A stretch of 64,000 nucleotides of DNA, taken from assembly GCF_900107375.1 (NCBI RefSeq), contig NZ_FNPT01000001.1:806001-870000 (forward strand), given 5' to 3'. The stretch is from Lysobacter sp. yr284 (lineage in GTDB: Bacteria > Pseudomonadota > Gammaproteobacteria > Xanthomonadales > Xanthomonadaceae). Each line of letters starts with the position of its first letter. Within the stretch, counting starts at the first letter, position 1. This document shows, piece after piece, positions 1 to 64,000 of this stretch. Position numbers and translations under genes: made by a program. The notes below the pieces were generated by a model, which worked only from the letters and a program-made list of their open reading frames with translations, was not told the DNA's origin and ran no database searches.

Positions 1-4
1 CGCA

Positions 5-38
5 CAGCGTCGGGCCTGAAGGCCCTCCCACAAAAGCC
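5..38. repeat. Half copy of palindromic repeat family B
   Basis: Contains the core CGGGCCTGAAGGCCCTCCC, the same unit found as paired inverted copies near 8.2, 20.6, 34.5 and 43.8 kb. Only one arm lies in the window; the partner may lie beyond the left edge. No coding potential is seen in bases 1-141. Confidence 0.6.
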
Positions 39-88
39 GTTGCGCGCGCAGGCGATGCGCTTGCGTGCTGAAGGGCACTGAAGTCTCT

Positions 89-115
89 GGATCCCCGCGT
101 TCGCGGGGATGACGG
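89..115. repeat. Palindromic repeat family C copy
   Basis: A short palindrome, ATCCCCGCG-TT-CGCGGGGAT, followed by GACG. Related copies occur at 9676-9699, 9824-9851 and 24331-24357. It sits just past the end of the sulfurtransferase gene, where it could form a transcript-end hairpin. Confidence 0.55.
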
Positions 116-141
116 CCGATCGGAGCGCGGCGCAGCCCGCC

Positions 142-993
142 TCACTCGTCCCCGGTCGCGACCGGTCGCTGCGGGTCCTCGATCCAGCCGCTCCACGAGC
201 CGGTGTAGAGCCCGGCGCCGTCGAAGCCGGCATGCGCCAGCGCCAGCAGATGATGGCAGGCGGTGACGCCCGAGCCGCACATCGCCGCGACTTGCGCGGG
301 TTCGCGCCCCTGCAGCAGCGGCGAGAATTCCTGCGCCAGCGCCTGCGGCGACTTGAAGCGGCCGTCGTCGAGGTTGAGCGCGTAGGCGCGGTTGCGCGCG
401 CCCGGCACGTGGCCGGCGCGCTTGTCCAGCGGCTCGACTTCGCCGCGGAAACGCTCGCCGGCGCGCGCGTCGATCAGCAGGCCGCCGGAATCGAGCAGCG
501 AACGCACTTGCTGCGCGTCGAGCAGGCGGCGCGCGTCGTAGCTGGCCTCGTACCGGGCCGGTTGCGGCGTCGGAATGTCGGCATCGACCGGCAGCCCGAG
601 CGCGCTCCAGCGCTGCCAGCCGCCGTCGAGCACGGCGACGCGGCGATGGCCGAGCACGCGCAGCAGGAACCACAGGCGCGAGGCGGCGAGCGCGCCGTCG
701 GCGGCGTCGTAGACCACGACCTGGTGCTGCGCGGTCACGCCCCAGCGGCCGAGCGTGGCGACGAAGTCGGCCGCGTCCGGCCACGGGTGGCGGCCGCCGC
801 CGGGCTTGCGGTGGTCGGACAGGTCGCGGTCGAGGTCGGCGTAGCGCGCGCCGGGAATGTGCGCCGCGCGGTAGGCCTGTTCGCTGGCGGCGCGATCGGC
901 CAGCGAGGTGCGCGTGTCGATCACGATCAAGTCGTCGCGGCCCAGCGCCGCGGCCAGGTCTTCGGCCGATACCAGGGTGGTCCAGTCGCTCAT
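142..993 (-). CDS. sseA: 3-mercaptopyruvate sulfurtransferase (two-domain rhodanese)
   Basis: 283 residues with two tandem rhodanese domains (about 5-130 and 155-280). The active-site loop CGSGVTA starts at Cys239; this CG(S/T)GVT form is typical of mercaptopyruvate sulfurtransferases rather than thiosulfate-specific rhodaneses. The N-terminal domain has no loop cysteine and is presumably structural, as in the family. The enzyme moves sulfur from 3-mercaptopyruvate to thiol acceptors in the cytoplasm. The start is the ATG beginning MSDWTTLVSAEDL, which overlaps the Nudix stop codon by 4 bp (ATGA). This implies translational coupling as the last gene of a three-gene operon. A longer in-frame extension upstream lies inside the Nudix gene and was rejected. 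Confidence 0.9.
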   Translation of the reverse strand: MSDWTTLVSAEDLAAALGRDDLIVIDTRTSLADRAASEQAYRAAHIPGARYADLDRDLSDHRKPGGGRHPWPDAADFVATLGRWGVTAQHQVVVYDAADGALAASRLWFLLRVLGHRRVAVLDGGWQRWSALGLPVDADIPTPQPARYEASYDARRLLDAQQVRSLLDSGGLLIDARAGERFRGEVEPLDKRAGHVPGARNRAYALNLDDGRFKSPQALAQEFSPLLQGREPAQVAAMCGSGVTACHHLLALAHAGFDGAGLYTGSWSGWIEDPQRPVATGDE

Positions 994-1790
994 CGCACGG
1001 CCTCCAGGCGTTGTCGCAGGTTGAGCAGCATCGACGCGGTCGCGCCCCAGATGCGCTGGTCGGGCCAGCGGTATTCCAGCACGTGGCGCGCGCGTCCCTT
1101 GTATTCCAGGGTGCGGGTGGTGAGGTTGTCGGGATCCAGCAGGAACGCCAGCGGCACCTCGAACACCGCCGCCACTTCCGCCGGATCGGGCGCGGCGACA
1201 TAGGCCGGATCGACCGTCGCCACCAGCGGCAGCACGCGGAAGCCGGTGATGGTCACCAGCGGGTCGAGGAAGCCCAGCGGCGCGATCTGCGAAGGCGGTA
1301 CGCCGATTTCCTCGAACGTCTCGCGCAGCGCCGCGGCGACCGCGTCCTCGTCGTCGGGCTCGATCCGCCCGCCCGGGAAGCTGACCTGGCCGCCGTGCTG
1401 GCGCAGGCCGTCGGTGCGCCGGGTCAGCAGCACCTGCACGCCCTGCGGCCGCGGCACCAGGCCGACCAGCACCGCCGCCTGCGCGCGCAGCGCGTTGTCC
1501 GGCAGCAGGCCGTGCAGGTCGTCGAGGTTCCAGCCGTCGTCCTCGGGCGCGGCGTCGAGCGGATGCAGCGCCGCCAGCAGGCGGATGCGCGCGCGCGAGT
1601 CGCCGGCGAGGAAGTCGGCATCGAAGCGGTTGCCCACGGCGGGCGCGTCGGCAACGGCGGTGCTCGCCGCCGCGTTCGCAGCGGTCTTGCGCGAACCTGG
1701 GCCGTCGGTCGCGCACGCGCCCGCGGCGTGCTCGTCCGGGGCGCGCGCGTCCGCGGCGCGTTCGTCGCCGGGGCGGTCGCGCCCGCTCAT
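990..1790 (-). CDS. CoA pyrophosphatase-type Nudix hydrolase
   Basis: 266 residues. The Nudix box lies at about 140-164 (GGRIEPDDED ... RETFEEIG) and is preceded by LLTRRTDGLRQHGGQVSFPG. That preceding block is the signature separating the CoA-diphosphatase subfamily (NudL/UPF0035) from other Nudix enzymes. The expected reaction is hydrolysis of CoA or its derivatives to 3',5'-ADP and phosphopantetheine, Mg or Mn dependent. The first 60 residues are an Ala/Asp/Arg-rich low-complexity stretch not needed for the fold. The gene overlaps the DUF1289 gene upstream and sseA downstream, each by 4 bp, so the three are probably co-translated. The start (MSGRDRPG) was chosen because of the ATGA overlap; a longer in-frame extension runs through the DUF1289 gene. 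Confidence 0.88.
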   Translation of the reverse strand: MSGRDRPGDERAADARAPDEHAAGACATDGPGSRKTAANAAASTAVADAPAVGNRFDADFLAGDSRARIRLLAALHPLDAAPEDDGWNLDDLHGLLPDNALRAQAAVLVGLVPRPQGVQVLLTRRTDGLRQHGGQVSFPGGRIEPDDEDAVAAALRETFEEIGVPPSQIAPLGFLDPLVTITGFRVLPLVATVDPAYVAAPDPAEVAAVFEVPLAFLLDPDNLTTRTLEYKGRARHVLEYRWPDQRIWGATASMLLNLRQRLEAVR

Positions 1791-1987
1791 GAGCGGTTGG
1801 ATTCGCGCTGCGGCAGCACGTGTTCCATCAGGCGCAGGCGTTCGTCGTCGTTCATCTGCGACCAGCGCGCGATCTCGGCGGTAGTGCGGTGGCAGCCCAG
1901 GCACAGGCCGTCGTCGCCGAGTTGGCAAATGCCGATGCAGGGGCTCAGCACCGCGCGGAATGTCGTCATGTCGTCCACCGGGGCCAT
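1787..1987 (-). CDS. DUF1289 small Cys protein
   Basis: 66 residues with four cysteines, C17-x3-C21-x7-C29-x2-C32, in the context SPCIGIC ... CLGCHRT, followed by EIARWSQMNDDERLRLME. This is the DUF1289 (YdhL-like) pattern. The cysteines may bind a metal, but the function is unknown. It is the first gene of the operon with the Nudix hydrolase and SseA, overlapping the Nudix start by 4 bp. DUF1289 genes next to small metabolic enzymes are common in proteobacteria. Confidence 0.82.
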   Translation of the reverse strand: MAPVDDMTTFRAVLSPCIGICQLGDDGLCLGCHRTTAEIARWSQMNDDERLRLMEHVLPQRESNRS

Positions 1988-2120
1988 GCCGCCATTGTGC
2001 CTGGCGGCGCAGCCGGGTAAAGCCTCGCCGCAACGATGAAGTCGCGTCCGGCGGCGAGCGCAGCGATAAACGGCGGACGCCGGCCGCGGCGCGCGGCGGC
2101 GGCGTTCGCCCCAGAAACGA

Positions 2121-2145
2121 CTTGCGCCGGACGAGCCGGCGCAAG
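2121..2145 (-). terminator. Intrinsic terminator for the FKBP gene
   Basis: A perfect 10-bp stem, CTTGCGCCGG/CCGGCGCAAG, with a 5-nt loop. On the minus strand it is followed by TCGTTTCTGG. It lies 33 bp past the FKBP stop codon. The same TCGTTTCT tail follows the hairpin in the asnB leader. Confidence 0.65.
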
Positions 2146-2177
2146 TGCGGTGACACGTAAGACCGCGATCGCGGGAC

Positions 2178-2864
2178 TTACTTGACGCTGATCAGCTTGA
2201 TCTCGAACTGCACGGCCACGTTCGGCGGGAACGGGGTGCGCGGGTCGGCGCCGTAGGCCTTCTCGGCCGGCAGGGTCACTTCCCACTTCGAGCCGGCCGG
2301 CATCTGCAGCAGCACGTCGCGCATGGCCTGCATCTCGATCTCGCTGACCTTGATCGACGGGATGTTGTTGGCCGGACGCGCCTGCGCCGGACGCTCGCCC
2401 CACGGGAACGGACCGGCCACTTCCAGGGCCACGGTGCTGGCCTGGGTCGGCTTGGCGCCGGTGCCGTTCTCGACCACGCGGTACTGGGCGCCGCCCGGCA
2501 GCAGCTTCACGCCGGCCTTGGCCTTGTTGGCGTTGATGAAGGTTTCGCTCTTGGCCTTGTTCTCGGACGCGGCCTTGTCCCACTCGGCCTTGGCCTTCTC
2601 GGCCTGGCGCTTCTGCATGTTCTGCACCGCGGTGCGCAGCTGATCCACCGGCACCGAGGGCTGCTTCTTGGCGTAACCGTCCTGCAGGCCCTTGACGATG
2701 GTGTTCACATCGACCTGCTCGCCGCTTTCCACGGCATTGCGGCCGAGATCGTAGCCGAGCGCGTAGCTCAGCTTGCCCTTCTCGGAAGAAGTGTCCTGCG
2801 CGACGGCGTTGCCGGCGGTCAGAGCCAGGGCCGCGACGGCGGCAGCAATCAAACGCAACTTCAT
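2178..2864 (-). CDS. Exported FKBP-type peptidyl-prolyl isomerase
   Basis: 228 residues. The signal peptide covers about 1-22 and ends in ...GNAVA. Next is an alpha-helical, charged FKBP N-terminal domain (about 25-115; LSYALGYDLGRNAVES is typical of Mip/FkpA proteins), then a C-terminal FKBP fold ending AEKAYGADPRTPFPPNVAVQFEIKLISVK-like. The PAGSKWEVTLP and AYG elements of the FKBP core are present. The central region that normally carries the FDSS pocket motif reads EVAGPFPWGERPAQARP instead, so the active site is atypical and isomerase activity may be weak or lost. Expected role: periplasmic folding helper. The start is the ATG right before the signal peptide; a 30-codon upstream extension was rejected. 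A terminator hairpin follows. Confidence 0.82.
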   Translation of the reverse strand: MKLRLIAAAVAALALTAGNAVAQDTSSEKGKLSYALGYDLGRNAVESGEQVDVNTIVKGLQDGYAKKQPSVPVDQLRTAVQNMQKRQAEKAKAEWDKAASENKAKSETFINANKAKAGVKLLPGGAQYRVVENGTGAKPTQASTVALEVAGPFPWGERPAQARPANNIPSIKVSEIEMQAMRDVLLQMPAGSKWEVTLPAEKAYGADPRTPFPPNVAVQFEIKLISVK

Positions 2865-3100
2865 TCGATGAAATCTCCGGTAATGGCACGGGGCGACCTG
2901 AGCCGCCCCGATCAGCTTGGGAGCACCTTCCAATGCCCCGTATGTAGTGTCCATCGGTCGAAAGGCCCCGACAGGACGGGTTAGGATACCGGCGGCAGCG
3001 CTTAACCGCCACTGACGCCAGCCCGCTCTGACCGCGCCGCCGGCGCGGAGTTCAACGGCGGTCGCAATCCCCCCTCGTTCCTGAACCTTACGGCCATCAC

Positions 3101-3883
3101 ATGACCGAATCGCCCTTGCTGATCGCCGATCGCGGCGCCGTGCGCCAGATCACCGTCAACCGCCCGGACAAGCTGAATGCGCTCAACGCGGCCACCCTGG
3201 ACGCCTTGCTGGCCGCTTTCGAGGCCGCCGCGGCCGATCCGGCGGTGCGCACCGTGGTCCTGACCGGGGCCGGCCCCAAGGCCTTCGTCGCCGGCGCCGA
3301 CATCGCCGAAATGAACGGCCTCGCACCGGTCCAGGGCCGCGATTTCTCCCTGCGCGGGCAGAAACTGATGCGCCGGATCGAGAAAATGCCCAAGCCGGTT
3401 GTCGCCATGATCAACGGCTTCGCCCTCGGCGGCGGCCTGGAACTGGCGATGGGCTGCCACCTGCGCATCGCCGCGGACACCGCCAAGGTCGGCCAGCCGG
3501 AGATCAACCTCGGCCTGATCCCGGGCTTCGGCGGCACCCAGCGCCTGCTGCGCCTGGCCGGGCGCGCGGCGACCCTGGAGCTGTGCCTGCTCGGCGCGCC
3601 GATCGACGCGGCGCGCGCGCAGCAGCTGGGCATCGTCAACCGCGTGGTCGCGGCGGCCGAGCTGGAAGCGGAAACCTTCAAGCTCGCCGAGCAACTGGCC
3701 GGGTCCGCGCCGCTGGCGCTGCGCGGCGTGCTCGACTGCATCGCCGTCGGCGGCGAATGCGGCATCGAGGAAGGCCTGGAGTACGAGACCGCGCAGTTCG
3801 GCCTGATGTTCTCCACCGACGACATGCGCGAAGGCACCACTGCTTTCCTGGAACGGCGCAAGCCGGCGTTCCGCGGCAGCTGA
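3101..3883 (+). CDS. Enoyl-CoA hydratase/isomerase (crotonase family)
   Basis: 260 residues, full length for a crotonase. Oxyanion-hole segments are AFVAGADIAEM and ALGGGLELAMGC. The catalytic glutamates are in GQPEINLGLIPGFGGTQRL and in ATLELCLLG, matching Glu144 and Glu164 of rat crotonase. The presence of both supports true hydratase activity on 2-enoyl-CoA in fatty-acid or amino-acid breakdown. It is transcribed divergently from the FKBP gene, with a 236-bp spacer holding both promoters. The stop is 7 bp before the next gene, suggesting co-transcription. The physiological substrate cannot be inferred, as no other beta-oxidation genes are nearby. Confidence 0.9.
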   Translation: MTESPLLIADRGAVRQITVNRPDKLNALNAATLDALLAAFEAAAADPAVRTVVLTGAGPKAFVAGADIAEMNGLAPVQGRDFSLRGQKLMRRIEKMPKPVVAMINGFALGGGLELAMGCHLRIAADTAKVGQPEINLGLIPGFGGTQRLLRLAGRAATLELCLLGAPIDAARAQQLGIVNRVVAAAELEAETFKLAEQLAGSAPLALRGVLDCIAVGGECGIEEGLEYETAQFGLMFSTDDMREGTTAFLERRKPAFRGS

Positions 3884-3890
3884 GCCGGCC

Positions 3891-4361
3891 GTGAGCGAGC
3901 GAGCGCCGACCGCCTGCGTGTGCGCCTGCGCCGATCCGGCGGGCGCGCGCGCGCATGCGATCGCGCGCGCGCTGGCCGGCGACGATCTCGACGGCGCGAT
4001 CGCGCTCGGCCTGCTCGATCCGGACTTCGACACCGCCTGCGCCTGCGCCGCCTGCGCGCCGACGTGCGCGCAACGCAGCCGCGACGCGCGCCAGGCGCGC
4101 CTGCGCGCGCTGGCCGCGCGCGAACGCCACCGCGCCCGCGACCGTCGCCTGCAACGCCGCGCCGAGGAACGCGCGGCGCAGCGCGCCGCGCCCGCCGGCG
4201 CCGCCGACACGGCCGCACGCAGCGACGACGCGGCCGCCGCGGCACCGGCCGAAAGCGCCGCCGTTCCCGGCGCCGCGCCGCCGCACCCGGCCTTGCCCAG
4301 CGCCGTCGCCGCCGCGCTGGCGCGCGCCAAGGCCAAGGCCGCGCAGCGCGGGTCGCCGTAA
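3891..4361 (+). CDS. Cys/Ala/Arg-rich hypothetical protein
   Basis: 156 residues, no recognised family. The N-terminal third carries two cysteine clusters (CVCACADP, and CACAACAPTCAQ near residue 53) that could bind a metal. The middle is strongly basic (RARDRRLQRRAEERAAQR) and the tail is Ala/Pro-rich, probably disordered. It fits neatly between the enoyl-CoA hydratase (7-bp gap) and nth (39-bp gap) on the same strand. That placement and the cysteine pattern are the main support for calling it a gene. Other frames here are also open because of base composition, so confidence is moderate. Confidence 0.55.
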   Translation: MSERAPTACVCACADPAGARAHAIARALAGDDLDGAIALGLLDPDFDTACACAACAPTCAQRSRDARQARLRALAARERHRARDRRLQRRAEERAAQRAAPAGAADTAARSDDAAAAAPAESAAVPGAAPPHPALPSAVAAALARAKAKAAQRGSP

Positions 4362-4400
4362 GCCTTACCCTTTCCCATCCCCTCGCAGCGCCCGCCCCGC

Positions 4401-5342
4401 ATGCCCAAGACCGCGCCCGCCTCCCGGCCAGCCACGTCCGCCCGTTCGTCCTCCGCTCGCACTGGCGCCGTCGCCGCGAGCGAGAAGACAGCGAAAAAGA
4501 AGCCGGCCGCACGCGCAGCCAGGAAGCCCGCGGCCGGCAAGGCCGCGCCGGCGAAAACCGCGAAGCGCGGCGTCGCGGCCAAACCGCTCGCGACCGGCAA
4601 GCGCGCCGCCGCCAAGCCTGCGGCGAAACCGCCCAAGCCCAGCGCGCGCGTCGACGCGACGGTGCGCGAACGCGCCGGCGCGCAGATGAAGCCGGCGCAG
4701 ATCGAGGACATGTTCGCGCGGCTGCAGGCGCTCAATCCGCATCCGGCCACCGAACTGGAATACACCACGCCGTTCGAGTTGCTGGTCGCCGTCGCGCTGT
4801 CGGCGCAGGCCACCGACGTCGGCGTCAACAAGGCCACGCGCAAGCTGTTCCCGGTGGCGAACACGCCGCAGGCGCTGGTCGATCTCGGCGTGGACGGGCT
4901 CAAGCCGTACATCGCCACCATCGGCCTGTTCAACACCAAGGCGCAGAACGTGGTCGCGCTGTCGCAGCAGTTGCTCGACCGGCACGGCGGCGAAGTGCCG
5001 CGCGAGCGCGCCGCGCTGGAGGCGCTGCCCGGCGTCGGCCGCAAGACCGCCAACGTGGTGCTCAACACCGCGTTCGGCGAGCCGACCATCGCGGTCGACA
5101 CGCACATCTTCCGGGTCGCCAACCGCACCGGGCTGGCGCCGGGCAAGGACGTGCTCGCGGTCGAGCACAAGCTGCTCAAAGTGGTGCCCGATCGCTACCT
5201 GCAGGACGCTCACCACTGGCTGATCCTTCACGGACGTTACGTTTGCAAGGCACGCAAACCCGACTGCCCGCACTGCGCCATCCGTGATCTTTGTCGCTTC
5301 CCGGACAAGACACCGGGCGATCCTGAGCCCGTATCCGCTTGA
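4401..5342 (+). CDS. nth: Endonuclease III (DNA glycosylase/AP lyase) with basic N-terminal tail
   Basis: 313 residues; the conserved core starts near MKPAQIEDMFARLQ (base 4686). The core has the helix-hairpin-helix LPGVGRKTANVVLN with the catalytic Lys, the catalytic Asp in AVDTHIFR, and a C-terminal 4Fe-4S ligand set C282-x6-C289-x2-C292-x5-C298. It removes oxidised pyrimidines and cleaves the abasic site. About 95 extra residues precede the core; they are rich in Lys, Ala and Pro (KKKPAARAARKPA) and resemble the histone-like tails seen on other proteins of G+C-rich bacteria. Translation may start at 4401 or at the Met at 4686, which would give a 218-residue enzyme of usual length. The long form is kept because codon usage continues upstream without a break. 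Confidence 0.88.
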   Translation: MPKTAPASRPATSARSSSARTGAVAASEKTAKKKPAARAARKPAAGKAAPAKTAKRGVAAKPLATGKRAAAKPAAKPPKPSARVDATVRERAGAQMKPAQIEDMFARLQALNPHPATELEYTTPFELLVAVALSAQATDVGVNKATRKLFPVANTPQALVDLGVDGLKPYIATIGLFNTKAQNVVALSQQLLDRHGGEVPRERAALEALPGVGRKTANVVLNTAFGEPTIAVDTHIFRVANRTGLAPGKDVLAVEHKLLKVVPDRYLQDAHHWLILHGRYVCKARKPDCPHCAIRDLCRFPDKTPGDPEPVSA

Positions 5343-5382
5343 TCGGAAAGGATATTTCAGCCGAAACCTGGCCGTTGTAACC

Positions 5383-5400
5383 ACGTCATCCCGCGGTCAT
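5383..5400. promoter_or_regulatory. Candidate Pho box upstream of the porin gene
   Basis: Two GTCAT half-sites start at 5385 and 5396, exactly 11 bp apart, the spacing of PhoB half-sites. A further CTGTCAC lies at 5421 but is out of phase. The site is about 90 bp before the porin start. The first half-site resembles the start of repeat family C, so this is the weakest of the three Pho-box candidates. Confidence 0.45.
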
Positions 5401-5488
5401 GCCCAAGAAATAAGTCAGTCCTGTCACATTTACGCAACTTTCACACCCTAGCCTGCGCGCCATCTCTCCACGCCTCAGGGCTAGCCCA

Positions 5489-6781
5489 ATGAAACTCTCG
5501 CGCACCACCCTCGCCGTTGCGTTGCTCGCTGCGCTCGCCGCGCCCGCCGCGCACGCCGAAATCGCCCTCGACGTCATCGGCGACTCGGAAGTCACCTTCG
5601 AAGGTCTGGTCCAGGCGGATTACAACGACTTCAACAGCGATGTCCTGAACCTCAACGGCGACCTGCCGGACGGCAAGGACACCGACCAGGAACTGCGCCG
5701 CGCCGAGCTGGTGCTCAAGGGCAAGGGCCCGGGCAACTTCGAGTGGGTCGCCGGCTACGACGCCAAGGCCGACAAGTTCCTCGACGTCAACCTGAAGTAC
5801 AAGATCGGCGGCGACGGCAACCACTTCGTGCAGTTCGGCCAGTTCAAGCAGCCCAACAGCATGGAAGAGCTGTCCTCGACCAAGAACAACGACTTCATCT
5901 CCAAGGCGATGGTGACCAACACCTTCGGCATCGCCCGCCGCCTCGGCGCCGCCTACAGCTACGGCACCAACGACTGGAGCCTGACCGCCAGCTACTTCGG
6001 CGACGAGCTGACCCGCAACCAGAAGCACGGCAAGGGCTACGGCCTGCGCGGCACCTTCGCCCCGATCAACGAGAAGGGCAACGTCCTGCACCTGGGCCTG
6101 TCGTACGTGAACCTGGACGCGGTGCTGGAAGGCAACACCGGCATCCTCGACAACAGCGCGCGCATCCGCACCCGTCCGCAGGCCGACCTGGCCGCCGGCC
6201 GCCTGGTCGACTCGGGCACCCTGACCAACGTCGACACCCAGGCCATCATCGGCGCCGAGGCGATGTACGTGCAGGGCCCGTTCAAGGTCCAGGCCGAGTA
6301 CATGCGCAGCACGCTGGACCGCTACAAGACCGCCACCCTGACCGGCAAGGACTACACCACCGACAGCTGGTACGTCAGCGGCATGTGGAACATCACCGGC
6401 GAGACCTGGGGCTACAAGTCGGGCACCCCGACCACCCCGCTGCCCAACGAGCCGGCCACCGGCATGTGGCAGGTCGGCCTGCGCTACGACAAGATCGACC
6501 TGAACGACGGCAGCCTGCGTCCGGGCGCCACCCCGACCGCCGCTCCGATCGTCGACGGCGTGCTCGGCGGCGAGATGAGCGCCTGGACCGTGGGCGTGAA
6601 CTGGTACTGGCGCTCGAACTTCAAGTTCATGCTGGACTACTCGATCGTCGACAGCTCGCGCTACATCGGCAAGACCAGCGCGACCTACTCGCAGAGCCCG
6701 CAGTACAACAACCGCACCTTCAACCGCGTGGTCGACGACAGCCCGAACGTGCTGTCGGCGCGCCTGCAGTTCTACTGGTAA
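5489..6781 (+). CDS. Phosphate-selective porin (OprO/OprP family)
   Basis: 430 residues. The signal peptide covers about 1-23 and ends AAPAAHA. Alternating beta strands and repeated aromatic/Gly turns run throughout, and the protein ends in a Trp after the last strand (ARLQFYW), as outer-membrane barrels do. Segments such as FVQFGQFKQPNSMEELSS and DWSLTASYFGDE match the porin O/P family, whose members form trimeric anion channels for phosphate or polyphosphate. Placement directly before pstS genes, with a candidate Pho box upstream and a strong terminator downstream, supports phosphate uptake across the outer membrane. Substrate preference (phosphate versus pyrophosphate) cannot be read from the sequence. 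Confidence 0.85.
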   Translation: MKLSRTTLAVALLAALAAPAAHAEIALDVIGDSEVTFEGLVQADYNDFNSDVLNLNGDLPDGKDTDQELRRAELVLKGKGPGNFEWVAGYDAKADKFLDVNLKYKIGGDGNHFVQFGQFKQPNSMEELSSTKNNDFISKAMVTNTFGIARRLGAAYSYGTNDWSLTASYFGDELTRNQKHGKGYGLRGTFAPINEKGNVLHLGLSYVNLDAVLEGNTGILDNSARIRTRPQADLAAGRLVDSGTLTNVDTQAIIGAEAMYVQGPFKVQAEYMRSTLDRYKTATLTGKDYTTDSWYVSGMWNITGETWGYKSGTPTTPLPNEPATGMWQVGLRYDKIDLNDGSLRPGATPTAAPIVDGVLGGEMSAWTVGVNWYWRSNFKFMLDYSIVDSSRYIGKTSATYSQSPQYNNRTFNRVVDDSPNVLSARLQFYW

Positions 6782-6826
6782 GCGTCCGAAGACTCTCTCT
6801 CCCCCTCGATCGGTTTCGATCGTTAC

Positions 6827-6856
6827 AGGGCGCGGCCGGTGCCGCGCCCTTCTTTT
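6827..6856 (+). terminator. Intrinsic terminator after the porin gene
   Basis: A perfect 10-bp G+C stem, AGGGCGCGGC/GCCGCGCCCT, with loop CGGT, followed by TCTTTTC. It starts 46 bp after the porin stop codon and separates the porin transcript from pstS. Confidence 0.8.
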
Positions 6857-6904
6857 CGCAGCCGGCCCGGCGACGGCGCCTGCCGCGCATCGGTCGACGG
6901 GGCG

Positions 6905-6943
6905 CGTCATCCGTTCGTCATTCTTCCGACCTGCCGCTGTCAC
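6905..6943. promoter_or_regulatory. PhoB box upstream of the first pstS
   Basis: CGTCAT starts at 6905 and again at 6916 (exact 11-bp period). A third in-phase half-site, CTGTCAC, has its GTCA at 6939, 22 bp further on. Tandem GTCA half-sites at 11-bp spacing are the known PhoB binding pattern. The block ends 63 bp before the pstS GTG start, where a promoter is expected. Confidence 0.7.
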
Positions 6944-7006
6944 CCGTCCGTTATGCAATGCGCGCCAATGGATTCGTGCCAGCCGTCTCTCTTCAGGAGC
7001 CCCATC

Positions 7007-8026
7007 GTGTTCAATTCCCGTAGCTTCCGCGTGACCGCGCTGGCCCTGGCCGCCGCGTTCGCCTTCAATGCGCAGGCCGCCGACGTGACCGGCGCCGGCG
7101 CCTCGTTCGTCTACCCGGTGATGTCCAAGTGGTCGGCCGACTACGCCAAGGCCACCAACAAGAAGGTCAACTACCAGTCGATCGGTTCGGGCGGCGGCAT
7201 CGCCCAGATCAAGGCGGCGACCGTGGACTTCGGTTCCTCCGACGCCCCGCTCAAGCCCGAAGAACTGGCCAAGTTCGGCCTGGCCCAGTTCCCGTCGGTG
7301 ATCGGCGGCGTGGTGCCGGTGGTCAACGTCCCGGGCGTGGCGTCCGGCGCGATGAAGCTCGACGGCGCGACCCTGGCCAACATCTTCCTCGGCAAGATCA
7401 CCATGTGGAACGATCCGGCCATCGTCGCCCTCAACGGCGGCGTCAAGCTGCCGGAGAAGAAGATCACCGTCGTGCACCGCTCCGACGGTTCGGGCACCAC
7501 CTTCAACTTCGTCAACTACCTGTCCAAGGTCAGCCCGGAGTGGAAGAGCTCGGTCGGCGAAGGCACCGCGGTCAAGTGGCCGACCGGCATCGGCGGCAAG
7601 GGCAACGAAGGCGTGGCCGCGTACGTCAAGCAGATCCAGGGCGGCATCGGCTACGTCGAGCTGTCCTACGCGCTGCAGAACAAGATGGCCTATTCGCGCC
7701 TGAAGAACGCCGACGGCAAGTTCGTGCTGCCGACCGACGAGACCTTCTCGGCCGCCGCCGCCAGCGCCGACTGGGCCAACGCGAAGGACTTCTACCTGGT
7801 CATGACCAACGCGCCGGGCGAGAACTCCTGGCCGATCACCGCGACCAACTTCATCCTGATGTACAAGCAGCCCAAGAACGCCGAAGGCGCCAAGAACGCC
7901 AAGGAATTCTTCAAGTGGGTCTACGCCAACGGCGATGCGCAGGCCAAGACCCTGGACTACGTGCCGCTGCCCGACGCGCTGGTCAAGCAGATCGAGACCT
8001 ACTGGCAGAGCAACATGAGCTATTGA
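7007..8026 (+). CDS. pstS: Phosphate ABC transporter substrate-binding protein, soluble form
   Basis: 339 residues. The signal peptide ends near ...FAFNAQAADVTGAG with no lipobox, so the protein is released as a soluble periplasmic phosphate-binding protein. Phosphate-contact segments typical of PstS are present: GAGASFVYP, YQSIGSGGGIAQIKA, FGSSDAPL and VHRSDGSGTTFNF. The start is a GTG at 7007 with an AGGAG ribosome-binding site 7 bp before it; the in-frame upstream GTG would add an unlikely 56-residue leader. It precedes a second, lipoprotein pstS and pstCAB-phoU. A terminator and a 500-bp gap separate it from the second copy, so the two are probably expressed separately under PhoB. Confidence 0.9.
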   Translation: MFNSRSFRVTALALAAAFAFNAQAADVTGAGASFVYPVMSKWSADYAKATNKKVNYQSIGSGGGIAQIKAATVDFGSSDAPLKPEELAKFGLAQFPSVIGGVVPVVNVPGVASGAMKLDGATLANIFLGKITMWNDPAIVALNGGVKLPEKKITVVHRSDGSGTTFNFVNYLSKVSPEWKSSVGEGTAVKWPTGIGGKGNEGVAAYVKQIQGGIGYVELSYALQNKMAYSRLKNADGKFVLPTDETFSAAAASADWANAKDFYLVMTNAPGENSWPITATNFILMYKQPKNAEGAKNAKEFFKWVYANGDAQAKTLDYVPLPDALVKQIETYWQSNMSY

Positions 8027-8086
8027 TCCACCGGGAAAGCGATCGGACCGGGGGGTTGCGGTCGCTTGCCAGGGGAGATCGGACGC

Positions 8087-8116
8087 AACGGGCCTTCGGG
8101 CCCGTTTCGTTTTTGC
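8087..8116 (+). terminator. Terminator with UUCG tetraloop after the first pstS
   Basis: An 8-bp stem, AACGGGCC/GGCCCGTT, closed by the extra-stable TTCG loop and followed by TCGTTTTT. It lies 61 bp past the stop codon of the first pstS. Confidence 0.8.
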
Positions 8117-8210
8117 GGCCCGCGCGGGGATGGGCCCGGCGGGGGCAGGCTCGCCGGGAGCGGGCTCATTGGGGCCGGGCTCGCCGGGACCGGGCCGGAG
8201 CGCCGGCTCT

Positions 8211-8297
8211 GGTGGGAGGGCCTTCAGGCCCGACGCTGTTCGGCCGGATCGCCGCGACCTGGAACAAGCGCGTCGGGCCTGAAGGCCCTCCCACAAC
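8211..8297. repeat. Paired inverted copies of repeat family B
   Basis: GTGGGAGGGCCTTCAGGCCC and its reverse complement flank a 36-bp spacer. The spacer has the same GGATCGCCGCGA-like centre as the copies at 34491-34576 and 43799-43884. The 513-bp gap 8027-8539 holds this, a terminator, a G+C-rich degenerate tract (8126-8200) and the Pho box below; no gene is seen. Confidence 0.7.
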
Positions 8298-8456
8298 ACC
8301 TCCCGGCCGCCAACCAGGCCACGTTCCGGGATCGAACCAGGACCGCCGCCAGGCCGCCCGGCATCGCTTTGTTACCGCCAATGCGCACCGAAACCCCGCA
8401 AAAACGCGAACTTGGACACCCCCCGCGGCCTTTCACTACAGATTCGTGACGAATCC

Positions 8457-8474
8457 ATGTCATAGCCGTGTAAC
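8457..8474. promoter_or_regulatory. Candidate Pho box upstream of the second pstS
   Basis: ATGTCAT then GTGTAAC, with the GTCA/GTAA cores at 8459 and 8470, exactly 11 bp apart. The second half-site has one mismatch. It lies 66 bp before the second pstS start codon. Confidence 0.55.
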
Positions 8475-8539
8475 AAAAAGATCATCAAATGGCGCCACCC
8501 AGCCGGCGCCCAGCCGGCCTCCCCTCGATGGAGCTCCGA

Positions 8540-9631
8540 ATGAAATCGTCGCCGGCCCGCCTCGCCGTCCTCTCCCTTGCCATCGCGCTGACCGTCGCCG
8601 CCTGCGGTGGCGGCAATTCGCAGAATCCTGCCGCGTCCGGCGAAGCCAAGACCGACGCGGCCGCCCCGGCCGGCGACAAGGTCGCCGCCCAGATCACCGG
8701 CGCCGGCGCGACCTTCATCTTCCCGCTGCTGTCGAAGTGGTCGGACGACTACAACAAGGCCACCGGCGCCAAGGTCAACTACCAGTCGATCGGCTCCGGC
8801 GGCGGCATCGCCCAGATCAAGGCCGGCACGGTCGACTTCGGTTCCTCCGACAAGCCGCTGCCGAGCGACGAGCTCGCCGCCGCGGGCCTGGGCCAGTTCC
8901 CCTCGGCGATCGGCGGCGTGGTGCCGGTGGTCAACGTGGAAGGCATCGACGCCGGCAAGCTGCGCCTGACCGGCCCGCTGCTGGCCGACATCTTCATGGG
9001 CAAGGTCGCCAAGTGGAACGACGCGGCCATCGTCGCGGCCAACCCCGGCGTGACCCTGCCGGACCTGAAGATCAACGTCGTGCACCGCTCCGACGGCTCG
9101 GGCACCACCTTCAACTTCTCCAACTACCTGTCCAAGGTCAGCCCGGACTGGAAGAGCAAGGTCGGCGAAGGCACCTCGGTGCAGTGGCCGGGCGGCGTCG
9201 GCGGCAAGGGCAACGAAGGCGTGGCCTCGTACGTGAAGCAGATCAAGGGCTCGGTCGGCTACGTCGAACTGGCCTACGCGATGCAGAATAAGATGGCCCA
9301 CACCCAGCTGCAGAACGCGGCCGGCCAGTTCGTCCAGCCCAGCGCCGAATCGTTCCAGGCCGCGGCCTCGACCGCCGACTGGGCCAGCGCCAAGGACTTC
9401 AACCTGGTGATCACCAACGCCGGCGGCGAGAAGTCCTGGCCGATCACCGCGACCAACTTCATCCTGATGTACAAAACGCCGAAGGACGCCAAGCGCAGCG
9501 CCGACACCCGCGCGTTCTTCAAGTGGGCCTTCGAGAACGGCCAGTCGCAGGCGCAGGCGCTGGACTACGTGCCGCTGCCGCCGGAACTGGTGAAGCAGAT
9601 CGAGGCGTATTGGGGGTCGCAGTTCAAGTGA
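8540..9631 (+). CDS. pstS: Phosphate ABC transporter substrate-binding lipoprotein
   Basis: 363 residues. The lipoprotein signal MKSSPARLAVLSLAIALTVAAC puts the lipidated Cys at residue 22, followed by a Gly/Ser/Ala-rich linker to about 52 and then a PstS fold beginning ITGAGATFIFP. Phosphate-binding segments IGSGGGIAQIKAG, DFGSSDKPLPS and HRSDGSGTTFNFSN are nearly the same as in the upstream paralogue, so the pair arose by duplication. This copy is membrane-anchored while the other is soluble, suggesting capture at different places or affinities. The start was set at MKSSP because it creates the signal; an upstream in-frame ATG adds 17 residues that would block it. A terminator-like structure separates it from pstC, though some readthrough is likely. 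Confidence 0.9.
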   Translation: MKSSPARLAVLSLAIALTVAACGGGNSQNPAASGEAKTDAAAPAGDKVAAQITGAGATFIFPLLSKWSDDYNKATGAKVNYQSIGSGGGIAQIKAGTVDFGSSDKPLPSDELAAAGLGQFPSAIGGVVPVVNVEGIDAGKLRLTGPLLADIFMGKVAKWNDAAIVAANPGVTLPDLKINVVHRSDGSGTTFNFSNYLSKVSPDWKSKVGEGTSVQWPGGVGGKGNEGVASYVKQIKGSVGYVELAYAMQNKMAHTQLQNAAGQFVQPSAESFQAAASTADWASAKDFNLVITNAGGEKSWPITATNFILMYKTPKDAKRSADTRAFFKWAFENGQSQAQALDYVPLPPELVKQIEAYWGSQFK

Positions 9632-9633
9632 CG

Positions 9634-9678
9634 TTCTGACCCGCGCCCGCTTAGCGGGCGCGGCTTTGTCAGAACGTC
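9634..9678 (+). terminator. Nested hairpin after the second pstS
   Basis: An inner perfect stem (CCGCGCCCGC/GCGGGCGCGG) is enclosed by an outer inverted repeat, ACGTTCTGAC/GTCAGAACGT, starting 3 bp past the stop codon. The inner stem is followed by CTTTGTC. Such a structure can partly terminate and can protect the upstream pstS message, giving more PstS than PstCAB. Confidence 0.65.
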
Positions 9679-9851
9679 ATCCCCGCGAAAGCGGGGTGAG
9701 CGGATGCGCTGGCGAGCCACTGGCTCGCGCATCCGCGAACGCCAGGGCGCGCTGCGCCCTGGCCGGGGCGCTCAAGCCTTAAGCGCCCTGCTTGTTGATG
9801 AAAAGTTCCGTAGGGATGAAGCCCTGGATCCCCGCCTGCGCGGGGATGACG
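9676..9851. repeat. Two palindromic repeat family C copies between pstS and pstC
   Basis: Copies lie at 9676-9699 (CATCCCCGCGAAAGCGGGG) and 9824-9851 (GGATCCCCGCCTGCGCGGGGAT). The 319-bp gap 9632-9950 otherwise shows only the terminator hairpin and no gene. Confidence 0.55.
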
Positions 9852-9950
9852 AGCCCAAAACCCGCGCTATCCGGTCCAACGCAAGCCTCCCGCTTCCCGC
9901 TGAAACGGCCCGCCCCTGAAAGCTCCGGCAACGACGGACCCCTCTCGCAA

Positions 9951-10925
9951 ATGAACGCGACCGCCCTACCCGCCCAGACCGGCCCCTCCTCCGCCCGCGA
10001 CGTCAAAGACGCGCGCCAGGACCGCCTGTTCCGCTACGTCCTCACCGCCACCGTCGTCTTCGTCCTCATCGCCCTCGCCAGCGCCGCGCTGTCGATGCTG
10101 TGGGGCGGCCGCCACGTGCTGGAAGAAGAAGGCATCGACTTCTTCATCACCGCGCAGTGGAACCCGGTCGAGAACCACTACGGCGCGCTGGTTCCCATCT
10201 ACGGCACCATCGTCACCGCGCTGATCGCCATGGTCATCGCCGTGCCGGTCAGCTTCGGCATCGCCTTCTTCCTGACCGAGGTCGCGCCGCGCTGGGCGCG
10301 CGGTCCGATCGGCACCGCGATCGAGCTGCTCGCGGGCATTCCCTCGATCATCTACGGCATGTGGGGCCTGTTCGTGCTGGTGCCGGTGATGACCGAATAC
10401 GTCACCCCCTGGCTCAACGACCACGTCGGCACCTGGCCGCTGATCGGCCCGCTGTTCCGCGGCCCGCCGCTGGGCATCGGCATGCTCACCGCCGGCATCG
10501 TGCTGGCGATCATGGTCATTCCCTTCATCTCCTCGGTGATGCGCGAAGTGTTCCTGACCGTGCCCACGCGCCTGAAGGAATCGGCCTACGCGCTGGGCTC
10601 GACCAAGTGGGAAGTCAGCTGGGACATCGTCTTGCCCTACACCCGCTCGGCGGTCATCGGCGGCATCTTCCTCGGCCTGGGCCGCGCGCTCGGCGAGACC
10701 ATGGCGGTGGCCTTCGTGATCGGCAACTCGGTCAACTTCTCCGCCTCGCTGCTGGAGCCGGGCACCACCATCGCCGCGCTGATCGCCAACGACTTCGGCG
10801 AAGCCACCGAGACCTACCGCTCGGCCCTGCTGCTGCTCGGCTTCGTGCTGTTCATCGTGACCTTCGTGGTGTTGGCCGCGGCGCGGCTGATGCTGATGCA
10901 ACTCGCGCGCAAGGAGGGCAACTGA
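9951..10925 (+). CDS. pstC: Phosphate ABC transporter permease PstC
   Basis: 324 residues with about six membrane helices. A long periplasmic loop follows the first helix, and the permease coupling region EVFLTVPTRLKESAYALGSTKWEV contains the EAA-like signature. Typical PstC segments GIPSIIYGMWGLFVLVP and GRALGETMAVAFVIGNS are present. With PstA it forms the inner-membrane channel for phosphate delivered by PstS. The start MNATALPAQ is preferred over an upstream in-frame start that would translate repeat C. The stop codon shares one base with the pstA start (TGATG), so the two are translationally coupled. Confidence 0.92.
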   Translation: MNATALPAQTGPSSARDVKDARQDRLFRYVLTATVVFVLIALASAALSMLWGGRHVLEEEGIDFFITAQWNPVENHYGALVPIYGTIVTALIAMVIAVPVSFGIAFFLTEVAPRWARGPIGTAIELLAGIPSIIYGMWGLFVLVPVMTEYVTPWLNDHVGTWPLIGPLFRGPPLGIGMLTAGIVLAIMVIPFISSVMREVFLTVPTRLKESAYALGSTKWEVSWDIVLPYTRSAVIGGIFLGLGRALGETMAVAFVIGNSVNFSASLLEPGTTIAALIANDFGEATETYRSALLLLGFVLFIVTFVVLAAARLMLMQLARKEGN

Positions 10926-11830
10926 TGAGCGCCGTCGCCAACAAGCACGACCCGGCCGAAGCCGCGCGCCACCGCACCGCCGACTCGCTGTACCGCCGCC
11001 GCCGCGTGGTCAACGCGCTGTCGGTGCTGCTGGCCTGCGGCGCCGCGCTGTTCGGCCTGTTCTTCCTCGGCTGGATCCTCTACACCCTGATCTCCAAGGG
11101 CATCGGCGGCATCAACCTGGCGCTGTTCACCCAGAACACCCCGCCGCCGATGCAGGAAGGCGGTTTGCTCAACGCCTTCTTCGGCAGCGCGGTGATGTGC
11201 CTGATCGCGATCGTCATCGGCACCCCGCTCGGCATCGCCGCCGGCACCTGGCTGGCCGAGTACGGCGCCGGGCGCAAGATGGGCACGGTGGTGCGCTTCG
11301 TCAACGACATCCTGCTGTCGGCGCCGTCGATCGTGCTGGGCCTGTTCGTCTACACCCTGGTGGTGATGCAGACCGGCGGCAACTTCTCGGCGCTGGCCGG
11401 CGCGATCGCCCTGGCCTTCATCGTGCTGCCGGTGGTGGTGCGCACCACCGACGAAATGCTGCGGCTGGTGCCGCCGCAGATGCGCGAAGCGGCGCTGTCG
11501 CTGGGCGTGCCGCAGTGGAAGGTGATCATGCAGGTGCTCTACCGCAGCGCCTCGGCCGGCATCGTCACCGGCGTGCTGCTGGCGCTGGCGCGCATCAGCG
11601 GCGAAACCGCGCCGCTGCTGTTCACCGCCTTCGGCAACCAGTACTGGAGCCACAACGTGCTGCAGCCGATGGCGAGCGTGCCGGTGGTGATGAACCAGTT
11701 CGCCGGCAGCCCGTACGAAACCTGGCAGACCCTGGCCTGGGCCGGCGCGCTGGTGCTGACCTTCTTCGTCCTCGTCGTAAGCCTGCTCGCGCGCGCGCTG
11801 GTGCTGCGCAATCGGATCTCCAATGACTGA
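10925..11830 (+). CDS. pstA: Phosphate ABC transporter permease PstA
   Basis: 301 residues with six predicted membrane helices. The first (about 35-60, [19 protein letters not shown]) is followed by a periplasmic loop. The cytoplasmic coupling helix [24 protein letters not shown] carries the EAA motif, and [16 protein letters not shown] and [16 protein letters not shown] are family hallmarks. It partners PstC in the inner membrane. It starts on the last base of the pstC stop codon, and its last 8 bp overlap the pstB start, a tightly packed operon. Confidence 0.92.
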
Positions 11831-12674
11831 CCTCTCCACCACCCCCGCCGCCCGGAACCCGGTTATGAATGACGCTCGTTTGTCCGTCGCCACGCCCAGT
11901 CGCGAAGCGGTCGGCGCCAATCCGGTCAAGCTGGCCGCGCGCGATCTGAACTTCTATTACGACAAGTTCCACGCGCTCAAGTCGATCAACCTGGAAATCC
12001 CGGAGAAGCAGGTCACCGCGCTGATCGGCCCGTCGGGCTGCGGCAAGTCGACCCTGCTGCGCATCTTCAACCGCATCTACGCGCTGTACCCGAAGCTGGA
12101 AGCGCGCGGCCAGGTGCTGCTGGACGGCGACAACATCCTCGACCCGAAGTACCCGATGAACCGCCTGCGCAGCAAGGTCGGCATGGTGTTCCAAAAGCCG
12201 GTGCCGTTCCCGATGACCATCTTCGAGAACGTCGCCTACGGCATCCGCCACCACGAGAAGCTGTCGAAGGCGGAAATGAACGACCGCGTCGAGCACGCGC
12301 TGCGCCAGGGCGCGCTGTGGGACGAGGTCAAGGACAAGCTGGGCCAGAGCGCGCTGGGCCTGTCCGGCGGCCAGCAGCAGCGCCTGTGCATCGCCCGCGC
12401 GGTGGCGCTGAAGCCCTCGGTGCTGCTGCTCGACGAACCGACCTCGGCGCTGGACCCGATCTCCACCAGCCGCATCGAGCAGCTGGTCGAGGAGCTGAAG
12501 AAGGACTACACGATCGCGATCGTGACCCACAACATGCAGCAGGCCGCGCGCGTGTCCGACTTCACCGCCTTCATGTACCTGGGCGACCTGATCGAACACG
12601 GCCCGACCGAGCAGATCTTCTCCAAGCCGACCAAGCAGCAGACCGAGGATTACATCACCGGTCGCTTTGGTTGA
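11823..12674 (+). CDS. pstB: Phosphate ABC transporter ATP-binding protein PstB
   Basis: 283 residues. Walker A is GPSGCGKST (69-77), the Q-loop is [13 protein letters not shown], the ABC signature is [14 protein letters not shown], Walker B is [13 protein letters not shown] and the switch His is in IVTHNM. These identify the ATPase that powers PstCA. The first 35 residues are a non-conserved leader; an internal Met ([10 protein letters not shown]) could be the true start, but the ATG at 11823 overlaps pstA by 8 bp as expected for coupling. PstB also takes part in PhoR/PhoU signalling in known systems. Confidence 0.93.
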
Positions 12675-12680
12675 TCCGGC

Positions 12681-12798
12681 CGGGAATCGGGTACGGGGAA
12701 TCGGGAATCGCAAAAGCGATTCCCGCTCCGCCCCGGACCTCTCCCGACCTCGCAGGACCGCTTTTACGATTCCCGATTCCCCATTTCCCATTCCCGGC
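12681..12798. repeat. Long inverted repeat, GGGAATCGGGAATCG family D
   Basis: Two roughly 38-bp arms, GCCGGGAATCGGGTACGGGG... and its imperfect complement ending ...CCCATTCCCGGC, enclose a C-rich centre. The whole pstB-phoU gap is this element. The arms carry the repeated word GGGAATCGG. A folded arm pair could lower phoU expression relative to pstB. Confidence 0.7.
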
Positions 12799-12807
12799 GG
12801 TACCGCC

Positions 12808-13518
12808 ATGAGCAACCAGATGCACGACCACATCGTCAAGAGCTACGACGACGAGCAGCGCCGCCTGCTCGACGAAACCCTGCGCATGGGCGAGATCGCC
12901 GCGGCGCAACTGGAATCCGCGCTCGACGTGGTCCAGCGCCGCGACGACAAGGCGGCCGAGCGCATCATCGCCAACGACGAGGCGATCGACGCGCTGGAGC
13001 AGGAAATCAGCCACGACGTGATGAAGCTGGCGCTGCGCGGACCGATGGCGCGCGACCTGCGCGAGATCCTCGCCGCGATCCGCATCGCCTCCGACATCGA
13101 GCGCGTCGGCGACTACGCCGCCAACGTCGCCAAGCGTTCGACCGCGCTGAACCTGTCGCCGCCGCTGCCGCACGTGGCCGGCCTGCACGCGCTGGGCACC
13201 CTGGCGGTCAAGCAGTTGCGCGACGTGCTGGTGGCCTACCGCGACAACGACGTCGAGCTGGCGCAGCGGGTGCGCGACCGCGACGCCGAGGTCGACACCG
13301 CCTACACCGGCCTGTTCCGCGAGCTGCTGACCTACATGATGGAAGACGCGCGCAGCATCACCGCCTGCACCCATCTGCTGTTCATGGCCAAGAACATCGA
13401 GCGCGTCGGCGACCACGCCACCAACATCGCCGAGAACGTGTGGTTCCTGGTCAAGGGCGACGAGCCGCTGCCGCCGCGCGACAAGCGCGACGTCACCAGC
13501 ACCACCGGCGCGGTCTGA
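12808..13518 (+). CDS. phoU: Phosphate signalling protein PhoU
   Basis: 236 residues, all helical, made of two similar three-helix PhoU repeats. Metal-binding E/DxxxD-type motifs appear in each half: RIASDIERVGDYAANVAKR and FMAKNIERVGDHATNIAEN. PhoU links Pst transporter state to the PhoR kinase, repressing the Pho regulon when phosphate is sufficient. It follows pstB after a 133-bp repeat-filled gap and is probably the last gene of the operon. The start MSNQMHDHIVKSYD fits the family; an upstream in-frame extension would translate the repeat and was rejected. The PhoB/PhoR genes are not in this window. Confidence 0.93.
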   Translation: MSNQMHDHIVKSYDDEQRRLLDETLRMGEIAAAQLESALDVVQRRDDKAAERIIANDEAIDALEQEISHDVMKLALRGPMARDLREILAAIRIASDIERVGDYAANVAKRSTALNLSPPLPHVAGLHALGTLAVKQLRDVLVAYRDNDVELAQRVRDRDAEVDTAYTGLFRELLTYMMEDARSITACTHLLFMAKNIERVGDHATNIAENVWFLVKGDEPLPPRDKRDVTSTTGAV

Positions 13519-13881
13519 CCCGCCGACGCCGGCCGGCGCAAGCTTCCGCCACCGGCAAGCTTGCCGGCCCGCCGCGCACTGCGCGGCGCGCCGGCGCGTT
13601 TTCGCGGTTCCGATCCGCGCAGCCTGAACGCCGCCGCCCGCTGCACCGCAGCATACGGCGCAGGCCGCCCGGCGCGGCGCCGCGGCCAGCCGCGCGCGCA
13701 AACGTCGCAACCGCGCGGATGCAACCGTTTTCAACGTCCGCGCGCTGAATGCTTTCTTAACCCAGGCGCGCCGCCGCGCCGCGGCCGCGAACCCTTCGTC
13801 CCCGCCCCCGCCTCTTGATGGATGCCCGCAGCCCCCGGCTTTGGGTGTATTTTCCACAAGCTTAAGGAGGACACCGGGGAC
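13519..13881 (+). promoter_or_regulatory. Gap before the ECF sigma gene with a candidate promoter motif
   Basis: A 363-bp non-coding stretch. The hairpin GCCGCGC-ACT-GCGCGGC near 13572-13588 could end the phoU transcript. GCAACCGTT at 13721-13729 recurs at 14513-14521 before the bufferin-like precursor gene, so it may be part of a promoter used by the sigma factor itself. No -10 element can be assigned with confidence. Confidence 0.3.
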
Positions 13882-14397
13882 ATGACGTCGTTACTGGCCA
13901 ATGGCGATCTGGCCGCCGCCCGCGCGGGCGACACGGCCGCGCTGGAACGGGTGCTGCGGCACTCGCGCCAGGACCTGCGCCGCTACGCCGAATTCCACTG
14001 CGTCATCAACGACGTCGAGGATGCGGTGCAGGAGAGCCTGATCGCGGTGTCGCGCAAGCTGCGCGACCTGCGCGTGCTCGAATGCTTCGTCTCCTGGACC
14101 TTCCGCATCGTCAAGCGCGAGTGCAACCGGCTCAAGCGCATGCGCCGCATGTTCAGCGGCCAGGCGATCACCGAGGAGATCGCGCCGGTGGTCACGCCCG
14201 AGCCGGCCGAATGGCGCCACGACGTCGCCGCCGCGCTGGAATCGCTGCCGGCCCATTACCGCCGGATCATCCTGCTGCGCGACCTGGAAGGCCTGACCGT
14301 GGCCGAGATCGGCGCGGAACTGGGGCTGAGCCGCGAAGCGGTGAAGTCGCGCCTGCACCGGGCGCGGGTGCTGGCGCGCGAGTACCTGTCGCCGTGA
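13882..14397 (+). CDS. ECF-type RNA polymerase sigma factor of the bufferin-like locus
   Basis: 171 residues. Region 2 (about 15-85) contains DVEDAVQESLIAVSRKL and VSWTFRIVKRECNRLKR, the latter with the tryptophan of region 2.4. Region 4 (about 115-170) has LPAHYRRIILLRDLEGLTVAEIGAELGLSREAVKSRLHRAR, a typical helix-turn-helix. AAGGAGG at 13864-13870 marks the start at 13882; an in-frame ATG upstream adds 20 unlikely residues. No anti-sigma gene is adjacent, unlike most ECF pairs. It stands 218 bp before the EG(S/K)CG peptide and MNIO genes on the same strand. Known bufferin operons are likewise driven by ECF sigma factors that respond to copper (SigF in Caulobacter), so control of this locus is the likely role, by inference. 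Confidence 0.88.
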   Translation: MTSLLANGDLAAARAGDTAALERVLRHSRQDLRRYAEFHCVINDVEDAVQESLIAVSRKLRDLRVLECFVSWTFRIVKRECNRLKRMRRMFSGQAITEEIAPVVTPEPAEWRHDVAAALESLPAHYRRIILLRDLEGLTVAEIGAELGLSREAVKSRLHRARVLAREYLSP

Positions 14398-14512
14398 CTG
14401 CATCCGCGCCGCGCCGTCCGCCGTATCCCTGTATCGAAGCCGGCCCGCCACCGCGGCCGGCCCCGGATCCCGTACCGGCCAGGCCGTTACGGATGTCACC
14501 GCGCACCACCCC

Positions 14513-14521
14513 GCAACCGTT
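14513..14521 (+). promoter_or_regulatory. Shared GCAACCGTT motif before the precursor gene
   Basis: Identical 9-mer to 13721-13729 upstream of the sigma gene. TGTCACC at 14494-14500 is followed 16 bp later by CCGTTC, another ECF-like arrangement. It lies about 100 bp before the precursor ATG. Candidate only. Confidence 0.3.
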
Positions 14522-14615
14522 CTAAGCTCCGCACCAGCACCATCCAACCGGGTCCCCCGGGGCCCAGCGCAAGACCACGGCGGAGCAATCGCCCGTCGCC
14601 ACCTGGAGAGAACGC

Positions 14616-15056
14616 ATGTCCAAGAAAATCAACAAGCCCGTCGCCCTCGCTCTCGGCGCCACCCTGCTCGGCGGCCTGAGCCTGTCGGCTTCCGCGTTCG
14701 CGATGAGCGACCTGTCGCAGGGCTACATGCTCGGCGCGCAGCAGGCCCAGACCGCCGAGAAGGCCGCCGACGCCAAGGCCACCGACGCCAAGAAGGCCGA
14801 GGGCAGCTGCGGCGCGAAGAAGGCCGAAGGCAGCTGTGGCGCCGACAAGAAGAAGGCCGAAGGCAGCTGCGGCGCCGACAAGAAGAAGGCCGAGGGCAGC
14901 TGCGGCGGCGACAAGAAGAAGGCCGAAGGCAGCTGCGGCGGCGACAAGAAGAAGGCCGAAGGCAAGTGCGGCGGCGACAAGAGCAAGACCGACGCCAAGG
15001 CCAAGAAGGCCGGCGAAGGCAAGTGTGGCGAAGGCAAGTGCGGCGGTTCGATCTGA
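14616..15056 (+). CDS. Bufferin/HvfA-type RiPP precursor with eight EG(S/K)CG motifs
   Basis: 146 residues. The signal peptide covers about 1-29 ([18 protein letters not shown] ... SASAFA), followed by [11 protein letters not shown], a segment typical of HvfA/BufA1-type precursors. The rest is low complexity: Lys/Ala/Asp-rich spacers carry Cys65, 74, 85, 96, 107, 118, 137 and 142, each inside EGSCG or EGKCG. Spacing is 11 residues for Cys74-118. In characterised relatives (bufferins of Caulobacter, HvfA of Haemophilus) a DUF692/MNIO enzyme converts cysteines in such motifs to copper-binding heterocycles and the peptide acts in the periplasm. The MNIO and DUF2063 genes follow at once, so the same fate is inferred here. 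AGAGAA supplies a ribosome-binding site. The product is unrelated to ordinary metallothioneins. Confidence 0.87.
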
Positions 15057-15063
15057 TCGCGGC

Positions 15064-15954
15064 ATGACGATGGACGGCACGCATCCGTTGACTCCGGATG
15101 CCGTCGGCCTCGGCCTGCGGCGGGCCCTGTTGGGCCCGCTGCAGTCCGCGCCGCACGCGCCCGGCGCCGCGCGCGACTTCGATTTCCTCGAACTCGCCCC
15201 GGAGAACTGGATCGGCGTCGGCGGCCGCTACGGCGAGCAGCTGCGCGAGCTGTCCTCGCACTACCCGTTGGTGTGCCACGGCCTGTCGCTGTCGCTCGGC
15301 GGCACCGCCGCGCTGGACGAGACCTTCCTCGCCCGCGTGCGCCGCTTCCTCGACGAACACGGCGTGGCCTGCTACAGCGAACACCTGAGCTACTGCAGCG
15401 ACGACGGCCATCTGTACGACCTGCTGCCGATTCCGTTCACCGAGGAAGCCGTGCGCCACGTCGCCGCGCGCATCCGCCGCACCCAGGACATCGTCGGCCG
15501 CCGCATCGCGGTGGAGAACGCCTCCTACTACGCCGCGCCGCACCAGGAAATGAGCGAGATCGAGTTCACCCGCGCGGTCCTGGCCGAAGCCGATTGCGAC
15601 CTGCTGCTGGACGTCAACAACGTCTACGTCAACTCGATCAACCACCGCTACGACGCGCGCGCGTTCATCGCCGCGATGCCGCACGAGCGCATCGCCTATA
15701 TCCACGTCGCCGGCCATTACGACGAGGCCGACGACCTCAAGGTCGACACCCACGGCGCGCCGGTCAAGCACGAGGTCTGGGACCTGCTCGGCGACGCCTA
15801 CCGCCTGTTCGGGCCGCGCCCGACCCTGCTGGAGCGCGACTTCAATTTCCCGCCCTACGCCGAACTGGTCGACGAACTGGGCACCGTGCGGCGGATCCTG
15901 CGCGAGTCGGCCGCGCCGGCCGCGCGCGAACCGGCCCGGCGCGCCCGCGCCTGA
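15064..15954 (+). CDS. DUF692 multinuclear iron oxidase (MNIO), RiPP-modifying enzyme
   Basis: 296 residues, TIM-barrel DUF692 family. Conserved metal-ligand stretches are seen in order: [64 protein letters not shown] and [13 protein letters not shown], with the expected His, Asp, Asn and Glu. Family members use two or three iron ions and oxygen to rearrange cysteine residues of precursor peptides. The ATG is 7 bp after the precursor stop codon, so the two are co-translated. The gene after it encodes the usual DUF2063 partner. The most likely substrate is the EG(S/K)CG peptide just upstream. The C-terminal tail ([14 protein letters not shown]) is non-conserved. Confidence 0.92.
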
Positions 15955-15958
15955 GCCC

Positions 15959-16726
15959 ATGAACGACGCCCCTTCGCGCCTGCGCGCGCAGCAGTTCGAA
16001 CTGACCCGGCACCTGCGCGACCCCGCCGCGAGCCCGGCGCCGGCCGGGATCGAGGACCGCCGCCTGGCGGTCTATCGCGAGCTGCTGTTCAACAACATCG
16101 CGAGCCTGCTGTCGGGCAACTTCCCGGCGATCGAACGCATCCTCGGCGAGCAACGCTGGGAAAAGCTGGTGCGCGATTTCTATCGCGACCACCGCTGCCA
16201 CACGCCGCTGTTCGCCGAGATCGCGCGCGAGTTCCAGCGCTATCTGCAAGACCTCGACGAACGCGAGCCGGACGGCCTGGACCCGCCGTTCCTGCAGGAA
16301 CTGGCGCATTACGAATGGGTCGAGCTGGCGCTGCAGCTGAGCGAGGCGCAGGCGCCGCACGACGACGCCGGCCACGACCCGGCCGACCTGCTGGACCGCG
16401 CGCCGCGGCTGTCGCCGCTGGCCTGGCCGCTGGCCTATGCCTGGCCGGTGCACCGGCTCGGCCCCGACTACCAGCCGGCGCAGCCGCCGCCGGCGCCGAC
16501 CTTGCTGCTGCTGCGGCGCGAGGCCGACGGCGAGGTGCGCTTCTCCGAACTCAGCCCGCTCGCGTTCCGGCTGTTGCAGCGCCTGGAAGAATCGCCGCAG
16601 CTGAGCGCGCGCGAGCAGTTGCGCGCGCTCGCGGCCGAGGCCGGCAGCGACGACGAAGCCGGCTTCCTCGACATGGGCGCCGCGCTGCTGCGGCAGATGC
16701 GCGCCAACGGCGTCGTCTACTTCTGA
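15959..16726 (+). CDS. DUF2063 (HvfC/BufC-like) MNIO partner protein
   Basis: 255 residues. The N-terminal DUF2063 domain (about 8-105) has the characteristic segments QQFELTRHLRD, RLAVYRELLFNNIASLLSGNFPAIERILGEQRWEKLVRDFYRDHRC and TPLFAEIAREFQRYL. The C-terminal half (AWPLAYAWPVHRLGPDYQP ... LLLLRREADGEVRF) is a small mixed domain seen in HvfC proteins and thought to bind the precursor. In studied systems this protein forms a complex with the MNIO enzyme and is required for modification. It begins 4 bp after the MNIO stop codon and ends the operon. No DoxX-like or extra transporter gene, sometimes found in such clusters, follows. Confidence 0.88.
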   Translation: MNDAPSRLRAQQFELTRHLRDPAASPAPAGIEDRRLAVYRELLFNNIASLLSGNFPAIERILGEQRWEKLVRDFYRDHRCHTPLFAEIAREFQRYLQDLDEREPDGLDPPFLQELAHYEWVELALQLSEAQAPHDDAGHDPADLLDRAPRLSPLAWPLAYAWPVHRLGPDYQPAQPPPAPTLLLLRREADGEVRFSELSPLAFRLLQRLEESPQLSAREQLRALAAEAGSDDEAGFLDMGAALLRQMRANGVVYF

Positions 16727-16737
16727 CCCGAAGCTCC

Positions 16738-16836
16738 CTGTAGCAGCGGCGCGAGCCGCGACCGCGACAACGCAACTGCGGCGCAAGCCTCGGCGCGATT
16801 GCGTCGTCGCGGTCGCGGCTCGCGCCGCTCCTGCAA
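16738..16836. repeat. Paired inverted copies of repeat family A
   Basis: GCGGCGCGAGCCGCGACCGCG and its reverse complement are about 97 bp apart end to end. This is the first of five such pairs in the window (also 21.5, 31.5, 37.1 and 45.2 kb). It fills the gap between the DUF2063 gene and rnt and can fold into a long hairpin. Confidence 0.75.
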
Positions 16837-16890
16837 GGGGGGCGCCGCCGCCCGGCGACCGCTCAGCGTCGATTTGCTAGGCTTCCCGCC

Positions 16891-17547
16891 ATGATCGACC
16901 CCGGCCCCGCCTCCAGCGCCGCTCCTGCCGCGCCTGTCCCCGCCACCCTCGCCACCCGCTTCCGCGGCTACCTGCCGGTGGTCGTGGACGTGGAAACCGG
17001 CGGATTCGACTGGAACAAGCACGCCCTGCTGGAAATCGCGGTGCAGCCGATCGAGCTGGATGCCGACGGCCGGCTGGTGCCCGGCGAGGTCGCCAGCGCG
17101 CACGTGGTGCCGGCCGCCGGCACCCTGATCGACCCCAAGTCGCTGGAAGTCACCGGCATCGACATCGACCATCCCTTCCGCGACGCCAAGCCCGAGCGGC
17201 AGGCGCTGGAAGCGGTGTTCGCGCCGGTGCGCGAGGCGGTCAAGCGCCACGGCTGCCAGCGCGCGATCCTGGTCGGCCACAACGCCCACTTCGACCTCAA
17301 CTTCCTCAACGCCGCGGTCGCGCGCAGCGGCCACAAGCGCAACCCGTTCCACCCCTTCAGCGTGTTCGACACCGTGACCCTGGCCGGCGTGGCCTACGGC
17401 CAGACCGTGCTGGCGCGCGCGGTGCAGGCGGCCGGCTTCGTCTGGAACGGCGAGGAAGCGCATTCGGCGGTGTACGACACCGAGCGTACCGCCGAACTGT
17501 TCTGCAAGATCGTCAACGCCTGGCCGGCGCGCGGCGCCGGCGGCTGA
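16891..17547 (+). CDS. rnt: Ribonuclease T (DEDDh exonuclease)
   Basis: 218 residues. Exo I is [13 protein letters not shown], Exo II is [13 protein letters not shown] and Exo III is [14 protein letters not shown], giving all four acidic residues and the general-base His of the DEDDh family. Length and the segment [12 protein letters not shown] match RNase T, which trims 3' ends of tRNA and other stable RNAs and works as a dimer. The first 25 residues (Ala/Pro-rich) are outside the conserved fold. It is followed 19 bp later by an unknown gene on the same strand. Confidence 0.92.
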
Positions 17548-17566
17548 GCCGGCGCCGCGCGCGCTC

Positions 17567-18547
17567 ATGGACGAGCCCTTTGCGCCGCCCTACCTGTGGA
17601 TCCCCGGTCTCGGCGCCGATCCGGATGCGCTGCGGCGGCTGCGCGAACGCGCGCCCCGGCCGCGCGAGCCGATGGGCGAAGCCTGGTTCATGGGCGGCGA
17701 CCGCCACTACTATCGCGGGCTGATGGCCGGCGCTGCGGCCGACTGGGAGCTGGGCGAACTCGAAAACGCGTTGACCGAACTGACCAGCGGCCCGACCTCG
17801 TTCGATCACCTCGACGAATGGAGCTTGTGGTTCGACTACCTGCTGCCGCGCGCGCAGGAACGCGCCGACGAGACCCGGCATCTGCACGAGTTGTTGGTCA
17901 GCGCGGTATGCGTGCATTGCCTGGACCCGGCCCTGCCCGGCCGCCCCGCGGAGTTCCGCCGCGACCTGCTCGATACCCTGGGCCGCGCGCTGATGGCGCC
18001 GCAGCGCTGGCGCGACGGCCGCATCGTCGCCGACCGCGTGCTCGATCCGCTGCGCAGCTACGTCTGCGGCTGGACCCTGGAAAGCGGCGCCGCGTTCTCG
18101 GCGATCTGCAGTCTGGCGCTGCGCTACCTGGAAACGGACGCGGTCGACGCCTGGATCGGCTCGTTGCTGGCGATCGACGATCCGCTGTGGCGCGCGGTCT
18201 TCGTCGTCTGGCTCGACGGCGCCGAGCCGTTGCTGTTCGAAGGCCAGCAGCCCGAACAGGCAGAGCACGACCCGATGAAGAACATCGCCTGGGATTGGTG
18301 CTGGGTGCTGCGCGGCGCCGTGCCGTCGCCGCAACTCGATCCCGAGGCGCGCGTGCACGCCTTCTTCCCGCCCGGCAACGTCGCCGCGCTGGCCGCGGCG
18401 CTGCGGCGGCGGCTCGGCCTGGACGCGCTGTCGCAGTGGAGCGCCGCGCTGCGCGTCGCCTGCGGGGAAACGCGCGATCCGGGCACCGCGCTGTGGCAGT
18501 TCGAGACCTCCGCGCTGCGTGTGGCCGAACGCTTCGGCCTGGATTGA
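17567..18547 (+). CDS. Conserved-looking hypothetical protein, 326 residues
   Basis: I do not recognise a family. The protein is acidic, rich in Trp, Leu, Asp and Ala, with no signal peptide or membrane helix. It reads as a mainly helical cytoplasmic protein (LDEWSLWFDYLLPRAQERADETRHL, LWRAVFVVWLDGAEPLLFEGQQPEQ, IAWDWCWVLRGAV). Codon use is normal for the neighbourhood and no other frame is as regular. The gene sits 19 bp after rnt, so it may share that transcript. It could be a DUF family seen in xanthomonads, perhaps a toxin-immunity type protein judging by composition, but nothing firm supports that. Confidence 0.65.
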   Translation: MDEPFAPPYLWIPGLGADPDALRRLRERAPRPREPMGEAWFMGGDRHYYRGLMAGAAADWELGELENALTELTSGPTSFDHLDEWSLWFDYLLPRAQERADETRHLHELLVSAVCVHCLDPALPGRPAEFRRDLLDTLGRALMAPQRWRDGRIVADRVLDPLRSYVCGWTLESGAAFSAICSLALRYLETDAVDAWIGSLLAIDDPLWRAVFVVWLDGAEPLLFEGQQPEQAEHDPMKNIAWDWCWVLRGAVPSPQLDPEARVHAFFPPGNVAALAAALRRRLGLDALSQWSAALRVACGETRDPGTALWQFETSALRVAERFGLD

Positions 18548-18697
18548 GCGCGCCGCCCGGCCGCGTATCGCCGATGCAACATCGCGCCTTGGCCGCCGCC
18601 GCAGCATCGCTTCGTTGATCCGTGTGTACGCGGCCCGATGCCGCGCCGCCGGCGGCCGCAGACGCTCGCCCGCGCCGGCCCACGCAGGGAGAACAGG

Positions 18698-19309
18698 ATG
18701 TTCGCTTTCGACGACGAGCAGTTTCTCGACGGCTACCGCAAACGCTTCGGCCCGCTGCGCGACGACCTCGCCCAGGCCGTGCGTTTTTTGATCGGCCGGA
18801 TCGAGCGCGACGCCAGTTTCAGCGCCAATCCGGTGCATCGCTACCAGATCGCGTATTGCCTGGCGACGTTCAAGTGGGAGACCGCGCACACCCTGCGGCC
18901 GATCGACGAATTCGGCGATGACGCGCGCTTCGAGCGCCTGTACGGGCCGGACACGCGCATCGGCAAGGCGCTGGGCAACACCCGGCGCGGCGACGGCGCC
19001 AAGTACCACGGCCGCGGCTACGTGCAGCTGACCGGGCGCGCCAACTACGAACGCGCCGGCAAGTTCCTCGGCATCGACCTGGTCGGCAAGCCCGAGGACG
19101 CCAAGCAGCCCGAGATCGCCTACGCCATCGCCATGCAGGGCATGAAGCAGGGCTGGTTCACCGGCAAGAAGCTCGACCACTATTTCAAGCCGGGGCAGCT
19201 GCCGAACTACGAAGAGGCGCGGCGGATCATCAACGGCCAGGACAAGGCCCAGACCATCGCCGACATCGCGCGGCGCTTCGACGAGTTGCTGGCGAACGCG
19301 CTGGAGTGA
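18698..19309 (+). CDS. GH19-like chitinase/lysozyme (endolysin-type)
   Basis: 203 residues. The segments YQIAYCLATFKWETAHTLRPIDE, with the likely catalytic Glu, and KYHGRGYVQLTGRANYERAGKFLGIDL are characteristic of glycoside hydrolase family 19 and its phage-endolysin branch, which cleaves chitin or peptidoglycan glycan. No signal peptide is present at the chosen start (GGGAGAACAGG upstream). The 20-residue upstream extension is Arg-rich and is not a signal either. Export would therefore need a holin, lysis or another route, as in phage-derived muralytic enzymes. No other phage gene is nearby, so it may be a domesticated lysin used in predation or cell-wall turnover. The substrate is undetermined. 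Confidence 0.8.
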   Translation: MFAFDDEQFLDGYRKRFGPLRDDLAQAVRFLIGRIERDASFSANPVHRYQIAYCLATFKWETAHTLRPIDEFGDDARFERLYGPDTRIGKALGNTRRGDGAKYHGRGYVQLTGRANYERAGKFLGIDLVGKPEDAKQPEIAYAIAMQGMKQGWFTGKKLDHYFKPGQLPNYEEARRIINGQDKAQTIADIARRFDELLANALE

Positions 19310-19336
19310 GCGCCGCGGCGGCCGGCGGCGCGCCTG

Positions 19337-19392
19337 CTGCTTGCTGCTTGCCGCTTGCCGCTTGCCGCTTGCTGCTTGCTGCTTGCTGCTTG
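19337..19392. repeat. Eight tandem 7-bp units (CYGCTTG)
   Basis: Eight consecutive copies of CTGCTTG or CCGCTTG, 56 bp in all, lie in the gap between the convergent GH19-like and GNAT genes. 7-bp tandem arrays of this sort can vary in copy number by slippage. Confidence 0.9.
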
Positions 19393-19445
19393 CAACTCAG
19401 CCCGACACACAGCGGCCGGCGCGCAAGAGCGGCCGGCGCTGTGGC

Positions 19446-19904
19446 TCAGGCGTCCGCGTCGCGCGGCAAGGCCATGTGAATCAGCGGGAACGGCCGCCCC
19501 TGCCCGTCCAGCGGCGAACGCCCGATGTCGACGAAGCCGTAGCGCCGGTAAAAGCCGTGCGCCTGCGGGTTGTGTTCGTTGACGTCCACCGTCAGCGCGC
19601 CGCGCAGGCCGCGCGCGTGGTCGAGCAGGCGCGTGCCGATGCCCTGGCCGCGGCGCGCGGGCTCCAGGAACAGCATCTCGACCTGCGCGTCGGCCAGGCC
19701 GACGAAACCGGCGAGGCCGTCGGCGTCTTCGAACACCCAGATCTCGACCGCGTCGAGATAGACGTCGCGCACCTGCGGACGCAGCGCGTCGACGTCGGCT
19801 TCGGCGAGGAAGTCGTGGGTGGCGCGCACCGAGCGTTCCCACAGCGCCAGCAGTCGGGGATTGTCGTCGCGGCGGCGTTCGCGGATCGGCATGGCGCGGG
19901 TCAT
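19446..19904 (-). CDS. GNAT family N-acetyltransferase
   Basis: 152 residues. The acetyl-CoA-binding loop VEMLFLEPARRGQGIGTRLLDHA gives the Q/R-x-x-G-x-G/A motif. The C-terminal element VNEHNPQAHGFYRRYGFVDIGRSPLDGQGRPFPLIHM is typical of the YjaB/PhnO-like branch; the substrate is unknown. Start options are Met at 19904 or Met at 19892; neither has a clear ribosome-binding site. It lies 17 bp downstream of the terminator that ends the SugE transcript, so expression probably needs its own promoter or readthrough. Confidence 0.85.
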   Translation of the reverse strand: MTRAMPIRERRRDDNPRLLALWERSVRATHDFLAEADVDALRPQVRDVYLDAVEIWVFEDADGLAGFVGLADAQVEMLFLEPARRGQGIGTRLLDHARGLRGALTVDVNEHNPQAHGFYRRYGFVDIGRSPLDGQGRPFPLIHMALPRDADA

Positions 19905-19920
19905 CGTTGGCGTCGGTGGA

Positions 19921-19953
19921 AACGAAAAGCGGCGCCGCTGCTGCGGCGCCGCT
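19921..19953 (-). terminator. Terminator of the SugE/Gdx transcript
   Basis: A perfect 11-bp stem, AGCGGCGCCGC/GCGGCGCCGCT, with loop AGCA on the minus strand, followed by TTTCGTTTCC. It lies about 90 bp past the sugE stop codon. Confidence 0.75.
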
Positions 19954-20044
19954 CGGGGCGATGATGGCCGGTCGCCGGCGTTCTCGCCAGCGCCGCGCCA
20001 CGGCGCGAATCGCGAACGTCCGGGCGCAGGCCGAAGGCCGGCCC

Positions 20045-20356
20045 TCAGGCCAGCTTGAGGCCGACCAGGCCGGCAACGATCAGCACGATGCTGGCGATGC
20101 GCAGCGCGGTGGCCGGCTCGTTGAACAGGACCATGCCGAGGATCACCGTACCGACCGCACCGATGCCGACCCAGATCGCGTAGGCGGTGCCGACCGGCAA
20201 CGACTTCATCGCCAGGCCGAGCAGGCCGACGCTGATCGCCATCGAGGCGACGGTGCCGACCGACGGCCACAGCCGGGTGAAACCCTCGGTGTATTTGAGG
20301 CCGATGGCCCAGCCGATTTCGAACAGGCCGGCGAAGACGAGAAGAACCCAAGGCAT
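20045..20356 (-). CDS. sugE: SMR-family guanidinium exporter (SugE/Gdx)
   Basis: 103 residues with four membrane helices, full length for small multidrug resistance proteins. The first helix has [21 protein letters not shown]; the essential Glu and the GWAIGLKYT context are those of the Gdx (SugE) branch rather than Emr[23 protein letters not shown] is the second signature. Gdx proteins swap guanidinium for protons as antiparallel dimers in the inner membrane. The call is strongly backed by a guanidine-II riboswitch in the 5' leader. GGGAG at 20364-20368 (minus strand) serves as the ribosome-binding site. Confidence 0.93.
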
Positions 20357-20377
20357 GATGCAGCTCCCATGATCGAT

Positions 20378-20450
20378 GGGGCCGTCCCCGGATGTAACGC
20401 GCGCCGCTCGATGTTGGGTCGGACTGCGCGGACCCGGGCCGTCCCGGGTC
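20378..20450 (-). promoter_or_regulatory. Guanidine-II (mini-ykkC) riboswitch
   Basis: On the minus strand two hairpins each display an ACGG loop. P1 is GACCCGGG-ACGG-CCCGGGTC (20450-20431) and P2 is GGGG-ACGG-CCCC (20389-20378), joined by a 41-nt linker. Twin stems capped by ACGR, with GG before and CC after the loop, define the mini-ykkC/guanidine-II class, which binds free guanidinium. P2 ends 10 nt before the GGGAG ribosome-binding site of the SugE/Gdx gene, fitting translational control. The gene it precedes is the known main target of this class. Confidence 0.9.
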
Positions 20451-20461
20451 GGTCGCGGCGA

Positions 20462-20467
20462 ATTATA
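20462..20467 (-). promoter_or_regulatory. -10 box of the sugE promoter
   Basis: A perfect TATAAT on the minus strand, 12 bp before riboswitch stem P1, so transcription should begin almost at the riboswitch. No convincing -35 is seen. Confidence 0.55.
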
Positions 20468-20576
20468 TCGACGCGGCCGGCGCTGGGGCCTGAGCGCGGG
20501 CCTTGGGGTCAGCGGGGGGTTACATAGGTCTTGGCGGCGTCATGGCAGTGTGGGAATCGCTGCGCCGGAGCGGAAA

Positions 20577-20687
20577 GCGTCGGGACTGAAGTCGCTCCCA
20601 CAAAAGCCGAGCGTCTCCCAAAGGCCTCGGGCGGGCCGATGGCGGCTGTTGTGGGAGGGACTTCAGTCCCGACGCTTTCCGGCCAAA
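20577..20687. repeat. Paired inverted copies of repeat family B (variant)
   Basis: AGCGTCGGGACTGAAGT... and its complement ...ACTTCAGTCCCGACGCT flank a 50-bp spacer. It lies between rlmB and the sugE promoter, just past the rlmB stop codon. Confidence 0.7.
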
Positions 20688-20701
20688 TCGCCGCGCCCCG
20701 C

Positions 20702-21457
20702 TCAACCGCGCTGCCGCACCGCCTCGAACAGGGTCACGCCGGCCGCCACCGACACGTTCAGGCTCTCCACCCCGCTGGCCGCATCGCCGCCGGGCATCGG
20801 GATCTTGACCAGTTCGTCGCAGGTCTCGCGGGTCAGCCGGCGCAGGCCGTCGGCTTCGCCGCCGAGCGCCAGGGCGACGTTGCCGCGCAGGTCCAGCGAG
20901 TACAGCGAAGCCTGCGCCTCGCCGGCCAGGCCGTAGATCCACACGCCGAGCTTCTGCAGGTCGCGCAGGGTCCGCGCCAGGTTGGTCACCGGGACCACCG
21001 GCACGCTGTCGGCGGCGCCGGCCGAGGTCTTGCGCACGGTCGCGTTGACCTGGACCGACTTGTCCTTGGGGATGATCACGGCGGTCGCCCCGGCCGCGGC
21101 CGCGCTGCGCAGGCAGGCGCCGAGGTTGTGCGGGTCCTGCACGCCGTCGAGGATCAGCAGCAGCGCGCGTCCCTGCGCGGCCTCGACCAGCGCTTCGAGC
21201 TCGTTCTCGCTCCAGGTCTTGGCCGCCGCGTAGCGCGCGACCACGCCCTGGTGGCGCAGCCCGCCGACCACGCCGTCCAGCGCCTGGGTCGCGACCCGGC
21301 GCACGTCGATGTCGGCGCGGCGCGCGGCGGTCTCGATCTCGGTCAGGCGCGGGTTCTTGGCGCCGGCCTCGATCAGCACCTCGCGCACGTTGGCCGCGTC
21401 GTGCTCGATCGCGGCGGAGACGGCATTGATGCCGGCGATCCATTGTTTCTGGCTCAT
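20702..21457 (-). CDS. rlmB: 23S rRNA 2'-O-methyltransferase (SpoU/TrmH family)
   Basis: 251 residues. The N-terminal substrate-binding domain (about 1-75) starts with the typical QKQWIAGINAVSAAIE. The SpoU methyltransferase domain has motif 1 LDGVQDPHNLGACLRSA, motif 2 ALALGGEADGLRRLT and motif 3 IPMPGGDAASGVESLNVSVAAG. These are the trefoil-knot SAM-binding signatures. RlmB methylates the ribose of G2251 in 23S rRNA (E. coli numbering). It follows rnr on the same strand, as in many proteobacteria where rnr-rlmB are linked, with a repeat A pair in the 200-bp gap. Confidence 0.93.
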   Translation of the reverse strand: MSQKQWIAGINAVSAAIEHDAANVREVLIEAGAKNPRLTEIETAARRADIDVRRVATQALDGVVGGLRHQGVVARYAAAKTWSENELEALVEAAQGRALLLILDGVQDPHNLGACLRSAAAAGATAVIIPKDKSVQVNATVRKTSAGAADSVPVVPVTNLARTLRDLQKLGVWIYGLAGEAQASLYSLDLRGNVALALGGEADGLRRLTRETCDELVKIPMPGGDAASGVESLNVSVAAGVTLFEAVRQRG

Positions 21458-21540
21458 GGGTGGTCCGTGTGGGCCTGCGGCCCGGTGAGGCGTGGGGGCG
21501 GGAATTCTACGCCATGAGGCCGCCGAGGCCCCGACCGCCC

Positions 21541-21643
21541 CTGTAGGAGCGGCGCGAGCCGCGACCGCGGCAACGCAGCTACGGCGAGGGTTTGGACGCG
21601 GCGGAAACCCCGCGGTCGCGGCTCGCGCCGCTCCTACGGGGAG
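21541..21643. repeat. Paired inverted copies of repeat family A
   Basis: CTGTAGGAGCGGCGCGAGCC... and its complement ending ...CGCTCCTAC lie between rnr and rlmB, beginning about 80 bp before the rlmB start. The arms are separated by about 50 bp. Confidence 0.75.
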
Positions 21644-21658
21644 CTACCGCAGCCACCC

Positions 21659-24166
21659 TCAGTACTTCTGCTTGACCCGCTTCGCCGGCTGCCCGCGCGG
21701 CGGCAGCGGCTTGGCGCCGCGCTCCTCGTCGACCAGCTTGAAGTCGATCTTGCGGTCCTCGACGCTGGCCTTGAGCACGACGATGCGCACGCGGTCGCCG
21801 AGGCGGTATTCGCGGCCGGTGCGTTCGCCCGACAGGGTCTTGCGGATCGGGTCGAAGTGGTAATAGTCGTGCGGCAGCTGGGTCACGTGGACCAGGCCGT
21901 TGACCTTGGAGCCGTCGAGCTCGATGAACAGGCCGAAGCTGGTCACGCCGCTGATCACGCCGTCGAATTCGCCGCCGACGTGCTGTTCCATCCACGCGGC
22001 GCGGTAGCGTTCGTCGACCTCGCGCTCGGCCTCGTCGGCGCGGCGTTCGCGCTCGGAGCACTGCAGCGCCAGCGCCGCCATCTGCCGCGGCGAGTACAGG
22101 TACGCGGACGGCTTGGCGCCGCTCAGGGCGTGCTTGATCGCGCGGTGCACCAGCAGGTCCGGGTAGCGCCGGATCGGCGAGGTGAAGTGGGCGTAGGCGT
22201 GCAGCGCCAGGCCGAAGTGGCCGGTGTTCTCCGGCGCGTACACCGCCAGGCTCTGGCTGCGCAGCAGCACCGATTCCAGCAGCGTGGCGTCGGGGCGGTC
22301 GCGGATCTTCTTGAGCAGGTGGGTGAAGTCGCGCGGCTCGACCTGGTTCCAGGCCGGCATGCGCAGCTTGAATTCCTTGAGGAACTCCTGCAGGTCGGCG
22401 TACTTCTGTTCCGGCGGCCGCTCGTGGTCGCGGTACGGCGCCGGAACCTGCTGGTCCATGAGGTACTTCGCGGCCTCGACGTTGGCCGCGATCATGCATT
22501 CCTCGATCAGCTTGTGCGCGTCGTTGCGCTGGAGCATCCCGGCCTGCACCACCTCGCCATCCTTGCCGATGACGAAGCGCACTTCGCTGGATTCGAACTC
22601 GATCGCGCCGCGCTGCTGGCGCGCCTTGACCAGCACCTGGAACAACTGGTGCAGGCGCTGGATGTTCGGCAGCAGCGAACCGATCTGCGCCTGCGCGTCG
22701 GCCCTGGCGTCTTCGGGCACGTCGCCGACCGCGTTCCACACCGTGGTGTAGGTCAGCCGCGCGTGCGAGTTCATCACCGCTTCGTAGAACTTCGACGAAG
22801 TCACCTCGCCGCTGTGGTCGATCTGCATGTCGCAGACGAAGCACAGCCGGTCGACCTTCGGGTTCAGCGAACAGATGCCGTTGGACAGCGTTTCCGGCAG
22901 CATCGGCACGACGAAGCCGGGGAAGTAGACCGAGGTCGCGCGCTTCTGCGCCTCGTCGTCGAGCGGCGTGCCGGGGCGGACGTAGTGGGAAACGTCGGCG
23001 ATCGCGACGACCAGGCGGAAGCCCTTGCCGTTGCTCTCGCAATAGACCGCGTCGTCGAAGTCCTTGGCGTCCTCGCCGTCGATGGTCACCAACGGCATCG
23101 CGCGCAGGTCGACGCGTTGCGCGGCGACGGCTTCGGACACGGTCAGCGGCACCGCCGAGGCTTCGTCCAGCGCTTCCTGCGGGAACACGTCGGGAATCTC
23201 GTGGCCGTGGATCGCGGCCTGCACCGCCAGCGAGGCGGTGAGCTTTTCGCCCAGCACCGCCAGCACCCGGCCGATCGGCGGACGGTGGTGGTCGGGCGCC
23301 TGCACCAGTTCGCACACCACCAGCTGGCCGCTCTTGGCATCCATGCGCGCGTCCGGCGGGATCTGCACGTTGCGCTGGATGCGGCGGTCGTCGGGCACCA
23401 CGTAGCTGATGCCCTGTTCGAGGGTGAAGCGGCCGATCAAACGGTTGAGCCGGCGTTCGAGCACTTCCACGATCGCGCCTTCGCGGCGGCCGCGGCGGTC
23501 GACGCCGGTGACGCTGGCGAGCACGCGGTCGCCGTGCATGGCCTTGCGCATTTCGAACGGCGGCAGGAACAGGTCGTCGCCGCCGCCGGATTCCGGGCGC
23601 AGGAAGCCGAAGCCGTCGGGATTGGCGATCACCACGCCCGGGATCAGGTCCATCTGCGCGGCCGGGGCGAACTCGCCCTTGCGGTTGAGCAGCAGCTGGC
23701 CGTCGCGGATCATCGCCGCCAGGCGCTTGCCGAGCGCGTCGGCGCGCTCGGGCTCGGTTAGTTCCAGGCGCTGGGCCAGTTCTTCGGCGCGCATCGGGCC
23801 GTCGGCGCCGCTGAGGGTCTGCAGGATCAGTTCGCGGCTGGCGATGGGCTGGGCGTAGCGTGCGGCCTCGCGCTCGGCGTGCGGATCCTGGTGCTCGCCG
23901 TAGTTCGCGGTCGGCAGCGGCGCGGCCGCCGGGCGCTTGCCCGGGGCGCCCGGGGTGCGGGCGGCGCCGGAGGGCGCGCCCTCGCCCTTGCCCGGTCGGG
24001 GCTTGCCGCGCGGGCCCTTGCCGGGGCCGTGCTGGAGGTTTTCCGGCAGCCAGGCCGGGCGCGGCGCGGCGGGCTTGCGGGCGCTGCTCTTGCCGCCCGG
24101 GGCCGCGCTGGAGGAGGTCGTGGTATTGCCGGTCTTTCCGGTCTTGTTCTTGGTCTTCTTGGTCAT
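21659..24166 (-). CDS. rnr: Ribonuclease R
   Basis: 835 residues. Order: a Lys/Ser/Pro-rich disordered N-terminus (1-95, with KKTKNKTGKTGN), a winged-helix RNase R leader (SRELILQTLSGADGPMRAEEL), cold-shock domains (about 160-310), the catalytic RNB domain with DGEDAKDFDDAVYCE holding the metal-binding Asp residues, and an S1 domain near the end (EFDGVISGVTSFGLFIELDG). The C-terminus is basic (RGQPAKRVKQKY). It is a processive 3'-5' exoribonuclease that degrades structured RNA and takes part in rRNA and tmRNA quality control. The start MTKKTKNKTG is chosen over a 151-codon upstream extension through non-coding DNA. It is probably co-transcribed with rlmB. Confidence 0.93.
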   Translation of the reverse strand: MTKKTKNKTGKTGNTTTSSSAAPGGKSSARKPAAPRPAWLPENLQHGPGKGPRGKPRPGKGEGAPSGAARTPGAPGKRPAAAPLPTANYGEHQDPHAEREAARYAQPIASRELILQTLSGADGPMRAEELAQRLELTEPERADALGKRLAAMIRDGQLLLNRKGEFAPAAQMDLIPGVVIANPDGFGFLRPESGGGDDLFLPPFEMRKAMHGDRVLASVTGVDRRGRREGAIVEVLERRLNRLIGRFTLEQGISYVVPDDRRIQRNVQIPPDARMDAKSGQLVVCELVQAPDHHRPPIGRVLAVLGEKLTASLAVQAAIHGHEIPDVFPQEALDEASAVPLTVSEAVAAQRVDLRAMPLVTIDGEDAKDFDDAVYCESNGKGFRLVVAIADVSHYVRPGTPLDDEAQKRATSVYFPGFVVPMLPETLSNGICSLNPKVDRLCFVCDMQIDHSGEVTSSKFYEAVMNSHARLTYTTVWNAVGDVPEDARADAQAQIGSLLPNIQRLHQLFQVLVKARQQRGAIEFESSEVRFVIGKDGEVVQAGMLQRNDAHKLIEECMIAANVEAAKYLMDQQVPAPYRDHERPPEQKYADLQEFLKEFKLRMPAWNQVEPRDFTHLLKKIRDRPDATLLESVLLRSQSLAVYAPENTGHFGLALHAYAHFTSPIRRYPDLLVHRAIKHALSGAKPSAYLYSPRQMAALALQCSERERRADEAEREVDERYRAAWMEQHVGGEFDGVISGVTSFGLFIELDGSKVNGLVHVTQLPHDYYHFDPIRKTLSGERTGREYRLGDRVRIVVLKASVEDRKIDFKLVDEERGAKPLPPRGQPAKRVKQKY

Positions 24167-24865
24167 GGCCGATATGGTCTCACATCGCCATGAAAGCGGC
24201 GTCGGGGCGGCGTGGAGGGCATGCGAACGGCGGCGGCGGGCGACGAACGGCACGCTGGCGGAAACGCCGCGGCCTGGTTCCGGCGAACGCGGACGGCCCG
24301 CGGACTTGGGCGCGATACCAGGATGAAGCCCTGGATTCCCACGTTCGCGGGAACGACGGAATCGAAGGATCGCGCGCGCTCGCGGGTGCGCACGCACAAA
24401 TACGCTCGCTCGCGCAGGTACTCGCGTCGTGCGCTCGCATCGCGTACTGGCCAACTCGCGTTGGCCGTAGTTGCGCATCCTCGCTTCGCGCCGTCGCGCC
24501 GTCGCGCGGATCGGCATTCCATGTTCTCTCGCGCGACTGCCAACGTCGCGATTCCAGCCAGCGCGACCTCGCAGTTCGCGCGCAACACTCCGCTCCCGCC
24601 GCGCAAAGCCAGCGTGCATATCCGACCTCGCTCACATCGAATCCCGGCCCCAGCCGATCCGCGCATTTGTGATCGCAACCACGCTTGCCCGCGATGGTTT
24701 CGCCGGTAACCGCTTGCACTTCCATGGCTTCCGAGAAGCCCGCTTGAGCGCACAAAAAGTCCACACCGATGCCGACTAGGTTGGACCGCGCCCGCGACTT
24801 CAGCGGGCGTCGCGGCGCGAGTCCGCCGCCCTTCCCTATTCGCCATTCCGACAAGGAAACGCACG
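24167..24865. other. 699-bp intergenic region with no recognisable gene
   Basis: It lies between the divergent rnr and protease genes. The only item found is a repeat family C copy at 24331-24357. Open frames here (for example 24180-24854 on the minus strand) have no family resemblance, irregular composition and many rare residues, and look spurious. No tRNA fold was found. The promoters of rnr and the protease gene must lie here, but no clear -35/-10 pair was seen. Confidence 0.5.
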
Positions 24866-26251
24866 ATGATCCGCAAGAACGCGCTTTGCCTGGCGCTCGT
24901 CGCCGGGCTGTCTGGTTTCTGCACCCTGGCTTCGGCCAAGTCCCCGGTCGCCGAGATGGATTCGGCCCCGGTCACCGGTACGCCCTCGGCCGGCGCCATG
25001 GGCGCTGCCGAATTCGCCGCCACCGCCAAGGCCAGCGTGCCGCGCGTGGTCAGCCTCGGCCAGCCCACCAGCCTGGACGCGTCGGCGCTCAAGAGCCGCC
25101 GCTTCGAGCAGGACAAGCACGGCCAGCCGCTGGAGATCGGCTTCGCCCGCAACATCGCGCGCAGCGCGATCGACCTGGGCACCCTGGCCTGGCAGCCGCT
25201 GGCCGACGGTGGCCGCGCCGCGCGCTTCGAAGTGTCTTCGGCCGGCGCGGTGGCGTTGCGCGCGGGCCTGTCGCTGCGCGGCGCCGGCGCCAAGTCGGCG
25301 ACGCTGCACTTCGCCGGCAGCGACGGCCGCGTGTTCGCCCAGAGCGGCGCGGATTTCGCCGGCAACGAACTGGGCTGGTCGCCGGTGGTGGAAGGCGACA
25401 CGCTCACCGTCGAACTGGTCCTGCCCAAGGGCGTGGACGCCAAGACGCTGAAGCTCAACCTGCCGCAGCTCTCGCACCTGGACATCAGCCCGATCGCCAG
25501 CGACAAGGACATCCAGTCCAAGATCGCCAAGGTCGGCGGCAGCGATTACTGCGAGAAGGACATCGTCTGCCGCGTCAGCCCGCCGTCGGGCTTCGTCTCC
25601 ACCGCCAAGTCGGTGGCGCGCATGACCTTCACCACCTCCGGCGGCACCTACCTGTGCACCGGCACCCTGCTCAACAACAACTACTCGCCGAAGAAGCGCC
25701 TGTTCTGGACCGCGGCGCACTGCATCAGCACCCAGACCGTCGCCAACACCCTGCAGACCTACTGGTTCTACGACGTCACCACCTGCGGCGGCAGCACGGT
25801 CAACCCGGCCTACACCACGCTCAGCGGCGGCGCCTTCCTGCGCCACGCCAACACCACCCGCGACACCTCGCTGCTGGAGCTCAAGACCGCGCCGCCGTCG
25901 GGCGCCGTCTACGCCGGCTGGTCGAGCGCGGCGATCGCCTCCACCGGCACCGCCATCGAAGGCATCCACCACCCGGCCGGCGACGTCAAGAAGTACTCGC
26001 TGGGCTCGGTCAACGGCCTGTCGACCTCGATCGACGGCAAGTCGCCGCTGTACCGCGTGGTCTGGAGCACCGGCGTGACCGAAGGCGGCTCCTCGGGCTC
26101 GGGCCTGTTCACCGTCACCAGCACCGGCGGCTACCAGCTGCGCGGCGGTCTGTACGGCGGCACCTCGTACTGCAGCGCGCCGCGCGATCCGGACTACTAC
26201 TCGCGCTTCGCCGACATCTATTCGAGCGTGTCGTCCTACTTCAATCCGTAA
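24866..26251 (+). CDS. Secreted trypsin-fold serine protease (lysyl endopeptidase-like)
   Basis: 461 residues. The signal peptide covers 1-24 (ends TLASA). A propeptide runs to about 220, followed by a mature domain of about 240 residues. Triad residues: His285 in WTAAHC, Asp333 in TRDTSLLEL and Ser410 in GGSSGSG. The mature part closely follows Achromobacter protease I: cysteines in DYCEKDIVC, TYLCTGTLLNN, YWFYDVTTC and SYCSAP, plus AIEGIHHPAGDVKKYS. That family includes the lysyl endopeptidases (Lys-C) of Lysobacter, so cleavage after Lys is likely but not proved by the residues seen. AAGGAAAC precedes the start. It is probably an extracellular lytic enzyme. A strong terminator follows. Confidence 0.9.
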   Translation: MIRKNALCLALVAGLSGFCTLASAKSPVAEMDSAPVTGTPSAGAMGAAEFAATAKASVPRVVSLGQPTSLDASALKSRRFEQDKHGQPLEIGFARNIARSAIDLGTLAWQPLADGGRAARFEVSSAGAVALRAGLSLRGAGAKSATLHFAGSDGRVFAQSGADFAGNELGWSPVVEGDTLTVELVLPKGVDAKTLKLNLPQLSHLDISPIASDKDIQSKIAKVGGSDYCEKDIVCRVSPPSGFVSTAKSVARMTFTTSGGTYLCTGTLLNNNYSPKKRLFWTAAHCISTQTVANTLQTYWFYDVTTCGGSTVNPAYTTLSGGAFLRHANTTRDTSLLELKTAPPSGAVYAGWSSAAIASTGTAIEGIHHPAGDVKKYSLGSVNGLSTSIDGKSPLYRVVWSTGVTEGGSSGSGLFTVTSTGGYQLRGGLYGGTSYCSAPRDPDYYSRFADIYSSVSSYFNP

Positions 26252-26277
26252 GCGTCGGGTCGCAACGCGACACAATG

Positions 26278-26312
26278 CCGGCCGTCGCCTCGTGCGACGG
26301 CCGGTTCGTTTT
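26278..26312 (+). terminator. Terminator of the protease gene
   Basis: A perfect 11-bp stem, CCGGCCGTCGC/GCGACGGCCGG, with a 5-nt loop, then TTCGTTTT, 27 bp past the stop codon. Confidence 0.8.
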
Positions 26313-26455
26313 GGCGGGGGCGATACTGGCCGCGCCTGCTTGCGATGCGAGCCTGCGACTGCGCGGTCGCGGCTTGCGCCGCTGCTGCAAGGGCTTTGCG
26401 CCGCGCGTGGCTGGCGGCGGGTCCCGGCCTGGCGCTGGCAGTTAGCGCAATCGCG

Positions 26456-26971
26456 TCAGGGCAACAGCCAGTGGACGCTGCCGACCAGTCCGCCGATCGT
26501 GGCGCAACCGCACAGCACCAGCGCCACCACCCGGATCGCGATGCCCGCGCCGATCGGCCGCTGGACCACGATCGATGCGCGTTGCTGCGCCTTGGGCGAC
26601 ATGCCTTCCACACTCAGGCTCAACTCGCAGTCGCGCGCGAGTTCGAACCAGCCGGTGCCGACCCGGGTCGAGCTGATGCCGCTGACCTTGGTGCGGCTGA
26701 GGTATTTGCGGTGCACCAGGATCGGTGCGCCGCCGGCGGCTTCGTGCAGCGCGTAGCGCACGCCGAGGAAATCGGCGCTGAAGGTGCGCCCCTCGATGCA
26801 CAGGTCGTAACGGCCGGCCGGCACGCTCAGGCGTTCGCCGCTGCGCGCCGGCACGCGCGCGACCACGGCGCCGTCGAGCAGTCGCAACAGCGAGCCGATC
26901 GTGCGCGCCAGCGCGACCGCGCCGGCCACGAACAGCAACGGGAACAGCAAGCCCCACAGCGCGGCGCTCAT
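26456..26971 (-). CDS. Hypothetical two-helix membrane protein
   Basis: 171 residues. An N-terminal membrane helix (ALWGLLFPLLFVAGAVALA) and a C-terminal one (IAIRVVALVLCGCATIGGLVGSVHWL) flank a soluble beta-rich region of about 100 residues with SVPAGRYDLCIEGRTFSADF and a repeated VxxG pattern. No family is recognised. It is 28 bp downstream of the CPA2 antiporter gene on the same strand and may be co-transcribed with it. The alternative frame over the same bases lacks hydrophobic segments and is a shadow. Confidence 0.65.
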   Translation of the reverse strand: MSAALWGLLFPLLFVAGAVALARTIGSLLRLLDGAVVARVPARSGERLSVPAGRYDLCIEGRTFSADFLGVRYALHEAAGGAPILVHRKYLSRTKVSGISSTRVGTGWFELARDCELSLSVEGMSPKAQQRASIVVQRPIGAGIAIRVVALVLCGCATIGGLVGSVHWLLP

Positions 26972-26999
26972 CGCCGCGCCGTCGCCTGCCGCCGCCGGC

Positions 27000-28829
27000 T
27001 CACGCCGAAATGCCGGGCACGTGTTCCTCCGCCTCGTCGGCGTCGTGCGGGCGCGGCTTGGGCGCGATCAACGGCGTCTGCTGCATGTTGCCGTACAGCA
27101 GCGACACGCCCGCGCGCACGCCGTCGACCAGTTCCAGCTCGAAGCGCTCGGCGTCGCGGCGGCGGATGTCGGCGACCACCTCGGCCGCGTCGTCGGCCGA
27201 CACGCCCAGCTCGATCAGCGCCGCCTCGCCGAAGCGCATCGCCGATTCGAAGGTCTCGCGCACCTGCAGGTCGACCCCGGCGTGCACCAGCTCCAGCGCA
27301 TGCTCGCGGTCGAAGCTGCGCGCCAGCACCCGCGCCTGCGGGAACTCGTGGCGGATCAGCTGGGCGGTGCTCGTCGCCGCGGCGCGGTCGTCGATGCAGA
27401 TCGCGATCAGCTGCGCGGTCGCCGCGCCGGAGGCGTGCAGCACGTCCAGGCGGGTGCCGTCGCCGTAGTAGACCTTGAAGCCGAAACTGCGCGCGCTTTC
27501 GATCATCTCCACGTCGGTGTCGATGATCGCCACCTCGACCCCGCGCGCCAGCAGCGACTGCGACACCACCTGGCCGAAGCGGCCGAAGCCGATCAGCAGC
27601 ACGCTGCCGCTGAGGCCGTTGGGCTCGTCCACGCCTTCCAACGACAGCGCGGTCTTGGGCGAAAGCCGGCGCAGGACGATGATCGCCACCGGCGTGAGCA
27701 CCATCGACAGCACCACGATCGCGGTGAGGTTGGCGCCGATCTCGGCCTGGATCAGGCGCGCGTTGACCGCCGCGGAGAACAGCACGAAGGCGAACTCGCC
27801 GCCCTGCGCCATCAGCACCGCGCGGTCCAGCGCCTCGGTGTGGCAGGACTTGAGCAGGCGCGCGACGATGTAGATGCACAGCGCCTTGACCAGCATCAGC
27901 GCGAGCACGCCGCCGACGATCAGCGGCCAGTTCTGCGCCACCACGGTCAAGTCCAGCGACATGCCCACGCTGAGGAAGAACAGGCCGAGCAGGATGCCGC
28001 GGAAGGGTTCGACGTCGGCCTCGAGTTGGTGGCGGAAGCTGGATTCCGACAGCAGCACGCCGGCCAGGAACGCGCCCATCGCCATCGACAGGCCGCCGAC
28101 CTGCATCAGCAGCGCCGCGCCCAGCACCACCAGCAGCGCCGCCGCGGTCATCACCTCGCGCGCCTTGGCCGCGGCGAGGACGCGGAACATCGGATTGAGC
28201 AGCCAGATGCCGGCGGCGAGCAGCGCCGCCAGCGAGGCCAGGGCGATGCCGACGTCGGCCCAGCGCGAATGCGCGGCGGCCGCAGCGGCGCTCGGATCCG
28301 GCGGCGCCATCAGCGCCACCAGCGCCAGCAGCGGCACGATCAGCAGGTCTTCGAACAGCAGGATCGAGACGATGCGCTGGCCGCGCGGCAGGGCCAGGTC
28401 GCCGCGCTCGCCGAGGATCTGCATGACGATCGCGGTGGAGGTCAGCACGAAGCCCATCGCGCCGATGAAGGCCACCACCGGCGGGAAGCCGGCGAGCAGG
28501 CCGACGCCGGTCATCGCCGCCGAGCACAGCGCGATCTGCGCGGTGCCCAGGCCGAAGATCTCGCGGCGCAGGCTCCACAGGTGCGAGGGCCGCATCTCCA
28601 GGCCGATGATGAACAAGAACATCACCACGCCGAGTTCGGCCACGTGCAGGATCGCCTGCGGGTCGGCGAAGAAGCCCAGCCCGAACGGGCCGATCGCCAG
28701 GCCCGCGGCCAGGTACCCCAGCACCGAGCCCAGGCCGATGCGCTTGAAGATCGGCACCGCGACCACGCCCGCCGCCAACAGCACCACCACCTTGACCAGT
28801 TCGCTCCCGCCTGCCGCTTCGGCCGCCAT
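27000..28829 (-). CDS. CPA2-type K+/H+ antiporter with TrkA-N domain (KefB/KefC-like)
   Basis: 609 residues. The N-terminal half (about 12-390) has 12 or so membrane helices with GSVLGYLAAGLAIGPFGLG, AELGVVMFLFIIGLEM and MGAFLAGVLLSESSFRHQLEADVEPFRGILLGLFFLSVGMSLD, all signatures of monovalent cation:proton antiporter 2. The C-terminal half has a Rossmann TrkA-N domain (SVLLIGFGRFGQVVSQSLL), which senses NAD(H) or glutathione in Kef proteins, then a helical tail. It probably exchanges K+ or Na+ for H+ under pH or electrophile stress. Whether it is truly glutathione-gated cannot be read. The start was chosen by GAGGAGAG upstream and a family-like N-terminus; the longer ORF adds 24 residues. 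Confidence 0.88.
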   Translation of the reverse strand: MAAEAAGGSELVKVVVLLAAGVVAVPIFKRIGLGSVLGYLAAGLAIGPFGLGFFADPQAILHVAELGVVMFLFIIGLEMRPSHLWSLRREIFGLGTAQIALCSAAMTGVGLLAGFPPVVAFIGAMGFVLTSTAIVMQILGERGDLALPRGQRIVSILLFEDLLIVPLLALVALMAPPDPSAAAAAAHSRWADVGIALASLAALLAAGIWLLNPMFRVLAAAKAREVMTAAALLVVLGAALLMQVGGLSMAMGAFLAGVLLSESSFRHQLEADVEPFRGILLGLFFLSVGMSLDLTVVAQNWPLIVGGVLALMLVKALCIYIVARLLKSCHTEALDRAVLMAQGGEFAFVLFSAAVNARLIQAEIGANLTAIVVLSMVLTPVAIIVLRRLSPKTALSLEGVDEPNGLSGSVLLIGFGRFGQVVSQSLLARGVEVAIIDTDVEMIESARSFGFKVYYGDGTRLDVLHASGAATAQLIAICIDDRAAATSTAQLIRHEFPQARVLARSFDREHALELVHAGVDLQVRETFESAMRFGEAALIELGVSADDAAEVVADIRRRDAERFELELVDGVRAGVSLLYGNMQQTPLIAPKPRPHDADEAEEHVPGISA

Positions 28830-29064
28830 CGCACTCTCCTCTTGCCGCGCCGCCGGCGCGCCGTTCACGTTCACGGGACCGGCCGCGCGGACCGGGGCCA
28901 CAGCCTAGCAGGCGAGCCTGCAAGGCGACGCACACACGCGCCGCACGCTGCATTGCCCGCGGCGCGGCTTGCGCGGGCGTACATCGTCGCCAGTTGAGGG
29001 CTTGCGCCAGCGCCGCGGCCTTGCGCCGCAGCATGCCCGTTCGCCAGCACGTATCATCGCGGCG

Positions 29065-30282
29065 ATGCCTTCCCGCCCCGCCCTCTGCGCCGCCGACGGC
29101 GCGCCGCGATCCTCGCCGCCGCGCGCGTTGCGCCGCGCGGCCGCAGCCGCGCTGCTCGCCTGGAGCGCCGGCGCCGGCGCCGCCCCAGCCGACGGCGCGA
29201 TCGACGTGCTCGACGCCACCCGCGCCGACCGGCGCATCGAAGCGGCCAACGTGGAGCTGCGCCGCGACGGCCAGCCCACCCTGGCCGCCGCCAGCGACGC
29301 GCAAGGCCGCGCCGCGCTCGACCCGGCCGCGCTGCGCGACCCCGCCGCGCGCCTGAGCATCCGCAAGCCCGGCTATGCCGAACTGCTGGCGCAATGCCCC
29401 TGCGACGGCCGCCGCTATGCGCTGAGCCCGGCCCTGGCCAGCCTCGACGGCCTGCGCGTGGTGCTGGGCTGGGACGCGCCCGGCGTGGATCTGGACGCGC
29501 ACCTGAGCTACCCCGGCCAGCACGTCTACTTCCAGCGCCCGCGCGGCCTGGAAGCGCGCCTGGACCTGGACGCGGCCGACCATCGCCGCCCGGAGACCGT
29601 CACCATCGCCCGCCGCCGTCCCGGCGAGACCTACACCTACGCCGTGCACGACTTCGGCCATCGCCAGCGGCCCGAGGCCGACGCGCTGGCGCGCAGCGGC
29701 GCGCGGGTCTACGTCTACGTCGGCCAGTCGCTGGTGCGCACCTACGCGGTGCCGGCGCAGCCCGGCAACGTGTGGACGGTGTTCCGGATCGACGGCGAGG
29801 GACGGTTCGAGGAGATCGACCGCATCGCCGCCAGCCGCGCCAGCGCCGATGCGCTCGGCGCCGAACTGGCGCGCGCGCCGGGCCAGGCCGCCGCCGCCGC
29901 GGCGGCCGACGGCGAGGACGCGGTCGCCGCCAACCAACGCGGCGAAGCCGCCTACCGCAGCGGCGACCTCGCCGCCGCCATCGCCGCCTACCAGCAGGCG
30001 GTCGAGCTGGACCCCGGCTACGCCCTGGCCTTCAGCAACCTGGGCCTGGCCTATGTGCGCAAGGGCCGCGCCGCCGAGGCGATCTGGACCTCGCGCCGCG
30101 CCATCGCCCTGGCCAAGGGCCCCGGCGCGGCGACCATCCGCGCCGGCGCGTACTACAACATCGGCAAGCTCTACGAACTCGACGGCCAGTACGAGCGGGC
30201 GATGTCGAACTACCTCGCGGCCAAGCGCGAGAAACCCGACAAGAGCTACGACGAAGCGCTGCAGCGGGTCAGCGGTTATTGA
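29065..30282 (+). CDS. YfaP-like (DUF2135) protein with TPR repeats
   Basis: 405 residues. An Arg/Ala-rich N-terminus with a probable signal peptide (ALLAWSAGAGAAPA) comes first, then a carboxypeptidase-regulatory-like stretch (IDVLDATRADRRIEAANVELRRDGQP). A DUF2135/YfaP-type beta domain follows (about 125-260: LRVVLGWDAPGVDLDAHLS, YTYAVHDFGHR). Two or three TPRs end the protein (AANQRGEAAYRSGDLAAAIAAYQQAVELDPGYALAFSNLG ...). It is likely periplasmic and involved in protein-protein contacts; the function is unknown. The 32-residue upstream extension was rejected because the signal-like segment fits this start better. It lies 61 bp before the deacetylase gene. Confidence 0.78.
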   Translation: MPSRPALCAADGAPRSSPPRALRRAAAAALLAWSAGAGAAPADGAIDVLDATRADRRIEAANVELRRDGQPTLAAASDAQGRAALDPAALRDPAARLSIRKPGYAELLAQCPCDGRRYALSPALASLDGLRVVLGWDAPGVDLDAHLSYPGQHVYFQRPRGLEARLDLDAADHRRPETVTIARRRPGETYTYAVHDFGHRQRPEADALARSGARVYVYVGQSLVRTYAVPAQPGNVWTVFRIDGEGRFEEIDRIAASRASADALGAELARAPGQAAAAAAADGEDAVAANQRGEAAYRSGDLAAAIAAYQQAVELDPGYALAFSNLGLAYVRKGRAAEAIWTSRRAIALAKGPGAATIRAGAYYNIGKLYELDGQYERAMSNYLAAKREKPDKSYDEALQRVSGY

Positions 30283-30343
30283 ACCCCGGCCGCGGCGGCC
30301 GCGAACGCCGCAGGCCAAGACGCAATCACGCAAGGACAGGCAG

Positions 30344-31516
30344 ATGGACACGACCCCGGGCCGCAAGCCTCCACTTTCGCCGCTCCGCCGCGCCGCGCCG
30401 GGCGTCGCCGCGCTGTGCGCGCTGCTGGCGCTGGCCCCGGCCCACGCCGCCGGCCCGGCCGAAGTCGCCGCCGCCGACCGCGCCACCTGGCCGCGGCCGA
30501 TCGATTCGCCGGCCGCGTTCGACCGCGCCTCGCGCGCCGAGATCCTCGCCTTCGCCCACGAGCTGGCGGCGTCCGAACCGCTCGACGACGCCGCGCTGGC
30601 GCAGCGCCTGCGGCTCAAGCAGGTCGATCGCGCCAGCGTCGACAAGATCCGCGCGCGCTGGTGGCAGCGCCTGGCCGACAACTACCGCCTCGCCGCGCGC
30701 GCCTGCGCGCCGCGCGAGCCGTTCTGCGCGCCGGCCGGCGATGCCGCCGCGCTGCGCACGCTGGCCGCCGGCTTCGACGCCGCGCCGCAACCCGAGTTCG
30801 CCGCCTGGCGCGCCGACGCCGCGCGCTTCCACCGCATCTACCTCGACGAACAGCTGCGCCTGGCGGCGCTGTTCCCGCGCACCAGCAGCGAGATCGACAC
30901 CTATTCGGCGCAGGAGATCGACGGCAGCGAACTGCCCGACCGCCAGTTCCTGCTGACCTTCGACGACGGCCCGACCGCGCCCGGCGGCAACACCGACACG
31001 CTGCTGCGCACCTTGCGCGAGCACAAGCTCAACGCGACCTTCTTCGTGCTCGGCGAGCGGCTGCAACCGCGGATCAAGTCCGAGGCCGCGGCCAAGACCT
31101 ACGCCGGCATGTGCGTGGCCTCGCACGGCTGGGAGCACCAGTCGCATTCGCGCTGGCCGCAGTGGCAGGACTCGGTGATCCGCAGCAGCGCGCTGGCGCG
31201 CGAGCACGCCGGCGCGCTGTACCGGCCCCTGTTCCGCCCGCCGTACGGCCAGCGCCGCGCCGACAGCGGCGAGTTCTTCCGCGCGCAGGGCCTGCGCGTG
31301 GCGCTGTGGACGATCGACTCGCAGGACTGGAACGCCAAGGTCGGCGCCGGCGAGGTGCAGGGCCGGCTGCTGAGCCTGATGCTGCTGTGGCGGCACGGCA
31401 CGATCCTGTTCCACGACATCCACGACAAGGCCCGCATCGCCCTGCCCTGGCTGCTGCGCCAGACCCGCGGCGCCGGCGTGCGCTGGGTCGATTGCAAGAC
31501 CTATCCCGCGCCCTGA
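30344..31516 (+). CDS. Secreted polysaccharide deacetylase (NodB-like)
   Basis: 390 residues. The signal peptide is about 1-36 (ALCALLALAPAHAA). A helical domain of about 165 residues has no known family. The NodB homology domain starts near 205 with FLLTFDDGPT (catalytic Asp and metal Asp), then ASHGWEHQSHS (metal His pair), RPPYGQR and ILFHDIHD. Such enzymes are zinc-dependent de-N-acetylases of chitin oligomers, peptidoglycan or other glycans. The signal peptide puts it in the periplasm or outside. AAGGACAGGCAG gives the ribosome-binding site. Its own substrate is unknown; a chitin-related function would fit with the GH19-like enzyme 12 kb away. Confidence 0.85.
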   Translation: MDTTPGRKPPLSPLRRAAPGVAALCALLALAPAHAAGPAEVAAADRATWPRPIDSPAAFDRASRAEILAFAHELAASEPLDDAALAQRLRLKQVDRASVDKIRARWWQRLADNYRLAARACAPREPFCAPAGDAAALRTLAAGFDAAPQPEFAAWRADAARFHRIYLDEQLRLAALFPRTSSEIDTYSAQEIDGSELPDRQFLLTFDDGPTAPGGNTDTLLRTLREHKLNATFFVLGERLQPRIKSEAAAKTYAGMCVASHGWEHQSHSRWPQWQDSVIRSSALAREHAGALYRPLFRPPYGQRRADSGEFFRAQGLRVALWTIDSQDWNAKVGAGEVQGRLLSLMLLWRHGTILFHDIHDKARIALPWLLRQTRGAGVRWVDCKTYPAP

Positions 31517-31526
31517 CCGAAGCCCC

Positions 31527-31624
31527 CTGTAGGAGCGGCGCAAGCCGCGACCGCGACATCGCGGCTACGTCGCAACCTTCGCCGTAGCCGCGATGTCGCG
31601 GTCGCGGCTCGCGCCGCTCCTACA
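31527..31624. repeat. Paired inverted copies of repeat family A
   Basis: TGTAGGAGCGGCGCAAGCCG... and its complement ending ...GCCGCTCCTACA, with a second inner repeat around CGATGTCGCGGTCGCGG. It begins 11 bp past the deacetylase stop codon and could act as a transcript-end hairpin. Confidence 0.75.
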
Positions 31625-31749
31625 AAAAGCGGGCCGCGAACGATTGGCTTCGCGTGCGGATCGCCGATGAGCCGTTTGCGCCGCCGATGGCGAGTAACCC
31701 GGCGGCGCCGCACATCCGCGGCGCCGTCCACGCCAAGGAGGCCATGCTC

Positions 31750-32214
31750 ATGTCCCACCCGTTCTCGCTGCCGGCGCTCGCCGGCGCCCTGTGTCTGGCG
31801 CTGCCGATGGCGGCGTTCGCCAGTCCGCCGCCCAACGCCAGCCAGACCGTTCCGGTCTGCGGCTACGTCATGGAAATGAATCTCGGCTTCGTCGCCACCG
31901 GCACCACCGCGCGCGTGCTGGCGCAGGCCAACCTGCGCCCGGACGGCTTCAGCCCGCCTGCGCCGCCGCCGGTCAGCTACACCGTGTACGCCGCCGGCTG
32001 GTGGCGCGACGACACCCATCCGAGTTGGGAGATCGACGAGGATTCGCGCAGCGGCAGCCAGTCGTTCCCGGCCGAGCCGGCGGTCGCCGGCCAGTACGCG
32101 TTCCTCAACGGCGGCTGCCAGCTCAAGGGCGTGGCCACCGTCGTGGTCAACTGTCCGTCCGGCCCGCCGCAGGTGCGCACGCTCGAACGCATCTGGGTTG
32201 GCTGCGGTCTCTGA
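31750..32214 (+). CDS. Small secreted Cys-containing hypothetical protein
   Basis: 154 residues. The signal peptide covers about 1-25 (ends LPMAAFA). The mature protein of about 130 residues has four cysteines (VPVCGYV, GGCQLKG, VNCPSG, VGCGL) that could form two disulfides. Phrases such as YAAGWWRDDTHPSWEIDEDS do not match any family I know. AAGGAG at 31735-31740 sits 9 bp before the ATG at 31750, which fits better than the ATG at 31744. A tandem array of terminator-like hairpins starts 16 bp after the stop codon. Confidence 0.75.
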   Translation: MSHPFSLPALAGALCLALPMAAFASPPPNASQTVPVCGYVMEMNLGFVATGTTARVLAQANLRPDGFSPPAPPPVSYTVYAAGWWRDDTHPSWEIDEDSRSGSQSFPAEPAVAGQYAFLNGGCQLKGVATVVVNCPSGPPQVRTLERIWVGCGL

Positions 32215-32229
32215 TCGCGGCGGCGCGGG

Positions 32230-32383
32230 CGGCCTTGGCCGCCCGCTTTTTCAGTTGCTGCGGCCTTGGCCGCCTACTTTTTCGGCTGCTGCGGCCTTGG
32301 CCGCCAGCTTTTTCGGCTGCCGCGGCTTTGGCCGCCCGCGTCTCGCCGCTACGGCCCAGGCCGCTTCTGCTTCGCGGTCGCAG
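32230..32383 (+). repeat. 31-bp tandem repeat carrying terminator-like hairpins
   Basis: Units start at 32230, 32261, 32292, 32323 and about 32353 (period 31, one unit of 30). The first three are nearly identical: CGGCCTTGGCCGCC, then a TTTTTC run. Each folds to GGCGGCCTTGGCCGCC-like stems followed by TTTTT, a transcription terminator for the plus strand. The last two units have decayed. The array fills most of the 221-bp space between the small secreted protein and the convergent asnB. Confidence 0.85.
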
Positions 32384-32435
32384 CCTCGGCCGACCGCGTT
32401 TTCATCGCAGCCCCATCGCCGTCGCTGCGCCGGAC

Positions 32436-34121
32436 TCAGGCCAACGCCGCCTGGTGCACGCCCGCCACCGCGCGCCCGGACGGATCGGCCGCGTTGGCGA
32501 ACGCGGCGTCCCAGGCGATCGCCGCCGGCGACGAACAGGCGATCGACTTGCCGCCCGGCACCGTGTTGGCGCAGGCCTCGCCGGGGAAGTGGCGCTCGAA
32601 GATGCTGCGGTAGTAATAGGCTTCCTTGGTCTGCGGCGTGTTGACCGGGAAACGCACCGCCGCCGCGGCGAGGTCGCGGTCGCTGACCTGGGCCTCGGCG
32701 TGCGCCTTGAGCCCGTCGATCCAGCCGTAACCGACGCCGTCGCTGAACTGCTCCTTCTGCCGCCACAGGATCGAGTCGGGCAGATAGCCTTCGAAGGCTT
32801 CGCGCAGGATCGATTTCTCGATCTTGCCGGCGGCCTTGTCGACCATCTTGGCCTGCGCGTCCATGCGCATCGCCACGTCCATGAACTCCACGTCCAGGAA
32901 CGGCACCCGCGGCTCCACGCCCCAAGCCATCATCGACTTGTTCGCGCGCAGGCAATCGTAGCTGTGCAGCGCATCGAGCTTGCGCACCAGTTCCTGGTGG
33001 AACTCGCGCGCGTTGGGCGCCTTGTGGAAGTAGAGATAGCCGCCGAAGATCTCGTCGCTGCCCTCGCCCGACAGCACCATCTTCACCCCCATCGCCTTGA
33101 TCCGCCGCGCCAGCAGGAACATCGGCGTGGACGCGCGGATGGTGGTGACGTCGTAGGTCTCCACATGCGCGATCACGTCCGGCAGCGCGTCCAGGCCTTC
33201 CTCGAAGGTGTAGGTGAAGCCGTGATGGACGGTGCCCAGCGCCTGCGCCGCCACTTCCGCCGCGGCCAGATCCGGCGAGCCGTCCAGGCCGATGGCGAAG
33301 GAGTGCAGGCGCGGCCACCACGCCTCGGACTGGTCGTCCTCCTCGATCCGGCGGCGGGCGAAGCGCGCCGCGCAAGCCGCGACCAGCGAGGAATCCAGGC
33401 CGCCGGACAGCAGCACGCCGTAGGGCACGTCGCTCATCATCTGCCGGTGCACGGCGCGCTCGAACGCCTCGCGCAGTTCCTGCCGGCTCACCTCGACCCC
33501 GCGCACCGCCTCGTAATCGCGCCACGGGCGCTGGTAGTACTTCACCGGCGCGCCCACCTCGCTGTCGTAGTAGTGGCCGGGCGGGAACGGCGCGACGTCG
33601 TCGCACAACCGCGCCAGCGCCTTCATTTCCGAGGCCACCCACAGGCGGCCGTCGGCGTCGTGGCCCCAGTACAGCGGGCACACCCCGATCGGATCGCGCG
33701 CGATCAGGCAGCGGCCGCGCGCGCCGTCCCACAGGGCGAAGGCGAAGATGCCGTTGAGCCGGCCGAGCAGTTCGCCCGGTTCCAGGCCCTCGCGGTAGAG
33801 CGCGTTGATGACTTCGCAATCGGACTTGGTCTGGAACGCATACGGCTGCGCGAGCCGCTGTTCGAGTTCGCGATGGTTGTAGATCTCGCCGTTGACCGCG
33901 AGCGCCAGTTCGCCGTCGGCCGAGCGCAGCGGCTGCGAACCGCCGCTGGGATCGACGATGGCCAGGCGCTCGTGCACCAGGATCGCGCGCGGCTCGGCGT
34001 GCACGCCGGACCAGTCGGGCCCGCGGTGGCGTTGCCGCGCCGACAGCGACAGCGCCAGGGGCCGCAGCGGTCGCAGGTCGGCGCCGGGGCGGAGGTCGAA
34101 CAGGCCGAGGATCGAGCACAT
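32436..34121 (-). CDS. asnB: Asparagine synthase (glutamine-hydrolysing)
   Basis: 561 residues. It begins MCSILGLFD with the catalytic Cys2 of the class II glutaminase (N-terminal Ntn) domain; HRGPDWSG, VHERLAIVDPSGGSQPL and VNGEIYNHRELE follow. The synthetase domain has the PP-loop LLSGGLDSSLVAA, and later SGEGSDEIFGGYLYFHKAP and FLDVEFMDVAMRMD. It makes asparagine from aspartate, ATP and glutamine. Length and motifs match E. coli AsnB. GGAG is 10 bp before the start. The 260 bp upstream hold an Asn-rich leader peptide and a terminator hairpin, suggesting attenuation by charged tRNA-Asn. It runs convergent to the small secreted protein, with the tandem hairpin array between. Confidence 0.95.
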   Translation of the reverse strand: MCSILGLFDLRPGADLRPLRPLALSLSARQRHRGPDWSGVHAEPRAILVHERLAIVDPSGGSQPLRSADGELALAVNGEIYNHRELEQRLAQPYAFQTKSDCEVINALYREGLEPGELLGRLNGIFAFALWDGARGRCLIARDPIGVCPLYWGHDADGRLWVASEMKALARLCDDVAPFPPGHYYDSEVGAPVKYYQRPWRDYEAVRGVEVSRQELREAFERAVHRQMMSDVPYGVLLSGGLDSSLVAACAARFARRRIEEDDQSEAWWPRLHSFAIGLDGSPDLAAAEVAAQALGTVHHGFTYTFEEGLDALPDVIAHVETYDVTTIRASTPMFLLARRIKAMGVKMVLSGEGSDEIFGGYLYFHKAPNAREFHQELVRKLDALHSYDCLRANKSMMAWGVEPRVPFLDVEFMDVAMRMDAQAKMVDKAAGKIEKSILREAFEGYLPDSILWRQKEQFSDGVGYGWIDGLKAHAEAQVSDRDLAAAAVRFPVNTPQTKEAYYYRSIFERHFPGEACANTVPGGKSIACSSPAAIAWDAAFANAADPSGRAVAGVHQAALA

Positions 34122-34191
34122 CGGGGAATCTCCAGTGGGGTTCGAAGCGGTGGGGAGGAGGCGGGAGGGTTTTGCGGAGGGCAGAAACGAC

Positions 34192-34219
34192 GAAGCCCGC
34201 GCTGGTCGGCGCGGGCTTC
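34192..34219 (-). terminator. Attenuator hairpin in the asnB leader
   Basis: A perfect 11-bp stem, GAAGCCCGCGC/GCGCGGGCTTC, with a 6-nt loop. On the minus strand it is followed by GTCGTTTCTGC, like the FKBP terminator tail. It lies 28 nt after the stop codon of the Asn-rich leader peptide and about 70 nt before asnB. GCGGGC in the leader end (34259-34264 on the plus strand reads GCCCGC) can pair with its 5' arm as an antiterminator. Confidence 0.75.
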
Positions 34220-34246
34220 GGTGCGATCTAGCGTGTCTTGCGCGCG

Positions 34247-34381
34247 CTAGTCGCCGGCCCGCGGGAGGCTGGCGTTATTGCGGTTATTGTTGTTGCCGCG
34301 CGCGTTCGCAGCGGCCGCGCGCGAACGGCCGGCCGAAGCGGCGGCGTTGCGGACAGCGGCGGTAGCGAAGAAGGAAGTCAC
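34247..34381 (-). CDS. Asn-rich leader peptide upstream of asnB (putative attenuator peptide)
   Basis: 44 codons from a GTG start at 34381 to TAG. AGGA (minus strand 34392-34389) sits 7 nt before the GTG, a good ribosome-binding site. Residues 30-33 are Asn, 34 is Arg and 35-36 are Asn: six asparagine codons (four AAC, two AAT) in seven. Eight of 44 residues are Asn. The peptide begins VTSFFATAAVRNAA. Its position just before a terminator hairpin and asnB is the classic layout of amino-acid leader peptides (trpL, hisL, leuL). Low charged tRNA-Asn should stall the ribosome on the Asn run and favour readthrough into asnB. This is inference from layout; the peptide is too short for family evidence. 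Confidence 0.75.
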   Translation of the reverse strand: MTSFFATAAVRNAAASAGRSRAAAANARGNNNNRNNASLPRAGD

Positions 34382-34490
34382 GGGCCGATCCTGCTTGAGG
34401 ATCGCAGCGGATGCAAGCGCCGCCGGTCGATTCGCCGACCCGCGCCGCGCTTTTGGTGGGCGGGCCTGCAGCCCCGGTGCTTTCGTCTTT

Positions 34491-34577
34491 TGTGGGAGGG
34501 CCTTCAGGCCCGATGCGTTTCGATCAGATCGCCGCGACCTGAGACGAAGGCATCGGGCCTGAAGGCCCTCCCACAGA
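34491..34577. repeat. Paired inverted copies of repeat family B
   Basis: GTGGGAGGGCCTTCAGGCCC and its complement with a 36-bp spacer, close in sequence to the 8211-8297 pair. It lies between the asnB leader and the divergent acylase gene. Bases 34382-34490 hold the asnB promoter region, where no clear -35/-10 is seen. Confidence 0.7.
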
Positions 34578-34654
34578 AGCCCGCTCGCACAAGCAGTCCT
34601 CGCACAGGCCAGCCGGAGTCCACATCGGCTAAGCTCGCCGGCACGGAGGACCCC

Positions 34655-37072
34655 ATGGCCAAATGGATCAAGCGCGGCCTGCTCGCGCTGCTTTGCCTGT
34701 TCGCGATCGCCGCCGGCGGCGCCTGGTGGCTGCTCAGCGGCAGCCTGCCGCAACTCGACGGCCGCCCCGCCCTCGCCGGCCTGTCGGCGCCGGCTACGGT
34801 CCAGCGCGATGCGCTCGGCGTGGTCACCGTCGATGCCGCCAGCGAAATCGATGCGATGCGCGCGCTCGGCTACGTCCACGGCCAGGAGCGCTATTTCGAG
34901 ATGGACCTGCTGCGCCGCACCGCCGCCGGCGAGCTGTCGGCGCTGTTCGGCGAACGCGCGCTCGACTACGACCGCCGCCATCGCGTGCACCGCCTGCGCG
35001 CGCGGGTGCAGTCGCACCTGGCCGCCTTCAGCGGCGACAAGGCCGCCTTGCTGCAGGCCTACGCCGACGGCGTCAACGCCGGCCGCCAGGGGCTCTCGCG
35101 CAAGCCCTGGCCCTACCTGCTGCTGCGCAGCGAGCCCGAGCCGTGGACCGTGGCCGACTCGGCCCTGGTCGGCTATGCGATGTACTTCGACCTGCAAGGC
35201 GGCGACAACGCGCGCGAGCTGGCGCTCTCGCGCATCCAGCCGCACGTGCCGCCGGCGCTGTTCGCGCTGCTGACCAATCCCGGCAGCACCTGGGACGCGC
35301 CGCTGTTCGGCGCGCCGTTCGGCGACGCCGCCCTGCCCGGCCCGGACCAGCTCGACCTGCGCAAGCTGCCCGCGCCGCCGCCGGGCGCGCTGAAGCCGCT
35401 GCCGTTCCTGGACGAGATCGGCAGCAACAACTTCGCCGTCGCCGGCAGCCTGACCGCCGACCGCCGCGCGATCGTCGCCGACGACATGCACCTGGGCCTG
35501 CGCGCGCCCAACCTGTGGTTCCGCGCGCGCCTGCGCTATCCCGACCCGCGTTCGCCCGGCGGCAAGACCGACGCCAGCGGCTTCACCCTGCCCGGCCTGC
35601 CGGCGGTGGTGGTCGGCAGCAACGGCCACGTCGCCTGGGCCTTCACCAACAGCTACGGCGACTGGGCCGACTGGTCGCTGCAGCCCGGCTGCGCCGGCGC
35701 CGCCAAGCCCGGCGATTGCGCCGGCCTGAAGACCTACGAGGAAACCATCGCCGTCGCCGGCCGCGCGCCGGAGAAGCTGACGGTGCGCGAGACCGAGTGG
35801 GGCCCGCTGCTGCACGACAACCCCGACGGCAGCGCGCTGGCGCTGCGCTGGAGCGCGCACCTGCCCGGCGCGCTGAACATGGGCCTGGCCGACCTGCTGC
35901 ACGCGGGCTCGGTCGAGGATGCGTTGCAGATCGCGCGCGGCGTGGCGCTACCGGTGCAGAACCTGGTCGTCGGCGACCGCCAGGGCAAGATCGCCTGGCG
36001 TCTGCTCGGCCCGATCCCGGAGCGCGAAGGCGGGTGCTCGACCGCCGCGCTGGTCGAGAACGCCGACGCCGCCGGCCGCGCGCTGCCGGCGCCGACCTGC
36101 CCGCCGTGGTCGATCCAGACCGTCGACGCGCCGAGCCTGGTCGCGCCGCCCTCGGGCCGGCTGTGGACGGCGAACACGCGCACCCTCGACGGCCTGGAAC
36201 TCGAACGCATCGGCCAGGGCGACTACGTGCTCGGCGCGCGCGCCGGGCAGATCCGCGACGGCCTGTTCGCCAAACAGCGCTTCAGCGAACGCGACCTGCT
36301 GGCGATCCAGCTCGACGACCGGGCGCTGTTCCTCAAGCACTGGTGGGACCTGCTGCAACGACAAGGCGGCCAGGCCGCGCAGGCCAAGGACCGGCCCGCG
36401 CTGGCGGCGCTGGCGCAGGCCGCGCAGCGCTGGGAAGGCCGCGCGGAGCCGGGATCGGTGAGCTATCGCATCGTCCGCGACTGGCGCCGCGCGGTGTTCA
36501 CCCGCATCGCCAACGGCCTGACCGCGCCGGCGCAGGCGGCGCTGGGCGCGCAGTTCGAGATGCCCGACCTCAAGCAGATGGAAGGCGTGATCTGGCCGCT
36601 GCTGACCCAGCGCCCGGCGCACCTGCTGCCGCGCAACGAGCGATCGTGGGACGGCCTGCTCGAACACGCCGCGCAGGACGTGCTGGCCGAACTCAAGGTC
36701 CAGCCCGGCGCCGACGCCGCCGCGCAACTGTCCAAGCGCACCTGGGGCGAACACAACACCGCCTCGATCTGCCACCCGTTGGCCTCGGCCCTGCCCGGCT
36801 TCGCCCGCCGCGCGCTGTGCATGCCGCCGGACCAGCTGCCCGGCGATGCGGCGATGCCGCGCGTGCAGCGGCCGGACTTCGGCGCCTCCGAGCGCATGGT
36901 GGTGTCGCCGGGCCACGAAGCCGACGGCATCGTGCACATGCCCGGCGGCCAGAGCGGCCACCCGCTGTCGCCGTTCTGGGGCGCGGGCCACGACGACTGG
37001 GTGCACGGCCGGCCGACGCCGTTCCTGCCGGGCGCGGCGAAGTACACGATGACGTTGCAGCCGGCGAAGTAA
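34655..37072 (+). CDS. Penicillin-acylase-family Ntn hydrolase
   Basis: 805 residues. An N-terminal hydrophobic segment (10-30, LLALLCLFAIAAGGAWWLLSG) is a signal or anchor. The alpha chain follows (about 35-230). The autocatalytic cleavage site precedes Ser257 in DEIG-SNNFAVAG, the nucleophile of the beta chain. GLPAVVVGSNGHVAWAFTNSYGDWADW and ERSWDG are family segments. Members self-process in the periplasm and hydrolyse amides such as beta-lactam side chains or acyl-homoserine lactones. The substrate is not set by the sequence; quorum-signal degradation is one option. GGAGGA lies 4 bp before the start, slightly close. Upstream in-frame sequence through repeat B was rejected. Confidence 0.88.
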   Translation: MAKWIKRGLLALLCLFAIAAGGAWWLLSGSLPQLDGRPALAGLSAPATVQRDALGVVTVDAASEIDAMRALGYVHGQERYFEMDLLRRTAAGELSALFGERALDYDRRHRVHRLRARVQSHLAAFSGDKAALLQAYADGVNAGRQGLSRKPWPYLLLRSEPEPWTVADSALVGYAMYFDLQGGDNARELALSRIQPHVPPALFALLTNPGSTWDAPLFGAPFGDAALPGPDQLDLRKLPAPPPGALKPLPFLDEIGSNNFAVAGSLTADRRAIVADDMHLGLRAPNLWFRARLRYPDPRSPGGKTDASGFTLPGLPAVVVGSNGHVAWAFTNSYGDWADWSLQPGCAGAAKPGDCAGLKTYEETIAVAGRAPEKLTVRETEWGPLLHDNPDGSALALRWSAHLPGALNMGLADLLHAGSVEDALQIARGVALPVQNLVVGDRQGKIAWRLLGPIPEREGGCSTAALVENADAAGRALPAPTCPPWSIQTVDAPSLVAPPSGRLWTANTRTLDGLELERIGQGDYVLGARAGQIRDGLFAKQRFSERDLLAIQLDDRALFLKHWWDLLQRQGGQAAQAKDRPALAALAQAAQRWEGRAEPGSVSYRIVRDWRRAVFTRIANGLTAPAQAALGAQFEMPDLKQMEGVIWPLLTQRPAHLLPRNERSWDGLLEHAAQDVLAELKVQPGADAAAQLSKRTWGEHNTASICHPLASALPGFARRALCMPPDQLPGDAAMPRVQRPDFGASERMVVSPGHEADGIVHMPGGQSGHPLSPFWGAGHDDWVHGRPTPFLPGAAKYTMTLQPAK

Positions 37073-37100
37073 CGAGCGCCGGCGCTGTTCCGCCGGCTGC

Positions 37101-37199
37101 CTGTAGGAGCGGCGCAAGCCGCGACCGCGGCAACACAACTACGGCGTAGCCATCGTCGTAGTTGTGTTGCCGCGGTCGCGGCTCGCGCCGCTCCTACAA
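37101..37199. repeat. Paired inverted copies of repeat family A
   Basis: CTGTAGGAGCGGCGCAAGCC... and its complement, arms extending into AACACAACTACG/CGTAGTTGTGTT so that the whole 99 bp is nearly one perfect hairpin. It lies between the convergent acylase and dapE genes. Confidence 0.8.
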
Positions 37200-37218
37200 G
37201 GGGCTGCCGAAGCCGCGC

Positions 37219-38367
37219 TCAGCGCATCAAACGCTCGATCAACGCCAGATACAGGTCCGGCAACGCTTCCAGATCGGCCACCGACACGTTCTCGTCGACC
37301 TTGTGGATGCTCGCGTTGACCGGCCCGATCTCGATGCACTGCGCGCCCAGCGGCGCGATGAAACGCGCATCCGAAGCCCCGCCGCCGGTGCTCTCCTCCG
37401 GCGCCGCGCCGGCGAACTGCGCCAGCACCTCGCGCGCGGCCGCGCGCAACGGCCCTTCCGGGGTGTAGAACGGCTCGCCGCCGCGGAACCAGGCCAATTC
37501 GTACTGCAGCCCGTGCGCGCGCAACACCGCTTCGCACTCCGCTTCCAGCCGCTGCGCGTTCCAGCTCGGGTTGTAGCGCAGGTTGAACAACACCTGCAGC
37601 TCGCCCGGAATCACGTTGTTGGCGCCGGTGCCGGCGTGGATGTTGCTGATCTGCAACGACGTAGGCGGAAACGTTTCGTACCCCTCGTCCCAACGCCGCG
37701 CCGCCAGCTCCGACAGCGCCGGCATCGCCTGATGGATCGGGTTGCGGGCTTTTTCCGGATAGGCCACATGGCCCTGCACGCCGATCACCTTCAGCGTCGC
37801 CGACAAGGTCCCGCGGCGGCCGACCCGCAACAGATCGCCGAGCTTGCGCGTCGACGAAGGCTCGCCGGTCACGCACCAATCGATTTGCTCGCCGCGTGCG
37901 CGGAAGGTCTCGGCGACGCGGCGCACGCCGTCGATGGCGTCGCCTTCCTCGTCCGAGGTCAGCAGCAGCGCGACCCGGCCGCGATGGCGCGGATGCGCCG
38001 CGGCGAAGCGCTCCAGCGCGACCACGAACGCGGCCACGCTGCCTTTCATGTCGGCCGCGCCGCGGCCGTACAGCACGCCGTCGCGGATCTGCGGCGCGAA
38101 CGGATCGCTGGCCCAGGCCTCGACCGGGCCGGACGGCACCACGTCGGTATGGCCGAGCAAGACCAGGGTCGGCCCGTCGCCGTCGCCGTGGGTCGCCCAC
38201 AGGTTGTCGACTTCGCCGTAGCGCAGGCGCTCGCAGGCGAATCCGGCGCGTTGCAGGCGCTGCGCGATCAACTCCTGGCAACCCAGGTCCGCCGGCGTCA
38301 CCGACGCGCGCGAAATCAATTCGCAGGTCAGCGCCAGCACCTCGCTCGGCGCGGCGGCCGCGCTCAC
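37219..38367 (-). CDS. dapE: Succinyl-diaminopimelate desuccinylase
   Basis: 382 residues, M20 metallopeptidase fold. Metal ligands are seen in [12 protein letters not shown] (His), [10 protein letters not shown] (bridging Asp), [10 protein letters not shown] (catalytic Glu plus ligand Glu), TGEPSS (Asp/Glu position) and IHKVDENV (His). The dimerisation domain is in the middle ([23 protein letters not shown]). It makes LL-diaminopimelate in lysine and peptidoglycan synthesis. The start is a GTG at 38367 overlapping the yffB stop codon by 4 bp (GTGA); the longer frame would run through yffB. dapD lies in the same operon, giving two consecutive steps of the pathway. Confidence 0.93.
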
Positions 38368-38723
38368 GCGCCGATCCCGAAGCGCTGCTTGAAGCCGTTG
38401 TCGCTGAAGCCCTGGCTGACCTTGCCGTCGTCGGTGACCACCACCGGCCGCCGGATCAACTGCGGATACTCCTTGAGCAACAGCTTCCACTCCGCGTCCG
38501 ACGCCGGTTCCTTGCGGTTCGGCGCCAGCGTGCGCCAGGTGGTCGAGGACTTGTTGATCAACGCCTCCCAGCCGCCGAGCTGGGTCTTCCACTCCACCAG
38601 CGTTTCCGGCGCCTGCCGGTTGTCGCGGTAATCGACGAAAGTGTGGGCGACCCCGAAACGGTCGAGCCACTTGCGGGCTTTCTTGCAGGTATCGCAGTTA
38701 TTGAGGCCGTACACGGTGGTCAT
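38364..38723 (-). CDS. yffB: ArsC/Spx-family thioredoxin-fold protein YffB
   Basis: 119 residues. It begins [20 protein letters not shown]; the CDTC pair near residue 10 and the VDYRDN and [11 protein letters not shown] segments are those of the ArsC/Spx-like YffB family. These are glutathione-linked reductase-like proteins of unclear role; true arsenate reductase activity is not expected from this subgroup. Its conserved place just before dapE in many proteobacteria fits here, where the stop overlaps the dapE GTG. A 13-codon upstream extension was rejected. Confidence 0.88.
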
Positions 38724-38792
38724 GGCAGAACAACCTTTCGATCGAAAAAAGTAAGCGCGCACCGGCGCCGCGACGCGCGGATGCGCGCCGGT

Positions 38793-39263
38793 TCACGGGT
38801 GCAGGCGCAGCAGTTGCGCGCGCGTCCTGAGCTCGTAGGCGAGCGGATGCTCGACGTAGGGAAACCAGCGGGTCCCCTTAGGAATGAAGGCGATCGTGTC
38901 GCCCAGCCGGCCCGGCCGGCGCAAGGTCAGGATCAGCCGCTCGGGGTTGTGGCCGAAGCCGCGGCGGATCGCCGCCACGTCGCGCAGCATGACCTTCTCT
39001 TCGATCCCGTCCGAGCGCACCAGCAGATGGTCGCCGCCGTCCACGACTTCGTCGGCCAGATGCCGGGCCATCGCTCTTTGGATCATCACCGCCAACGCGA
39101 CCAGGCCCAAGGCGACGACGACGCTCGCCGGCTGCAGGGGGCGGCTGAAGACCCCGCCCACCAGCATCGCCCCGAGCACGACCAGGGCCATGCCCGGAAA
39201 CGGCTTTTTCACCCATCGCGTCATGAACGCATTGGAGAGCCTGGATGCGGCGGGCGAGGCCAC
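38793..39263 (-). CDS. Hypothetical membrane protein in the dap operon
   Basis: 156 residues from a GTG at 39263 (2 bp after dapD) or 143 from an ATG at 39224, which begins MTRWVKKPFPGMALVVLG and looks like a natural membrane-protein start. Two membrane helices (about 24-40 and 44-62) are followed by a soluble PH-like domain with DGIEEKVMLRDVAAIRRGFGHNPERLILTLRRPGRLGDTIAFIP. No family is named; bacterial PH-domain membrane proteins have this look. It is flanked on the same strand by dapD and yffB, so it is probably expressed with them. Confidence 0.7.
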   Translation of the reverse strand: MASPAASRLSNAFMTRWVKKPFPGMALVVLGAMLVGGVFSRPLQPASVVVALGLVALAVMIQRAMARHLADEVVDGGDHLLVRSDGIEEKVMLRDVAAIRRGFGHNPERLILTLRRPGRLGDTIAFIPKGTRWFPYVEHPLAYELRTRAQLLRLHP

Positions 39264-39265
39264 GC

Positions 39266-40176
<911 letters not shown>

Positions 40177-40180
<4 letters not shown>

Positions 40181-42912
40181 CGCTTGTCTCCTTCGAGGCA
40201 GGCCAGCAGCGCGTCGCGCAGGGCCTGCTGTTGCGTTGCATCGAGCGCGAGATCGCGCTCGTCGGTGATCTGGAACACGTCCTCGGCGCGCTCGCCGAAG
40301 GTGGCGATGCGCGCGTCGTACACGCGCAGGTTCTGCCGGCGCAGGGCCTGGGCGACGTCGGCCAGCAGGCCCGGGCGGTCGGTGCAGACCAGGCTCAGCA
40401 TGGTCCGCGGCCGCGCCTGCTCGCCCTTGCGGTAGTCGGAAAACCCGATCTGCGGGGCGATGCGGAAATGACGCAGGTGGCGCGGCTGCGCACGCCTCGC
40501 CGGGCGGATCTTCTCCAGCGGCCCGGCCAGCGCCGCGGCCAGCCGGCGCTCGACGTCCTCGGCGCTGGGCGGCTGGCGCGGATCGGTCGGCACCACTTCG
40601 AAGGTGTCGAAGATCGCCCCGTGCGGGCCGTCGAGCACGCGCGCCTGCTGGATCGCCAGGCCGAGCCGGTCGAGGGTGGCGACGATCGCCGCGAACAGGC
40701 CGTCGCGGTCGGGCGAATGCACGAACACTTCCAGCGCGCCGGCGTGGGCGCCGCCGTGCGCGCTGACCGGCCGCGCGCGCACCCGCGTATCGCCGAGCGC
40801 GACCCCGCGCAAGGACGCCGCCTGCCACGCGATCTGATCGGGCCGGCCGCGCTGGAACGCGATCTGCGGCATCCGCGCGAACAGCGCGGCGATGTCCTCG
40901 TCGCGCGCGCCGAACGCGGCCAGCATCGCGTGCGCGGCCTCGCGCGTCTCCGCCGCGCGCTCCTCGCCCGCGACCGGATGCTCCAGCCCGCGGCGCAGGG
41001 CCAGGCGGGTGGCGGTGTACAGATCGGCCAGCAGCCGGTCCTTCCACGCGTTCCACAGCTTGGGCGAGGTGCCGGCGATGTCGGCGCAGGTCAGCAGGTA
41101 CAGATGGTCCAGGTGCTCGCGGTCGGCGACCTTGCTGGCGAAGCGGTGGATCACCTCGGGATCGGCGATGTCCTGCTTCTGCGCGGTCACCGACATCAGC
41201 AGGTGCTGGCGCACCAGCCACTCCACCAGCGCGGTGTCGGATTCGCTCAGGCCCATGACCGCGCCGAACGCGCGCGCATCGTCGCCGCCGAGTTCGGAAT
41301 GATCGCCGCCGCGGCCCTTGGCGATGTCGTGGAACAGCCCGGCCAGCAGCAGCAGTTCCGGCTTGCGCAGGCGCGGCCACACTTCATGGGCGATGCTGAA
41401 GCGCTCGTCGGCCACGCCGGACGCGAAGCGCGCCAGGTTGCGCAGCACCGCCAGCGTGTGCTGGTCGACGGTATAGACGTGGAACAGGTCGAACTGCATG
41501 CGCCCGGAGACTTTCGAGAACGCCGGAATCCAGCGCCCCAGCACGCCCAGGCGGGCCATGCGTTCGAGCGCGTGCACCGGATGCGGGCCGCGCAGCAGCT
41601 TGAGGAAGCGCTCGCGCAACGCCGGCTCGGCCTGCTCGTAGCCGGGCACCTGGGTCAGCGACTCGGCCAGCGCGCGCGCGGTCTGCGAATGCAGGCCGCG
41701 GATCTCGTCGTGCGCGGCCCACGCGGCGAACAGCGCGAACACGTCGGAGGCGTCGCGCGGCCAGTGCGGCTCGCGCGCGGCGATGTAGTCGCGGCGCAGC
41801 TCGAACGCATCGAACGGCACGCCCAGCGCCACCGGCGCGGCTTCGCCTTCGATCTGTTCCTCGAACCGCTGCAGCAGGCGCTCGCCGATGCGCAGCACCA
41901 GCGCGGCGCTGCGGTAGAAGCCCTGCATCATCTGCTCGACGGCGAGGTTGTCGGCGCTGTCGACGTGGCCCAGGCGTTCGGCGAGCACCTTCTGGTAATC
42001 GAAGCGCAGCCGCTCCTCGCGCTTGCGCGCGACCAGGTGCAGGCCGAAGCGCAGCCGCGACAGCGCGCGGCGCTCGCGTTCCAGCGTCGCCCATTCGTCG
42101 GCGCCGAGCTGGCCGATCGACACCAGCGACTCCAGGTCGGAGGTGCCGATGATGCGCAGCGCCATCCAGTGCAGGGTCTGCACGTCGCGCATGCCGCCCG
42201 GCCCTTCCTTGAGGTTGGGTTCCAGGTTGTCGGCGGTGTCGCCGTAGCGCGAATGGCGCTGGCGCAGTTCGTCGCGCTTGGCCAGGAAGAACTCGCGCGC
42301 CGGCCACACCTGCGACGGCGCGATCGCCGCCTGCAGGGCCATGCGCGCGACCGCGTCGGCGGCGATCGGGCGCGCTTCCAGCATCGCGGTGAGCACGGTC
42401 AGGTCGCTGCCGGCCTCGGCGCATTGCGCCGCCGAGCGCACCGCGTGGCCGACCGGCAGGCCGGCGTCCCACAGGCTGGCGAGGAAGCAGCCGAGCTGCT
42501 CGGCCTGCGCGGCCTGGGCCTGCGGTTCGGCCAGCACCAGCAGGTCGATGTCCGATTGCGGGAACAGTTCGCCGCGGCCGTAGCCGCCGACCGCGAACAG
42601 CGCCAGCGGCGCGCCGTCGGCGATGCAGGCGCGCCATGCGGCGCGCACCTGCGCGTCGACCGCGTCGGCGCGCGCGCGCAGCAGCTTGTCGATGTCGGCG
42701 TCGCCGCCGTTGTCGAAGCGGTCGGCCAGCGCCGCGTCCACCGCCGCGAGCGCGGCGCGGATCGCGGCGGGGGTGCCGGGCGCGGGCGGCGCGCCGTCGC
42801 CGGGATCGGGGTTCGGATTCGCGCCGGCCGCGCAAGGACGGCGGGCGTCGGCGGCGCCATCGGCCGCCGCCGCGGGCGTCGCCGAGCGTTCGTCGGCGAC
42901 GGGGCCGGTCAT
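40177..42912 (-). CDS. glnD: Bifunctional [PII] uridylyltransferase/UMP-removing enzyme
   Basis: 911 residues. Domains in order: an Ala/Asp/Pro-rich leader (1-50), the nucleotidyltransferase with [22 protein letters not shown], a helical linker, the HD hydrolase domain ([22 protein letters not shown]), and two ACT domains at the C-terminus ([23 protein letters not shown] and [19 protein letters not shown]). It reports cell glutamine by adding or removing UMP on PII proteins, controlling nitrogen assimilation. It is flanked by 4-bp overlaps with map (upstream) and dapD (downstream). The start at 42912 was set by the ATGA overlap with map. Confidence 0.94.
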
Positions 42913-43685
42913 AGGTCGTTGTCGTCGCCGGGCACGCGGGTCAGGATCTCGACCCCGTCTTCGGTCACCGCGACGGTGTGCTCCCACTGCGCCGACAGCT
43001 TGCGGTCCTTGGTCACCACGGTCCAGCCGTCCGGCAGGGTCTTATGCCGGTAGGTGCCTTCGTTGATCATCGGCTCGATGGTGAAGGTCATGCCGGGAAC
43101 CAGCTTGATGCCCTCGCCCGGCCGGCCCACGTGCAGCACCTGCGGCTCTTCGTGGTAGACCCGGCCGATGCCGTGGCCGCAGTAATCGCGCACCACGCTG
43201 AAGCGTTCGGCCTCGGCGTAGGTCTGGATGATGTGGCCGATGTCGCCGAGGGTGGCGCCGGGCTTGACGAAGCGGATCGCGCGGAACATCGCCTCGCGGG
43301 TCACCTCGACCAGGCGCTTGGCCATGACCGAGGGCGTGCCGGCGTAATACATGCGGCTGGTGTCGCCGTGCCAGCCGTCCTTGATCACGGTGACGTCGAT
43401 GTTGACGATGTCGCCGTCCTTGAGGATCTTCGAATCGCTGGGAATGCCGTGGCAGATGACGTTGTTGACCGAGGTGCACACGGTCTTGGGGAAGCCCTTG
43501 TAGCCGACGTTGGCCGGGATCGCCTTCTGCACGTTGACGATGTGGTCGTAGCAGATGCGGTCCAGCTCGCCGGTGCTGACGCCGGGCTTGACGTAAGGGG
43601 CGACGACCTGGAGCACCTCGGCGGCCAGGCGGCCGGCGACGCGCATCTTCTCGATCTCTTCGGGGGTCTTGATAGAAATGGCCAT
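42909..43685 (-). CDS. map: Type I methionine aminopeptidase
   Basis: 258 residues, the size of the short type Ia enzyme. Metal ligands are in VNIDVTVIKDGWHGDTSRM (two Asp), YCGHGIGRVYHEEPQ (His), TIEPMINEG (Glu) and SAQWEHTVAV (Glu). It removes the initiator Met from nascent proteins. The start MAISIKTPEEIEKM fits the family; a Met six codons upstream (43703) is possible. It heads the map-glnD-dapD operon and is divergent from rpsB, a common arrangement in proteobacteria. A repeat B pair lies in the 550-bp gap to rpsB. Confidence 0.93.
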   Translation of the reverse strand: MAISIKTPEEIEKMRVAGRLAAEVLQVVAPYVKPGVSTGELDRICYDHIVNVQKAIPANVGYKGFPKTVCTSVNNVICHGIPSDSKILKDGDIVNIDVTVIKDGWHGDTSRMYYAGTPSVMAKRLVEVTREAMFRAIRFVKPGATLGDIGHIIQTYAEAERFSVVRDYCGHGIGRVYHEEPQVLHVGRPGEGIKLVPGMTFTIEPMINEGTYRHKTLPDGWTVVTKDRKLSAQWEHTVAVTEDGVEILTRVPGDDNDL

Positions 43686-43798
43686 GCCGGCATTATCGCT
43701 CATTCAGGCGACCGGGATCACCGCACCGTACGGTCCGCAGCGTGCCGGGACGGGCCATTGAAACGGTCTCAGACCATTCAGAGATCGCGCCTCGCTCT

Positions 43799-43884
43799 TG
43801 TGGGAGGGTCTTCAGGTCCGAGGGTCTTGTGCCGGATCGCCGCGATCCGAGCGGAAGGCATCGGGACTGAAGGCCCTCCCACAA
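43799..43884. repeat. Paired inverted copies of repeat family B
   Basis: GTGGGAGGGTCTTCAGGTCC and the complementary ACTGAAGGCCCTCCCAC arm, with the shared GGATCGCCGCGATCC centre. It lies in the divergent map-rpsB gap, upstream of the rpsB promoter. Confidence 0.7.
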
Positions 43885-43946
43885 GGGCACAAGCCGGGGC
43901 GCATCCGCTTTCCGCGGGGTCCCGGTCCCGGGCGGAAACCGCCGAT

Positions 43947-43975
43947 TTGCCCCCAGCCCCCGTCGCGGCTACAAT
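43947..43975 (+). promoter_or_regulatory. Sigma-70 promoter of rpsB-tsf
   Basis: -35 TTGCCC (43947-43952), an exact 17-bp spacer, and -10 TACAAT (43970-43975). The leader to the rpsB ATG is about 250 nt, long enough for the ribosomal-protein S2 autoregulation known in other proteobacteria. No other gene lies in 43704-44235. Confidence 0.75.
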
Positions 43976-44235
43976 TCCGCGGCTCTGCGACCGGACCGCC
44001 AGTTCCTGGCCCCGACCGCAGCCGTCCACGCCGGACGTCACCGGCGAATTCACACCTGCCGCCATTCCCCGTGCCGGGGTGCCGCCCAGGGCCAGGAGCC
44101 GCAAGCTCCGCCCGCAGCGGTTCGGACACGGAAGCGACAGGGAGGCCCAACCCCGGAACCACGCGACCGCGGCTCGCCGCGGCGCAGCGCCCATACCTTT
44201 CGCGGCGCCGGTTCCACTGCCTTCGGAGTTTTGCA

Positions 44236-45084
<849 letters not shown>

Positions 45085-45155
45085 TCGGCCCGCAGTCGCC
45101 GCACCGTCATGCAGCCGCGCGACACTGCGCGGCTGCGACACCCGCATCCCGCTCC

Positions 45156-45324
45156 CGCAGGAGCGGCGTAAGCCGCGACATAACCAAGCTGCGCGCGCGA
45201 ACCACCCGGGCCCGATCGGCCCTTGCGCGCGCATCGGAGCGAAAGGCTGGCCGGACACCATCGCTCCGGCCGATTTCGCGCATCGCGCCGCTTCGTTTTG
45301 TCGCGGCTTACGCCGCTCCTGCGA
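45156..45324. repeat. Widely spaced inverted pair of repeat family A in the rpsB-tsf gap
   Basis: GCAGGAGCGGCGTAAGCCGCGACA at 45158 and its complement TGTCGCGGCTTACGCCGCTCCTGC at the other end (about 45299-45322) flank about 120 bp. The arms match exactly, including the TAAGCC variant not shared with other copies. The gap has no gene. Confidence 0.8.
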
Positions 45325-45353
45325 CGAGCCACACGAATACCCGAGGTAATCTC

Positions 45354-46235
45354 ATGGCTGAAATCACCGCTTCCCTGGTCAAGGAACTCCGCGAGCGCAC
45401 CGGCGCCGGCATGATGGAGTGCAAGAAGGCCCTGACCGAAACCAACGGCGACCTGGAAGCCGCCGTCGAGTGGCTGCGCAAGTCCGGCGCCGTCAAGGCC
45501 GAGAAGAAGGCCGACCGCGTCGCCGCCGAGGGCCGCATCGCGGTCGCCCAGGACGGCGGCAAGGCCGTGCTGGTCGAGATCAACTCGGAAACCGACTTCG
45601 TCGCCAAGGACAGCAACTTCCTGGCCTTCACCGACGCCGTCGCCCTGGTCGCCCTGACCTCCGGCGCCGCCGACGTGGACGCCCTGAAGGCCGCCAAGCT
45701 GCCGTCGGGCGAGACCGTCGAGGAAACCCGCGCCGCGGTCATCGCCAAGGTCGGCGAGAACCTGCAGGTGCGTCGCCTGGTCCGCGTCGACAGCGCCAAC
45801 AACGTCGCCGCCTACGTGCACGGCGGCAAGATCGGCGTGCTGATCGAGCTCAAGGGCGGCGACGCCGAACTGGCGCGCGGCATCGCGATGCACGTCGCGG
45901 CGATGAACCCGCCGCACATCAAGGCGTCCGACGTCCCGGCCGAGTTCGTGGCCAAGGAAAAGGAAATCGAGCTGGCCAAGATGTCCGAGAAGGACAAGGC
46001 CAAGCCGGCCGACATCCTGGAGAAGATCATCAGCGGCAAGATCGCCAAGATCGTCAACGAGGTCACCCTGTACGGCCAGCCGTACGTGCTGAACTCGGAC
46101 CAGACCGTCGAGCAGGCGGTCAAGGCCGCCGGCGCCGACGTGGTCGGCATGACCCGCCTGGTCGTGGGCGAGGGCATCGAGAAGCAGACCGACGACTTCG
46201 CCGCCGAAGTCATGAAGCAGGCCGGCCTGGCGTAA
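45354..46235 (+). CDS. tsf: Elongation factor Ts
   Basis: 293 residues. The N-terminal UBA-like domain [27 protein letters not shown] and the TDFV motif in [11 protein letters not shown] identify EF-Ts, the nucleotide exchange factor for EF-Tu. A core of two subdomains and a C-terminal module ([17 protein letters not shown]) complete the usual length. CCGAGGTAAT precedes the ATG. It is linked to rpsB upstream and ends at a strong bidirectional terminator. Confidence 0.95.
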
Positions 46236-46261
46236 GCCGCCCTACCCTGCTGCGCAGTACG

Positions 46262-46296
46262 AAAAAGGCCGCGGTTTCCGCGGCCTTTTTCTTTGG
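46262..46296. terminator. Bidirectional terminator after tsf
   Basis: AAAAAGGCCGCGG-TTT-CCGCGGCCTTTTT, a perfect 13-bp stem with A and T flanks, followed by CTTTGG. It can end tsf on the plus strand and the small secreted gene (ends 46318) on the minus strand. Confidence 0.9.
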
Positions 46297-46317
46297 CTCG
46301 GCGCCCGCGGCCGCCGA

Positions 46318-46551
46318 TCAGGGCTCCAGCGGCGGGCACGACTCGGCATAGCTGGTGGTGCGCGACACCACGGTCCATTGCCCGCCGGTATAGCGGTACT
46401 TGGTCAACACGATCTCGTAAGCCCAGCCGGCGTATTCGCAGGTGGTCTCGGTGTAGAACGATCCTTCGACCGGATCGGCCCGGGCCGCCGGCACCGACAA
46501 CAGCAGGCCGCACAGGCCCAGCGCGCACAGCGTCTTGCTCAGCACGTTCAT
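46318..46551 (-). CDS. Small secreted hypothetical protein, 77 residues
   Basis: The signal peptide covers about 1-25 (MNVLSKTLCALGLCGLLLS ... ARA). The mature peptide of about 52 residues has two cysteines (TTCEYAGWAYE and ESCPPLEP) and many Tyr, Trp and Thr. AGGAGGGG sits just before the ATG, a very strong ribosome-binding site. A 16-codon upstream extension was rejected. No family is recognised. It is next to three other small secreted genes on the same strand but does not share their SH3-like fold. Confidence 0.7.
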   Translation of the reverse strand: MNVLSKTLCALGLCGLLLSVPAARADPVEGSFYTETTCEYAGWAYEIVLTKYRYTGGQWTVVSRTTSYAESCPPLEP

Positions 46552-46681
46552 GTCCGACCCCTCCTGGGTCCGCGGCGAGGCATTCGCCGTGGCCATCATA
46601 GGGCGGCCAGCGGCGCGGCGGTCGCGGGCCCGGCGCCCGCGCGCCGACGCGGCGATCGCCGCGTCCGGGCCGCGTCTCGCC

Positions 46682-47086
46682 TCAGCCCGCCATCAACTCG
46701 ATCCAGCGGCCGTGCACCCAACCGGATTTGCACGGCCCGCGATATGGCTGCAGTTTGGCGATCGGCGAACCCACGCCGCAGCGGCCGAGCCGCGAATCCT
46801 CGCCGTAGACCACCGCGATCCACTCGCCGCGCTGGTCGCACATCATCACCCAGCGGTCTTCGCCGAGTTTGTCGGTCATCGCATACGCCGCGCCGGGACC
46901 GTCGCGCACCGCCAGGAAGCCGTCGCCGCCGGTCTTCAGGCCGTGCACGCGCCCCTGCGAGCCGCACGCGTCGAGAACCTCGTTGCCGCCGACCATCACC
47001 GGCACCGCGCGCGGCGGCGCGGCCACGGTCGCGTTCGCGCACAGCGCCAACGCCAGCGCGATCAGCGCCGATTTGCTCGATTTCAT
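46682..47086 (-). CDS. Secreted SH3-like paralogue 3 of 3
   Basis: 134 residues. The signal peptide ends near CANATVA. The mature domain has DGFLAVRDGPGAAYAMTDKLGEDRWVMMCDQRGEWIAVVYG, a bacterial SH3-like (SH3_3) pattern, plus conserved cysteines in LDACGSQGR, MMCDQ, GRCGVG and RGPCKSGWV. It ends with a WIELMAG-type motif shared with its two neighbours. Bacterial SH3 domains often bind peptidoglycan peptides; here the domain stands alone. About 55% of positions match the adjacent paralogue by eye, so it arose by tandem duplication. Confidence 0.78.
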   Translation of the reverse strand: MKSSKSALIALALALCANATVAAPPRAVPVMVGGNEVLDACGSQGRVHGLKTGGDGFLAVRDGPGAAYAMTDKLGEDRWVMMCDQRGEWIAVVYGEDSRLGRCGVGSPIAKLQPYRGPCKSGWVHGRWIELMAG

Positions 47087-47106
47087 CGCAATCTCCTCGA
47101 TCCGCC

Positions 47107-47514
47107 TCAACCGGCGACCACTTCGATCCAGGCCGTATTGACCCAACCCGATTCGCACGGGCCGCGGTAGACCTCGACCTCGGCGATGGCCCAGCTCACG
47201 CCGCAGGCGCTGGCGTCCGCGCCCGGCGGCGCGTACACCACGGCCGTCCAGCGGCCGCGGCTGCCGCACAGATACACCAGGCGGCCGTTGCCGAGCTTGT
47301 CGAGCATCGCGTAGTCGGCGCCGGGCCCGGCGCGCACGGCGAGAAAACCGTCGCCCTCGGCCTTGAGCCCGCGCACCCGCCCGGTCGAACCGCAGGCGTC
47401 CCATTCCTCGCTGCCGCCGACCTGCACCGGCACCGCGCGCGGCGGCGCGGCCTGGGCCGGAACCGCGGGCAGCGCCAGCGCCATCGCCAGCAGCGCCGCT
47501 TTGCTTGCCTTCAT
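47107..47514 (-). CDS. Secreted SH3-like paralogue 2 of 3
   Basis: 135 residues. Signal peptide MKASKAALLAMALALPAVPAQA, mature start APPRAVPVQVGGSEEWDACG. SH3-like core GFLAVRAGPGADYAMLDKLGNGRLVYLCGSRGRWTAVVY. Ends YRGPCESGWVNTAWIEVVAG. Four cysteines are placed as in paralogue 3, which starts 20 bp after this stop codon. AAGGAG lies before the ATG (minus strand near 47523). The signal-to-APPRAVPV junction is nearly identical to paralogue 3. Confidence 0.8.
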   Translation of the reverse strand: MKASKAALLAMALALPAVPAQAAPPRAVPVQVGGSEEWDACGSTGRVRGLKAEGDGFLAVRAGPGADYAMLDKLGNGRLVYLCGSRGRWTAVVYAPPGADASACGVSWAIAEVEVYRGPCESGWVNTAWIEVVAG

Positions 47515-47573
47515 CGCAATACTCCTTTATCGCTGCGCAAGTTCTTGCGATCCGATGCCGTGCGCGAGCGGCT

Positions 47574-47966
47574 TCAGCCGGCGACGATCCGGATCCAGTT
47601 CCAATGCACCCAGCCGAAATTGCACGGCCCCCGGTAGCGGCGGATATCGGCCGAATCGGGCTCGCAGCGCATGCCCGAACCCGGCGGCGGATACATCACC
47701 GACACCCAGCGGCCTTCGCTGCGGCACAGCCGGACCCGGCGCTCGCTGTCGAGCCGGTCGACCGGCGCATAGCCGGTACCCGGCCCCTCGCGCACCGTCA
47801 GGAAGCCATCGCGCCCGGCCTTGAGCCCGACTACTTGGCCGATCGATTCGCAGGCGCCGCCTGCGCCGATGTCGCCCACCGGCGTGGACGCGGGCGGCTC
47901 GGCCGCGGCCGCAACCGCGAGCAGCGCCAATGCGCCGCCCAGACATACCAAAATCGTTCGATTCAT
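47574..47966 (-). CDS. Secreted SH3-like paralogue 1 of 3
   Basis: 130 residues. Signal peptide MNRTILVCLGGALALLAVAAA, then a Pro/Gly linker. SH3-like core DGFLTVREGPGTGYAPVDRLDSERRVRLCRSEGRWVSVMY; end RGPCNFGWVHWNWIRIVAG. The cysteine set is the same as in its paralogues but sequence has diverged most. It is the first gene in transcription order of the three; gaps of 59 and 20 bp suggest one operon. AAGGAGC precedes the start. A 23-codon Arg-rich upstream extension was rejected. Confidence 0.78.
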   Translation of the reverse strand: MNRTILVCLGGALALLAVAAAAEPPASTPVGDIGAGGACESIGQVVGLKAGRDGFLTVREGPGTGYAPVDRLDSERRVRLCRSEGRWVSVMYPPPGSGMRCEPDSADIRRYRGPCNFGWVHWNWIRIVAG

Positions 47967-48057
47967 CGCTGCGCTCCTTGCCGCGCCATCCCGCTCTTCC
48001 CTGCCGCCCGCGCCAGCGCGCCGCCGCGGCGGCACGCCGGCGAGGACTCCGCCGGGT

Positions 48058-48750
48058 TTACTCGCCGCTCTGGAAGTAGACCTCTTCGTACGGCTGCACC
48101 ACCACCCAGCCGTTGCCGGAGAACTTGAGCTGGATGCTCTCGCCCGAGCCGCGGCCGAACAGCGTGCCCAGCGAGATGTCGGTGACGATGTCCGGGCTCA
48201 GCCCGCCCGACCACGCCACGGTGGCGTTGGGGTCGGTGAACACCGGCTGGTCCGGGGTCACCGCCAGGGTCAGCGGCTCGTAGTGCGAGGTGATCGCGAC
48301 CACGCCGCTGCCGCTGAGCTTGATGTTGAACAGGCCGCCCGACATCATCCCGGCGACCTTGCGCATCATCTTGATGTCCGAGGCGATGCCGTCCTCGAAG
48401 GCCAGCACGTCGTTGCCGTTGACGAAGATCGACTCGCCGTTCAGGCGCAGCAGGGTGATCTTCTTGCCGGCGTCGGCGACGTAGACCCGGCCCTGGCCTT
48501 CCATCTTCATCAGCTGGGTGCCTTCGCCGCTGATCGCCTTCTTCAGCAGATTGGTGAAGCCCTGCTCCATCAGGCCCTGGCGCACGAACTTGACCCCGCC
48601 GCGGTAGGCGACCATCGAGCCGGACTTGGCCCAGACCCGGCCGTTGAGCTTGACCTCCAGCAGGTGCGAGCTCTCCAGCTCGAACGCGTCGGGGCTGAGG
48701 TCCTTCTGCTTGGAGCTCTCGAGGAATTCGTTGAGGTTCTTGATCGTCAC
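48058..48750 (-). CDS. AIM24 family protein
   Basis: 230 residues. The beta-rich AIM24/TIGR00266-type fold is supported by [63 protein letters not shown] and [25 protein letters not shown]. The family is related to the mitochondrial AIM24 protein; in bacteria its role is unknown, with a possible link to membrane or scaffold functions. The start is a GTG at 48750 with AAGGAG 8 bp before it; the longer ORF continues into the divergent pyrH promoter region. It lies 91 bp upstream of the SH3-like genes on the same strand. Confidence 0.85.
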
Positions 48751-48930
48751 TTGGCCATCTCCTTGGGTGGTGCGCGGCGCGCCCGGGGGCGGCGACGGCC
48801 GCGGCGGTTCCTGTAGCGGACCTGCGGCGGCGATCATACAGGCTGAACGTGGCCCGCCGCCGGTCGCGGGAGCGGCCGAAAAGCGCTGCGGCCGGCCCAT
48901 TCCCGCACGCCGCGGACGCCGGGCTTGGGC

Positions 48931-48936
48931 TACAAT
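48931..48936 (+). promoter_or_regulatory. -10 box upstream of pyrH
   Basis: TACAAT in the context GGGCTACAATTCCGG, the same context as the rpsB -10 (CGGCTACAATTCCGC). It is 35 bp before the pyrH ATG. The -35 region is weak. Confidence 0.5.
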
Positions 48937-48970
48937 TCCGGCCGTTTTCCGCCTTCCCCCGAGACCGCCC

Positions 48971-49693
48971 ATGTCCCAGCTCGCCTATCGCCGTGTCCTG
49001 TTGAAACTTTCCGGCGAGGCGTTGATGGGGGACGAGGATTACGGCATCGATCCCAAGGTCATCGGCCGGCTCGCGCGCGAAGTCATCGAAGTGCAGCAGG
49101 CCGGCGCCGAAGTCGCGCTGGTGATCGGCGGCGGCAACATCTTCCGCGGCGCGGGCCTGGCGGCCGGCGGCATGGACCGGGTCACCGGCGACCAGATGGG
49201 CATGCTGGCCACGGTCATCAACGCCCTGGCGATGCAGGATTCGCTGGAAAAGCTCGGCGCCAAGGTGCGGGTGATGAGCGCGATCAAGATCAACGACGTG
49301 TGCGAGGACTACATCCGCCGCCGCGCGATCCGCCACCTGGAAAAGGGCCGCATCGCGATCTTCGCCGCCGGCGTCGGCAGCCCGTTCTTCACCACCGACT
49401 CCGGCGCCGCGCTGCGCGCGATCGAGATCGGCGCCGACCTGTTGCTCAAGGCGACCAAGGTCGACGGCGTGTACGACAAGGATCCGAAGAAGCACAGCGA
49501 CGCGGTGCGCTTCGACAAGCTCAGCTACGACGAGGTGATCACCCGCGACCTGCAGGTCATGGACACCGCCGCGTTCGCGCTGGCGCGCGACAGCGAACTG
49601 CCGCTGCGCATCTTCGACATGAGCCAGCCGGGCGTGCTGCTGAGCATCCTGCGCGGCGAGAACATCGGCACCCTGGTGCAGGGCCGCGGCTGA
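48971..49693 (+). CDS. pyrH: Uridylate kinase (UMP kinase)
   Basis: 240 residues, the standard length. [62 protein letters not shown] and [12 protein letters not shown]-like [15 protein letters not shown] match the bacterial UMP kinase of the amino-acid kinase fold. It makes UDP from UMP and is a hexamer regulated by GTP and UTP. The usual pyrH-frr adjacency is broken here by the BlaI/M56 pair and a CDF gene. Confidence 0.95.
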
Positions 49694-50032
49694 GGCCGGA
49701 GGGCCGCGCCGGCGGCCGGCGCGGACGCGCGCAACGACGACGAAGACAAAGAGACGGCCTCGGGCGCACTGCGACCGGGGCCGTTGCCTTATGCGGGGAA
49801 CGCGTCGGGCGAAGTACGGGAATGAGGGTGTTTCGGTGGGTTCGGCCCAGCCCGGCCGGTGGGTTCGGCTCGATGAGTTCGGCCGGCTCGGCCCGACGCG
49901 CTCGATAGACGCGCTCGGCCCGGCTTCGATCGGCTCGTATCGTTCGGTTCGCCCGCGCCGCTTGGTTTGCGCATCGATGTGCGGGTCTGCACGCGGCCAA
50001 GCGCATCGCGCCAGGCCGGCTCGCAGCGCGAG
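49694..50032. other. 339-bp gap after pyrH
   Basis: A long-loop inverted repeat, ACGGCC ... GGCCGT, near 49755-49785 followed by TGCCTT may end pyrH transcription. The rest has short, irregular GGTTCGGC/CGGCTCG-type repeats (49830-49950) and no credible gene. Confidence 0.4.
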
Positions 50033-52387
50033 TCAGGCGCCGGCGTCGACCAGTTCGCGCCGCACCTGGCGCATCGCTTGCTCGACCGCGCGCAGCGACT
50101 CGCGCCGGATCGCTTCGCCGTCGCGCAGCGTCGCGCCCGCGCCGGCCGCGGCCTCGCGGCGCAGCGCATCGACGTCCAGCGCCTCGACCGCGCGCCGCGC
50201 GGTGTCCGCGTAGGCCTGCAGGCGCGCCCGGTCGGCCGCGCCGATGCGGCCGTCGCGCTGCGCCTGGCCGGCGTCGCGATGCGCCTGCTGGCTGTCGCGC
50301 AAGGCCTGCTCGACGTCGCGCTGCAACTGCGCCGAATCCAGCGGCTGCTGGCGGGCGTCGCGCGCGCGCTGTTCGGCGTCGCGCCGCGCCTGGGCGCCGT
50401 CGCGCTGGGCCTGTTCGCGATCGCGCTGGCGCTGGGCCGCGTCGCTGCGGGCCTGCTCGGCGTTGCGCCGCGCCTGCTCGGCGTCGTACCGGGCCTGCTC
50501 GCCGTCGCGCTGGCGCTGGCCGGCCTCGAGCCGGGCCTGCTCGCCGTCGCGCCGCGCCTGTTCCGCATGGCGCAGCGCGTGGGCGCGGTCGCGCTGGGCC
50601 TGCTCGCGGGCCAGCCCGGCATCGCGCAGGGCCTGGTCGGCGTCGCGGCGGGCCTGTTCGGCATCGCGCAACGCCTGCGCGCGGCTGCGCTCGGCCTCGA
50701 TCCGCGCGCGCTCGCCTTCGGCGCGGGCGCGGCGGCCTTCTTCCTGCGCCTGGCGCCCGGCCTGTTCGGCCTGCGCGCGCGCGCGATCGGCCTCGGCCCG
50801 GGCGCGGCGTCCCTCCTCGCGCGCCTCGCGTCCGGCGCGTTCGGCCTCGATCCGGGCGCGCTCGCCTTCCGCGCGCGCGCGGCGGCCCTCTTCCTGCGCT
50901 TCGCGCCCGGCGCGCACGGCCTCGCGCGCGGCCTCGGCCGCTTCGATCTCGGCTCGCGCGGCGTCGCGCTGCATGCCGTCCAGGCGCGCGCGGGTGGCGG
51001 CGTCGCGCACGGGTTCGTAGCGGCCGTCGTCCATGACCCGGAAGTACTGCCCGTCCTTGATCGCCCAGACCCGCATATCGCCGTTGTTGATCTCGGTGAT
51101 GCGCTGTTCGCCGCGGACGCTCTTGCCGTCGTTGATGACGACCTTCGACTCGCTGCGGGTGGCGGTGCGGGTGGGCGCAGGCGCGCTCGCCGCGGCCGCG
51201 CCGGCGACGGCGGGCGCGGCGACGGCCGCACTGGCGACAGGAGCCGCAACGGCCGCGCCCGCAGTGGCCGGGGCCACGACGTTCGCGGCGACGGCGCCGA
51301 CGGTCGCGGCCGCAGCGGCTTCGGCGGCGGCGGTGACCTTGTACGGCACCAGTCCGAACGCGGCCACCGCAGCGATCAGCGCGGCGCCGCCCAGGCGCGC
51401 GATGAAGGTGCGCTCGGCCGGCGCGCGCGCGGCGAGGGTCTTGTTTTGCAGCATGGTCAGTCTCCGTTTGAGCACGGTATAGGTGGGCGACGCGCCGGCC
51501 ACGCCGGTCGCCGGACGCGGCGCCACGCCCAGGCGCAGCAGCAGCCGGCCGTAGTCGTGGGCGGCGTAGCGGCGGCTGTCGAGCACGGCCGCGTCGCAGG
51601 CCTGCTCGCGGGCGACCGCGTATTCACGCGCGATCACGTGGGCGAGCGGGTGGAAGAAGAACAGGTGGCGCGCCAGCGCCGGCACCCAGCCCCACCACAG
51701 GTCGCGGCGGCGCAGGTGGGTCAGTTCGTGGTGCAGGGCCATGGCCAGTTCGTCGTCGCTGAGTTCGGCCAGTTGCCGCTGCGGCAGCAGCACGGTCGCC
51801 GGCGGGCCGACCAGTTGCGGCGAATCGATCTGCGCCGACACCCGCAGCGGCGGCAACCGGCGCAGGCCGAGGCTGGCGCCGAGCGCGCGGTAGGCGCGCA
51901 GCGCCGGGCCGTGTTCGCATTCGTCGGCGCCGGCGACGCGGCGGCGCACCGCCAGGTAGGCGCGCGCGCTGGCCACCGCCAGCACGATCACCCCGGCCAG
52001 CCACAACGCCGCGAACAGCGCCGGCCACGACAGCCACTGCAGCGCGTCGGCCGGCGCGGCGGCCTGCGCCGGCGCCGCGGCCAGGTCGGCGCGCGTCACC
52101 AGGTAAGGCATCTGCGCGGCCGGCGACAACTGCGCGGCCGCCGGCGCGGCGGCGGCTTCGGCGGTGCGCTGCCAGTCCGCCGGCAGCAACGCCAGCTCCA
52201 GCGGCGCCGGCCACAGCGCGCCGACCAGCAACTGCAGCGCCGCGCACCACCACAGCCAGCACCGCACCGCCGCGCTCGGCCGCAGCCAGCGCACCAGCAG
52301 CCAGATCGCCGCGACCATCAGCAGCGATTGAACGCCGGCGGCGAACAGCCGCGGCAGCAAGACGTCGCCAATCCAGTGCAGGGTCAT
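50033..52387 (-). CDS. BlaR1-like M56 membrane metallopeptidase with long coiled tail
   Basis: 784 residues. About four membrane helices lie in the first 330 residues. The zinc motif HELTH (220-224, ALHHELTHLRRRD) and the downstream metal Glu region REYAVAREQACDAAVL are those of M56/BlaR1 proteases. Following a helix near 330-350 and an Ala/Val-rich stretch is a DUF-like segment (VVINDGKSVRGEQRITEINNGDMRVW). The last 300 residues are Arg/Ala/Glu/Gln repeats (ARRDAEQ-type heptads), a long coiled coil in the periplasm. In known systems the protease cleaves a BlaI repressor upon signal. The BlaI-like gene is just upstream (1-bp gap). No penicillin-binding sensor domain is seen; the coiled tail likely replaces it. 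Confidence 0.85.
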   Translation of the reverse strand: MTLHWIGDVLLPRLFAAGVQSLLMVAAIWLLVRWLRPSAAVRCWLWWCAALQLLVGALWPAPLELALLPADWQRTAEAAAAPAAAQLSPAAQMPYLVTRADLAAAPAQAAAPADALQWLSWPALFAALWLAGVIVLAVASARAYLAVRRRVAGADECEHGPALRAYRALGASLGLRRLPPLRVSAQIDSPQLVGPPATVLLPQRQLAELSDDELAMALHHELTHLRRRDLWWGWVPALARHLFFFHPLAHVIAREYAVAREQACDAAVLDSRRYAAHDYGRLLLRLGVAPRPATGVAGASPTYTVLKRRLTMLQNKTLAARAPAERTFIARLGGAALIAAVAAFGLVPYKVTAAAEAAAAATVGAVAANVVAPATAGAAVAAPVASAAVAAPAVAGAAAASAPAPTRTATRSESKVVINDGKSVRGEQRITEINNGDMRVWAIKDGQYFRVMDDGRYEPVRDAATRARLDGMQRDAARAEIEAAEAAREAVRAGREAQEEGRRARAEGERARIEAERAGREAREEGRRARAEADRARAQAEQAGRQAQEEGRRARAEGERARIEAERSRAQALRDAEQARRDADQALRDAGLAREQAQRDRAHALRHAEQARRDGEQARLEAGQRQRDGEQARYDAEQARRNAEQARSDAAQRQRDREQAQRDGAQARRDAEQRARDARQQPLDSAQLQRDVEQALRDSQQAHRDAGQAQRDGRIGAADRARLQAYADTARRAVEALDVDALRREAAAGAGATLRDGEAIRRESLRAVEQAMRQVRRELVDAGA

Positions 52388-52388
52388 G

Positions 52389-52775
52389 TCAGTCCTCCTT
52401 GCGCCGCGCTTGCAGGTCGGCGACCAGGCTTTCCAGTTCGGCCAGTTCGGCGTCGCTGACCTGGGCGCGCTGCGACATCCACGCCACGAACGGCGACAGC
52501 GAGCCCTGCAACGTGTTGGCGACGAAGCTGCCGACCGCCGAGCGCATCACGTCGTCGGCCGGGGTCTGGGTGGCGTAGCGATACACGCCGCCGACCTTGC
52601 GCCGGCGCAGGTAGGCCTTGGCGCGCAGCCGCTCCATCATCGTCAGCACGGTCGAGCGGGCCAGCCCGCGCGCCTCGCCGAAGTCGGCGGCGACTTCGCC
52701 GACCGAGGCGTCGCCGCGCTCGGAGAGGTAGTTCAGCAGCGCCAGTTCCTGGTCGCCGATCGACTTGCGCGCCAT
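52389..52775 (-). CDS. BlaI/MecI-family transcriptional repressor
   Basis: 128 residues. The winged helix-turn-helix of the penicillinase-repressor family includes SIGDQELALLNYLSERGDASVGEVAADF, RSTVLTMMERLRAKAYLRRRKVGGVYRYA and a C-terminal dimerisation helix. It probably represses its own operon and is inactivated by cleavage by the M56 protease encoded 1 bp downstream. Two palindromes resembling BlaI operators lie upstream of its start. The start MARKSIGDQ was chosen; a 54-codon in-frame extension runs through the operators. Confidence 0.9.
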   Translation of the reverse strand: MARKSIGDQELALLNYLSERGDASVGEVAADFGEARGLARSTVLTMMERLRAKAYLRRRKVGGVYRYATQTPADDVMRSAVGSFVANTLQGSLSPFVAWMSQRAQVSDAELAELESLVADLQARRKED

Positions 52776-52792
52776 CGGGAATCGCCTCTTAG

Positions 52793-52831
52793 CTACAGTT
52801 GTAGTCAATGTGCCGTTGACTACAGCTGTCG
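52793..52831. promoter_or_regulatory. Tandem BlaI-type operators
   Basis: CTACAGTTGTAG (52793-52804) is a perfect palindrome. CTACAGCTGTCG (52820-52831) is a near copy with the centre 27 bp away. The TACA-N2-TGTA core is the known BlaI/MecI operator type. TTGACT on the minus strand (from about 52821 down) overlaps the region and could be a -35. They lie 18-56 bp before the repressor gene. Confidence 0.7.
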
Positions 52832-53004
52832 TCAACGTGACTGAAGTCATGGGGCCGGGCCCGGCGCCGGGCGCTGCCCAACCCCGCCGCAGCGCCGGAT
52901 CCGGCCGCCGCAGTTGGGATTCGCCGGAGCCGGTCAAGGTTTAAGGCCGCGCGCCGCGCAGGCTGTAATAGTGTTCGCGGCGACCGCCGTGACAGCATTC
53001 GCCC

Positions 53005-54150
53005 ATGCACTCGCACAGCCATTCCCACGGCGGCCACGGCCACCATCACGGCCTGGAAAGCGGCACCCGCGCGTTCGCCGTGGTGACCCTGATCAACCTG
53101 GCCTACACCGCGCTGGAAGCCGGCTACGGTTTCTGGACCAATTCGCTGGCGCTGCTGTCGGACGCGCTGCACAACCTCGGCGACGTGGTCGGCCTGGGCC
53201 TGGCCTGGGGCGCGGCGGTGCTGGCCAAGCGCCTGCCGACCGAGCGCCACACCTACGGCTGGCGCCGCGCGACGCTGCTCTCGCCGCTGGCCAATGCGCT
53301 GCTGCTGGTCGGCTTCTCCGGCGCATTGGGCTGGGAGGCGATCCGCCGCTTCGGCGCGCCGCCGGACATCCCGGCGCTGCCGGTGATCGTGGTCGCCGCG
53401 CTCGGCATCGTGGTCAACCTCGGCGCGGCATGGCTGGTGCGCGACGGCCACGAGCACGATCTCAACCGCCGCGGCGCGTTCCTGCACCTGATGGCCGACG
53501 CGGCGGTGTCGCTGGCGGCGGTGCTGGCCGGCGCGGGCATGTGGCTGACCGGCTGGGTCTGGCTGGACCCGGCGATCGCGCTGCTGATCGGCGTGGTGGT
53601 CGCGGTGGGCGCGTTCGGCCTGCTGCGCGAGAGCTTCAACGCGGCGATGGACGCGGTGCCGTCCAACATCGACCGCGGCGAAGTCGAAGCGCTGCTGCAC
53701 GCGCAACCCGGCGTGCGTGCGGTGCACCACGTGCACATCTGGTCGCTGGGCGCGGGCGAGATCGCGATGACCGCGCACATCGTGCGTCCCGACGACCGCG
53801 ACCACGACGTCTTCATCGACACGCTCAACCGCGAGCTCGACCGCCGCTTCGGCATCAACCACCCGACCCTGCAGGTCGAGCACGGCGGCGCCTGCGAACA
53901 CGACCGCCACGACCGCGCGCCGCACGGCGGGCACGGACACGGGCATGGTCACGACGACCACGACCACGACGATCATGGCCGCCACCACGACCACGGTCAT
54001 CGAGACCCTGCCGGGCAAGGGCACGGGCACGATCACGCCCACCACGACAGCGGGCGCGCAACCGCCGCCGCCCACGCCTGCGACGCGCACGCACGCGAGC
54101 GCGAGCGCCACGACCACCCGCGCCAGCACGACCACGCCCCGCGCGACTGA
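53005..54150 (+). CDS. Cation diffusion facilitator (CDF) transporter with His-rich ends
   Basis: 381 residues. The N-terminus is MHSHSHSHGGHGHHHG, then six membrane helices. Metal-site motifs NSLALLSDALHNLGD and HLMADAAVSLAAV contain the HxxxD-type ligands of CDF Zn2+ exporters. The cytoplasmic domain (VPSNIDRGEVEALLHAQPGVRAVHHVHIW) follows. The tail of about 85 residues is His/Asp-rich (GHGHGHGHDDHDHDDHG...) and should bind several metal ions. It is likely a Zn2+/H+ antiporter in the inner membrane, close to CzcD/ZitB. It is divergent from the BlaI gene. The tail's simple repeats could vary in length. Confidence 0.87.
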   Translation: MHSHSHSHGGHGHHHGLESGTRAFAVVTLINLAYTALEAGYGFWTNSLALLSDALHNLGDVVGLGLAWGAAVLAKRLPTERHTYGWRRATLLSPLANALLLVGFSGALGWEAIRRFGAPPDIPALPVIVVAALGIVVNLGAAWLVRDGHEHDLNRRGAFLHLMADAAVSLAAVLAGAGMWLTGWVWLDPAIALLIGVVVAVGAFGLLRESFNAAMDAVPSNIDRGEVEALLHAQPGVRAVHHVHIWSLGAGEIAMTAHIVRPDDRDHDVFIDTLNRELDRRFGINHPTLQVEHGGACEHDRHDRAPHGGHGHGHGHDDHDHDDHGRHHDHGHRDPAGQGHGHDHAHHDSGRATAAAHACDAHARERERHDHPRQHDHAPRD

Positions 54151-54419
54151 ACCCGCCATGCTGCACTGCAGCGCGGCCGCTGCCGGCACCGCTGCCGGCA
54201 CCGCGGCCGGCCGCGGCGCGCGCGCCTGAGCGCGCAAAACCCCGCTCCCGGGCGTTCGAAACCGGACGCCGGCAGCGCTTTCCCGCCCGCGCCGATGCGC
54301 CCGCGCCGCAGCGCCTGACCGCTGTTTTGGCCGCCTCCGGCGCCGTTTCCGGCCCCGGCCCCGGCCCGTCTGCGGCCGCGCTCCCGGCCGACGTGGCCCG
54401 CAAAACCGGCCCCAGCCCA

Positions 54420-54425
54420 TATAAT
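54420..54425 (+). promoter_or_regulatory. -10 box upstream of frr
   Basis: A perfect TATAAT 34 bp before the frr ATG; no good -35. The 308-bp gap 54151-54458 holds short Ala-like G+C repeats and no gene. Confidence 0.5.
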
Positions 54426-54458
54426 CCCGCGATTACCGCTACAGGATCGGAGCCGGCG

Positions 54459-55016
54459 ATGCTCAACGACATCAAGAAAGACGCACAGAACCGCATGGCC
54501 AAGAGCGTGGAAGCCTTCCGCCACGATCTCACCAAGGTCCGCACCGGCCGCGCCTCGACCGCGCTGGTGGACCACCTGAAGGTCAACTACCACGGTTCGG
54601 AGATGCCGTTGAACCAGGTCGCCAGCGTCCAGGTCAGCGACGCGCGCACCCTGACCATCACCCCGTGGGAGAAGCAGATCGTCGGCGCGGTCGAAAAGGC
54701 CATCCTCGCCTCCGACCTGGGCCTGACCCCGAACACCGCCGGCACCGTGATCCGGATCAACCTGCCGGCGCTGACCGAGGAGCGCCGCAAGGAGCTGACC
54801 AAGGTCGTGCACAGCGAGAGCGAGAACGCCAAGGTCGCCGTCCGCAACATCCGCCGCGACGCCAACCACCAGGCCAAGGAACTGCTCAAGGACAAGAAGG
54901 TCACCGAGGACGAGCTGCGCGGCTTCGAAGGCGACATCCAGAAGATCACCGACAGCGCGATCAAGGACGTCGACGGCGTGGTCAAGGCCAAGGAGCAGGA
55001 GCTGATGGCGGTCTGA
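54459..55016 (+). CDS. frr: Ribosome recycling factor
   Basis: 185 residues, the standard length. It starts MLNDIKKDAQNRMAKSVEAFRHDLTKVRTGRAS and has TPWEKQIVGAVEKAI and EERRKELTKVVH...VRNIRRDANHQAKEL. It splits post-termination ribosomes with EF-G. CGGAG lies before the ATG. It is followed by uppS after 156 bp, the start of the envelope block. Confidence 0.95.
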   Translation: MLNDIKKDAQNRMAKSVEAFRHDLTKVRTGRASTALVDHLKVNYHGSEMPLNQVASVQVSDARTLTITPWEKQIVGAVEKAILASDLGLTPNTAGTVIRINLPALTEERRKELTKVVHSESENAKVAVRNIRRDANHQAKELLKDKKVTEDELRGFEGDIQKITDSAIKDVDGVVKAKEQELMAV

Positions 55017-55172
55017 CCGCCGCGCGCGGCGGGCCCGCACTGAACTTCCGCGCCGCGCGCGGGTCCAGTCCCGGTTCGCCGCGATTCGCGCCCCGCGCGG
55101 CGCACGTCCTCCCGTTCCGCCGCGCTACCGCGCTTGTCCGCCCTTCCGCCTGAGGTTCCCGTCATCGGCGCC

Positions 55173-55940
55173 ATGCCTTCCGAGCCCGCCAACGCCGCGC
55201 CCGCACGCATCCCGCGCCACCTCGCCGTGATCATGGACGGCAACGGCCGCTGGGCCGAACGCCGGCGGCGGCCGCGCATCATCGGCCACCGCGCCGGCGC
55301 GCGCGCGGTCAACGTCTGCATCGATTTCTGCATCGAGCGCGGCGTCCAGGCGCTGACCCTGTTCGCCTTCTCCAGCGAGAACTGGGGCCGGCCCGAGGAC
55401 GAGGTCGGCGGCCTGATGAAGCTGTTCCTCAACGCGCTGGAGCGCGAGGTCGAGGAACTCGACCGGCGCGGCGTGCGCGTGCGCTTCATCGGCGAGCGCG
55501 AGCGCTTTTCGGCCAAGATCCGCGAACGCATGGCATCCGCCGAGCGCCAGACCGAGCGCAACGGCGCGCTCCACCTGACCATCGCCGCCAGCTACGGCGG
55601 CCGCTGGGACATCGCCCAGGCCGCGCGCTCGCTGGCCCAGGACGTGGCCGCCGGGCGGCTCGCGCCGGAAGCCATCGACGAGCGCCTGCTGGGCGCGCGG
55701 GTGTGCCTGGCCGACCTGCCGCCGCCGGACCTGTTCATCCGCACCGGCGGCGACACCCGGGTCAGCAACTTCCTGCTGTGGCAGCTGGCCTATACCGAAT
55801 TGTGGTTCACCGAAGCCCTGTGGCCCGAGCTCGACGCGGCCATGCTGCAGCGCGCGCTGGACGAGTACGCCGGGCGCGAGCGCCGTTTCGGCCTGACCGG
55901 GGCGCAGATCGCGGCCCAGACCAACGAGACCGTTGAATGA
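55173..55940 (+). CDS. uppS: Undecaprenyl diphosphate synthase
   Basis: 255 residues. HLAVIMDGNGRWAERR (catalytic Asp and the diphosphate-binding loop), TLFAFSSENWGRP and FIRTGGDTRVSNFLLWQLAYTELWF are the defining cis-prenyltransferase motifs. It builds the C55 lipid carrier for peptidoglycan and other glycans. A TTG at 55134 would extend it by 13 residues; the ATG at 55173 is closer to the E. coli length and was chosen. The stop overlaps cdsA by 4 bp. Confidence 0.94.
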   Translation: MPSEPANAAPARIPRHLAVIMDGNGRWAERRRRPRIIGHRAGARAVNVCIDFCIERGVQALTLFAFSSENWGRPEDEVGGLMKLFLNALEREVEELDRRGVRVRFIGERERFSAKIRERMASAERQTERNGALHLTIAASYGGRWDIAQAARSLAQDVAAGRLAPEAIDERLLGARVCLADLPPPDLFIRTGGDTRVSNFLLWQLAYTELWFTEALWPELDAAMLQRALDEYAGRERRFGLTGAQIAAQTNETVE

Positions 55941-56791
55941 CCAAAACCCGCCTGATTGCCGCGCTGGTCATGGCCCCCGTGGCGATCGCCGCGATCCTGC
56001 TGCTGCCGACCCCCTGGCTGATCGCGGCGGCCGCGGTCGTGTTCCTGGCCGGGCTGTGGGAGTGGTTCGACCTGGCCGAGATCGAGGACACCCTCTCGCG
56101 CACCGTGCTGCTGGTGGTGCACATGGCGCTGATGGTGGCGCTGGTGTGGGCCTCGCGCGGCGGCGGCGCCGGCGATCCGGCCCAGCCGCCGTCGATGGTG
56201 CTGTTCAAGATCGCCTCGCTGGTCGGGGTGATCTGGTGGCTGCTGGCGCTGCTGTGGCTGCAGCGCTTCAACTTCGCCAGCGACCACCGCACCTATGCGC
56301 GCATGTTCAAGCTGGCCGCGGCCGCGCTCAGCGTGATCCCGGCCTGGTGCGCGCTGACCTGGATCCACGCCGAAGGCGGCAACGGCCACTGGTGGCTGCT
56401 GACCGCGCTGGCGGTGGTGTGGGCGGCGGACTCGGGCGCCTACTTCGCCGGGCGCAAGTTCGGCATGCTCAAGCTGGCCCCGCGGGTCAGCCCGAACAAG
56501 ACCGTCGAAGGCCTGATCGGCGGCGCCGTGGCCGGCGTCGCGGTCGGCGTCGGCCTGTCGCTGCTGGCCGGCGCGACCAACGCGCAACTGCCGTGGGTGG
56601 CGCTGGTGTCGCTGGTCGCGGTGCTGTTCTCGGTGGTCGGCGACCTGTTCGAGAGCCTGCTCAAGCGCCATGTCGGGGTCAAGGATTCCGGCCACCTGAT
56701 CCCCGGCCACGGCGGCGTGCTCGACCGCATCGACGGCGTCCTCGCCGCGCTGCCGGCGTTCGCGCTGGGCAAGGCGATCTTCGGGTTCTGA
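55937..56791 (+). CDS. cdsA: Phosphatidate cytidylyltransferase
   Basis: 284 residues with about eight membrane helices. The family signature near the C-terminus is [40 protein letters not shown] and [12 protein letters not shown] precede it. It makes CDP-diacylglycerol, the branch point for all phospholipids. It overlaps uppS by 4 bp (ATGA) and ends 4 bp before dxr, so it is embedded in the envelope operon. Confidence 0.94.
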
Positions 56792-56795
56792 GCCG

Positions 56796-57989
56796 ATGAC
56801 GCTGCCCATGCGCAAGGTCGCCGTATTCGGCGCCACCGGTTCCATCGGCGCCTCGGCGCTGGACGTGATCGCCCGCCATCCGCAGGCGCTGCGCGCCACC
56901 GTGCTCGCCGCCGGCGGCAAGGTCGAGGCGCTGCTGGCGCTGTGCGAGCGCCATCGCCCCGACCACGCGGTGATCGCCGATCCGGCCGGTTTCGACCTGC
57001 TGCGCGACGGCCTGCGCGCGCGCGGCCTGGCCGCCCAGGCCCATTGCGGCGACCAGGCCCTGGTCGAGCTGGCCGGTTCGGACGCCTGCGATACCGTGGT
57101 CGCGGCCATCGTCGGCGCCGCCGGCCTGGATTCGACCCTGGCCGCGGCGCGCGCCGGCAAGCGCCTGCTGCTGGCCAACAAGGAATCGCTGGTGCTGGCC
57201 GGCGAGCTGCTGATGCGCGCCGCGCACGAGGCCGGCGCGACCATCGTGCCGATCGACAGCGAGCACAACGCGATCTTCCAGTGCCTGCCCGACGCCCACG
57301 CCCACGCCGGGCTCAAGCGCATCCTGCTGACCGCCTCGGGCGGGCCGTTCCGCGGGCGTACACGTTCGGACCTGGGCGAGGTCACCCCCGAGCAGGCCGT
57401 CGCCCACCCGAAGTGGTCGATGGGGCCGAAGATCTCGGTCGACTCGGCCACGCTGATGAACAAGGGCCTGGAGGTGATCGAGGCCCACCACCTGTTCGGC
57501 CGCCCCGGCCTGCCGATCGAGGTGCTGGTGCACCCGCAGAGCCTGGTCCATTCGCTGGTCGAATTCGTCGACGGCTCGACCCTGGCCCAGCTCGGCCTGC
57601 CGGACATGCGCACCTCGCTGGCGGTCGGTTTCGGCTGGCCGCAGCGGATCGAATCGGGCGTGGCCGGGCTGGACCTGCTGGCCCACGGCAAGCTCGAATT
57701 CGAGCGCCCCGACCTGGACGCCTTCCCGTGCCTGCGCCTAGCCTTCCAGGCCCTGGCCGCCGGCGGCACCGCCCCGGCCACGCTCAACGCCGCCAACGAA
57801 GTGGCCGTTTCAGCCTTTCTTCAGCGCCGTGTGGGTTTCCTAGCGATACCCGCGCTGGTCGAGGACACCCTCGCCGCGCTCCCGCCCACCCCGGCCAGCT
57901 CGCTGGCGGCGCTGCGCGAGGCCGATGTCCAGGCCCGCCGCCACGCCGAGCAGGCGATCGGCCGCGCTGCCCGAACCTTGCGAGCCTGA
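56796..57989 (+). CDS. dxr: 1-deoxy-D-xylulose 5-phosphate reductoisomerase
   Basis: 397 residues. NADPH site [33 protein letters not shown]; metal and substrate site [14 protein letters not shown] and [10 protein letters not shown]; and [26 protein letters not shown]. It catalyses the second step of the MEP isoprenoid pathway that feeds UppS. The start may be the ATG at 56796 or the Met at 56808. rseP starts 7 bp after the stop codon. Confidence 0.95.
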
Positions 57990-57996
57990 TCCGGCC

Positions 57997-59358
57997 ATGA
58001 GCGAAATCCTGGGCTCCCTGTGGTGGCTGATCATCAGCATCGGTTTGCTGGTGACCTTCCACGAGTTCGGCCATTTCTGGGTCGCCCGCCGCTGCGGGGT
58101 CAAGGTGCTGCGCTTCTCCATCGGCTTCGGCAAGCCGCTGTGGATGCGGGTCGGCCAGGACGGCACCGAATACGCCATCGGCCGCATCCCGCTGGGCGGC
58201 TACGTCAAGATGCTCGACGAGCGCGAATACGAGATCGGCGAAGCGCTCAAGCCCTACGCCTTCAACCGCAAGCCGGTGTGGCAGCGCATCGCGATCGTGT
58301 TCGCCGGCCCGGCCGCCAACCTGATCCTGTGCGTGGCGTTCCTGTGGGGCATGTTCGTGATCGGCCGGCCGGACTACGCGCCGGTGGTCGGCTCCAGCGC
58401 CGGCATCGCCGCCGAAGCCGGGCTGCGCCGCGGCGACACCATCGAGGCCATCGGCGCGCGCGCCACCCCGACCTGGAGCGAGGTGCAGATGGCGCTGATC
58501 CCGCACGCGCTCGACCGCGAGGACGTCGCGGTCAAGGTGCGCGCGCACAACGGCAGCCAGCAGACCCGCACCCTGCGCCTGTCGCAGCTGCCGGCCGGCT
58601 TCGACGAGCGCCGCGCGGTCCAGGTGATCGGCCTGGGCGGCCGCCACGAGCTGATCCCGGCCCTGGTCGGCCGGGTCGAACCCGACAGCGCCGCCTGGCG
58701 CGTGCTGGCCGAGGGCGACCGCATCACCGCCCTGGACGGCGACCCCATCGCCAGTTGGAACGACCTGCCGGCGGCGGTCGCCAAACTGGGCGAGCGCGGC
58801 GGCAAGGCCATGATCGAGGTGCAGCGCAACGGCGACCGCCTGGCCCTGGAAATCCAGCCGCGGCAGATGAAGCGCGACGACGGCGAGACCTTCTGGGGCC
58901 TGGGCGTGGCCGTGGCCGCCCCGGCGCCGCCGCAGCGCGACGCGGTGCTGCGCTACGGCCCGCTGGCCGCGGCCCCGGCCGCGCTGCGCGAGAGCTGGCA
59001 CCAGGCCGGCGAGCTGTTCGCGATGATCGGCCGCGCCTTCACCGGCCGGGTCTCGCTGCAGAACACCGTGGCCGGCCCGGTCACCATCGGCCGCGCCGCC
59101 AACGCCTACGCCAGCAACGGCCCGGCCTGGTACCTGCAATTGCTGGCGATGCTGTCGCTGAGCCTGGGCATCCTGAATCTGCTGCCGATCCCGATCTTGG
59201 ACGGCGGACACCTGCTGTATTACCTTATCGAGCTTGTCAAAGGCAGCCCAGTCAGCGAACGCGTGATGGCGGCCGGGCATTTCGTCGGCCTGGCGCTGAT
59301 CGCGAGCCTGATGGGGCTGGCCTTCTACAACGACATCTTGAACAACCTGGTGCGCTGA
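57997..59358 (+). CDS. rseP: Site-2 intramembrane metalloprotease RseP
   Basis: 453 residues. HEFGHFWVARR in the first helix carries the zinc ligands, and LLPIPILDGGHLLYY near the C-terminus carries the third (Asp). Two PDZ domains lie between (AAEAGLRRGDTIEAIGAR and DSAAWRVLAEGDRITALDG). RseP cleaves RseA to release sigma-E and removes signal-peptide remnants. The 24-codon upstream in-frame extension lies inside dxr and was rejected. Linkage to dxr, bamA and lpxD is typical. Confidence 0.95.
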   Translation: MSEILGSLWWLIISIGLLVTFHEFGHFWVARRCGVKVLRFSIGFGKPLWMRVGQDGTEYAIGRIPLGGYVKMLDEREYEIGEALKPYAFNRKPVWQRIAIVFAGPAANLILCVAFLWGMFVIGRPDYAPVVGSSAGIAAEAGLRRGDTIEAIGARATPTWSEVQMALIPHALDREDVAVKVRAHNGSQQTRTLRLSQLPAGFDERRAVQVIGLGGRHELIPALVGRVEPDSAAWRVLAEGDRITALDGDPIASWNDLPAAVAKLGERGGKAMIEVQRNGDRLALEIQPRQMKRDDGETFWGLGVAVAAPAPPQRDAVLRYGPLAAAPAALRESWHQAGELFAMIGRAFTGRVSLQNTVAGPVTIGRAANAYASNGPAWYLQLLAMLSLSLGILNLLPIPILDGGHLLYYLIELVKGSPVSERVMAAGHFVGLALIASLMGLAFYNDILNNLVR

Positions 59359-59461
59359 ATGCCGGCCTGACGCTCGCTCCAACGCTATCGCCCCGACCCA
59401 CCAGCCGCTTCAGCCCCCTGCCCGCGCCGCTGCGCTGCAGACCAGACCCCCAACGGACGTA

Positions 59462-61930
59462 ATGATGACGCGAACCCCTAATCGCCGCCTGCTGGCCCTC
59501 GCCCTTGCCACGGCAATGACCTCGGCCCCGGCGATTCCCGCGATGGCGCAGTCGGCCGATCCGTTCGCCCTGGGAGGCGGCGCCAAGTCCCCGGCGCCGG
59601 GCTCGTTCACCGTCAGCGACATCCGCATCGACGGCCTGCAGCGCATTTCCGCCGGTACGGTGTTCACCTACCTGCCGGTCGAGCGCGGCGACACCATGGA
59701 CAGCGCCAAGGCCGGCGACGCGATCCGCGCGCTGTACAAGACCGGCTTCTTCGAGGACGTGCAGCTCGACCGCCAGGGCGGCATCCTGGTGGTGACCGTG
59801 ACCGAGCGTCCGGCGATCAACAAGCTGACCCTGACCGGCAACAAGGACATCAAGTCCGACGACCTGCTCAAGGGCCTCAAGGAGATCGGCCTGGCCGAAG
59901 GCGAGACCTTCGACCGGCTGGCCCTGGACAAGGTCACCCAGGACCTGGCGCGCCAGTACAACAACCGCGGCAAGTACAACGTCGAGATCACCCCGACCGT
60001 GTCGCGGCTGGACCGCAACCGCGTCGACATCACGATCAACGTCAAGGAAGGCAAGGCGGCCAAGATCCGCCACATCAACCTGATCGGCAACGACAAGTTC
60101 GAGCAGAAGGACATCCTCAATGCCTGGGAGTCGCGCGAGCACAACTGGCTGAGCTGGTACCGCCGCGACGACCAGTACTCGCGCGAGAAGCTCTCCGGCG
60201 ACCTGGAAAAGCTCAACTCCTTCTACCTCGACCGCGGCTACGTCGACTTCAGCATCGACTCGACCCAGGTCGCGATCAGCCCGAACCGGCAGGACATGTT
60301 CCTCACCGCCGGCATCAACGAGGGCGACCAGTACAAGATCGCCAGCGTGCAGGTCACCGGCGACACCGTGCTGCCGAAGGAAGACATCGAGAAGCTGGTC
60401 ATCGTCAAGCCCGAGCAGATCTTCTCGCGGCGCCTGCTGGAGATCAGCTCCGACGCGATCACCGCGACCCTGGGCAACGTCGGCTACGCCTTCGCCCAGG
60501 TCAATCCGATCCCGGACATCAACCGCGAGAACAAGACCGTCGGCATCAACATGCAGGTGGTGCCGGGCCCGCGCGTGAACGTGCGCCGGGTGATCTTCAA
60601 GGGCAACACCCGCACCGGCGACGAGGTCCTGCGCCGCGAGATGCGCCAGTTCGAAGGCACCTGGTATTCGCAGGCGGCGATCGACCGCTCCAAGATCCGC
60701 CTGCAGGGCCTGGGCTACTTCGAGACCGTGGACGTGGAAAGCAAGCCCGTGCCGGGCAGCAGCGACCAGGTCGACGTGGTCTACAACCTCAAGGAAACCA
60801 CCTCCGGCAGCTTCGTGTTCGGCCTGGGCTATTCGCAGCTGGGCAAGCTGACCACGCAGATCCAGCTCTCGCAGAACAACTTCCTCGGCAGCGGCAACCG
60901 CGTGTCGGTGCAGGCGCAGCGCAGCTACTACCAAGAGCGCTTCGACTTCGCCTACACCAACCCCTACTTCACCGACGACGGCGTCTCGCTGGGCTACAAC
61001 CTGTCCTGGCGCAAGCTCGACTACTCCGACTTCAACACCGCGCAGTACTCGACCACCAACGGCACCGCGCAGGTCGTGCTGGGCATCCCGCTGACCGAGA
61101 CCGACTCGATCACCGGCCTGGTCGGCATCGACAGCAACGAGATCCTCGCCGGCTACGGCTACACCCCGACCAGCATCGTCGACTACCTCGACGCGCTCGG
61201 CCACCGCACCTTCCACGCCTGGCGCGCGCAGGTCGGCTGGGGCCGCAACAGCCTCAACCACGCGCTGACCCCGACCGCGGGCACCCAGCAGCGCCTGTGG
61301 CTGGAAGCGACCCTGCCGGGCTCGACGGTCGAGTACTACAAGCTCAACTACAGCTTCTCCAAGTTCTGGCCGCTGTCGCGCCACTTCGTGCTCAACACCC
61401 GCGCCGAACTGGGCTACGGCGACAGCTACGGCAAGGACGTCAGCCGCGTGATCGACCGCGACGGCCCGACCGGGCCGCTGCCGCCGGAGACCATCACCGC
61501 CACCGGCCTGCCGTTCTTCGAGAACTTCTACGCCGGCGGCGTGCGCTCGGTGCGTGGCTTCACCGACAACACCCTGGGCCCGCGCGAAGCCGCGGCCGCC
61601 GGCAGCTACGCGCAGCCGCTGGGCGGCGCGTTCAAGACCACCGGCTCGCTGGAAATGTACTTCCCGACCCTGCTCGACACCCCGGCCGCGCGCGTCTCCG
61701 CGTTCGTGGACTTCGGCAACGTCTACAAGGACTACGACGCCTTCGACGCGGGCGAACTGCGCGCCTCGGCCGGCATCGCGCTGATGTGGCGCTCGCCGAT
61801 GGGCCCGATCTCGATCAGCTACGCGTTCCCGTTCAAGAAGCAGGACAACGTGCTCGACGTCAACGGCAAGCCCACCGGCCGCAGCGACGAACTCGAACGC
61901 CTGCAGTTCACCTTCGGCGGCACGTTCTGA
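59462..61930 (+). CDS. bamA: Outer-membrane assembly factor BamA
   Basis: 822 residues. The signal peptide ends near IPAMAQ (about residue 30). Five POTRA domains follow (about 45-450: FTVSDIRIDGLQRISAGTVFTYLPV ... VRRVIFKGNTRTGDEVLRREMRQ), then a 16-strand barrel with GGVRSVRGFTDNTLGPRE (the conserved RGF loop motif). It ends with Phe (LQFTFGGTF). It inserts beta-barrel proteins into the outer membrane. The start has a second Met at 59465. A 103-bp gap separates it from rseP. Confidence 0.96.
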   Translation: MMTRTPNRRLLALALATAMTSAPAIPAMAQSADPFALGGGAKSPAPGSFTVSDIRIDGLQRISAGTVFTYLPVERGDTMDSAKAGDAIRALYKTGFFEDVQLDRQGGILVVTVTERPAINKLTLTGNKDIKSDDLLKGLKEIGLAEGETFDRLALDKVTQDLARQYNNRGKYNVEITPTVSRLDRNRVDITINVKEGKAAKIRHINLIGNDKFEQKDILNAWESREHNWLSWYRRDDQYSREKLSGDLEKLNSFYLDRGYVDFSIDSTQVAISPNRQDMFLTAGINEGDQYKIASVQVTGDTVLPKEDIEKLVIVKPEQIFSRRLLEISSDAITATLGNVGYAFAQVNPIPDINRENKTVGINMQVVPGPRVNVRRVIFKGNTRTGDEVLRREMRQFEGTWYSQAAIDRSKIRLQGLGYFETVDVESKPVPGSSDQVDVVYNLKETTSGSFVFGLGYSQLGKLTTQIQLSQNNFLGSGNRVSVQAQRSYYQERFDFAYTNPYFTDDGVSLGYNLSWRKLDYSDFNTAQYSTTNGTAQVVLGIPLTETDSITGLVGIDSNEILAGYGYTPTSIVDYLDALGHRTFHAWRAQVGWGRNSLNHALTPTAGTQQRLWLEATLPGSTVEYYKLNYSFSKFWPLSRHFVLNTRAELGYGDSYGKDVSRVIDRDGPTGPLPPETITATGLPFFENFYAGGVRSVRGFTDNTLGPREAAAAGSYAQPLGGAFKTTGSLEMYFPTLLDTPAARVSAFVDFGNVYKDYDAFDAGELRASAGIALMWRSPMGPISISYAFPFKKQDNVLDVNGKPTGRSDELERLQFTFGGTF

Positions 61931-61956
61931 GCGCGGCCGCGCAGCCGCACGCCCCG

Positions 61957-62979
61957 GTGGACAGTCCAGGCCACACCGCCCATGAGCTGGCCGAGCGTTT
62001 CGCGCTCGGCCTGCACGGCGACAGCGCGGCGCGCGTGAGCGGCGTCGGCACCCTGGCCAAGGCCGGGCCGGCGCAGCTGGCGTTCCTGGCCAATCCCAAA
62101 TATCGCTCGCAACTCGACGCCAGCGCCGCCGGCGTGGTGGTGATGCGCGAGCAGGACGCCGCCGGCTACGCCGGCACCGCGCTGATCGCGCGCGATCCCT
62201 ACTCGGCCTTCGCCAAGATCTCCGCCCTGTTCGAGCCCCGGCCCGAACGCCCGGCCGGCATCCATCCTTCCGCCGCGATCGATCCCAGCGCCGAGGTCTC
62301 CCCGGCCGCGCACGTCGGCGCGTTCGTCAGCATCGGCGCGCGCAGCCGGGTCGAGGCCGGCGCCGCGATCGGCCCGGGCTGCGTGATCGGCGAGGACTGC
62401 ACGGTCGGCGAAGGCTGCGAACTGGTCGCCCGGGTGACCCTGGTGACCCGGGTGCGCCTGGGCAAGCGCGTGCTGGTCCATCCCGGCGCGGTGCTCGGCG
62501 CCGACGGCTTCGGCCTGGCGATGGAGGCCGGCCGCTGGCTCAAGGTGCCGCAGCTCGGCGGGGTGCGCATCGGCGACGACTGCGAGATCGGCGCCAACAC
62601 CTGCATCGACCGCGGCGCCATCGAGGACACCGTGCTCGAGGAGGACGTGCGCCTCGACAACCAGATCCAGATCGGCCACAACGTCCACATCGGCGCGCAC
62701 AGCGCCATGGCCGGCTGTTCGGCCGCGGCCGGCAGCGCCCGGATCGGCCGCTACTGCCTGATCGGCGGCGGCGCCGGCGTGCTCGGCCACCTGGAAGTCT
62801 GCGACAAGGTCACCATCACCGCGATGAGCCTGGTCACCAGCTCGATCCGCGAGCCGGGCGAATACTCCTCCGGCACCCCGCTGATGGACAACCGCAGCTG
62901 GCGCAAGAACGCCGCGCGCTTCAAGCAGCTCGACGCGATCGCCCGGCGCACCCGCGGCAGCGGCGGCGACGGGGCCTGA
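61957..62979 (+). CDS. lpxD: UDP-3-O-acylglucosamine N-acyltransferase
   Basis: 340 residues. The N-terminal uridine-binding domain (VSGVGTLAKAGPAQLAFLANPKYRSQL) is followed by a left-handed beta-helix. Key segments: GAVLGADGFGLA, GGVRIGDDCEIGANTCIDRGAIEDTVLEEDVRLDNQIQIGHNVHIGAHSAMAGCSAAAGS. The catalytic His is in QIGHNVHIG. It adds the second acyl chain in lipid A synthesis. No ATG fits; GTG at 61957 gives the usual length. It starts 26 bp after bamA. The hexapeptide repeat continues to near 290. Confidence 0.93.
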   Translation: MDSPGHTAHELAERFALGLHGDSAARVSGVGTLAKAGPAQLAFLANPKYRSQLDASAAGVVVMREQDAAGYAGTALIARDPYSAFAKISALFEPRPERPAGIHPSAAIDPSAEVSPAAHVGAFVSIGARSRVEAGAAIGPGCVIGEDCTVGEGCELVARVTLVTRVRLGKRVLVHPGAVLGADGFGLAMEAGRWLKVPQLGGVRIGDDCEIGANTCIDRGAIEDTVLEEDVRLDNQIQIGHNVHIGAHSAMAGCSAAAGSARIGRYCLIGGGAGVLGHLEVCDKVTITAMSLVTSSIREPGEYSSGTPLMDNRSWRKNAARFKQLDAIARRTRGSGGDGA

Positions 62980-63141
62980 GCCGCGCGCGCGGCGCCCGGC
63001 TGGGTACGATGCCGCTTCCATACGGTGCCGCCACACCCGCCGCGGAAACTGCGGGACAATGACGGAACCGTGTCACACCACAAGGGCCGCCATGCACGGC
63101 GGCCGCGAGCACAGGACGTGCGTCAAAGGACGAAAGACAAG

Positions 63142-63597
63142 ATGAGCCAGACCCTGCAACTCCCGCTCGACGTGCCGGCGATCCAGCAGTTGCTGCCGCA
63201 CCGCTATCCGTTCCTGCTGATCGACCGCGTGCTCGAGTTGGAACCCAACAAGCGCGTGCTCGCCATCAAGGGCGTGAGCTGCAACGAGCCCTTCTTCAAC
63301 GGCCACTTCCCCGGCAACCCGGTCATGCCCGGCGTGCTGGTGATCGAGGCCCTGGCCCAGGCCGGCGGCCTGCTGACCCAGGTCACCCACGGCGGCGTCG
63401 CCGCCGGCCGCTCGTTCTACCTGGTCAAGGTCGACAAGGCCAAGTTCTCGCGCATGGTCGTGCCCGGCGACCGCCTGGAGCTGGAAGTCACGCTCAAGCG
63501 CATGATCCGCAACATGGCCCTGTTCGACGGCGTCGCCCGCGTCGACGGCAACGTGGTGGCCTGCGCCGAGATCATGTGCGCCGAAGCCAAGGAATGA
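63142..63597 (+). CDS. fabZ: 3-hydroxyacyl-ACP dehydratase FabZ
   Basis: 151 residues. [43 protein letters not shown] (catalytic His and Glu) and [19 protein letters not shown] are hot-dog-fold FabZ signatures. It dehydrates 3-hydroxyacyl-ACP in fatty-acid elongation and competes with LpxA for 3-hydroxyacyl-ACP, linking membrane lipid and lipid A supply. AAAGGACG lies before the ATG. lpxA starts 4 bp after its stop codon. The upstream ORF extension of 39 codons is not conserved-looking. Confidence 0.95.
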
Positions 63598-63601
63598 CCC
63601 G

Positions 63602-64000
63602 ATGAGCGCCACCATCCACCCCACCGCCTTCGTCGATCCCGCCGCGAAGCTCGGCGACGGCGTCGTGGTCGGCGCGTTCTGCTACATCGGCGCGCAGGTC
63701 GAAGTCGGCGCCGGCACCGCGTTCGGCCCGCACTGCGTGGTCCAGGGGCCGACCCGGATCGGCCGCGACAACCGCTTCCACGCCCAGTGCGCGATCGGCG
63801 GCGACCCGCAGGACAAGAAATTCGCCGGCGAGCGCACCGAACTGGTCATCGGCGACGGCAACAACTTCCGCGAGTTCGTCACCGTCAACCGCGGCACCGG
63901 CAGCGGCGGCGGCGTCACCCGCATCGGCGACCGCAACTGGCTGCTGGCCTACACCCACATCGCCCACGACTGCCAGGTCGGCAACGATTGCGTGTTCTCC
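63602..64000 (+). CDS. lpxA: UDP-N-acetylglucosamine acyltransferase (partial, cut by window end)
   Basis: 133 codons seen, open at the right edge. It begins [20 protein letters not shown], with hexapeptide repeats ([17 protein letters not shown]) and the LpxA segments [12 protein letters not shown] and [11 protein letters not shown]. The catalytic His is in [14 protein letters not shown]. It catalyses the first committed step of lipid A synthesis, transferring a 3-hydroxyacyl chain to UDP-GlcNAc. About half of the usual 260 residues are present. It follows fabZ after 4 bp. Confidence 0.93.

Follow-up and report, generated by a model that had tools for sequence, protein, structure and literature searches.

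The triggers and cellular role of captophorins, counted among the most populous RiPP classes (PMC13097082), are unsettled, and a four-gene locus of Lysobacter sp. yr284 raises the question of what its cysteine-rich peptide is and what the sigma factor gene at the head of the operon does. We analyzed the window, a stretch of 64,000 nucleotides to which all coordinates refer, and describe the gene content, protein families, and operon geometry of the locus, a rule in its cysteine motifs, its linkage to a sigma factor with invariant residues, and a common upstream element.

Gene content and family assignment

Four genes run in one direction on the forward strand, namely an ECF sigma factor gene (13882..14397, 171 aa, identified by ORF and profiles), a gene for an HvfA-family precursor peptide (14616..15056, 146 aa with eight Cys, by profile), hvfB for an MNIO (DUF692) peptide maturase (15064..15954, by profiles), and hvfC for a DUF2063 partner protein (15959..16726, by profiles). 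About 220 nt separate the sigma gene from the peptide gene, with 7 nt between the peptide stop codon and the MNIO gene and 4 nt between the MNIO and DUF2063 genes; the direction, coordinates, and two short gaps given in an earlier note on this DNA all held on re-check. The sigma ATG at 13882 is preceded by AAGGAGGA, and an alternative longer in-frame start lies at 13822. Upstream of the sigma gene is phoU and downstream of hvfC is ribonuclease T, and phosphate genes adjoin the operon. We found no DoxX gene at this locus, and a scan of 13500-16950 for sigma-70 promoters and terminators returned 0 and 0 sites.

The earlier note had recognized an HvfA-kind Cys peptide with MNIO and DUF2063 proteins and had also applied the label bufferin. 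The DUF692 and DUF2063 profile search that it proposed identified the MNIO as HvfB (429.2 bits, cut-off 360) and the DUF2063 protein as HvfC (309.3 bits, cut-off 142), and the precursor matched the repeated EGKCG domain of NCBIfam KCGExKCG_twice (32.8 bits, cut-off 19.5), which bore out the former description. Against the Haemophilus HvfA equivalog NF050188 the precursor scored 34.8 bits, below the 95-bit whole-protein threshold. HvfB residues R20, D259, and F260 are invariant across 118 distinct homologues and R19 is present in 116 of them; all four correspond by motif to residues named for FonB (PMC13097082). A bufferin or methanobactin product in place of an EGKCG-kind captophorin could be argued from the matches of the MNIO to the BufB (264.9 bits) and MbnB (47.3 bits) profiles, but these scores lie under the cut-offs of 310 and 325, and the precursor had no Pfam match up to E 0.1, hence no DUF2282. 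We regard such a product as extremely improbable, and the bufferin label was dropped. By its profiles the locus is a captophorin cluster and not a bufferin cluster, the 5-thiooxazole, copper-binding chemistry being that of published relatives. The product class is already known, captophorins bind Cu (PMC13097082), and by analogy the product of the operon is very probably a copper-binding peptide that is chemically modified and exported.

Paired and isolated motifs in the precursor

The survey covered 217 loci, of which 27 had no precursor by rule (21 from Pseudomonas, plus L035, L127, L130, L159, L161, and L167), and L074 and L126, which contain masked residues, were excluded from motif counts. 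Because related sequences are not independent events, 70% dedupe and within-precursor permutation were used. The HvfB tree comprised 55 of 81 rows (the window and 54 others), those extracted by the motif filter.

The precursor starts with a putative signal peptide ending in ...SASAFA (14616..14702, forward strand, recognized by inspection) and carries Cys at positions 65, 74, 85, 96, 107, 118, 137, and 142, in five EGSCG motifs followed toward the C-terminus by three EGKCG motifs, as the earlier note had reported. The "11-residue repeat design" that it saw applies to 4 of the 7 Cys intervals (9, 11, 11, 11, 11, 19, and 5) and fails at the spacings of 9, 19, and 5. Six of the eight Cys are isolated sites, and a 33-bp tandem array on the forward strand (14790..14982, 6.0 copies, 91% matches) codes for isolated EGSCG/EGKCG sites, while Cys 137 and 142 form a C-terminal motif pair (15011..15049, forward strand, read from the sequence).

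Among 79 family precursors, a C-terminal pair lies at most 20 residues from the C-terminus in 69, and paired Cys are preceded by Lys in 371 of 380 cases. Isolated Cys follow Ser in 46 and Lys in 35 of the 100 counted in motifs (103 if all Cys are counted), and EGxCG is intact at isolated sites, the tandem array included. The proposal of two classes of site thus stands as a sequence rule, with Lys at paired and Ser or Lys at isolated sites, and stops short of a difference in chemistry. The same note had set the Ser variant apart from the Lys-type EGKCG motifs of HvfA, but EGSCG is not unusual, since it is the most frequent non-EGKCG motif of the family (39/483 Cys) and is found outside it too; its status as a rarity was ruled out on these grounds. 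The rule is not universal, with exceptions outside the family, where Ser precedes 20 of the 222 paired Cys found in 39 precursors (six loci: L117, L118, L121, L135, L140, and L166) and isolated Cys follow Lys in 26 and Ser in 24 of 64 cases. In the literature searched, we found no mention of EGSCG and, for Lysobacter together with MNIO enzymes, nothing beyond general review coverage.

The sigma factor and its upstream element

The newest-looking results came from the sigma gene, which the earlier note had merely mentioned. The order phoU-(sigma)-hvfA recurs in 35 distinct loci with the sigma gene and 54 without it, and the gene is a presence/absence feature of a single slot, phoU-[sigma]-hvfABC; a search for a sigma remnant in L092 and L119 gave no significant match. 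The protein matched TIGR02937 (sigma70-ECF; 71.6 bits, cut-off 42.9) and PF08281 (region 4; 61.7 bits, cut-off 25.7), with PF04542 (region 2) slightly below its cut-off of 24 at 22.2 bits. The 66 sigma loci include repeated strains and yield 52 distinct sequences, a recount that left the odds unaffected. All 52 distinct homologues have the invariant residues H39, C40, C81, and H125; C68 varies, and the invariant Cys belong to the sigma-2 part. The protein ends in ...AREYLSP at residue 171, has no Cys past C81, and has no CorE-like C-terminal Cys-rich domain; a few relatives carry C-terminal tails. The predicted structure (mean pLDDT 69.1, pTM 0.40) is too poor to judge the proximity of C40 and C81. 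The absence of an anti-sigma gene beside the sigma gene, noted earlier, was confirmed for the locus on the phoU side, in the gap before the peptide gene, and on the hvfC side. Across the 66 loci, an HxxxCxxC ORF was present in the stretch examined in only 8, mostly in odd strands or frames.

Comparison of upstream regions identified a bipartite promoter-like element, GCGAACC-N18-CTCTT, on the forward strand at 13787..13816, 65 nt 5' of the sigma start codon. The general form GCGAAYC-N18-CTCTT occurred with at most two mismatches upstream of sigma in 43 of 52 distinct loci, compared with 1/52 and 1/112 in controls, and its spacing was 18 in 27 of 28 regex matches. Upstream of hvfA in sigma-less loci, it was found within two mismatches in 1 of 112, the sole good match, with one mismatch, being at L100, the second of the hvf loci in G116. 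The Lysobacter genome holds the exact element twice, at the sigma gene and about 45 nt 5' of a DUF417 (RclC-family) gene, the product of which scored 93.1 bits against PF04224 (cut-off 27) over residues 158-282 of 296 only. Ten sigma-bearing genomes gave 18 exact matches, of which by coordinates 8 belong to the sigma gene, 2 to DUF417, and 8 to other places, and 40 sigma-less genomes gave 21 occurrences of the pattern versus 12 in the control. A relaxed search that allowed one mismatch and an extra base returned 10 matches versus 10 in the reversed control, and therefore only the exact form stands out. We infer that the sigma factor itself uses the element as its promoter, from which hvfABC would be transcribed. 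No dyad common to the sigma and hvfA upstream regions was found beyond one locus, the same as in shuffles; hvfABC would therefore be read through or start from another promoter.

Comparison with known systems and a proposed mechanism

Fontiphorin, oxazolin (HvfABC), and gonophorin, all EGKCG captophorins, share with this locus HvfA-type repeats, HvfB, HvfC, and a signal peptide, whereas here the motifs are mostly isolated EGSCG instead of EGKCG pairs, a sigma gene heads the operon, and no DoxX gene adjoins. The Neisseria rpoE/ecf operon (NGO1943-NGO1948) and Haemophilus RpoE2 likewise combine an ECF sigma factor with an MNIO/DUF2063/Cys-peptide operon, but they include a DoxX gene and an anti-sigma of the ZAS type (MseR, HrsE), neither found at the Lysobacter locus, and the second element here lies at a DUF417 gene and not at msrAB. 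In Caulobacter, SigF-NrsF and bufferin operons also place MNIO/DUF2063 operons under an ECF sigma factor in metal stress, with the differences of a membrane anti-sigma (NrsF), a GTAACC-N16-CGAA promoter, and bufferin precursors. The copper-dependent ECF factor CorE of Myxococcus xanthus shares the lack of a detected anti-sigma gene, Cys within the sigma factor, and a copper link; its sensing relies on a Cys-rich domain at the C-terminus and on a CxC motif in the linker, an extension that the present sigma lacks, the invariant Cys of the latter being in the sigma-2 part.

The locus probably encodes an HvfA-type RiPP metallophore, a captophorin, in an operon controlled by an ECF sigma factor of its own. 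This factor would be switched on by stress and would transcribe its own operon from GCGAAYC-N18-CTCTT and, in this genome, also the gene of the DUF417/RclC-family membrane protein; the cytoplasmic precursor would be bound by HvfC, HvfB (an iron MNIO oxidase) would turn the Cys of EGxCG into 5-thiooxazoles at -4 Da each, and the signal peptide would export the modified peptide, which would bind Cu(I). The 5-thiooxazole chemistry, the copper binding, and induction by oxidant or copper are suggested by published relatives; the Haemophilus hvf-type operon is induced by HOCl through the ECF factor RpoE2, and the Neisseria operon is controlled by an ECF factor. Two reports count against the proposal: the Microbulbifer authors were hesitant about a copper-protective role and saw none of the proteins with added copper, and loss of rpoE2 in Haemophilus left oxidant resistance in vitro at the wild-type level. 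Our best reading is of an autoregulated ECF sigma factor, perhaps sensing by its own cysteines, that controls a captophorin operon responding to oxidant or copper stress. More speculatively, and with the odds clearly against the whole, H39, C40, C81, and perhaps H125 could form a metal/thiol switch in a two-domain, one-component sensor without an anti-sigma that runs the captophorin operon and the RclC-family protein, joining copper buffering to reactive-oxidant defence; paired Lys and isolated Ser sites being processed or used differently belongs to this same conjecture. Stress sensing by a sigma factor that has conserved Cys of its own and lacks an anti-sigma would, if true, be uncommon. We found no precedent for the sigma features or the paired/isolated site rule in the literature searched.

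Alternative explanations

The sigma factor may need no anti-sigma, but the chances are about even that an ordinary one is encoded elsewhere in the genome and that the invariant Cys and His are structural. The Haemophilus and Neisseria relatives have small ZAS anti-sigmas and Caulobacter SigF has NrsF, and our search covered the linked region alone; the scarcity of linked candidates and the invariance of two Cys and two His beside a varying C68 speak against this alternative. The upstream element, identified by comparison and not by activity, could instead be another regulator's binding site or an RNA feature, as its left block forms an inverted repeat, GCGAAYCCTTTCGC, in some loci. We think this rather unlikely, given two blocks at a fixed spacing as in -35/-10 pairs, a position 45-65 nt 5' of start codons in this genome, and near absence at hvfA of sigma-less loci. 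Because the locus supplies a regulator together with a candidate promoter of 30 bp and what may be a second target gene, reporters can be used to look for the trigger.

Modification could also be confined to the C-terminal pair, with the isolated EGSCG array acting as a spacer or binding metal through plain thiolates. FonBC required two repeats and left a FonA substrate with one repeat unmodified (PMC13097082), and therefore isolated sites, six of the eight here, may remain unmodified, and the earlier note's figure of up to eight sites may be too high; the retention of Lys at paired sites, its relaxation at isolated ones, and the conserved C-terminal pair point the same way. We nonetheless doubt this restriction, since isolated sites keep EGxCG intact and FonBC also accepted motifs in which Cys was preceded by Ala, Arg, or Thr (PMC13097082). 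The paired/isolated rule offers a natural substrate set for the question, raised by the single-repeat failure, of whether an MNIO needs two neighbouring motifs.

The operon and its family assignment

The window is positions 806001-870000 of contig C32 in its genome (G000), which is Lysobacter-type, the closest named HvfB relative being that of Lysobacter enzymogenes ATCC 29487 (94% identity). Four genes on the forward strand, encoding an ECF sigma factor (13882-14397), an exported Cys peptide (hvfA, 14616-15056), an MNIO enzyme (hvfB, 15064-15954), and a DUF2063 protein (hvfC, 15959-16726), lie between phoU and the ribonuclease T gene, and the earlier note's counts for this locus were borne out on recount. 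The MNIO scored above the NCBIfam cut-off for HvfB (429.2 bits; cut-off 360) and below that for BufB (264.9; 310), the DUF2063 protein scored above that for HvfC (309.3; 142), and the peptide scored above that of the HvfA-family repeat domain (32.8; 19.5) and below that of the narrow HvfA equivalog (34.8; 95). Of the initial bufferin/HvfA-type label, the HvfA part is thus kept and bufferin dropped. By these profile scores, the operon is assigned to the captophorins, in which MNIO-DUF2063 pairs are reported to convert Cys to 5-thiooxazole (-4 Da), with products that bind Cu (PMC13097082).

Across 118 distinct aligned HvfB homologues, R20, D259, and F260 are invariant, and position R19 holds Arg in 116, the remaining 2 having Lys; by motif rather than by alignment to FonB itself, these 4 positions match the residues described as determining selectivity and as the catalytic base in FonB, a maturation protein of the published fontiphorin system. 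HvfC homologues were identified in 113 of 149 family genomes (E ≤ 0.001, weak matches included); in the wider draws, HvfB was present in 88 of 101 genomes at order level and in 143 of 229 at class level. A 326-aa ORF 3' of the ribonuclease T gene (17567-18547) looks conserved and matched no Pfam or NCBIfam family.

G000 has 2 HvfB genes, the other belonging to a second captophorin locus, hvfX-hvfA-hvfB-hvfC (extracted locus L052, 4950-7881; C32 about 450949-453880), with an HvfX of 131.6 bits (cut-off 80), an HvfA-family precursor in which EF-hand-like motifs are flanked by 2 EGKCG pairs, and no match to the window sigma factor. EF-hand-like motifs (DxDxDG type) occurred inside 60 of 79 HvfA precursors of the family survey (L033-L112), commonly separating EGKCG blocks, and were absent from the window peptide and its nearest Lysobacter relatives. 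At 21 Pseudomonas loci with close HvfB homologues (in L219-L254), the motif rule found no EGxCG precursor within 1.5 kb upstream.

A sigma factor with invariant Cys and His residues

The sigma factor was identified in 40 of 149 family genomes (E ≤ 1e-40), and 35 of 41 matches lay within about 2.5 kb of a same-strand HvfC match (hand count; the HvfC match of G121 is weak), the other 6 being those of genomes G116, G007, G120, and G068 (HvfC on another contig), a second copy in G121, and G095 (no HvfC listed). Of the 80 family-survey precursors, with the window counted, 28 have the sigma gene next to hvfA. The phoU-hvfA gap measured 709-1304 nt with the sigma gene (35 distinct loci) and -62 to 953 nt without it (54 distinct loci; ≤385 nt in 48), so that the interval is one slot with the sigma gene present or absent. 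The gene has been lost or gained several times, because a 55-row HvfB tree requires 11 changes of the sigma label, at least 7 of them forced by well-supported branches. At loci L092 and L119 (G029), phoU and hvfA are about 950 nt apart, with no sigma gene recognizable between them.

No linked anti-sigma gene was found: the sigma-hvfA gap is 52-233 nt in the family survey, and HxxxCxxC ORFs, sought near the sigma gene as anti-sigma candidates, were present in only 8 of 66 loci. Residues H39, C40, C81, and H125 were invariant in all 52 distinct homologues, with H159 kept in 51 and Cys at position 68 in 24; in a 48-row alignment, the same 4 residues were among 41 or so invariant columns. The 5 PDB alignments listed (3 SigE chains of one kind, CnrH, and E. 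coli sigma-E) have no Cys at the C40 and C81 positions, and the AlphaFold model is weak, also for C40-C81 proximity. CorE is described as a copper-sensing ECF factor without an anti-sigma and offers a precedent, although it senses via its C-terminal domain, unlike the window sigma factor (PMC3107203, PMC8999054).

A shared upstream element and a DUF417 gene

A dyad screen of 48 nonredundant loci found GAATC-N18-CTCT in 14, whereas no dyad occurred in more than 5 in 20 shuffles. The promoter-like element GCGAAYC-N18-CTCTT (13787-13816 in the window) was identified upstream of the sigma gene with at most 2 mismatches of 12 in 43 of 52 distinct loci, 22 of them without mismatch, compared with 1 of 52 in reversed sequence and 1 of 112 hvfA upstream regions without a sigma gene. 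Exact copies numbered 2 in G000 (reversed control, 0), 18 in 10 sigma-bearing genomes (control, 2), and 21 in 40 genomes without the sigma factor (control, 12); a search allowing 1 mismatch gave no excess (10 vs. 10). The second hvf locus of G116 (L100) has a one-mismatch element 5' of hvfA and no sigma gene; this copy may have arisen by chance or may mark an additional target.

One exact copy in G000 stands 45 nt before a DUF417 gene (L279 1501-2466, contig C42), the product of which matched PF04224 at 93.1 bits (cut-off 27) over its C-terminal half only. Homologues of this protein were present in 5 of 33 sigma-bearing genomes, 3 of 40 genomes without the sigma factor, and 10 of 20 genus genomes (sigma presence checked in part of these). 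Of the 10 genus genomes with a DUF417 match, 6 have the exact element 73-78 nt before it, 2 of them with identical element sequence, and G129, from a different genus, has the element with 1 mismatch; no element precedes the match in the other 4 genus genomes, in genome G027, or in the 3 genomes without the sigma factor. Common descent accounts for part of the element's conservation, but not for the agreement of 2 unlinked places.

Proposed mechanism and relation to known systems

The sequence evidence suggests a probable mechanism in which a stress signal would activate the sigma factor, which would direct transcription of the DUF417 gene as well as of its own operon; HvfC would present the peptide to HvfB, its Cys residues would become 5-thiooxazoles, and the modified peptide would be exported and then bind Cu(I). 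By analogy, a reactive oxidant or copper is the likeliest signal, because the matching Haemophilus operon is reported to respond to HOCl via RpoE2 (PMC7907618), and RclC, a DUF417 protein, and its homologue RcrB to protect E. coli from HOSCN and from HOCl, respectively (PMC12096828). Counting against this, the Microbulbifer authors hesitated over assigning a copper-protective role (PMC12538549), and in vitro oxidant resistance of the Haemophilus rpoE2 mutant was reported as equal to wild type (PMC7907618).

Published accounts already cover captophorins as a product class and the control of operons of this kind by ECF factors (PMC3511200, PMC2893595, PMC2954202, PMC7907618), and a landscape paper describes Buf1 clusters with sigma and anti-sigma genes and EGKCG clusters with mostly core genes and DoxX (PMC12452194). 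In the literature searched, supplements aside, we found no description of the unpartnered Cys-bearing sigma factor, its element, or its DUF417 neighbor, nor of the Cys-site rule that follows.

Paired and isolated Cys sites

The precursor survey retrieved 80 loci, one being the second locus of G000, and with the window gave 79 unmasked precursors. Of 380 Cys residues with another Cys exactly 5 residues away (paired), 371 were preceded by Lys and 1 by Ser, whereas isolated in-motif Cys were preceded by Ser in 46 and Lys in 35 of 100 (of 103 with every Cys counted). Among 113 precursors from all sources, with those ≥70% alike removed, Lys preceded 539 of 585 paired and 63 of 149 isolated Cys, and Ser 59 of the latter. 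When residues were shuffled within each of 73 informative precursors (of 165 distinct ones), the observed paired Lys count (301 of 321) was never reached in 2000 trials (mean 236, maximum 249); 67 of the 73 agree in direction and 6 are opposite. The contrast is weaker outside the family (39 precursors), with 184 Lys and 20 Ser at 222 paired sites and 26 Lys and 24 Ser at 64 isolated ones.

FonBC reportedly modified a substrate with two repeats, left one with a single repeat unmodified, and tolerated Ala, Arg, and Thr preceding Cys (PMC13097082); therefore, by analogy, Ser is probably tolerated by the maturation enzymes, and isolated sites may be handled differently from paired ones. The earlier suggestion of 2 classes of site thus holds as a sequence rule (paired Lys; isolated Ser or Lys), and differential handling is a possibility for which the window peptide, with 6 isolated sites coded within a 33-bp tandem array, is a good natural test. 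Near relatives, for example those at loci L175 and L176, differ from it in site number.
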